Shown: positions 1 to 26,294 of the stretch, one piece after another
Position numbering within the stretch: the first letter of the stretch is position 1
Layout: every line of letters begins with the position of its first letter
Translations under genes and position numbers: made by a program
The notes under the pieces: model-generated
Told to the model about the DNA's origin: nothing
The model's input: only the letters and a program-made list of their open reading frames with translations
The model's database searches: none
IMG/VR virus record: IMGVR_UViG_3300008113_000659
Location: 1 to 26,294 of that record
Reading direction: 5' to 3' (one strand)
DNA: 26,294 nt
Source of the DNA: a virus

Positions 1-3000
1 TTGCTCAGCCGGGCCTGCAATCTTTCCTTGCAACGGATCGACAAGATCGAGATATGCTGTTAGTTGATTTTCTTTCCTACTATAGATATAAGCTTTTTTA
101 ATATTTTCTGTATTTGGTCTTAATGATTCTTCGTGATATACAGACCACGCCGATGATTGATGAGGTTTAGAGTATGCATAAACTTTGCCTTCCTTAGCAT
201 ACGTTCCTGTTTCTTTAGGAGCACCTATCATAATGTTGTTACTGTTAACAGCTATCGAATATCCAAATAAATCTGATTGATCGTTCGATGTCGACGAATT
301 TAATGTTTCAGCAAAAATAAAATTATTGTTAAGTCGTTCAAACACATCTACTCTACCAGCATCAATTTGAATGTCTACTATTCTTAATGTACCATTATCA
401 ATTGTTGTAGGAGTTTCTTGAACAGCAGATTCTGGGTTGTTTACATAGCCGGTTAATATTTCAGAATAGATATCAAACGTTGTTCCAATTTCAGAATCGC
501 CGTTAGCAGAAAATATTGCAAGGTTATCATTGTCTAATAACTTAACAGTTCTACCAAATTTTTCCGCTTCTTCTTTTTGGTTACTAAAAATAGTTTGTTG
601 TAAAGCAAATGTATTTCCTGAATAAACATAAACTTTTCCAGAATTAACATTTAGCGTATCACTCGATGGTGCGCCCACTATAAGTGTCTTAGCATCGTTA
701 GACAATGTTATAGAAAATCCAAACTGATCTCCGGCGGCTTCTCCAGTCAATGTTTGAATTCGAGTATACCCTGCTGACGTTAATTCGTATATATAAACTG
801 CTCCGCGATTGTTACTATAACCCGGAGCTGATATTACAAGAACTTCACTATCTTCTGATATTGCTAAGTCATACCCAAACAGATCATTTGGGGCGGACCC
901 TACAAGCACATCATTGTATCCATTATACCATCCAGCTGGGCTATCAGATACATACTCATACAAATAAACTTTTCCTCTAAGTTTATATTGACTCAGTGCA
1001 GGATCAGTATAATCTTCTAGTGCTGTTACAGCTAGAACACGACTTGTAAAGACTGATTTCCAACCAAACTTTTCGTTTGCTAAAGGAGTAGGACTAACAA
1101 TAATCTCATCAACATCCCATGACACTGACGTAGTTTTGTAGTAAATCCCCACATATCCTTGATTAGTAAGACCGCTAGAATTAACATCTGAGGCAGTATA
1201 TGCTGAAATAGCAACAAAACTACCTTGAGGATTAAACGAGATATAATTTCCAAAGTTCATGTTTACTAAACTTGAAACAGAATCTCTAGGTAAAAGTTCA
1301 GAGGCAGCTACCCATGTGTTAGATGCTTTAGCATAAACAAGTACTTTTGATTCTGCGGTTGAAACAAATGCTACACTATCAGTTGGAGATAGCGACACAC
1401 TTGTTCCATATTGAGAATTAGGAGCAGGACTTACAGTGTTTAAAGTATTTTGTGCAAAGACTTGTTGATTTTTGTACACAGAATATTTTGAATTTCCGTT
1501 ATTGTCTGCCCATAAAAGTTCAGAAGTTTTTATAACTTTTGGAATAATATTATTAGCATTGTCAATGTGATTAACTCTTGCAGATTTAAATTCATAAACT
1601 AAAATCTTTGAACTATCTTCAAAAGGATCTTGCCAGTTTTTAATAACTGTTGATATTTTTATTTCTCGTAAACTAACAGACGTAACCTTATAAAATCCTA
1701 CAATACTAGTAGCATTTTCTATTCCGATAATATCCCCAGGTTGAACTTCTGGTATTAAATCTGTTTTAATAGTTAACACATTACTAGCATAACTTATAGT
1801 TTGTACTGTAAATCTTGCCTTTGTAAACCTGTAAACATTCCAGTGGTTTGGTTTAGGGTTTAGTGGATCCGAGTAATCTAGAGATGTATCAAATCCACAC
1901 CAAACGTAATCACCTTCTTTAAAATCACTTATGTCTTCAGTTAATATGTCGTTTAGAGAATCTAAATTTAATTTTACATCTTCATAACGCACATACCCTG
2001 CAGACCTTAAAAATTCTTTTGTACCTTCTGTAGACCACAGATCATTCGAATACCCTAACGGTTTAATATAGATATCTGTAGGAATTTGTCTATAAACAAA
2101 ATCAATTTTACTAGGATCAATAAAATTAACAAGTTCAAAAGGTTGAGGGTTTAATTTAAATCTTGACTCGTCTAGTTTAAATTCAATTTCTTTATACGAA
2201 TCAACTGCTCCATAGTTTCCAACTCTGATAGCCCATTCTTCATTAAAAGTTAAACTTTCTTGATTATCAGCACTAAGTACATCAAAAAGTTTATTAAACA
2301 CATTTTGTGTACCTTTTTCAATAATCATTCCTTGATAAAACTTATATTGACTAACGTCATCATTAATAATATTTTCAAGGTATTGACGCTTTTGATATCC
2401 AATTAAATGCTGGGCCATTTTTTGCTGTCCCGCATCAAAGTTATCAGAATCAAGACTATAAAAATCTCCAAATTGTAATATTTTATATTCCCAGTTTGGT
2501 AATAATTTTGCCTCTGGTGCTTGCTCTAATAATATCCAGTCTGTAGAGTTAAACGACTCTACACCAGGTAAAAATTTACTTGCTGTATAGAAATATTCTT
2601 TATGTTTAACTATTTCACCAATGTTATAATCAGTCCATTGATCCCATACATTTATTCTAGCATCATCAAATATAAATCCAGGAGCATTATAACCACCGTT
2701 CCAAGTTGATGAAATGTAACCAATTACTTTGATACGTTCTTGTCGATATCCAGGTTCTTGATCGTAAATTACATCATTAAATAACGTTCTATTATCAAGC
2801 AATAACACATGTTCTTTTTGTATCAAATATAATGTTGCTCCATAGATACCGTGGTTGGTATTCTTTGGTGTTAATACAAATTCGTTTTCATTTCTAAATG
2901 TGTTTGCAAACTCGTCGTCAAGTTTTTGACCGTCAACACGGAATACTTTGTATTCAAAGAAATTATCTTTTATGTCATTAACAACGGCATACGATGTCTT

Positions 3001-6000
3001 TAAAACAAGATTATTTGCTGCAGGGCTCAAAGAAATAATTGCACCTTCAGACCAGTTCTGTGTAGTCCAGAATAAAAATTCTTTTATTGCAGATTCCCAG
3101 TTATCAACATTTTTAAGATTTGTGTTAAATCCATCAAACACAAATCCTTGTTCTTCAAGATAACGTCCATAACCTTGAAGGAAGTCAACTACTTCTTGAA
3201 CTGAAGAAAATTTTGTACCATAACTTAAAAATAACTCTGTACTAGTATCAAATGCTTTTCTTAATTCAGCGTCTCGACCTCCAGTCATAGGAAGCTCTGG
3301 TAAACGTTGATAATACGCATTATCAAAAGTGTCGCCTGTTTGATGACTGACTTTTACTCTATAATACTGACCGTTAGATCGAATTAATTTTCCAGACGCA
3401 TAGTATTTGCCACTTGCCCAGTTTAAGAAACTTTCTGAAATTCCACCTACATTAATAGTTCGCCCTGGCAAAGTATAAGGATAGTATATAAAATAAGGAC
3501 TATCAACATTATACCCTCTAACTTCGTAACCGTCAGCGTATTTTGTAATTGCAACACCACTATAATTAATTTTTTTAATCGGACTTGAAGTGTTTGCAAC
3601 AACGTTATAATTTTCATCAGGAATAAACACGCCTCCTGAACTAGCAACATTTTTACTATCTAAGATAAGTCTAAATTTTTCTTTAGATGTAAATCCGCCA
3701 AGCTTAGATCCCATTTGCATCTGAAGATTTTTTAAATCAAACTTGTACTGTGTATACAACTGTTCAGTTTCAGATGTGAGGTAATCAACTATCCAGTTAA
3801 TAATTCCAGATGTTATAACTCTATCTGTGCTGTTACTTGTTGATGGAATAATTAAATCTGCTAATCTAATTCGTAGTTGAGTTTCTGTATAAACCAACTG
3901 ATCGTTTTTATTCTTAATAATTCTACTTCTATCTAATGTTCTTCCTAAAACTGAATTCGGTTGCATTAGAATTGCAGAATAAATTACTGCAAATGGATAA
4001 TAACTACTGCGTCTCCATGCTGATTCAACTGGGCCAATGTCTCCAAATACATAATAGCCTTCGGGTGTTTCTTTAATAAACCCTTGTGTAAAACCAATAA
4101 TATAAGGATCAATCAAGCTACCGTTTTCATCAACAGGTGTACCTTTTTCTAAAATTGTTTTTGCAAAATTTGTTCTAGTTCTAATAGGGACCCCTGGTTC
4201 TCTTACTGTGCCAGTTTTAATGTCTTCCCATAAGACATAGTTGTTATTTGTATACGGTGCTGGACCGTACACAGTGTCCCACCATTTTGGTTTTATACTG
4301 AATCCTAAACATTCCCATGGATGTGTATGAGGTCTATCAGTGTCCAGTGTCCATTTGTAAATACCTCTCCAGAATGCAGGGGCATCAGTTTCGTCTGGTA
4401 GGAAGTTATCTCGATAATTCCATGTAAACGGATCTAATCGATTCCACAAATCGTTATTTTGTTTTGTATAATCTTGCGGAATGTTAGCTGTCCACTGGAA
4501 GAAAAATTGACTTAATATTTGTTCAACTTCTTGTTTAGAATATAAAGTTTCTCTTGAATATCCTGGAATGTATTGATGAATGTCAAATATTTGTGGGTCG
4601 TACTTAACTTTAATATTATTAAAAATTCTCATCTCTAGTTCGAGAATGAGGTCATCTCTATAATCATTGAACGCTATTGTGATACTACCATCATGACCTT
4701 GTATAACTTTTACCGGATCTAGATAGGTATCATCGATATATATCTTTGGTTCATATAATGGATATAAACCTAGTTTAGTAGGTGTAGCTGGGCAGTAAGC
4801 ACCATCTGTCGATTCGTATTCAAATGTTTCAATAATGTCATCTTCTGTTAGAGTAACAGAATCTGATATTGTAAAAAAGACATCGTCACTAAACTCATAA
4901 TCTCTACCGTGTAACAATTGATTACCATTTAAATAAATGTTCACAGCTTTATTAGAAAGAGTGTTTAAATTAAAAGGAGCCGACAACGGATATGATTTTA
5001 CCCTAGGATCTAAAACTATATACTCAATTCTTTTTCCGCCTGAATATCCAAACATATCAGAAAGATAATATGTCTGTGTTTTAGTCTTATCTTTAAATAA
5101 AGTTTCTAAAATAAAATCAACATGACGCTTAGGATCTGTATCAATGCCTGACTCTGAAGCAAATGTTATAAAAGCTCTCTTAAATTTACCATAGTCGTTT
5201 GTGGCAGCACTTAATGCCTTAAACGCATTTCCAACTTTTGATCCTAAATGATAAAGACTAAAATTTAAAGGACCAGTATGTTGTACAAATCTAGTGCCGT
5301 AAGGTGTAATATTTCCTAAATTTCTAATGTTATTGTTTCCTGGAAAGACTCCTTCAAATCCAGGTAAATTTTCTACTATTGAATTTACATGATCAATAAC
5401 CTGCCCTAAAGTAAATTCTAAAATATTATTATTTTGAGGATTATTTTGTAAACTTATCGGTATTTCATAATAACCGTTTTGATTTTTTGGCTGGTTAGCA
5501 TAACACTTTAGTGTTACTACATCAGACGGGGAAATATCCCCGTCTATAAACTTTACATATTTTCTAATAGGACCATCAAGAACAACAAATGTGTTTTTGT
5601 TTTTACGAACACCGTTAACATATGCCTTTACTTCTAAATCTATTAACTGTTCTTTAAAGTCAAATACATCAATAGGAAAATCATTTAAAACAAGTTCTGT
5701 TGAGCCATTTGGTAATACTCTAGATTCTTCTTTGAAAACTCTTACTATTCCTTGACTATTTTCAATAAACGATTTAGTCCAACCATTAACATATTCAAAT
5801 CTATTTAGGTCAAATATTTTTCTTAAATAACCAACATTTGTATTTTTAAATAATCGCTGAGCTGCTATTTTATAACTAAAACTATCTGCTAACAAATTAA
5901 ATTCAAAAACTATGTCTCCAGTATTATTAATGTTTTGATACGATAGTGGAAATTTTAATTCTGTATCAACTGCTCCGGTACCAATTTTATAAGAAAAAAT

Positions 6001-8013
6001 CTTTGAGCCTTGAAAGCTTGATCCATCGTATACACTAATATCACTATAGCTTTTTTCATTTTCATCAAAAATGTCAAACAAGGGAGGTTGATTAGTATAC
6101 TGTTTGTATTGACCTAATGTCCACTTAGATCCATTGTACCAAAACATTCTTCCTTGATTAGTAGCACCTAATTTAATTAATACTGTTTCGTATTCTAAAG
6201 GAACAGTATCTTCATCTTCAACAAGATTAATCTGACGACGTAATCCGGCAAAAACTTCAAGTTTGTGAATTCCTGTACCAACAGCAAAGATATCAATTTT
6301 ATTTGCAAAATTTTTGTCTGCAAATAATCTGATCTTTTTTGAGTCAACTACAGAAACATAATATACTTGTCTGTTATCTAAACCTTCTATTGTTTCATTT
6401 CCGTTAATAAGATAGGTAACTTGATTACCTGTTACTAATCCGTGTTCTTGATCAAACGTAATAACATCGTTAACAATGTCAATACTACTAAAGGCATTGA
6501 AGTCAATCTGACGGCCTGGCAAGGTTATAGTAATAAAATTTACTTTAAAAATTTTACCATTGACATATCGATCAGTATCTGCTGTAAACAATACACGCAT
6601 ACCGTCTGTAAGCGGAATACCATCAATGTTATAGCCTAATGTGCCTTCAATTGTTGAAAACACATCGGTAGTAAATGTATCAATAACATCTACGTTTTTC
6701 TTTGCTTTATGACCAAAGTTAAAAAGTTTTAAGCCTTCGTCAAATTCAATAATTGGTCTAATCGCACGTTGAGTTTGGTCAAATTCCGGAACAACATTTT
6801 GAGCTTGCGCTGCTGCTAAAATCACATCTTGATGGAACCAACGATTATATCTAGACCATTGATTTCTATCAATACTAGATCTATTAATAACTACATAATC
6901 TTTTTCTTTTGGAAACGAAGTTAGTGTACTAAATGGAGATTTATCAAACGGTTCGTCATCAAATAATAATGCACGTTCTTCTGTATAGCTGCTGATAATT
7001 TCTAAATCGTCTTCGTTTACTAATTTAATTGCAGTGCCAACACCTTCAACATACCAGTATCCTTCATTGTAAATTTCAGGAGTCACACGGCCAGCAAATG
7101 AAACTTTCATTCCATTTGCCAAAGCAATTCCGTTGCTTAAAGTATATGTTTTCTTACCTAAAACATCAGCACCAACATCTAAGAAACTGTTTTCATCGAT
7201 GTCTTTAATTTCAAAAGCGCCGCCAGTGTTAGCATCAGCTTCGCTAACATAATACAATACATCTGGAGCATTTGACAATACAGTAAATGTAATAATACCA
7301 TTAGTTACGCTAGAAGCAGAGACGCCGTCAACATACTTGTCTAAACTACCGGCTACTCGTCTTGTCTTAATTGTAAAAGGATTATTAGGAGAGTCAATTA
7401 CAAAATTATATGTTTGACCCCTATATAGTGTTAATATCGGATTCCTAGTTAAACCGTCAGGGGTGAATAAAAATGCGTAATTGTCGTCTTCATCAACTAC
7501 AGACACTGTATACGTACTCTCAATTGCTTGTTGTTGGCCTTGTATTTCAATAGGAGTAGGTCCATAAGGCAACCAGTAATATTGTTGAAAGTTTACAAAT
7601 TTATCCCAATTAATATGGGGATTCCAACTATAAAATTCTTCTTTATTAAGACGTGCATGATTATTAACAACTCCGCCTTGTGTTTCTATATGATTAATAT
7701 GATCAATATAATCTTTATAAAAGTTTACATTATCTAATTCATCTTTAATAACTGCTACAGGTTCTAGTTGGTAATTTTGACGATCGCTATCAGATGCTGA
7801 AATATATACATCGTTAGCTGTAGAAGCTTTAGCATTTCTTCTTCCAACAAATCCAGATAGTTTTTTAACAGTACCTGGCTGAGTAAGTTGATCTAATGTA
7901 GCAGATAAAAACTTTTTATTAGCATCTGTTCTAAAAAAACGAGGCAGAAGATCAGAAGATTTTCTATTAGAATTATTAGAAGTTGGAAGGCCTGATTCGT
8001 TTTGAGTATCCAT
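1..8013 (-). CDS. Giant virion structural (baseplate-associated) protein, gp7 position, FG-GAP propeller; 3' end outside window
   Basis: An open minus-strand frame runs from an ATG at 8013-8011 to the left edge: 2671 codons with no stop found, and the same frame at both ends. Its ATG overlaps the gp6 stop by one base (TAATG), implying translational coupling. The N-terminus (MDTQNESGLP, then LLPRFFRTDANKKF near residue 23 and YYWLPYGP near residue 150) resembles a very large structural protein that follows gp6 in marine T4-like phages. T4 itself has gp7 (about 1030 residues) at this position, so by synteny this is a baseplate wedge or fibre-type component; homology to T4 gp7 is not shown. Residues about 2200-2615 contain seven FG-GAP repeats. 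The last visible residues (LVDPLQGKIAGPAEQ) show the protein continues. Expected to be late-expressed and in the virion. It could instead be annotated as a tail-fibre or adhesion protein. Confidence 0.85.
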   Translation of the reverse strand, partial: MDTQNESGLPTSNNSNRKSSDLLPRFFRTDANKKFLSATLDQLTQPGTVKKLSGFVGRRNAKASTANDVYISASDSDRQNYQLEPVAVIKDELDNVNFYKDYIDHINHIETQGGVVNNHARLNKEEFYSWNPHINWDKFVNFQQYYWLPYGPTPIEIQGQQQAIESTYTVSVVDEDDNYAFLFTPDGLTRNPILTLYRGQTYNFVIDSPNNPFTIKTRRVAGSLDKYVDGVSASSVTNGIITFTVLSNAPDVLYYVSEADANTGGAFEIKDIDENSFLDVGADVLGKKTYTLSNGIALANGMKVSFAGRVTPEIYNEGYWYVEGVGTAIKLVNEDDLEIISSYTEERALLFDDEPFDKSPFSTLTSFPKEKDYVVINRSSIDRNQWSRYNRWFHQDVILAAAQAQNVVPEFDQTQRAIRPIIEFDEGLKLFNFGHKAKKNVDVIDTFTTDVFSTIEGTLGYNIDGIPLTDGMRVLFTADTDRYVNGKIFKVNFITITLPGRQIDFNAFSSIDIVNDVITFDQEHGLVTGNQVTYLINGNETIEGLDNRQVYYVSVVDSKKIRLFADKNFANKIDIFAVGTGIHKLEVFAGLRRQINLVEDEDTVPLEYETVLIKLGATNQGRMFWYNGSKWTLGQYKQYTNQPPLFDIFDENEKSYSDISVYDGSSFQGSKIFSYKIGTGAVDTELKFPLSYQNINNTGDIVFEFNLLADSFSYKIAAQRLFKNTNVGYLRKIFDLNRFEYVNGWTKSFIENSQGIVRVFKEESRVLPNGSTELVLNDFPIDVFDFKEQLIDLEVKAYVNGVRKNKNTFVVLDGPIRKYVKFIDGDISPSDVVTLKCYANQPKNQNGYYEIPISLQNNPQNNNILEFTLGQVIDHVNSIVENLPGFEGVFPGNNNIRNLGNITPYGTRFVQHTGPLNFSLYHLGSKVGNAFKALSAATNDYGKFKRAFITFASESGIDTDPKRHVDFILETLFKDKTKTQTYYLSDMFGYSGGKRIEYIVLDPRVKSYPLSAPFNLNTLSNKAVNIYLNGNQLLHGRDYEFSDDVFFTISDSVTLTEDDIIETFEYESTDGAYCPATPTKLGLYPLYEPKIYIDDTYLDPVKVIQGHDGSITIAFNDYRDDLILELEMRIFNNIKVKYDPQIFDIHQYIPGYSRETLYSKQEVEQILSQFFFQWTANIPQDYTKQNNDLWNRLDPFTWNYRDNFLPDETDAPAFWRGIYKWTLDTDRPHTHPWECLGFSIKPKWWDTVYGPAPYTNNNYVLWEDIKTGTVREPGVPIRTRTNFAKTILEKGTPVDENGSLIDPYIIGFTQGFIKETPEGYYVFGDIGPVESAWRRSSYYPFAVIYSAILMQPNSVLGRTLDRSRIIKNKNDQLVYTETQLRIRLADLIIPSTSNSTDRVITSGIINWIVDYLTSETEQLYTQYKFDLKNLQMQMGSKLGGFTSKEKFRLILDSKNVASSGGVFIPDENYNVVANTSSPIKKINYSGVAITKYADGYEVRGYNVDSPYFIYYPYTLPGRTINVGGISESFLNWASGKYYASGKLIRSNGQYYRVKVSHQTGDTFDNAYYQRLPELPMTGGRDAELRKAFDTSTELFLSYGTKFSSVQEVVDFLQGYGRYLEEQGFVFDGFNTNLKNVDNWESAIKEFLFWTTQNWSEGAIISLSPAANNLVLKTSYAVVNDIKDNFFEYKVFRVDGQKLDDEFANTFRNENEFVLTPKNTNHGIYGATLYLIQKEHVLLLDNRTLFNDVIYDQEPGYRQERIKVIGYISSTWNGGYNAPGFIFDDARINVWDQWTDYNIGEIVKHKEYFYTASKFLPGVESFNSTDWILLEQAPEAKLLPNWEYKILQFGDFYSLDSDNFDAGQQKMAQHLIGYQKRQYLENIINDDVSQYKFYQGMIIEKGTQNVFNKLFDVLSADNQESLTFNEEWAIRVGNYGAVDSYKEIEFKLDESRFKLNPQPFELVNFIDPSKIDFVYRQIPTDIYIKPLGYSNDLWSTEGTKEFLRSAGYVRYEDVKLNLDSLNDILTEDISDFKEGDYVWCGFDTSLDYSDPLNPKPNHWNVYRFTKARFTVQTISYASNVLTIKTDLIPEVQPGDIIGIENATSIVGFYKVTSVSLREIKISTVIKNWQDPFEDSSKILVYEFKSARVNHIDNANNIIPKVIKTSELLWADNNGNSKYSVYKNQQVFAQNTLNTVSPAPNSQYGTSVSLSPTDSVAFVSTAESKVLVYAKASNTWVAASELLPRDSVSSLVNMNFGNYISFNPQGSFVAISAYTASDVNSSGLTNQGYVGIYYKTTSVSWDVDEIIVSPTPLANEKFGWKSVFTSRVLAVTALEDYTDPALSQYKLRGKVYLYEYVSDSPAGWYNGYNDVLVGSAPNDLFGYDLAISEDSEVLVISAPGYSNNRGAVYIYELTSAGYTRIQTLTGEAAGDQFGFSITLSNDAKTLIVGAPSSDTLNVNSGKVYVYSGNTFALQQTIFSNQKEEAEKFGRTVKLLDNDNLAIFSANGDSEIGTTFDIYSEILTGYVNNPESAVQETPTTIDNGTLRIVDIQIDAGRVDVFERLNNNFIFAETLNSSTSNDQSDLFGYSIAVNSNNIMIGAPKETGTYAKEGKVYAYSKPHQSSAWSVYHEESLRPNTENIKKAYIYSRKENQLTAYLDLVDPLQGKIAGPAEQ
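169..1410 (-). repeat. Seven FG-GAP repeats (integrin-alpha-like beta-propeller)
   Basis: Protein-level repeats inside the giant gene. Each begins with an (F/Y)G dipeptide, runs through an alternating beta strand often ending in a GAP-like motif, and finishes with a (K/A)VYxY strand. The starts read YGTS (1410), FGNY (1254), FGWK (1068), FGYD (879), FGFS (723), FGRT (558) and FGYS (267). The clearest copies contain VISAPGYS, IVGAPSSD and MIGAPKET. Spacing is about 52-63 residues, except a 97-residue step between the sixth and seventh. Seven repeats match one seven-bladed propeller as in integrin alpha chains. Such domains usually bind proteins or glycans, so a role in host contact is an inference. 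Confidence 0.85.
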
Positions 8014-11000
8014 TAGTTGTTTCCTGCGCTAGTAATGCTTTGTTGACTATTTGTTGTGATCAAATACGATATTGCACCGTTGCTCTTAATCCTACTTGCT
8101 GTAACAGCTGAAATTATTTCAATGTCGTCAACTGTAGCTCCATTAATAAAAATTTGATCTTTTTCTGATTTAATTTCAAATAAACTACCAAACGTAAGAT
8201 CTGATTGTTTAGGAACTATTAAGAAGTTTGCAAGATTTGGTGCAAGTCTATTCATAACATACGTTGATAGTTCAGTAAAATAAAAATTATCCCCAAAGTC
8301 CCAGTTTTCTAAAGCAAAGAATTCGTTTATTGCTGAAAGAACTTTTGCTTTAATATCATTATCACTGATTACTACTTCAGGGTTTTTTACAACCTTAAAC
8401 GAAGATTGTAAATCTATACTGGCTGTAGAACCAAACAATACTTTATATCTCACCGGATGATAAATTATTTCGTCTGATACTGATTTAATTTTATTAAGTT
8501 CTGTAGATAACATATTATATAAAAAGTCTGTGCTTGGCGGCATAGGCTCTTCTTCAATGCTATTGTTTAGCCACTGTCTAAAAGATTCGTCGTAGTCTTT
8601 AGTTAGAACAAAAATATCAATAATATTTGTTAAACCTGGGTCAATTCTTGATTCGTAATCTGCATTATGAATATACTGAAATTTAATACTATCTCGGCCT
8701 TGATAAACTTTATAATCTAAAGACACTTCAAATGCACCAGTTGTCTTATTCAATCTTTTAACAGTATTAGTATCTATAAAGTAAAAATACTGACCGTCAA
8801 CTTCACTATTAACACTTACAACTGATTGACTTGTTCTAATTTTAACTATCTCTGACGAATTATCAACCCATCTGTAATCTTCTTGATTTTGAGATAGTTG
8901 ATAAAGTTCTTGAACAATATACTTGTTTGTAGGATTTATTGTAGGTGCAACAGTTTCTTCAAAGAGGTTAGGATTATCAACAACGCTGTCATCATCACTG
9001 TCAGCAAATGTTAATTGAATTTTTTTAGTATCAACATAGCCATCAATACCTCTAAATTCTTCTGTTATTTCCCATTCTTTATCATAGGTAAAAGGAATAG
9101 TTAAATCTGGTTCTATGTTTATACTTAAAATTTTTATCTTGTCTTTTACTACAACATTTGACCTAGTGTCATAAATTTTATCGCTAGCATCAAAATAAAA
9201 TCTTAATTGTTTGTCGCTTTCAAAAATATACCGCATTAATCTTGACCTAACAGTATAAAACTCAGTATCTGTAGTAAACAAAATTAACCAACTTGAATCT
9301 AATTGTTGATTAGAAATGTCTCCTTGCTTGCCTAGATTAAAAGAATTAGCAGTATCTAAATTAACTTCAAACACAATCTTCCATGCTCGTGATTCAACAT
9401 CATAACGTAGACCAAATGGTTTATTTGAAAATACTAGATCTACCATAGTGCTAACAGTGTTAGTATCAATTGTTGCTCTAAAAGCAGGAATAATCTGTTT
9501 AATGATCGATCCCGTTGGAATAATGTCGTTTAACACTACAGGGCCAGAGCCGTCTGTAAGAATTCCTGTTAGATTATTTGTACCGTCACCGTATACAGAA
9601 ACTACTTTACACCAAAGTGTAGTACTAGAATTGTAAGGTTTAAGCTGCCCTGATAAGACTGTTTCAATAGTGTTATCATTGCCTAAATCAAAATATTCAG
9701 TTGCGGGATTAGGCACTTCAAATTGAATAAGAGCACCCGGAGTCATAAAACGCAACACCGTACTTGTATAAGTTCCAGTCTTATAAGGTGTTAAGGGAGC
9801 ACCGGGAGTATTGTCAGCAATAAAACCAGTTGACTGATTTGTTTCACTTGTACGGGCAAACCATTTTACGTTTAACGATTCTGTAGCAATACGAGTAAAT
9901 TTTGAATAGTAAAAATCTCGTAATTGTTTTGATTTTAAAATTTCTACAACATTATTATAAATGACTGCTTCAATATCTGTTTTAGTATTATAATTAAATC
10001 TAAAACTGTCAGTATATTCTTCTTTGAATAAAACACCGTCATCAGCAAACAAATTTGTTTTACTGTATTTGCCAGTTGGGTCAACTAGATCAAAATAACG
10101 ACTAATACCACTAGCTGTACGATTTACTGATTTAATTTTAATAACTTGTTGATTTACATTTAAAGGACTAATGTTATAATCCTCGCCAGTAATCATTCTA
10201 TTTTGAGTATAATAGGTAGCTGGAGCATTAGCTTTGATAGAATCATTTGATTCAGGCTCTGAAGAGTTAGCTACAGAATTTGTTAAGCTTACAGTAACAG
10301 ATAAAGTTTCAAACTGATTTAAATTTGAAACGTAAGGAATATCAATTGTAACGTTTCTTATGTCCCTAGGATTAATTGTATACGTTACACCAGCACTTTG
10401 TCTGTAATATATTCTAAAATTACCTCTAGGTAAAGTTCCAAAAACGCCATCACTAAACCCTAAACTAACAGCATCATTAGTTCTAGAAATAACAGTATAA
10501 ATGTTCCTAATGTTTTTCTTTAAACTATTATAAATTGTATTATTGCCTTCTAAGGCAGAAATCTTTGCCCAGTACTCAGATTCTAAATTTTGACTATCTA
10601 ATTTGTAAAGCCATACATCATCATTATTAATATTAAAAGCATTAATATCAATAATTTCATTACTACTAGGTTGATCAATAGTAAAAGCACCTTGACTTAA
10701 AATGCCCTGTTTAAAATGTACGAAAAATCCAGTATTAGAACTACCGTTTCCTTTACCATCATTTCGGTATATGAAAGCCATACGATTGCCTACCGCAGGT
10801 GGTTCTTCGTAGATATATTCTTGATCTTTAAAAGTGCTTGATACAATTTCAAACTGTAAATTTCTACCATCTACTGACTTAGTAAATGAGTAAACTGGTA
10901 CATCAGTATTACTAGCTTGAAATCTATATTGTTCTGTAGGTATACCATAGATTATACCTTTATCGTCAGGGTTACCAAATTGTCGCGTGGCGGGAAGTGC

Positions 11001-11486
11001 TGCATTTATAACTTTAATAAATTGATCATACCAATTTGGATTACTAGGGTCATTCCATTGTACTGTTTGGCCTGAAAGATTTTTACCATTGCTATCATAA
11101 ACAACTTGACTAGTGTTTACAGTTACAAACTTTAATAGTCCGCTAGCAGCAATATTTCTTTTAGCGTTATAACTTAGCAGTTGTGCTAATCTTAGTACAC
11201 TTTCTCTACGCTCTGCTAATTCTAAAAAGTTATCTCTAGCATTAAGATCTATACGGAAGGCTAAGCTTTGACCTAAAAATGCAATAAGGTCGATAAGAGC
11301 TAGGTACTCACTTGATTCGATATAATCATTAAAATCTTCTGGATAGTTTTCACGAATATAACTAACCATAACTCTGCGTAGATTTTCAAAATCGTAACTT
11401 TGAAAATCTGCATTTCGGAAACTTTGATAGATACGTTTCCAGTCTTCTGCTACCAGCAGTCTATTTTGTCTATCAGTTGTTGACAT
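8013..11486 (-). CDS. gp6: Baseplate wedge subunit gp6
   Basis: 1157 residues from the ATG at 11486 (MSTTDRQNRLL). An upstream in-frame TTG at 11498 is less likely, because GGGAAG lies just before the ATG as a ribosome binding site. The conserved N-terminal block (EDWKRIYQSF, then ENYPEDFNDYIESSEYLALI, then GQSLAFRIDLNARDNFLELA, residues about 15-95) is characteristic of gp6 in marine T4-like phages. gp6 dimers form the ring that joins baseplate wedges and drive the hexagon-to-star change on host contact. T4 gp6 is about 660 residues, so this protein is nearly twice as long; the extra length is mostly central beta-rich sequence. It lies between gp25 and the giant structural gene, matching the 25-6-7 order of wedge genes. 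It is preceded by two TAAATAC elements that may be its own late promoters. Confidence 0.93.
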   Translation of the reverse strand: MSTTDRQNRLLVAEDWKRIYQSFRNADFQSYDFENLRRVMVSYIRENYPEDFNDYIESSEYLALIDLIAFLGQSLAFRIDLNARDNFLELAERRESVLRLAQLLSYNAKRNIAASGLLKFVTVNTSQVVYDSNGKNLSGQTVQWNDPSNPNWYDQFIKVINAALPATRQFGNPDDKGIIYGIPTEQYRFQASNTDVPVYSFTKSVDGRNLQFEIVSSTFKDQEYIYEEPPAVGNRMAFIYRNDGKGNGSSNTGFFVHFKQGILSQGAFTIDQPSSNEIIDINAFNINNDDVWLYKLDSQNLESEYWAKISALEGNNTIYNSLKKNIRNIYTVISRTNDAVSLGFSDGVFGTLPRGNFRIYYRQSAGVTYTINPRDIRNVTIDIPYVSNLNQFETLSVTVSLTNSVANSSEPESNDSIKANAPATYYTQNRMITGEDYNISPLNVNQQVIKIKSVNRTASGISRYFDLVDPTGKYSKTNLFADDGVLFKEEYTDSFRFNYNTKTDIEAVIYNNVVEILKSKQLRDFYYSKFTRIATESLNVKWFARTSETNQSTGFIADNTPGAPLTPYKTGTYTSTVLRFMTPGALIQFEVPNPATEYFDLGNDNTIETVLSGQLKPYNSSTTLWCKVVSVYGDGTNNLTGILTDGSGPVVLNDIIPTGSIIKQIIPAFRATIDTNTVSTMVDLVFSNKPFGLRYDVESRAWKIVFEVNLDTANSFNLGKQGDISNQQLDSSWLILFTTDTEFYTVRSRLMRYIFESDKQLRFYFDASDKIYDTRSNVVVKDKIKILSINIEPDLTIPFTYDKEWEITEEFRGIDGYVDTKKIQLTFADSDDDSVVDNPNLFEETVAPTINPTNKYIVQELYQLSQNQEDYRWVDNSSEIVKIRTSQSVVSVNSEVDGQYFYFIDTNTVKRLNKTTGAFEVSLDYKVYQGRDSIKFQYIHNADYESRIDPGLTNIIDIFVLTKDYDESFRQWLNNSIEEEPMPPSTDFLYNMLSTELNKIKSVSDEIIYHPVRYKVLFGSTASIDLQSSFKVVKNPEVVISDNDIKAKVLSAINEFFALENWDFGDNFYFTELSTYVMNRLAPNLANFLIVPKQSDLTFGSLFEIKSEKDQIFINGATVDDIEIISAVTASRIKSNGAISYLITTNSQQSITSAGNN

Positions 11487-11505
11487 ACGACTTCCCAATT
11501 ATTCA

Positions 11506-11513
11506 GTATTTAG
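11506..11513 (-). promoter_or_regulatory. Probable T4-type late promoter for gp6 (CTAAATAC)
   Basis: On the minus strand GCTAAATA matches the T4 late consensus TATAAATA at 6 of 8 positions and is followed by CT. It lies about 20 bases before the gp6 ATG, close to the spacing of the similar element before gp48. It falls in a true gap between gp25 and gp6. Confidence 0.5.
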
Positions 11514-11530
11514 CGTATGTAATTAAGTGA

Positions 11531-11538
11531 GTATTTAA
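11531..11538 (-). promoter_or_regulatory. Second TAAATAC element upstream of gp6
   Basis: TTAAATAC on the minus strand, 25 bases upstream of the first element and just after the gp25 stop. Both are followed by T, giving TAAATACT twice in the short gap. It may be a tandem late promoter for gp6, or chance in AT-rich DNA. Confidence 0.35.
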
Positions 11539-11540
11539 TG

Positions 11541-11984
11541 TTAAGCTATTAATCCGTTAGCTTGATCAAATTTAAATTGAATGAATTCTTGTATGTTATA
11601 AGGAAAATAAACTAATGTACATTCTACTTGTATACCGGTTTCGTAAGCAGTGACTATAATCTGTTCTGCTCTAATTCTAGGATCATAGTTACAAATAGTT
11701 TCAACATTTTTTGCTATTAGTTCTTTTAATTCGTCAGTAAGCGGATCAAAAAGAACGTCCCAAATTATAGTTCCAAATTCTGGATTTTCTAACTTTTCCC
11801 CTAGTCGAATATGAAAATGATTTAATAAGTCTTGTTTAATAAGAAACAAGTCATAAAGAGCAAAACTTTCTGCAGATGGAGAAACTGTACTAAAACCTTT
11901 GTAAGTTTTAGATTTTGGGGCAACCTGAACTTGATTTTGCCCTTGTATGTTAATTTTATCGTAAAGACGACCTAGTGCAGACAT
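11541..11984 (-). CDS. gp25: Baseplate wedge subunit gp25
   Basis: 147 residues, close to the T4 gp25 length (132). The C-terminal two thirds carries the GPW/gp25 fold signature: ALYDLFLIKQDLLNHFHIRLGEKL (split here as residues about 42-65), then NPEFGTIIWDVLFDP and TDELKELIAKNVETI. gp25 sits at the core of the wedge near the sheath and links wedge and sheath polymerisation in contractile systems. The acidic ENPEFGT segment corresponds to the EPR-type region conserved in the family. The ATG lies only five bases after a TAAATA element, and a weak AGAAGG is 12 bases upstream. The gene is 8 bases from the end of gp5. Confidence 0.95.
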   Translation of the reverse strand: MSALGRLYDKINIQGQNQVQVAPKSKTYKGFSTVSPSAESFALYDLFLIKQDLLNHFHIRLGEKLENPEFGTIIWDVLFDPLTDELKELIAKNVETICNYDPRIRAEQIIVTAYETGIQVECTLVYFPYNIQEFIQFKFDQANGLIA

Positions 11985-11988
11985 AATA

Positions 11989-11996
11989 GTATTTAA
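11989..11996 (-). promoter_or_regulatory. Possible late promoter abutting the gp25 start (TTAAATAC)
   Basis: The TAAATA element on the minus strand ends 5 bases before the gp25 ATG and overlaps the gp5 stop codon. T4 late transcripts start about 6 bases beyond this element, which would place +1 on the A of ATG. Only 6 of 8 consensus positions match. Confidence 0.3.
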
Positions 11997-13951
11997 CCTT
12001 CTTTTCTAAAGGTATCTGTAGCGGTACTGTATTCACGCCAAGAACTAGCAGGTTCATTCATGTCACTAGTAAAGTCACTTTGTTCATTTAATTCTTCACC
12101 GTCCGTAGATTCATATCTACCATCTTTATCCCTATCAGTTTCTGCAGGTTTAAACTTTATAGGATCTAAATTTTCATGATGCGGATAAGGTTCTGGTGTA
12201 GGCATTCTACGCACAATAGATTCAGTACTAGTTAAATCTTGCCATTTGTCTTGTCCTGGCAAATCAACAATTGTATGAAGTTTTAATCTTTGAGGTAATC
12301 CAGCTTCTTCAGCAGCTGCCGCATCAGGTCCTCCGGAGGCAGCTGCTGCAATAGCAGCAACACTTGCATTGCTAGTACCACCTGTACTATCAGGGCTATA
12401 TAAAAGTTGAGGAGCATCAATAATGTTGCTGTTGCCAGATTTAACTTGTGTGTTAGTACTAGCAGTAAATTTATTATCACCTGTAGTATTAATATCTAGA
12501 CCGCCGCCAGTTGTAAGTTTTCTGTGTCCAGTAACTGTGTGATCAAATGTACCGTTGTGCGTTATTCTGATGTTACCATTTACAATAACATCAGTGTTAC
12601 CGCCTGTGGTTGTTTTAACTGTGCCGCTCTGTGTGACAAAGTTTTCAATTACACTATTATAAACAGTATGCCGGAAGTCTTTTTCATATAACTTATCTAC
12701 TTGTTGTTTAACATGATGTTTGTAATTTTGATCGTATAGTTTATCTACATCTTGTTTAACGTGTTGTTTGTAATTTTGTTCAAATGTTTCGTCTACATCT
12801 TTTTTAATTTGAATTTTTTGATTACCGTCAACAATTAAAATTTGATCTCCAATAACATGGGTATGTTTTTCACCTTTAACTTTTGTGTTAAAGTTACGGC
12901 CTGCTTCCATATTAATGTCACGATCTGCATAAAAATTAAAATCTTGTTTAGTTCTAAAACTAATGCTGTCTTCTGCAAAGATATCAATTTTACCATCGCT
13001 GGTTATTTCTATCCATGCAGTGCCTCGACTGTTACCAATGTAAATTAAATCTTCACTATTGTGTAGTAGAATTTGGTGTCCTGTCCTTGTACGCAATCGT
13101 ATAAGTTCATTATGTGGTCTATCTCTTAGTGCAGTCTCACCTGCTTCAACAGATACATATTTTGGCGGACCATCTGTAGGTAAAGTTTTGCGCTCCCACT
13201 TGTCATCACCATCATCCATAACAAAACTTGAACCACCTAGTCGACTTATAAATGCTGCTGCCACTTTATGTTCGTGTTTACCAACTTTACCCTGCTTACC
13301 TGTTTTGTCAGTAGGTCCCGGAGTTGAAATGCCAAACACCATACTAGGTACTTCACGTCGACCGCTAGAAGTAGTGATACCTCTTATATCATCTTTTAAC
13401 AGTCCTTGATCTTCAAGTGCTTTGGCAAACGGATGTTCTGGTTTTAATTTTTTAGTAGTATCGCTTTGTACTTCAGGATGGATTATTTTGTTGTATTCTG
13501 TTGTAGGAACTCTTGATTTTTCTTTATCGGTTTGTCTACTATCATCAACTACATATTCAGTAGCTGCAAAACCAGGAATACTAAAATCCATATCCTCGTC
13601 TTGAACACAACCAAACCAATACCCTTTACGTGTGTCGCCGTTGATAAAGATACACGCTACAATTGTACCAATGTCAGGAGGCACAAACCACATACCATAA
13701 GCCTTTTGTGTTTCATTATGTGTATCAGGGCTCTCTCCTACAAACTCTAGACTAGTAGTTCCGTAAAAAGGATTAAGATGTTTAACTACTCGTAATTGAC
13801 CTTCTCTATCTTCATCGTTACCAGATTCATGTAATAGCTGTACTTCCAATGATCCCATATATGAAGGATCAAGGTGGCTGACAACTTTAGCTAAAAATGG
13901 TCCTGGATTTGGTGTTGAATAATTCGCACCTTTTCTTTCTTCTTGTGGCAT
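11993..13951 (-). CDS. gp5: Baseplate hub/central spike gp5 (no visible lysozyme domain)
   Basis: 652 residues. The N-terminal OB-fold (residues about 15-125; PNPGPFLAKVVSHLDPSYMG, MWFVPPDIGTIV, GYWFGCVQDEDMDF) and the VgrG-like entry to a C-terminal beta-helix (RTRTGHQILLHNSE near 287, then WIEITSDGKIDIFAEDSISF near 313) identify the trimeric membrane-puncturing spike. T4 gp5 has a lysozyme domain between these parts. Here residues about 126-280 show no lysozyme-like sequence and carry only charged linker, so this spike probably lacks muralytic activity. Three 16-residue repeats lie at 385-432. Residues about 515-652 are an Ala/Gly stretch and an acidic tail absent from T4 gp5. The ATG at 13951 follows an AAAGG site and lies 8 bases after the upstream gene. 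Confidence 0.92.
   Translation of the reverse strand: MPQEERKGANYSTPNPGPFLAKVVSHLDPSYMGSLEVQLLHESGNDEDREGQLRVVKHLNPFYGTTSLEFVGESPDTHNETQKAYGMWFVPPDIGTIVACIFINGDTRKGYWFGCVQDEDMDFSIPGFAATEYVVDDSRQTDKEKSRVPTTEYNKIIHPEVQSDTTKKLKPEHPFAKALEDQGLLKDDIRGITTSSGRREVPSMVFGISTPGPTDKTGKQGKVGKHEHKVAAAFISRLGGSSFVMDDGDDKWERKTLPTDGPPKYVSVEAGETALRDRPHNELIRLRTRTGHQILLHNSEDLIYIGNSRGTAWIEITSDGKIDIFAEDSISFRTKQDFNFYADRDINMEAGRNFNTKVKGEKHTHVIGDQILIVDGNQKIQIKKDVDETFEQNYKQHVKQDVDKLYDQNYKHHVKQQVDKLYEKDFRHTVYNSVIENFVTQSGTVKTTTGGNTDVIVNGNIRITHNGTFDHTVTGHRKLTTGGGLDINTTGDNKFTASTNTQVKSGNSNIIDAPQLLYSPDSTGGTSNASVAAIAAAASGGPDAAAAEEAGLPQRLKLHTIVDLPGQDKWQDLTSTESIVRRMPTPEPYPHHENLDPIKFKPAETDRDKDGRYESTDGEELNEQSDFTSDMNEPASSWREYSTATDTFRKEG
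12656..12799 (-). repeat. Three tandem 16-residue (48-base) repeats in gp5
   Basis: Residues 385-400, 401-416 and 417-432 of gp5 repeat the pattern (D/Q)VDxx(F/Y)(E/D)xx(Y/F)(K/R)xxVxx. The copies read DVDETFEQNYKQHVKQ, DVDKLYDQNYKHHVKQ and QVDKLYEKDFRHTVYN. The DNA is repeated too, with a shared TTTGTAATTTTG segment. The repeats interrupt the beta-helix, and the number of copies could vary between related phages. Confidence 0.85.
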
Positions 13952-13959
13952 AACAACCT

Positions 13960-16194
13960 TTATGGAACGTAAATTTCTTGACTATCTGGCATAGGTTCTT
14001 TTTCTGGAAACTGGCCGCCACCGGCGTCGACAATACCCAACTTTTTAATCAATTGTAATTTTTGTGTAAATTTTCCTCTTACAAAACTACTATCAACTGA
14101 TTGTATTTTGTAATATCCGCTAAATTCTCTAACAGGTTTACCTTCTCCGCCAAAATCATAAAGACCCGAATCAGTGTTAAGATCTTCAGGCATTCTAAAA
14201 GTTAACTTTAAATATTGTTCTCCTTCATGCCACGGCATACAACTACCATCAGTAACGTAAAAATTACCCATACCGCTGTCACCTAATAAGAAGGGATCTC
14301 CTAAAATAGTTAATTCAAGATTTAACATATCATACGACTTAGTGATTATGTCATGGAACTGTCTTGCTGCAACAGTTGCAGCATCATCAAATGAGGCTCC
14401 ACCAAAAAGTCCTGTCATTGACTGGTTAGCATCTCTCCTAACAACTTCTGGTCCTGTTTGACCGCTCGGTTCTGAATCAGGAGGTTTATTTCCCGATCTA
14501 ACTGGTGCTGCATTACTAGATCTGTTAGCTAGATTTTTATCATCGGAGTTTGCGCCGCCGTCGGCATTGTGTGCTCTATAAAATGCTAGTTTGTAATCAA
14601 TATTCCAATCTAAAATATCGTGATTTTTTCCTGTGTACAACCAATATAAATCTCGTACTGGAGGAGGATCAGCAGTTTTAGTATTAGGAGGGAAAAATTT
14701 AGCAGCATCAACTTTATAAGGTACAACTCTAAATATTACCTTTTTAGCCTTTTCACCTGTTTTAGTATCTTCACTAGATATGTTATGATATCTAGTTTCA
14801 ACACGCCACCAGTTTACCCAAGTACCTGGATTTTCTAAAGCTTTTCTAGCGTAATCGCTAGATAGTAATACTTGATTAATAACATCTTGTACTGTAGCAC
14901 CTTTGGCAAATTTGTAATCTCCATTCTTTACATTAATAGACAAATTTCCTCGTTTAAAAACACCGTTTTCATAAGTTGCACCGTCTTTAGCAAATGGCGT
15001 ATCAGCTCTGTTATATTGATTTAATCCTAGATCAGCTTCTCCAATTTCGTTTCCATCACTATCGCTGTCTCCTGGAGGAGGAGGGAAACAGATTTCTATT
15101 TCGTGTGCATTTGTTACTGTTTGCTTTCTAGTTTTATCGTCTTTAAGTTTATCGTTTAAAACTTTTTTCATACTTTTTTCAGCAAACTTTAGTAAATCTT
15201 TTACTTTGAACGGACCGTCTTTATCACACTGAATAGTAAGATCAGTTTTTAATTCGTTGAATGTTCTAGACATGCCTCCTTCGTTCCAAGGATAAGCATT
15301 TACTTCATATTCAGTACCACGTTTTGTCACTTTCATTTGCATATCGAGAATTTTCATATGAATGAATTTATCGGTGTTTGGTACTGTGATAAACGCTGCT
15401 TCGTGACTAGCATGTCCTAAAAATCTTATAGCTAGTTGGTATGGTGCCGTAGCATAGTTTTTATGTCCGGCCGCTTCTGCCTGTAGTTGAACTGCTTCCC
15501 AAAATTTACCCATACTGTGGGGTTCAATAACTGTAAAAGATATACTCATTGCATTTGAATTGCCAGTTGTTTGATCCATTCCAACTACGCCAGAAACTCT
15601 AACGTTATCTATATAGGTTACATACGGAGCGCCATCGCCGTTTGGCATATTGATAATAGTTCGGCCGACATTCATTCCTCGGGCGCCACCATTAGCTTCA
15701 CCGTCACTTAAACAAGACAATCTGAACATATAAGTGTAAGAAGCAAATGCATGTAGAGGATTAGATCCAGCCCCACCACCGCCTCCGCCACCGCCCCCAC
15801 CTCCATCGCTAGAGGATGTTGCACCGTTTCCACTACCCGTTAACATTCCAGCAATCGATTTAACTGATTGTGCAATTTGTCCTAATGCTGCAACTGCACC
15901 GGCTGCTGCTGTTGCAGTAACAGCAATATTAGAAGCGGCAGCAGTTAATCGACTATTGCCTGTGATAACACCTACTGCTGCAATAGCTCCTGCTGCTGAG
16001 CCAACACCAGCAGCTACTCCTGGAAGAGCACTAATTATTCCTGTTCCAACATTTGTAACTCCGCTAACTGCGGCATTTCTAACAGCGGAAGCAGATCTTC
16101 CAATGCCTGTTGTTGCTTGAGTGATAGAAGTTGTTACTCCCTGTACCGCTGAAGCTGTTTGCTGAATTTGTGTATTAAATGTTGCAAATGGCAT
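13960..16194 (-). CDS. Virion structural protein, probable baseplate hub (gp27-like position)
   Basis: 744 residues, between gp53 and gp5. Residues 1-130 are Ala/Gly/Val/Ser/Thr-rich and weakly hydrophobic, followed by a run of 11 glycines (131-141). The remainder looks like a folded structural protein: SYTYMFRLSCL near 152, a segment with MSISFTVIEPHSMGKFWEAV, YPWNEGGMSRTF, a hinge of FPPPPGDSDSDG, a second region from about 400, and a C-terminal strand set ending in FTQKLQLIKKLG. A gene next to gp5 in a hub operon suggests the adaptor between tail tube and spike, the role of T4 gp27, but I recognise no gp27 motif and this is inference. ATG at 16194, one base after the gp53 stop, with an AGGAT-type site. 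Confidence 0.75.
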   Translation of the reverse strand: MPFATFNTQIQQTASAVQGVTTSITQATTGIGRSASAVRNAAVSGVTNVGTGIISALPGVAAGVGSAAGAIAAVGVITGNSRLTAAASNIAVTATAAAGAVAALGQIAQSVKSIAGMLTGSGNGATSSSDGGGGGGGGGGGAGSNPLHAFASYTYMFRLSCLSDGEANGGARGMNVGRTIINMPNGDGAPYVTYIDNVRVSGVVGMDQTTGNSNAMSISFTVIEPHSMGKFWEAVQLQAEAAGHKNYATAPYQLAIRFLGHASHEAAFITVPNTDKFIHMKILDMQMKVTKRGTEYEVNAYPWNEGGMSRTFNELKTDLTIQCDKDGPFKVKDLLKFAEKSMKKVLNDKLKDDKTRKQTVTNAHEIEICFPPPPGDSDSDGNEIGEADLGLNQYNRADTPFAKDGATYENGVFKRGNLSINVKNGDYKFAKGATVQDVINQVLLSSDYARKALENPGTWVNWWRVETRYHNISSEDTKTGEKAKKVIFRVVPYKVDAAKFFPPNTKTADPPPVRDLYWLYTGKNHDILDWNIDYKLAFYRAHNADGGANSDDKNLANRSSNAAPVRSGNKPPDSEPSGQTGPEVVRRDANQSMTGLFGGASFDDAATVAARQFHDIITKSYDMLNLELTILGDPFLLGDSGMGNFYVTDGSCMPWHEGEQYLKLTFRMPEDLNTDSGLYDFGGEGKPVREFSGYYKIQSVDSSFVRGKFTQKLQLIKKLGIVDAGGGQFPEKEPMPDSQEIYVP

Positions 16195-16195
16195 A

Positions 16196-16507
16196 TTATA
16201 ATCCTAACGCTTCGACTAGTTGTTCGCCTTTTGGTATATAAATTTGCAGGCCTGGAACAAAATCGTATATAGGATCTTGAATTCTATCTAAATTTCTTTG
16301 CATGAATACCCACCATAATTTTGGTGTTTTATATAAATCATAGGCTAACAAATCAGGCCGATGTGTATATTGACTTTCTACTGTATAAAGAAAATCGTCA
16401 CCGTCTGCTGGTATAGGACGAATTTCTAAAAATCCTAAATATCCCTGAGTCTTGGAAGTAGTCTTCCACGGACTAGTTGATTTATAAGTTGCATTATATG
16501 AAGACAT
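16196..16507 (-). CDS. gp53: Baseplate wedge subunit gp53
   Basis: 103 residues from the ATG at 16507, which overlaps the gp48 stop by one base (TAATG) and has GGAAG upstream; a GTG four codons earlier is less likely. Key features are GYLGFLEIRPIPADGDDFLY, a stretch with RPDLLAYDLYKTPKLWWVFM, and a C-terminal FVPGLQIYIPKG that resembles a LysM-like ending. The central motif (leave the platform, choose a tail length, W-W-V-F) matches the gp53 family. In T4, gp53 clamps neighbouring wedges together. T4 gp53 is about 196 residues, so this is the short form seen in marine relatives. Confidence 0.85.
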   Translation of the reverse strand: MSSYNATYKSTSPWKTTSKTQGYLGFLEIRPIPADGDDFLYTVESQYTHRPDLLAYDLYKTPKLWWVFMQRNLDRIQDPIYDFVPGLQIYIPKGEQLVEALGL

Positions 16508-17319
16508 TATACCCACTTCCCGTTATGTATTGACGAAAGGCTAAATCCTTTAACTTCTTCTCTGCTATAAACTGGTTGAAGTTGAATGCTAAAATTGCTT
16601 TTAATAGGTACATGATCGGTTCCGGCAGCAATGTAATCTACACTGCTTGGTAAATCAACACTGAAAGTTTTAATAATTACCGGAATAGCATTAAACACGT
16701 GATCGCCATAAGCATCAAACTTACAAATAAATGGAGGATTTCCGTCTGGAAACATTTTTACACTTTTGCGTAAAAAATTAACTGCTTTAACCCATGCCAT
16801 ACCCTGTACAGCATCTTCGTTAAACCACGGTGCAGTAATTGATATTGTTTCTGCTTTAGAATTCTGGTAGGCAAAAAAACTATAGTTTTGATGTGTTATA
16901 GGAACTTCTTCGTAGTTGGCACCACCATTTATAGCAATCGTTGGCGTGTAAGGAAAAATTAATTTCTCGCCGCCAAAGCCGGTAATACGAGCACGCCAAT
17001 CTCCTCCACCACCGCCGCCGCCGCCTAAAGCACCAAATGCTCCAGCAATTCTACCCACAGCGCCAGTAGCCTGAGCTCCGCTAAATAATGCGGCTCCAGC
17101 TGCTACTCTAGCAATAGGGTTGCCTCCAGGGGGCAAATTAATGCTCCTTAATGCAGAGATTGATGCTGCTGCCGATGTCACATTATTGATAGCGCCAGAC
17201 ATTCTAGCCGCTGTTCCTGCTACTGACCCAACTACACCAACTGCTTGACTAGCAATAGAGCCAACCGATGAAGCTACATTACCTATCGATCCAGCAAATG
17301 AATCAAAATTTGGCATCAT
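16507..17319 (-). CDS. gp48: Baseplate tail-tube cap/initiator, gp48-like
   Basis: 270 residues, or 269 if the second of two adjacent ATGs is used; an AAGGA site is better spaced for the second. Residues 1-97 are Ala/Gly/Ser/Val-rich with low complexity, then comes a run of eight glycines (99-106). The folded part follows: KLIFPYTPTIAINGGANYEE, HQNYSFFAYQNSKAE, ITAPWFNEDAVQGMAWV, FKCKFDAYGDH-like text (here FICKFDAYGDHVF), and a C-terminal FSIQLQPVYSREEVKGFSL. This tube-like fold and the position before gp53 fit gp48, which caps the baseplate and starts tube growth. gp54 is the alternative. First gene of the leftward late operon. Confidence 0.75.
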   Translation of the reverse strand: MMPNFDSFAGSIGNVASSVGSIASQAVGVVGSVAGTAARMSGAINNVTSAAASISALRSINLPPGGNPIARVAAGAALFSGAQATGAVGRIAGAFGALGGGGGGGGDWRARITGFGGEKLIFPYTPTIAINGGANYEEVPITHQNYSFFAYQNSKAETISITAPWFNEDAVQGMAWVKAVNFLRKSVKMFPDGNPPFICKFDAYGDHVFNAIPVIIKTFSVDLPSSVDYIAAGTDHVPIKSNFSIQLQPVYSREEVKGFSLSSIHNGKWV

Positions 17320-17338
17320 TAATTCCTTTTTGTCATAT

Positions 17339-17346
17339 TATTTAGT
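17339..17346 (-). promoter_or_regulatory. Probable late promoter of the baseplate operon (ACTAAATA)
   Basis: On the minus strand ACTAAATA matches the T4 late consensus TATAAATA at 6 of 8 positions, with the TAAATA core intact. It ends 19 bases before the first gp48 ATG, leaving a short leader that holds the AAGGA site. It directly abuts the -35 box of the divergent gp55 promoter. Confidence 0.6.
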
Positions 17347-17374
17347 TGACAAAATTAACTGCATAGTTTATAAT
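17346..17374 (+). promoter_or_regulatory. Consensus sigma70 promoter of gp55
   Basis: TTGACA at 17346-17351 and TATAAT at 17369-17374, both perfect matches, separated by the optimal 17 bases. The gp55 ATG begins 8 bases after the -10 box, so transcription should start at or within two bases of the start codon. An in-frame stop (TAG at 17364-17366) excludes any upstream ATG, GTG or TTG start. The host polymerase with its own sigma factor should recognise this promoter before any phage factor is made. Confidence 0.88.
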
Positions 17375-17381
17375 ACAAAGT

Positions 17382-18215
17382 ATGACAACACCACCTAAAG
17401 TTAACTACTTAAACAACAAAGATTTATTAGAAGAAATACATAAAAGTAAAGTAACTTACTGTAGCTTTACTCAACCAGAATATCATAGATATGATATTAT
17501 TCTTCCTAATATCGACAAAATTAATATTAGAACTATTGCTGAAGCTAAACGAGCACAGGCTAAAAGATTAAGCCAAAAAGCTTTTGAAGCTCGTAAAGCG
17601 GCTGGTGAAAAAATTAAAGCTAGTGAATGCGAAATTGATTACAAAAAAATCGGCAAGCAAGACTTAGTGTTTAGGATTATGACATTTGATCATATTCCAC
17701 TAAACAACACTAGAAAAAAGAATCCAAAAACAGTAGCTGACCATAGAGACAAAGTTAATTTTCCTCCTTTCCAACACTGGAAATTTGATGAAAACGATAT
17801 TTTAGTATGTGTGGGCAAAAGCCACTGGCGTGGACCAGTAGACAAAGGCAAATTTAGCAAGGATCACGGGCAAATTACCAACACACTAGCCCGTATGTAC
17901 ATTAAATTATGCGAAAGATATGCTACAAGAGGTAATGTTCGTGGGTATACTTACAACGATGAAATGCGAGGGCAGGCAATTTTACAGCTTACTCAAATTG
18001 GTTTACAGTTCGATGAAAGTAAATCGGACAATCCTTTTGCTTATTTTACTGCCGCCGTTACTAACAGTTTTGTTAGAATCATTAACATAGAAAAGCGCAA
18101 TCAAGTTATTCGTGACGATCTTCTAGAAATTAATGGTATGAATCCTAGTTATACTAGAATGGGAGAAGGCGAACATGCGGCTGCAATGAAAAGAAACGAA
18201 AGTTCTGATGATTGA
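17382..18215 (+). CDS. gp55: Late-transcription sigma factor gp55
   Basis: 277 residues against 185 in T4. The C-terminal half matches the gp55 family: NTLARMYIKLCERYATRG (about 167-184), the DEMRGQAILQL helix (193-203), and FAYFTAAVTNSFVRIINIEK (219-238), which corresponds to sigma region 2, with VIRDDLLEINGMNPSYTR at the end. gp55 replaces host sigma on RNA polymerase and directs it to TATAAATA late promoters. The added N-terminal and middle part (about 30-160) is Lys-rich. I see no obvious hydrophobic clamp-binding tail; the protein ends in NESSDD. It has no Shine-Dalgarno sequence and is probably translated from a leaderless mRNA. It opens the rightward unit that contains the gp47/46 nuclease. 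Confidence 0.93.
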   Translation: MTTPPKVNYLNNKDLLEEIHKSKVTYCSFTQPEYHRYDIILPNIDKINIRTIAEAKRAQAKRLSQKAFEARKAAGEKIKASECEIDYKKIGKQDLVFRIMTFDHIPLNNTRKKNPKTVADHRDKVNFPPFQHWKFDENDILVCVGKSHWRGPVDKGKFSKDHGQITNTLARMYIKLCERYATRGNVRGYTYNDEMRGQAILQLTQIGLQFDESKSDNPFAYFTAAVTNSFVRIINIEKRNQVIRDDLLEINGMNPSYTRMGEGEHAAAMKRNESSDD

Positions 18216-18263
18216 CCTTTTTTGGTTAATCAGTTATACTTTTGTGCTGGAGATAACATAATA

Positions 18264-19274
18264 ATGAGTTTATTTAAAAAAGTAGCCTGTTTCACAGACA
18301 TACACTTCGGACTTAAATCAAATAGTCAAACACACAATCAAGACTGCGAAGAATTTGTAGACTGGTTTATTAAGCAGGCAAAATTTCACGGCTGTGACAC
18401 CGGTATGTTTTTAGGAGACTGGCATCACAATCGCAACAGTCTTAATATTACTACTATGGATTATAGCCTTAGGGCTTTAGAAAAACTAGGAAAAGCATTT
18501 GATCAATTTTACTTCTTTCCCGGTAATCACGATTTGTATTACAAAGACAAACGTGACATCCATAGTGTAGAATTTGGCAAATACATTCCTGGTATTAACA
18601 TAGTATCTAAACCAGAAACTATAGATGAAGTTACCATGTGTCCATGGTTAGTTGGCGACGAGTGGAAGTCTGTAGGCAAGAAAAACAGCAGGTATATCTT
18701 TGGTCACTTTGAATTACCGCAGTTTATGATGAATGCCATGGTACAGATGCCAGATCACGGTGAAATTCAACTAGAACACTTTACTGGATATGAGCTAGGA
18801 TTTAGCGGGCACTTCCATAAGCGACAGCAAAAAAAGAACATGTGCTATATTGGTAATGCATTTCCTCATAACTATGCAGATGCGTGGGATGACAATCGAG
18901 GTATGATGATTATGGATTGGGGTTCTGATCCCATGTATATTGATTGGCCAGGCTGTCCTAAGTTTAGAACATTAAAACTAAGCGAACTAATTGATAATGC
19001 TGATAAATTATTAACCAGTAAGATGCATCTTAGAGTAAGCTTGGATATTGATATCAGTTACGAAGAAGCTAACTTTATTAAAGAAAACTTTATCAATAGT
19101 TACGATATTCGAGAACTTACTCTTATACCAGAAAAGAAAGAAGTAGAAATTAACACTGATATTGATATTAAAGCATTCGAAAGCGTAGATCAGATTGTAA
19201 GTAATCAATTAGTTAATCTACAAGTAGGATCATTTGATCCTAAAGTTCTACTTAATATCTACAATAACTTATGA
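18264..19274 (+). CDS. gp47: Recombination endonuclease subunit gp47 (Mre11/SbcD-like)
   Basis: 336 residues from the ATG at 18264, after a GGAG site; an in-frame TTG at 18222 is rejected because the protein then starts before the conserved fold. The calcineurin-like phosphoesterase motifs are all present: D12-I-H14, G51-D52-W-H-H, G87-N88-H89-D90, H148 in FGHFE, and H183-F-H185 in FSGHFHKRQ. These residues bind the two metal ions of the nuclease. With gp46 it resects DNA ends to feed recombination-dependent replication and helps degrade host DNA. Its stop overlaps the gp46 start (ATGA), which favours balanced synthesis of the two subunits. Confidence 0.95.
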   Translation: MSLFKKVACFTDIHFGLKSNSQTHNQDCEEFVDWFIKQAKFHGCDTGMFLGDWHHNRNSLNITTMDYSLRALEKLGKAFDQFYFFPGNHDLYYKDKRDIHSVEFGKYIPGINIVSKPETIDEVTMCPWLVGDEWKSVGKKNSRYIFGHFELPQFMMNAMVQMPDHGEIQLEHFTGYELGFSGHFHKRQQKKNMCYIGNAFPHNYADAWDDNRGMMIMDWGSDPMYIDWPGCPKFRTLKLSELIDNADKLLTSKMHLRVSLDIDISYEEANFIKENFINSYDIRELTLIPEKKEVEINTDIDIKAFESVDQIVSNQLVNLQVGSFDPKVLLNIYNNL

Positions 19275-21052
19275 GCATTAAACTAAAAGAATTAACTGTA
19301 AAAAACTTTATGAGTGTGGGTAATCAAACCCAGGCAGTAAACTTTGGCAGAGAACAACTAACTTTAGTATTAGGTGAAAATTTAGATCAAGGTGGAGATG
19401 ACAGCGGAAGCCGCAATGGTACAGGTAAAACAACTATTGTTAATGCTTTAAGTTATGCTCTTTATGGTCAAGCACTGACTAATATTAAAAAAGATAACTT
19501 AATTAATAAGATTAACAATAAAAACATGTTAGTTACACTAAGTTTCGAAAGAAGCGGTACAAAATATCGTATCGAACGAGGGCGTAAACCAACTGTAATG
19601 AAATTTTTTGTTGATGATAAAGAACAATCAATTGACGATCAAGACGATAGTCAAGGCGATTCTCGAGAAACACAAAAAGATATTGACCTATTGTTAGGCA
19701 TGAGCCATACAATGTTTCAAAACATTGTAGCGTTGAATACCTATACTGTTCCTTTTCTTAGCATGAAAGCTAATGAACAGCGTGAAATTATTGAGCAGTT
19801 ACTAGGTATTACTCTTTTAAGTGAAAAAGCAGAAACTTTAAAAGAACAGGTTCGTCGTACCAAAGATCAAATACAACAAGAAACTGCTGACATTGAGGCT
19901 GCTAAAAAGTCTAATGAGCGTATACAGCAAAGTATTACTGGTTTAGAAACTAAACAGAACGCTTGGCGCAAGCAACAGTCAACCGATTTAGAAAAACTAG
20001 CTAGTAGTATACTAGAATTAAAAGATGTTGATATTGAAAAAGAATTAGAACAACATGCTAAACTAAAAAATTACGACGAGCTATCTGCTAAAATTAAAAG
20101 TCTTAATAAAGAAAAAGCAACACTTGAAACTGCTATTACACAAGCAGATAAACAAGTTGACAAATATAAGAAAGCAGTTGAAGAGCTCAAAAATAATACT
20201 TGCCCCAGTTGTAAACAAGGGGTGCATACACATACACATGAAGAAATGACTGCCGAAGCTGAAAAAAATCTAGCAGATGCATTTGTGTATTTGCAAGGAA
20301 TTTCAGATAGCTATACTACTGTTGTACAAGAGTTAACCGAAATAGGCGATATTAACGGTCGGCCTAAAACATTTTATGAGACAGTAGAGGAAGCTCTCAA
20401 GCATCAAAATAATTTAACTACCTTAGAAGCTGCACTTCTTAAACGTAGTGAAGAAACAGATCCCTATCAAGAACAAATTGACGAATTACAAAACACTGCT
20501 ATTCAAGAGATTAGCTGGAATAAAATTAATGAGTTAACTGTATTAAAAGATCACGAAGAATTTTTATTAAAGTTGTTAACTAACAAAGATAGTTTTATTC
20601 GTAAAAAGATTATTGATCAAAACTTAGCCTACTTAAACAATAGGCTTACATACTATCTTGACAAGATGGGATTACCGCATCAAGTGAGTTTCTTAAATGA
20701 TTTAAATGTTGAGATTACACAATTAGGTCAAGATTTAGATTTTGATAATCTGTCAAGAGGAGAACGTAACAGACTTATATTAGGTTTAAGTTGGGCGTTT
20801 AGAGATGTATGGGAAAGTTTATATCAAAACATCAATCTGTTGTTCATTGACGAATTAGTTGATAACGGATTAGATGCAGCTGGTGTAGAAAATGCGCTTG
20901 GAGTATTAAAAAAGATGGCTAGAGAAAGAAATAAAAACATTTATCTTATCAGTCACAAAGACGAACTTATTGGTCGTGTTAACAATGTACTTAAAGTTAT
21001 TAAAGAAAACGGATACACCAGTTACGCAAACGATATTGAAATAGAAGAATGA
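19271..21052 (+). CDS. gp46: Recombination endonuclease ATPase subunit gp46 (Rad50/SbcC-like)
   Basis: 593 residues, similar to T4 gp46 (560). The Walker A region spans G35-E-N through N49-G-T-G-K-T-T55, with a loop lengthened by a GGDDSGS insertion. Two coiled-coil arms flank a zinc hook, C311-P-S-C314. The ABC signature is LSRGERNRL (494-502), Walker B is LLFIDE ending at D527-E528, followed by a D-loop NGLDAAG, and the H-loop ISHKDE lies near the C-terminus. It is the ATPase that opens and positions DNA for gp47. A short HTHTH follows the hook. It overlaps gp47 by four bases and the next gene by four bases. Confidence 0.96.
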   Translation: MSIKLKELTVKNFMSVGNQTQAVNFGREQLTLVLGENLDQGGDDSGSRNGTGKTTIVNALSYALYGQALTNIKKDNLINKINNKNMLVTLSFERSGTKYRIERGRKPTVMKFFVDDKEQSIDDQDDSQGDSRETQKDIDLLLGMSHTMFQNIVALNTYTVPFLSMKANEQREIIEQLLGITLLSEKAETLKEQVRRTKDQIQQETADIEAAKKSNERIQQSITGLETKQNAWRKQQSTDLEKLASSILELKDVDIEKELEQHAKLKNYDELSAKIKSLNKEKATLETAITQADKQVDKYKKAVEELKNNTCPSCKQGVHTHTHEEMTAEAEKNLADAFVYLQGISDSYTTVVQELTEIGDINGRPKTFYETVEEALKHQNNLTTLEAALLKRSEETDPYQEQIDELQNTAIQEISWNKINELTVLKDHEEFLLKLLTNKDSFIRKKIIDQNLAYLNNRLTYYLDKMGLPHQVSFLNDLNVEITQLGQDLDFDNLSRGERNRLILGLSWAFRDVWESLYQNINLLFIDELVDNGLDAAGVENALGVLKKMARERNKNIYLISHKDELIGRVNNVLKVIKENGYTSYANDIEIEE

Positions 21053-21285
21053 CTACAAGGCATTTACACGAAGCATTGATGAAAGAGTTTCGAGCTTACT
21101 TTGAAGAAAATCAAAAGTACGAAACCTATGAGCATCATGCTAGTGGTATTAGGCTACGCAAACACTTATACGAAATTAGGCGAATCGCACTAGAAATGCG
21201 AGAAGAAATCTTATCTACAAGAAAAATTAAACAAAAAGAGTACGCTCAAAAGAATAAGGCAACAAAGGCACAAGATAATACATAG
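21049..21285 (+). CDS. Small basic/helical protein of unknown function
   Basis: 78 residues starting at an ATGA overlap with the gp46 stop, so it is co-translated with gp46. The sequence is strongly helical and charged, with EALMKEFRAYFEENQKYET, then HASGIRLRKHLYEIRR and a Lys-rich tail (KIKQKEYAQKNKATK). There is no signal peptide or membrane segment. I do not recognise a family. Its tight linkage to gp47/gp46 suggests it accompanies them, possibly as a DNA-binding or regulatory partner, but nothing in the sequence proves this. Confidence 0.75.
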   Translation: MTTRHLHEALMKEFRAYFEENQKYETYEHHASGIRLRKHLYEIRRIALEMREEILSTRKIKQKEYAQKNKATKAQDNT

Positions 21286-21288
21286 TAC

Positions 21289-21732
21289 ATGCTATGGACA
21301 TATCAAGATCAACAAGTAGAAGAAATACCAGAAGGCTATATTGGCTTTGTTTATTTGATTACTAATCTCACAACCGGGCAAAAGTACATAGGCAAAAAAC
21401 TTGCACAATTCAAACGTACTAAACCACCACTCAAAGGCAAAAAATTAAAACGCAGAAGCACAGTAGAAAGCGATTGGCGCGATTATTGGAGCAGTTCTGA
21501 TAGGCTCAATGCAGATGTCCAAACACTAGGTCCGGAAAAATTTACAAGAGAAATACTTTATTACTGCAAATCTAAGGCAGAAATGTCATATCTAGAGGCA
21601 AGAGAACAATTTGAACGTAGAGTTCTTGAAACAGATGAATACTATAATGGTATTATCAACTGTAGAATCGGTGGTTCAAATGTACTAAGGCAACGCCTAC
21701 AAGAACAATCACAGGCAAAATCAAACGGTTAA
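21289..21732 (+). CDS. GIY-YIG domain nuclease, Seg-like
   Basis: 147 residues, starting three bases after the previous stop. The N-terminus has the paired motif G19-F-V-Y22 and Y33-I-G35 (GFVYLITNLTTGQKYIGKK), then a basic segment (KPPLKGKKLKRRST) and W-R-D-Y-W, with an E-rich helix AREQFERRVLE near the end that could supply the catalytic glutamate. GIY-YIG nucleases make nicks or double-strand breaks. In T4-like phages such single-domain copies (Seg family) are free-standing homing endonucleases, or have been kept for a phage role. There is no intron nearby and no obvious DNA-binding C-terminal repeat. A non-homing role with gp46/47 is possible. Confidence 0.85.
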   Translation: MLWTYQDQQVEEIPEGYIGFVYLITNLTTGQKYIGKKLAQFKRTKPPLKGKKLKRRSTVESDWRDYWSSSDRLNADVQTLGPEKFTREILYYCKSKAEMSYLEAREQFERRVLETDEYYNGIINCRIGGSNVLRQRLQEQSQAKSNG

Positions 21733-21772
21733 AGCAAGCGTCAGCTAATTTCGGACGCCCAAATCCTCGGTG

Positions 21773-22021
21773 ATGTCGCGGGGTAAGGAAATCTCTCGCC
21801 GTTGTGAGTTTATAGCAACTATCCTTTACAGGACGATGTTCGGATATGCCTACATACAACCGGATTTGCTATACAAGAAAATTTTAAAAAGGCTAAAAGA
21901 GGGAGAAAAACCCGCGGCTATACTTGTGTTAGCGTACATTTATAGACCCGCCGTTGTGATAAAGACTCAGCTCGTGGTACCGGACAACCGCCACTGTAAT
22001 GCTACTGAACAATCTAGATAA
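21773..22021 (+). CDS. Putative small protein, unknown function (may be non-coding)
   Basis: 82 residues from the ATG at 21773; a GTG immediately before it is an alternative. No clear ribosome binding site is seen. The product (MSRGKEISRRCEF, then LYRTMFGYAYIQPDLLYKK, LKEGEKPAAILVLAYIYRPA) is basic with alternating aromatic and aliphatic residues and reads like a protein rather than random sequence. Its codons are much more GC-rich than those of its neighbours (TCG, CGG, CGC, CCC, GCG), which suggests recent acquisition. The alternative is a structured non-coding RNA. It follows the GIY-YIG gene by 40 bases, in the same direction. Confidence 0.4.
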   Translation: MSRGKEISRRCEFIATILYRTMFGYAYIQPDLLYKKILKRLKEGEKPAAILVLAYIYRPAVVIKTQLVVPDNRHCNATEQSR

Positions 22022-22028
22022 TATTTAA

Positions 22029-22041
22029 ACTGCTTCGCAGT
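22029..22041 (+). other. Small hairpin (ACTGC-TTC-GCAGT)
   Basis: A perfect 5-base-pair inverted repeat with a 3-base loop, 8 bases after the stop of the small ORF and followed by an A-rich stretch. No T-run follows, so a terminator role is weak. Confidence 0.4.
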
Positions 22042-22079
22042 AATAAAAGAAAACAATAGTTCGAGCGATAGCGAAGAAC

Positions 22080-22099
22080 AGAAGAACGTAAGTTCTTCT
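22080..22099 (+). terminator. Terminator-like hairpin ahead of the late gene
   Basis: AGAAGAAC, a GTAA loop (GNRA-type), then GTTCTTCT: an 8-base-pair perfect stem followed by TTAAT. The T-run is short, so termination may be partial. It sits between the rightward unit started by the gp55 promoter and the late gene at 22117, and would limit early read-through into that gene. Confidence 0.5.
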
Positions 22100-22101
22100 T
22101 T

Positions 22102-22109
22102 AATAAATA
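22102..22109 (+). promoter_or_regulatory. Late promoter (AATAAATA) abutting the next start codon
   Basis: Matches TATAAATA at 7 of 8 positions. It ends 7 bases before the ATG at 22117, so the expected +1 is within two bases of the start codon. No Shine-Dalgarno sequence lies between. It begins 3 bases after the terminator-like hairpin. Confidence 0.6.
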
Positions 22110-22116
22110 TAAAACT

Positions 22117-23457
22117 ATGAAAGTTTACGAAGTTCTCGAGAAAAAACAAATTAATGAAGCACTTCCTATTATTGGGGGTATTGGATTAGGTGGAATTTTG
22201 ACTGCTATCTCTATTGGAATAGCAGCATGGAGTGCCTATGATGTATATAATTTTATTAAGAAATATAACGAGGATCCTGAAAAAATCACTGATGAGGAAT
22301 GGGAAGAACTTTTTATAGATGCTATACTGATGTTTACTCCTGGATTTTTAAAATTAGGCAGAGCAGGTGTAGCAAAAATAGTTCCAAAAGCTGCTAAGAC
22401 TAAAGGCGGCAAGTGGTTAAGAAGTAAGATTAACAAAAGATATGCAGAAGTAACTGCAAAAAGAGCTGCTAGAGGCAAATACAGTATTAAAGGTCTTACA
22501 GGCAAACAAAGAACTGAAATGTTGGCCAAACGTGCAGCAGCTTCAAAAACAGCCGCGGCAGCAGGTGCAGCAGCATTAAGTGCAAATGCCGCTGTAGCAG
22601 GATTAATCCGAACTCTTGGTCTAGGTGCAGTTATTGGAAATTATCTAATACAGATTGCAGCTATTGAAGAAGATTTTGTAGAGTTGCGAGATTCGTTGAG
22701 TTCCGGAAAAGAAGTTTCAGAAGATAACATTTTTAAAGGCATGTCATTTGAAGAAGCTAAGGAACAAGGTCAAAACTTGCGTCAAGACCTACTAGGAGAA
22801 GCAGCCCTACAAATGGTTGGACTAGGATTAGCAGGTAGAATTATAGGAGCTTTAGGTAAATTTGCAAACCTATTTGGCATTATAGGGCAAGTGTTTGGCA
22901 GACCGTTGCAGTTTGCAGGATGGCTAGCTACTTTAGGCAGTGGTGCAAAAATGACTGCGGTAAAGACTGCTCTTACAGCATGGTTTAGCACAGAGTCAGG
23001 TCAAGAATGGCTTAAACAATTTGCAATTGGGTTAGCATTGATATCTGCAGGTCAGTGGGCTAAGTCTAACCTAGGTCCTATTATGAGCTGGTCTGCAGAT
23101 ATTATTGTTAAACTGTTAGACGAGGCATTAGCATATATTTCAGAAAAAACAGGTATACCTTTAAGTGTTCCTGATGCTGCAAAGTCTCCATTTTCGCCTA
23201 TATCTCCAGATCAAGCTACTAAGGATGTAGAAGATGAAAGAGCAGCAAATGTTAAATTTGTAGGAGGTGTTCCTGCTACTACAGGTGACGGCTATCTACG
23301 AAATGATAGAGCATTTTGGCTTACACCTAATTTAGGTATTATAGCAAGACGAAATGCAAATAATAATAAACCTCATCCCTTACAAGGTTTACCGTTAAAT
23401 CCTAAATTAACATACCCTAGTGATCTAATGGCTAAAGTTGGATTTACACCTAGTTAA
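22117..23457 (+). CDS. Probable packaged internal head protein, hydrophobic, unknown function
   Basis: 446 residues. The N-terminus MKVYEVLEKKQINE|ALPI resembles the T4 capsid-targeting peptide of internal proteins (MKTYQEFIAEA), and I12-N-E14|A15 fits the (I/L)-x-E cut site of the T4 prohead protease. Two more matches are L226-G-E|A and L334-D-E|A. After the first site comes a glycine-rich hydrophobic stretch (15-48), then an acidic helix (NEDPEKITDEEWEE), a basic Ala-rich region (100-165), further hydrophobic segments (about 160-185, 232-275, 302-312) and a Pro-rich tail. It may be ejected with the DNA and act at the host membrane. This is inference; no enzyme motif is visible. The stop overlaps the convergent minus-strand stop within TTAA. 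No upstream in-frame start exists after the TAG at 22069. Confidence 0.75.
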   Translation: MKVYEVLEKKQINEALPIIGGIGLGGILTAISIGIAAWSAYDVYNFIKKYNEDPEKITDEEWEELFIDAILMFTPGFLKLGRAGVAKIVPKAAKTKGGKWLRSKINKRYAEVTAKRAARGKYSIKGLTGKQRTEMLAKRAAASKTAAAAGAAALSANAAVAGLIRTLGLGAVIGNYLIQIAAIEEDFVELRDSLSSGKEVSEDNIFKGMSFEEAKEQGQNLRQDLLGEAALQMVGLGLAGRIIGALGKFANLFGIIGQVFGRPLQFAGWLATLGSGAKMTAVKTALTAWFSTESGQEWLKQFAIGLALISAGQWAKSNLGPIMSWSADIIVKLLDEALAYISEKTGIPLSVPDAAKSPFSPISPDQATKDVEDERAANVKFVGGVPATTGDGYLRNDRAFWLTPNLGIIARRNANNNKPHPLQGLPLNPKLTYPSDLMAKVGFTPS

Positions 23458-23675
23458 AGAAAATTCATACCGCTTTTCTTTGTAGCTTCGATATTTTCTT
23501 TGATAATATGATTTAAGATCATTCTGTCTTCGTAAGAGTACAGGTAAAATAGATCTTTGCTATCTACTCCGCCTCGCATATACCAACTAATTCTAAAAAT
23601 CTCGTCTTTTAAATTTTTGGCGTCTTGTTCTAGATTTTTTACAGTGTTTTCAATCTCATCTGCGGAGAGGAACAA
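23454..23675 (-). CDS. Small hub-assembly protein/frameshift extension of gp26 (gp51-like position)
   Basis: 73 residues if started at the TTG at 23675; the frame is open up to the gp26 slippery site at 23687. It lacks an ATG before residue 33, and the only Shine-Dalgarno-like match (AAGG) is too close to the TTG. It is therefore probably made mainly as a -1 frameshift extension of gp26. The content is helical: FLSADEIENTVKNLEQDAK, a conserved-looking RISWYMRGGV at 28-37, and IIKENIEATKKSG. I associate this short protein downstream of gp26 with what marine T4-like phages annotate as gp51 (hub assembly), but the identification is by position and weak memory. The stop overlaps the convergent gene by four bases. 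Confidence 0.7.
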   Translation of the reverse strand: MFLSADEIENTVKNLEQDAKNLKDEIFRISWYMRGGVDSKDLFYLYSYEDRMILNHIIKENIEATKKSGMNFL

Positions 23676-23680
23676 GAGCC

Positions 23681-24505
23681 TTATGCGAAAAAATTACTTT
23701 GATCTACCTGTACTGTAATAGAATTTTCTTTACCGCATGAAGAACACATAACGGGTTGTGATGGAATATTCCAAGTTTCTTTATTTTGTTCTAATTTTTC
23801 TTTGATAATTTTGTAATTTTCTCTGTCAGTATTACGCAAATATTCTTCAATAAATGCTTTGTCAGTGACCATAACACCGTCAGCTTGAACATTTTCAATA
23901 CTGGTTAAGAATAATTGTAATTGTAACTCTGAAAGAGTTTTATAAATCTCATCAATTTGTTTTTGTCTTTGATCTTCTGGAAGTTCACCGGTTTGATACA
24001 ATGTTTTTTGTAATTTAAAGTTTTCAATACTGAAATAGGTCATTTCTTCGTATTGTAAAGGTCGTACACTAATAGTTAACCCTTCCATGACTTGAATTTG
24101 ACTAACATACTTTAAAGAACTAAAGTAATCGATTAACTTAGTAAGTTCAATTTCGTATTCATTTTCTGCATCGCAATGCTTACAGTTTTGCGATATAGTC
24201 ATTTTTTCACCAAATGTTGCAATTCTAATTGCAACTAATAAAGCATCTATATCGATAGTAGGCATTAACTTAGCATTTGTTACATAAGGACAGCAACTTT
24301 CAATAACTTTAGCAGTGGCTTCTCCGCTGAATAAAGCATCTGGAGTTTTCATTATGATTTCATCCATACCACTCATGGCAAAAATAGGAACATTACTCCA
24401 GTCTCCTTGAAGAGCACCAGGTTCGTAATAAATGCCCTTACTTGGTAATGAGACATAGAGTTTTGGTTGTCTAAAAAATCTTTGTAACGGGTTATTTCCT
24501 GTCAT
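23681..24505 (-). CDS. gp26: Baseplate hub protein gp26 (T4 baseplate family)
   Basis: 274 residues. Typical features are LPSKGIYYEPG (20-30), MSGMDEIIMKTPDALFSGEA (44-63), a cysteine pair C108-K-H-C111 and a second pair C254-S-S-C257, which together form a likely zinc ribbon, and the helical middle (PLQYEEMTYFSIENFK). In T4, gp26 is needed to assemble the central hub. The ATG is 27 bases downstream of a perfect late promoter. The last codons carry a slippery run that joins the next frame. The gene pair lies beside the probable tape-measure gene, the classic position for tail-assembly chaperones, so gp26 may be a non-structural assembly factor here. Confidence 0.9.
   Translation of the reverse strand: MTGNNPLQRFFRQPKLYVSLPSKGIYYEPGALQGDWSNVPIFAMSGMDEIIMKTPDALFSGEATAKVIESCCPYVTNAKLMPTIDIDALLVAIRIATFGEKMTISQNCKHCDAENEYEIELTKLIDYFSSLKYVSQIQVMEGLTISVRPLQYEEMTYFSIENFKLQKTLYQTGELPEDQRQKQIDEIYKTLSELQLQLFLTSIENVQADGVMVTDKAFIEEYLRNTDRENYKIIKEKLEQNKETWNIPSQPVMCSSCGKENSITVQVDQSNFFA
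23687..23693 (-). promoter_or_regulatory. Putative -1 ribosomal frameshift site (T_TTT_TTC)
   Basis: At the end of gp26 the zero-frame codons are AAT TTT TTC GCA TAA. The heptamer T TTT TTC fits the X_XXY_YYZ rule, and slipping back one base allows near-perfect re-pairing (TTT TTT). The -1 frame then reads CGC ATA AGG CTC TTG and runs without a stop through the 73-residue frame, giving a predicted fusion of 350 residues. An AGGT about 13 bases upstream could act as a stimulatory Shine-Dalgarno element. Confidence 0.6.
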
Positions 24506-24514
24506 AATCTATCC

Positions 24515-24522
24515 GATAAATA
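24515..24522 (+). promoter_or_regulatory. Late promoter of the tape-measure gene (GATAAATA)
   Basis: Matches TATAAATA at 7 of 8 positions on the plus strand. The expected +1 is near 24528, giving a leader of about 37 bases before the ATG at 24565. Confidence 0.55.
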
Positions 24523-24531
24523 TAATATAGG

Positions 24532-24539
24532 TATTTATA
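24532..24539 (-). promoter_or_regulatory. Late promoter of gp26 (perfect TATAAATA)
   Basis: A complete match to the T4 late consensus on the minus strand, with expected +1 near 24526, about 20 bases before the gp26 ATG. It is the best late promoter in the window. Confidence 0.75.
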
Positions 24540-24564
24540 TACGTAGATTTTACCGGAAAAAATA

Positions 24565-26294
24565 ATGTCATTAACTACAGCAGATGCTCAACTTATTGCA
24601 AGTGAGATAGCAAAATCTTTAAAAATAGCAGGAGTTACCGGAACAGGCGGTAAAGGCAGTAGCACCGGTCCTGCTCCAGGCTCATCTGGATCTTCTATAG
24701 GCGATTTAACTAAATCAGGTAAAGGACTAACAGACGGTTTTGACACTCTTAAAGATGTTGTAGGTCAAGCAAAAATACAATATACAAATCTTTCACAAGT
24801 TATCCAGGATAATCTTAATACATGGAGAGATTTAAGCAAGGTAGGTGCTAGTTTTAGCAATGATATTGTTGCAATGCGTGCCGCCGCCGCTGGCGCACGA
24901 CTAGACGTTGGAGAATTTGCAGGAGTTATTAAAGAAAATTCTGCTTCAATGACAGGCTTTGGTGGCGATGTTAGTAAAGGTGCAGAAAATTTTGCCAAAG
25001 CTAGCAAAAGAATGTTTGACGAACTTGGTCCAGTTACTGATCAACTTCGTCAAATGGGATACACAAACAAAGATCTCAATGATATTTTAGCTCTAACTAA
25101 TGTATCATCAAGAGCAAAATTTGCAGACGATGACTCAAGAAGTAAAGCATTAACTGAAAACGCCACTGCTCTAGCTAGAGAAATGGACTTAATGGCCAAA
25201 CTCACTGGTAAGACTAGAGAAGAACAAATGGCACAGATGCGTAAAAATAATGCAGACATGGCATTCGAAGCTGCTCTAAGAGCTAAAATGATGGAGATTG
25301 ATGATCCAGCTAAACGAGCAGAGTTTGAAAAGAACGCTAGAGCACAGTTAGCAGAGGCACAGAATCGAGGCCAGGGGCAGATGTTTAAAGAAGTATTTGC
25401 TACCGGACAGATACTGAGTAAAGAAGCTGCACAACAAGCATCTCTAATGGGAGAACAGTCTCGAAATACCATGCGAGCTGCTCAAGTCAGTGCTAATACT
25501 CAAATGGATAGTGCTGAAAGAGAAAAGCAAGCAACTGATGCTCAAATAGCAGCTAGAAGTGCATTTAATAACGACATGCAAAACAAACAAGTCCTGTTAA
25601 TGGCTTCAATGGGAGACACATCTGGTGCAGTTGGTAAAACATTTAGAGATAGCATGTCAGCTCAAATGGATTATCAAAGAGGTCTTGAAGGAGTTGCTGC
25701 TGCAAATAAATTAGATCTAAGTGATAAAGCACAATTAGCAAAAGCTCAGCAATTATATAGAGAACAAGCAGAAAAAGGTCAACAGGGTGTTAAAGAAAAC
25801 GGTGACCAAACTAATGCTGCTACTAAAGCTATAATTAATTTAGGTGCTAGAACTGCAGATGTTGAAAGTGCATTCTTTAACAAATTAGTTGTACCTCTTA
25901 ACGAAAAAGTTAATCCAGCATTGACTAAACTTGCTGACGGTGCATTAGGTGCTACTAAAGTTGGTACTCAAGAAACATTTGTTCAAGGCATTGAAAAACA
26001 ATTAGAAAAAGGATTTTCAGGAGCAAAAGATGCAGCTGGTCCTATAGCAGGATTAGGAAAAGCAGCATCAACTGCTGCTGATGCTCTATTAAAATTAGCA
26101 GGAATTCAACCAGCAGCTGGAGGACAACCGGCAGCACAAGCACCGAGAAGAAATACTGGTAGTTTAGGAGCTACAGGTAACCTGTTTGAAAATTTTGGAG
26201 AAGGTACACTAGTAGAATTACATGGCCTAGAAAGTGTCATGCGTCCAGATGATTTAAAGAAAGTTGTACAGTCATCAATGAGTGGCATGACTAG
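24565..26294 (+). CDS. Probable tail tape-measure protein (gp29-like), 3' end outside window
   Basis: 576 codons are visible before the right edge, open in one frame. The N-terminus MSLTTADAQLIASEIAKSL is followed by a Gly/Ser/Pro-rich linker (about 25-50), a long helical Ala/Gln/Lys/Glu-rich region (60-420) with little hydrophobic structure, then Ala/Gly-rich segments. Near the visible end, residues about 539-566 contain FENFGEGTLVELHGLESV, matching the GTxxxLHGxEAV ending common to tape-measure proteins of tailed phages. T4 gp29 is 590 residues. Tape-measure proteins set tail length and leave with the DNA. Position next to gp26 on the opposite strand supports the tail role. A weak GGAA site precedes the ATG. 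Gene 29 identity is inferred, not proven. Confidence 0.75.
   Translation, partial: MSLTTADAQLIASEIAKSLKIAGVTGTGGKGSSTGPAPGSSGSSIGDLTKSGKGLTDGFDTLKDVVGQAKIQYTNLSQVIQDNLNTWRDLSKVGASFSNDIVAMRAAAAGARLDVGEFAGVIKENSASMTGFGGDVSKGAENFAKASKRMFDELGPVTDQLRQMGYTNKDLNDILALTNVSSRAKFADDDSRSKALTENATALAREMDLMAKLTGKTREEQMAQMRKNNADMAFEAALRAKMMEIDDPAKRAEFEKNARAQLAEAQNRGQGQMFKEVFATGQILSKEAAQQASLMGEQSRNTMRAAQVSANTQMDSAEREKQATDAQIAARSAFNNDMQNKQVLLMASMGDTSGAVGKTFRDSMSAQMDYQRGLEGVAAANKLDLSDKAQLAKAQQLYREQAEKGQQGVKENGDQTNAATKAIINLGARTADVESAFFNKLVVPLNEKVNPALTKLADGALGATKVGTQETFVQGIEKQLEKGFSGAKDAAGPIAGLGKAASTAADALLKLAGIQPAAGGQPAAQAPRRNTGSLGATGNLFENFGEGTLVELHGLESVMRPDDLKKVVQSSMSGMT

Follow-up and report, generated by a model that had tools for sequence, protein, structure and literature searches.

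The minus strand of the window, by which we mean the whole 26,294-nucleotide stretch analysed (IMG/VR record IMGVR_UViG_3300008113_000659), carries a gp26-type gene that runs directly into a small open reading frame in the -1 frame. Are these two genes, or is this one gene from which a short and a long tail assembly chaperone (TAC) are made, as in phage lambda? An earlier note on this DNA had proposed the second reading from the letters alone. From the comparison with relatives reported here, we consider it very likely that the locus encodes a putative tail assembly chaperone, two forms of which would be produced from a single gene through a -1 frameshift.

The gp26-type gene and its slippery site

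The 274-aa ORF matches the Pfam family PF12322 (T4_baseplate) with an E-value of 8.3e-17 and 62 bits (curated cut-off 24.5), and its PHROG match is phrog_150, baseplate hub (E-value 7e-19). Consistent with these assignments, a fold search of BFVD with the model of the protein returned T4-like baseplate hub assembly proteins (E-value 8e-22). The same model also resembles predicted proteins of 440–550 aa in BFVD from the phages Erwinia Special G, Ralstonia RP12 and Ralstonia RSF1, and Achromobacter Motura; going by the models, these may be unrecognized (long-form) chaperones.

The gene ends in AGT AAT TTT TTC GCA TAA. As the earlier note had pointed out, the heptamer T_TTT_TTC within this end (23693–23687, minus strand) is in the correct phase for slippage, and the -1 frame passes from it into the small frame, staying open to a stop at 23456–23454 (minus strand). 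The predicted fusion is 350 aa long, as the note had calculated, with the junction SNFFRIRLLFLSADEIE. The length of 73 residues given there for the small frame is right when counted from a TTG codon, whereas 79 codons separate the heptamer from the stop. Searched alone, the window's small frame has no family match in Pfam or PHROG. In a window this rich in AT, T_TTT_TTC turns up often on its own, and because such T-runs are frequent, conservation is the test of chance.

Table 1. Coordinates of the putative chaperone locus and of neighbouring features in the window.
Feature	Position	Strand	Remark
TAC-N, gp26-type gene, 274 aa, putative short chaperone	23681..24505	-	PF12322, phrog_150
-1 slippery heptamer T_TTT_TTC	23687..23693	-	phase right for tandem -1 slippage
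0-frame stop TAA, two codons past heptamer	23681..23683	-	
-1 frame TAC-C domain, 79 codons plus stop, FFRIRLLFL...WYMRGG...	23454..23693	-	access by -1 shift proposed
5' arm of predicted stimulatory stem, GGCTCTTGTTC	23670..23680	-	begins 6 nt past heptamer
3' arm of predicted stem, GAACAAGACGCC	23619..23630	-	
TATAAATA, T4-type late-promoter-like element, 26 nt before gp26 start	24532..24539	-	sole match in window
Divergent neighbour ORF, cut by window end, probable tape-measure/hub protein	24565..26294	+	RaK2, CBB equivalents

Conservation of the heptamer and of the -1 frame

A search of IMG/VR yielded 80 relatives of 42–100 per cent identity, 78 of them with a complete 3' end. To these metagenomic jumbo loci were added 13 isolate jumbo phages (RaK2, Atu_ph07, CBB, PBECO4, Phosso, Paride, SCTP-2, Vibrio 2.275, XacN1, Munch, CM1, XaC1 and PA5oct) and 80 cyanophage-type loci collected with S-PM2 gp26 as the query, giving 171 loci with complete 3' ends in 76 clusters (80 per cent sequence identity). 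The earlier note had placed the relatives among marine T4-like phages, which is true of the cyanophage-type loci but leaves out the RaK2-like jumbo phages.

An in-frame T_TTT_TT(C/T) is present at the 3' end of gp26 in every one of the 171 loci and 76 clusters, and in 74 of the clusters it is exactly T_TTT_TTC. Specifically, TTTTTTCG stands in phase at the heptamer site in all 78 metagenomic jumbo relatives whose 3' end is complete, all 13 isolate jumbo phages have T_TTT_TT(C/T), and TTTTTTC is found in 80/80 cyanophage-type loci. Conservation of the slippery run, which had been set beforehand as a check, is therefore complete, and the -1 domain is open in all 171 loci as well. For comparison, elsewhere in the gp26-type genes this class of heptamer encodes only 2 of 41 Phe-Phe pairs, and in the remaining ORFs of these loci 41 of 215; set against 76/76 clusters, these controls rule out a chance T-run. 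The heptamer also persists in loci that have Leu, His, Gln or Tyr in place of Arg as the following residue, so a protein constraint on FFR alone is not a sufficient explanation.

Among relatives, the 0-frame stop falls 2, 4 or 5 codons past the heptamer, while the length of the -1 frame stays constant: all complete metagenomic jumbo loci have exactly 79 codons. The -1 frame has a pN/pS of 0.34 and favours third-position substitutions, and the remaining two frames over the C domain contain 3–14 stops. By these sequence measures, the downstream domain is under protein selection. Its invariant residues include FFR, W37, MRG and DR, and its AlphaFold model consists of four helices (mean pLDDT 89). 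Neither the jumbo TAC-N nor the C domain gave a PDB match by sequence or fold, an absence that is not proof of a different fold; lacking such a match, the putative chaperone fold cannot be linked to that of solved TACs.

Start codons and RNA context

The best-surviving alternative is that the two frames are separate genes, translation of the small one beginning independently, through coupling or reinitiation close to the gp26 stop, and the T-run being incidental. The window offers this explanation a single early start-like codon, a TTG six codons past the heptamer site with TAAGG 3 nt upstream, which is too close for a good SD; the first ATG does not come before codon 39. The earlier note had read the small frame in the same way, as having no nearby ATG and a poor ribosome site. 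In the window's own subgroup, weak separate initiation at TTG/TAAGG possibly plays a small role. Further points for separate genes are an ATG a few codons into the frame in several isolates and most cyanophages (within the first 25 codons in 8 of 12 isolate clusters and 24 of 25 cyanophage clusters) and the separate genes that databases annotate there, although the cyanophage ATGs mostly lack an SD. In metagenomic jumbo phages, however, 28 of 36 clusters have no ATG in the first 25 codons, and 20 of 36 have no ATG, GTG or TTG there, which excludes a separate start for more than half of the jumbo relatives; where start-like codons do occur in jumbo relatives, they differ in position and are mostly without an SD. 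An ATG-less -1 frame, the other check set in advance, is accordingly the rule among these jumbo clusters and fails in most cyanophages. Moreover, two separate genes would explain neither a T-run kept in 76/76 clusters nor the -1 frame residues FFR kept between the heptamer and the candidate starts. We regard separate genes as very unlikely.

The annotated phage records examined contain no joined CDS for the gene pair. No forward gene is annotated over the -1 domain in RaK2 (L083, 6862–7226), Paride (L088, after 3849) and PA5oct (L095, after 3858).

Downstream of the slippery site, the window's stem has a predicted folding energy of -15.2 kcal/mol (computed on the identical sequence of locus L001). 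In a sister jumbo subgroup (23 sequences), a 12-bp stem likewise begins 6 nt past the heptamer, with 94 per cent of cells paired. This stem covaries: 20 cells show double changes compared to 7.6 in shuffles, and none of 500 shuffles reached 20, while in slid controls pairing goes down to 17–52 per cent (the shuffles leave relatedness in, and the slid control preserves it). Relative to dinucleotide shuffles, the downstream sequences are more stable when folded, with a mean z of -2.3 in metagenomic jumbo phages, -1.8 in isolates and -2.2 in cyanophages. Across all cyanophages, RNAalifold found no single consensus stem, probably because the pairs differ from subgroup to subgroup; taken one by one, most hairpins are stable. 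Cyanophage-type loci (L101–L180) additionally carry an SD-like GAGG/AAGG approximately 8–11 nt upstream of the heptamer, and the spacing resembles that of dnaX-type stimulators. An upstream SD-like stimulator was sought in the jumbo group and none was seen.

The phase of the site and its stem also bear on a second alternative, in which the long form comes from transcriptional slippage on the T-run and not from a ribosomal slip. Six T in a row may slip at a low rate during transcription, and a single extra base would be enough to produce this fusion. However, the run remains six T followed by C in 74 of 76 clusters, with no growth to longer runs prone to polymerase slippage, the heptamer lies in the exact phase for a tandem slip, and the downstream stem, placed at ribosomal spacing, covaries. 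Transcriptional slippage is, in our assessment, likewise very unlikely. The probability that a homopolymer assembly or sequencing error split one gene in two is negligible: a T6 run is a typical site of such errors, but the split is shared by 171 loci that come from isolates as well as independent metagenomes, and the distance to the 0-frame stop differs among them.

Under -1 frameshifting by the ribosome, the reading we prefer, gp26 would serve as TAC-N, the short chaperone, and the frameshifted protein as its long counterpart TAC-NC, by analogy with lambda G/GT. The majority of ribosomes would end at the TAA and release the 274-aa TAC-N. We infer that shifting does occur here, in a minority of ribosomes, which would slip by -1 on U_UUU_UUC with both tRNA-Phe re-pairing (UUU/UUC to UUU/UUU), probably assisted by the stem-loop 6 nt downstream, and would go on to make the 350-aa TAC-NC with its terminal four-helix domain. 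In lambda, gpG and its -1 product gpGT bind the tape measure, recruit the tube protein and are both absent from the virion (PMC5009743). By the same analogy, many TAC-N and few TAC-NC molecules would coat the tape-measure protein, the C domain would recruit tube subunits, and both forms would then leave.

The gp26-type gene adjoins a tape-measure candidate across a short gap, but the two are divergent and the gene is not upstream of the candidate. This large ORF has no Pfam or PHROG match; in RaK2, the annotation of its counterpart notes similarity to a tape measure protein. In the mass spectrometry (MS) table of CBB virions, the equivalent of the divergent ORF (CBB_251) is represented by 29 peptides, and the gp26 homologue CBB_250 and CBB_249 are not listed, a non-detection in one relative and one data set (PMC5259590). 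This pattern, for which CBB numbering was matched via the portal gene (CBB_252/gp252), is what would be expected of a chaperone not retained in the mature virion. The position of TATAAATA as a late promoter core is suggestive only, given that approximately five matches are expected by chance.

T4 gp26 and gp51, and known frameshifted chaperones

PF12322 matches both gp26 (E-value 8e-65) and gp51 (E-value 1.8e-53) of T4, and has one match each in S-PM2 and RaK2. T4 gp51 is the longer protein; over its last 50 residues it shows homology to the cyanophage -1 domain (hhalign probability 95 per cent, E-value 2e-8). Therefore, the short and long forms in T4 are two genes. Additionally, the small frame of S-PM2 is annotated as gp51. 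The suggestion in the earlier note that gp26 plus a gp51-like frame make up the T4-like equivalent of a frameshifted chaperone pair is, in substance, borne out. The jumbo -1 domain and the T4 gp51 profile are alike in general layout, and the match is not significant; against the cyanophage domain profile, the jumbo C domain does not match significantly, and the domain of the isolate jumbo phages does so weakly.

In contrast to the single gene of the window, T4 has two, with gp51 as the fused long form, and its gp26 encodes the FF pair as TTC TTT without a heptamer. Other gp26 genes of the T4 group (L082, 5803–6429; L181–L190) often keep the pair in this non-slippery form, which is likely a relic of a lost frameshift site. 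A single gene with a T6 site is found in Aeh1, ValKK3, phiM7, Mendera, LG08, Melnitz-1 and RHph_I1_9. The abstract of Vladimirov and colleagues is said to describe frameshifting as conserved in several T4-like groups. Vibrio phage K413 (L196) and Serratia phage Kevin (L199, Ackermannviridae) have an open, C-domain-like -1 frame without T6 (CACTTTTC and GGTTTTC, respectively), and likely use another slip site.

The S-PM2-type cyanophage pair of gp26 and small 'gp51' resembles the window in its identical heptamer and open -1 domain (80/80), and adjoins a large, probably tape-measure gene. The cyanophage C domain is shorter than that of the jumbo phages and distinct from it, and the SD-like GAGG/AAGG of the cyanophages is missing in the jumbo group. 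In lambda, a single gene close to the tape-measure gene yields gpG and its -1 extended form gpGT, an arrangement like the one proposed for the window. The lambda heptamer is G_GGA_AAG, whereas the window has a U-run; no homology between the two was detected, and the window gene, unlike that of lambda, is divergent from its tape-measure candidate. The TAC of Vandenendeviridae/Andersonviridae (phage Adele) also has a -1 extension at a T-rich site ending TAC-N, with a GTTTTT motif and in phage families other than that of the window (PMC12846349).

A frameshift-made T4-like chaperone is a known principle and not new, as can be seen from papers that cite Vladimirov et al. 2022. T4-like chaperone genes were identified in that study (Vladimirov, Gautam, and Davidson 2022, Virology 566:9–15; via PMC10274946, PMC12846349). 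The PRFect paper (PMC10274946) cites it for the occurrence, in some T4-like phages, of a short and a fused long copy, and the phage Adele paper (PMC12846349) for known poly-T -1 signals in T4-like TAC-N genes. The T4-like TAC-N/TAC-NC shares PF12322 and the logic of a poly-T -1 site with the window. In the 2016 review by Atkins, T4 was the exception to the conserved chaperone frameshift (PMC5009743); the remark in the earlier note that such phages are not the usual example held at that date, but T4-like phages have since been covered by Vladimirov et al. 2022, to judge from the citing papers.

A full-text search found no paper on a frameshift chaperone in RaK2-like jumbo phages, with Vladimirov et al. 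2022 judged via citing papers. As far as could be checked, and within that same view of the 2022 study, what is new is the RaK2-like jumbo clade as members and the jumbo stem-loop. A wider hypothesis, to which we give an even chance, is that RaK2-like jumbo phages use an undescribed composite signal, unlike that of the cyanophages, in which U_UUU_UUC is combined with a covarying stem-loop starting 6 nt past it and an upstream SD is missing, and that the ancestor of the T4 superfamily frameshifted, the T4 group having swapped the frameshift for a gene duplication (gp26 and gp51) of which the FF pair is a relic. With the locus correctly annotated, RaK2-like jumbo phages gain a candidate for their missing tail chaperone, and the T4 case becomes testable as a frameshift replaced by gene duplication.

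Elsewhere in the window, the ORF at 17382–18215 occupies the place that gp55, the late sigma factor, has in RaK2, next to the gp47-gp46 block.

Follow-up and report, generated by a model that had tools for sequence, protein, structure and literature searches.

The locus described here raises the question whether a gene in an uncultured giant phage, lying next to the baseplate gene gp26, encodes a protein that travels inside the head and enters the host with the DNA. A first-pass annotation of the window (the whole stretch of DNA analysed, a viral metagenome fragment of 26,294 bases) had proposed such a protein from its N-terminus, and added a membrane channel as a possible function and two internal cleavage sites. 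Comparison with relatives leads us to consider it probable that the product is a late protein, which is targeted to the head by its leader, trimmed by the prohead protease, packaged, and injected like the internal proteins IPI-III and Alt of phage T4. The modular leader, its motif at residue 14, the protease gene, the late-promoter pattern and the occurrence of the leader on unrelated proteins speak for this part of the proposal, while the channel and the internal cuts are not supported.

Phage type and gene order

The gene content of the window is that of a T4-related jumbo phage, and its source is an uncultured distant relative of RaK2, PA5oct and Atu_ph07, belonging to a large, abundant freshwater group of giant phages without cultured members. 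Minus-strand baseplate proteins come first, followed by gp55, gp47, gp46, a 78-aa ORF, a 147-aa gene, the 446-aa ORF under study, a 73-aa ORF and gp26 (both on the minus strand) and a tape-measure-like gene (Table 1). The nearest cultured relatives of gp46 and gp26 are found in PA5oct, Atu_ph07, Phosso, RaK2 and CBB/121Q-like jumbo phages, all at less than 50% identity, and the gene order around the locus is similar in them. The gp46 of a related contig (L001, 5772-7607) contains an 18-residue tandem duplication (YALNTYTVPFLSMKANEQ), which is missing in the window and in contig L002 and is either real or an assembly artefact.

Table 1. Features of the locus, in window coordinates unless another contig is named.
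Feature	Position	Strand	Basis or remark
gp55-like late sigma factor	17382..18215	+	phrog_12791, E 7e-79
gp46/SbcC-like recombination endonuclease subunit	19271..21052	+	phrog_77, E 9e-105
147-aa gene, upstream slot boundary	21289..21732	+	GIY-YIG/phrog_447-like
Structured RNA, Rfam RF01718 (Polynucleobacter-1)	21733..21874 (match); covarying structure to about 21996	+	
Hairpin GAAGAAC-GTAA-GTTCTTC	22081..22098	+	directly before late promoter
Late-promoter-like AATAAATA	22102..22109	+	7 nt before ATG
Leader-tagged, basic, mostly helical 446-aa protein (predicted late gene)	22117..23457	+	ORF; homologues in same slot
14-residue leader MKVYEVLEKKQINE	22117..22158	+	leader family of slot proteins; most conserved region
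N-terminal leader segment MKVYEVLEKKQINEA			
Predicted prohead-protease site I12-N-E14|A15	22150..22161	+	Glu14 conservation; motif enrichment
Hydrophobic Gly-rich helix, residues 18-36, at predicted mature N-terminus	22168..22224	+	KD 2.04 (19-residue mean)
73-aa ORF, downstream slot boundary	23454..23675	-	conserved in clade
gp26-like baseplate hub protein	23681..24505	-	phrog_150, E 7e-19; matches in RaK2, PA5oct, Atu_ph07
Tape-measure-like virion protein	24565..26292	+	cut by window end
gp21-type S77 prohead protease	L002 11666-12184		PF03420, E 2e-25; phrog_207, E 1e-57

The 446-residue protein and its cleavage motifs

The ORF opens with an ATG, no earlier in-frame start follows the preceding stop, and the N-terminus of the protein reads MKVYEVLEKKQINE|ALPIIGGIG. 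Exactly three [IL]xE[AG] motifs occur in it, INE|A at 14, LGE|A at 228 and LDE|A at 336, so that ORF, leader and motifs are present as the annotation had described them. Taken alone the three motifs are weak evidence: the count in this protein is within chance (three seen against 1.14 expected, P=0.10 by shuffling), as is one motif within the first 30 residues (P=0.065). The leader and the site at residue 14 become significant because of the comparison with relatives, and the same comparison removes the sites at 228 and 336. Searches of Pfam, PHROG, NCBIfam and PDB with the 446-aa protein returned no relative and nothing credible. In cultured phages, tblastn with the whole protein or its first 112 residues found no homologue, and the C-terminal 63 residues of a homologue gave two insignificant matches.

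The slot and its conserved leader

Searches of viral contigs for portal and gp26 yielded 160 loci, some of them from the same contigs, in which we define the slot as the interval that starts after the 147-aa gene (or gp46) and ends before the 73-aa ORF or gp26. Nearly every informative locus has one main slot ORF, usually of 140-600 aa, and sometimes several. After collapsing at 60% identity, 81 non-redundant slot proteins remained, 70 of which start with M[KNR][IVLAFM]x[DEQ][IVLTAF][ILVMFT], as against 26 of 1736 other genes from the same loci. The consensus by column is M-K-[IV]-Y-[ED]-I-[IL]-S-E, i.e. MK[IV]YEIISE. An [ILVM]xE motif ends at residue 9 in 49 of these 70 leaders and at residue 14 or 15 in 28, where 0.67 per position would be expected from the rest of the proteins. 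On a profile of leaders from outside its own family the window leader scores 13.1 bits, a value reached by 8 of 1837 first-ATG ORFs drawn from five large contigs. Two loci (L038 and L039) have no ORF in the slot, and the gene is therefore dispensable in some phages.

The close family of the window protein comprises nine proteins from the same slot (L126, L127, L022, L131, L115, L114, L110, L117 and L021) with 22-36% identity to it. Average identity is 50% in the leader and 22-28% in all other regions; Lys2 and Glu14 are each kept in 9 of the 10 sequences, with INE|A, INE|V, LNE|A, LNE|V, IDE|G and VDE|I as cut ends. Homologues lacking leader and cut site had been named as the finding that would speak against the annotation, and the homologues retain both (leader in 70 of 81, Glu14 in 9 of 10). 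The same relatives dispose of the two internal sites. Residue 228 lies in a conserved RxxLLG helix ("LLGE"), but the Glu itself varies (E, Y, M, K or Q) and the position is therefore not a cut site; the motif at 336 is not kept either.

A rapidly diverging body and the membrane question

With iterated profiles, the majority of slot proteins fall into a single family that diverges fast and shares a hydrophobic helical core and an AWFSTxxGxxWL-like motif, although caution is due for the later iterations, which were run on a small database. About 16 further slot proteins form a second group, which has the leader alone in common with the main family: when the profiles of the two cargo groups are compared, the aligned columns (10 and 17) all fall within the leader, which is therefore modular. 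The body of the slot protein diverges very fast, and some relatives have a different body altogether behind the same leader in the same slot. We interpret a constant leader and slot with a fast-evolving or replaced body as what one would expect of a locus whose internal proteins are injected and face the host.

The median net charge of the family is +8. AlphaFold2 reached a mean pLDDT of 56 with 10 sequences and of 68 with 56 sequences; the body is modelled as helical, at low to middling confidence overall, with helices 169-235 and the C-terminal 376-446 confident. Foldseek with this model returned no match at E below 1, so that no fold was assigned, and a second look with VIA yielded nothing better than middling matches to helical bundles (Z up to 5.9).

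The hydrophobic stretch that the annotation placed directly after the cut is indeed there (Table 1), and a strong helix at the predicted new N-terminus is what would be expected of a membrane-inserting ejection protein that helps to form a channel for DNA entry in the host inner membrane. An equivalent helix after the cut occurs only in L126, L127 and L022, thus in four sequences including the window protein and in none outside the closest subgroup, and in 26 of 53 family members no segment exceeds KD 1.6. A channel as the function of the whole family is rejected on hydropathy. Likewise, no credible match to a channel or ejection-protein fold was obtained, which is weak evidence given the poor model. 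We therefore regard this reading as improbable for the window protein, and a channel as at best a speciality of the closest subgroup. Within the preferred reading of an injected internal protein, the cut would expose the hydrophobic helix in the window phage and its closest relatives, where the protein may touch the inner membrane of the host.

The leader on other genes

With a stringent DNA pattern for the leader, several large contigs show a second or third gene that carries it. The leader profile, applied to five contigs (about 1 Mb), places 12 N-termini above threshold, four of which are slot genes, while 200 column-permuted control profiles found a mean of 0.39 N-termini and none reached 12. 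The annotation had suggested a search for the same leader on other proteins of the genome, and in large relatives further genes do carry it. Chance alone as the origin of the leader is ruled out by the slot counts, the motif enrichment and the permuted-profile scan.

Among the proteins concerned, one of 346 aa above threshold has a kinase-like Gly-rich loop, recognised by eye, and no Pfam match, and one of 265 aa has a weak PARP/ADP-ribosyltransferase match and a leader below threshold. In L196 two adjacent genes (9178-9972 and 9988-11025, both on the minus strand) have leader-like starts, one with a weak PARP/ADP-ribosyltransferase match and the other with a kinase-like glycine loop. A 607-aa protein, likewise above threshold and encoded from 5051 onward on the plus strand of L212 (equivalent to G011 39050), combines the leader MKILDIITE with HAD/polynucleotide-kinase-like and GH19 lysozyme domains; its basic C-terminus resembles a 63-aa leader-like protein of G001.

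A cultured relative provides a further instance. The gp67-like protein of PA5oct (YP_010678881.1), whose record is marked as structural by ESI-MS/MS, starts MKINDIITE|G like the slot proteins and scores 22.8 on the clade leader profile. Unlike the slot genes, it is 73 aa long and its gene adjoins the portal, outside the gp46-gp26 slot. We consider the leader-bearing genes elsewhere as leads for the idea of a delivery tag, not as proof of it.

Prohead protease and head module

A cleavable leader would call for a prohead protease, and the annotation had pointed to a search for its gene elsewhere in the genome. PF03420 has no match in the window's own 26 kb record, which is uninformative since the record is a fragment. 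Contig L002, whose slot protein is 98% identical at the amino-acid level, reaches beyond the window end and there encodes a tape-measure-like protein, the portal (Portal_T4, E 2e-112), a 79-aa gp67-like protein, a 194-aa protein, an acidic core protein and a gp21-type S77 protease (Table 1). The gene is thus found in a near-identical contig. The order in the clade is T4-like: portal, gp67-like, core, gp21, scaffold, gp23.

The scaffold-like protein of relatives has 12-19 motifs of the type [ILVM]xE followed by a small residue, and gp23 comes next. The gp23 of the clade shows Y-L-x-E|(S,T,P,A,N) at the expected propeptide border, kept in nearly all sequences. The gp23 motif suggests that the protease of the clade tolerates several small residues after Glu.

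Late-promoter pattern and expression

TAAATA, the core of the T4 late promoter, occurs in the 60 nt preceding each of the first slot genes (56/56), and a stable hairpin precedes it in 51 of the 56 loci. The same hexamer stands before gp26 (92/104), tape-measure (60/75), core (65/72) and gp67-like genes (82/91), and is practically absent before the early genes gp46, gp47, gp55 and those for the 147-aa, 78-aa and 73-aa proteins (0-1%). From this distribution, the slot gene is most probably expressed late, from a promoter of its own. In the window (22102-22116) and several relatives the promoter ends a few nt before the ATG and there is no evident Shine-Dalgarno sequence; the mRNA may be nearly leaderless.

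The neighbours gp26 and the tape-measure-like gene share this type of late promoter, as would be expected if the slot protein were associated with the tail or baseplate and its conserved N-terminus were a docking helix for a tail partner that is never cut. We give this reading very little credence: the leader ends in an LxE-type motif that the gp23 of the clade keeps, and leaders of a similar kind are carried by proteins elsewhere in the genome that do not belong to the tail, as well as by the gp67-like head protein of PA5oct.

Proposed role and comparison with T4

In T4, a 10-residue N-terminal capsid-targeting sequence directs internal proteins into the prohead, where it is removed by gp21, and the proteins leave with the DNA (PMC9026906, PMC3012670, PMC9391042, PMC5694885; capsid-targeting sequence: Mullaney and Black 1996, as cited in PMC9026906 and PMC3012670). 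Among these proteins, IPI* acts as an inhibitor of the restriction enzyme GmrSD, IPIII is required on E. coli ECOR17, and RNA polymerase is modified by Alt (PMC9026906, PMC3012670, PMC9391042, PMC5694885). By analogy, a gp55-type late sigma factor would turn the slot gene on from its own TAAATA promoter, as the sequence pattern indicates. The MK[IV]YEIISE-type leader would then attach the protein to the prohead's scaffold core, as the T4 targeting sequence does, and the S77 protease would cut INE|A after Glu14, as conserved motifs suggest for gp23 and scaffold. Finally, the basic mature protein would be packaged among the DNA and would enter the host together with it.

The likeness to T4 lies in the organisation more than in the letters. 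The window leader shares the MK-x-Y start and the [IL]xE|A end with IPI, IPII, IPIII and Alt, and this part of the parallel drawn by the annotation stands; its length agrees only loosely, with 14 residues against the 10 of MKTYQEFIAE (NC_000866), and the clade core MK[IV]YEIISE differs. T4 internal-protein leaders range over 10-19 residues (PMC9026906). On the clade profile the T4 leader scores -5.0 ungapped (77 of 1837 N-termini equal or better) and 4.7 with one residue skipped (29 of 1837, many of them clade leaders), a sequence likeness that we rate as modest. Other shared features are a leader on unrelated bodies, basic and hypervariable mature proteins, a gp21-type protease and a T4-like head gene order. 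By contrast, IPII and IPIII have 100-193 aa and the window body 446 aa, no sequence relation of the bodies was found, and T4 has ip loci where the clade has one fixed slot beside gp26. The ejection proteins of SPN3US and phiKZ (PMC5694885) are likewise giant-phage head proteins with N-terminal propeptides that are cut by the prohead protease, and are packaged with the DNA. Several of those propeptides exceed 100 residues and the phiKZ-type protease belongs to MEROPS S80, in contrast to the short leader and T4-type S77 protease of the window phage.

Several points count against an injected internal protein, namely the poor score of the T4 leader on the clade profile, the Val at P1' in some homologues, the lack of a slot ORF in L038 and L039, and the presence of mostly one leader gene per slot, lying among tail genes, which would fit a structural role. 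Such a role could be that of a prohead core or inner-head protein, which is targeted and trimmed and then stays in the head or is degraded, without injection; its near-universal presence with one gene per slot in most loci, and a late promoter like that of the core genes, would agree with it. The body, in turn, diverges very fast or is replaced and is basic, the gene is absent in L038 and L039, and T4 core proteins have many cut sites while the internal sites here are not conserved. We judge this structural role to be unlikely.

Beyond the preferred reading of the slot protein itself, we raise tentatively, and with more doubt than conviction, the idea that the leader is a general tag for packaging and injection in the clade, carried by a hypervariable slot gene behind a structured RNA and elsewhere by ADP-ribosyltransferase-like, kinase-like and HAD-plus-GH19-lysozyme proteins. 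If this were true, the injected effectors of phages that have never been grown could be read off from the tag. A tag predicting head-packed, early-delivered proteins would allow candidate injected effectors to be listed from metagenomic giant-phage contigs. Such lists would include counter-defence proteins, a class of which only a few examples are known in T4, and the idea of capsid targeting would be carried over from T4 to an abundant freshwater group that has no cultured members.

Structured RNA upstream of the slot gene

The Polynucleobacter-1 RNA was described in 2010 from Burkholderiales and from freshwater and estuary sequences (PMC2864571). Its match in the window scores 74.6 bits (E 5e-16, gathering score 37) over model positions 1-141 of 141, and 13 other loci of the clade have a match above the gathering score too. 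Throughout the clade the RNA keeps its position directly upstream of the slot, also in L038 and L039, which have no slot gene. In an alignment of 34 loci, covarying helices run far past the Rfam model, up to roughly position 264, and include a short closing helix; the RNA of the clade is thus about 264 nt long, about twice the 141-nt model. An ORF at 21770-22021 overlies the structured RNA and was judged spurious. The RNA is more likely a transcript of its own than the 5' leader of the slot gene, because the hairpin and the late promoter separate the two.

A scan of a genome collection for the RNA found one MAG contig labelled Bacteroidetes, with gp26, part of the RNA and no slot gene; the label was not taken as evidence for the host. 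Rfam RF02980 (freshwater-2 RNA) lies downstream of gp23 in the clade (L048 16018-16094, L038 16457-16528, L091 16391-16468), and a second orphan environmental RNA is therefore phage-borne.
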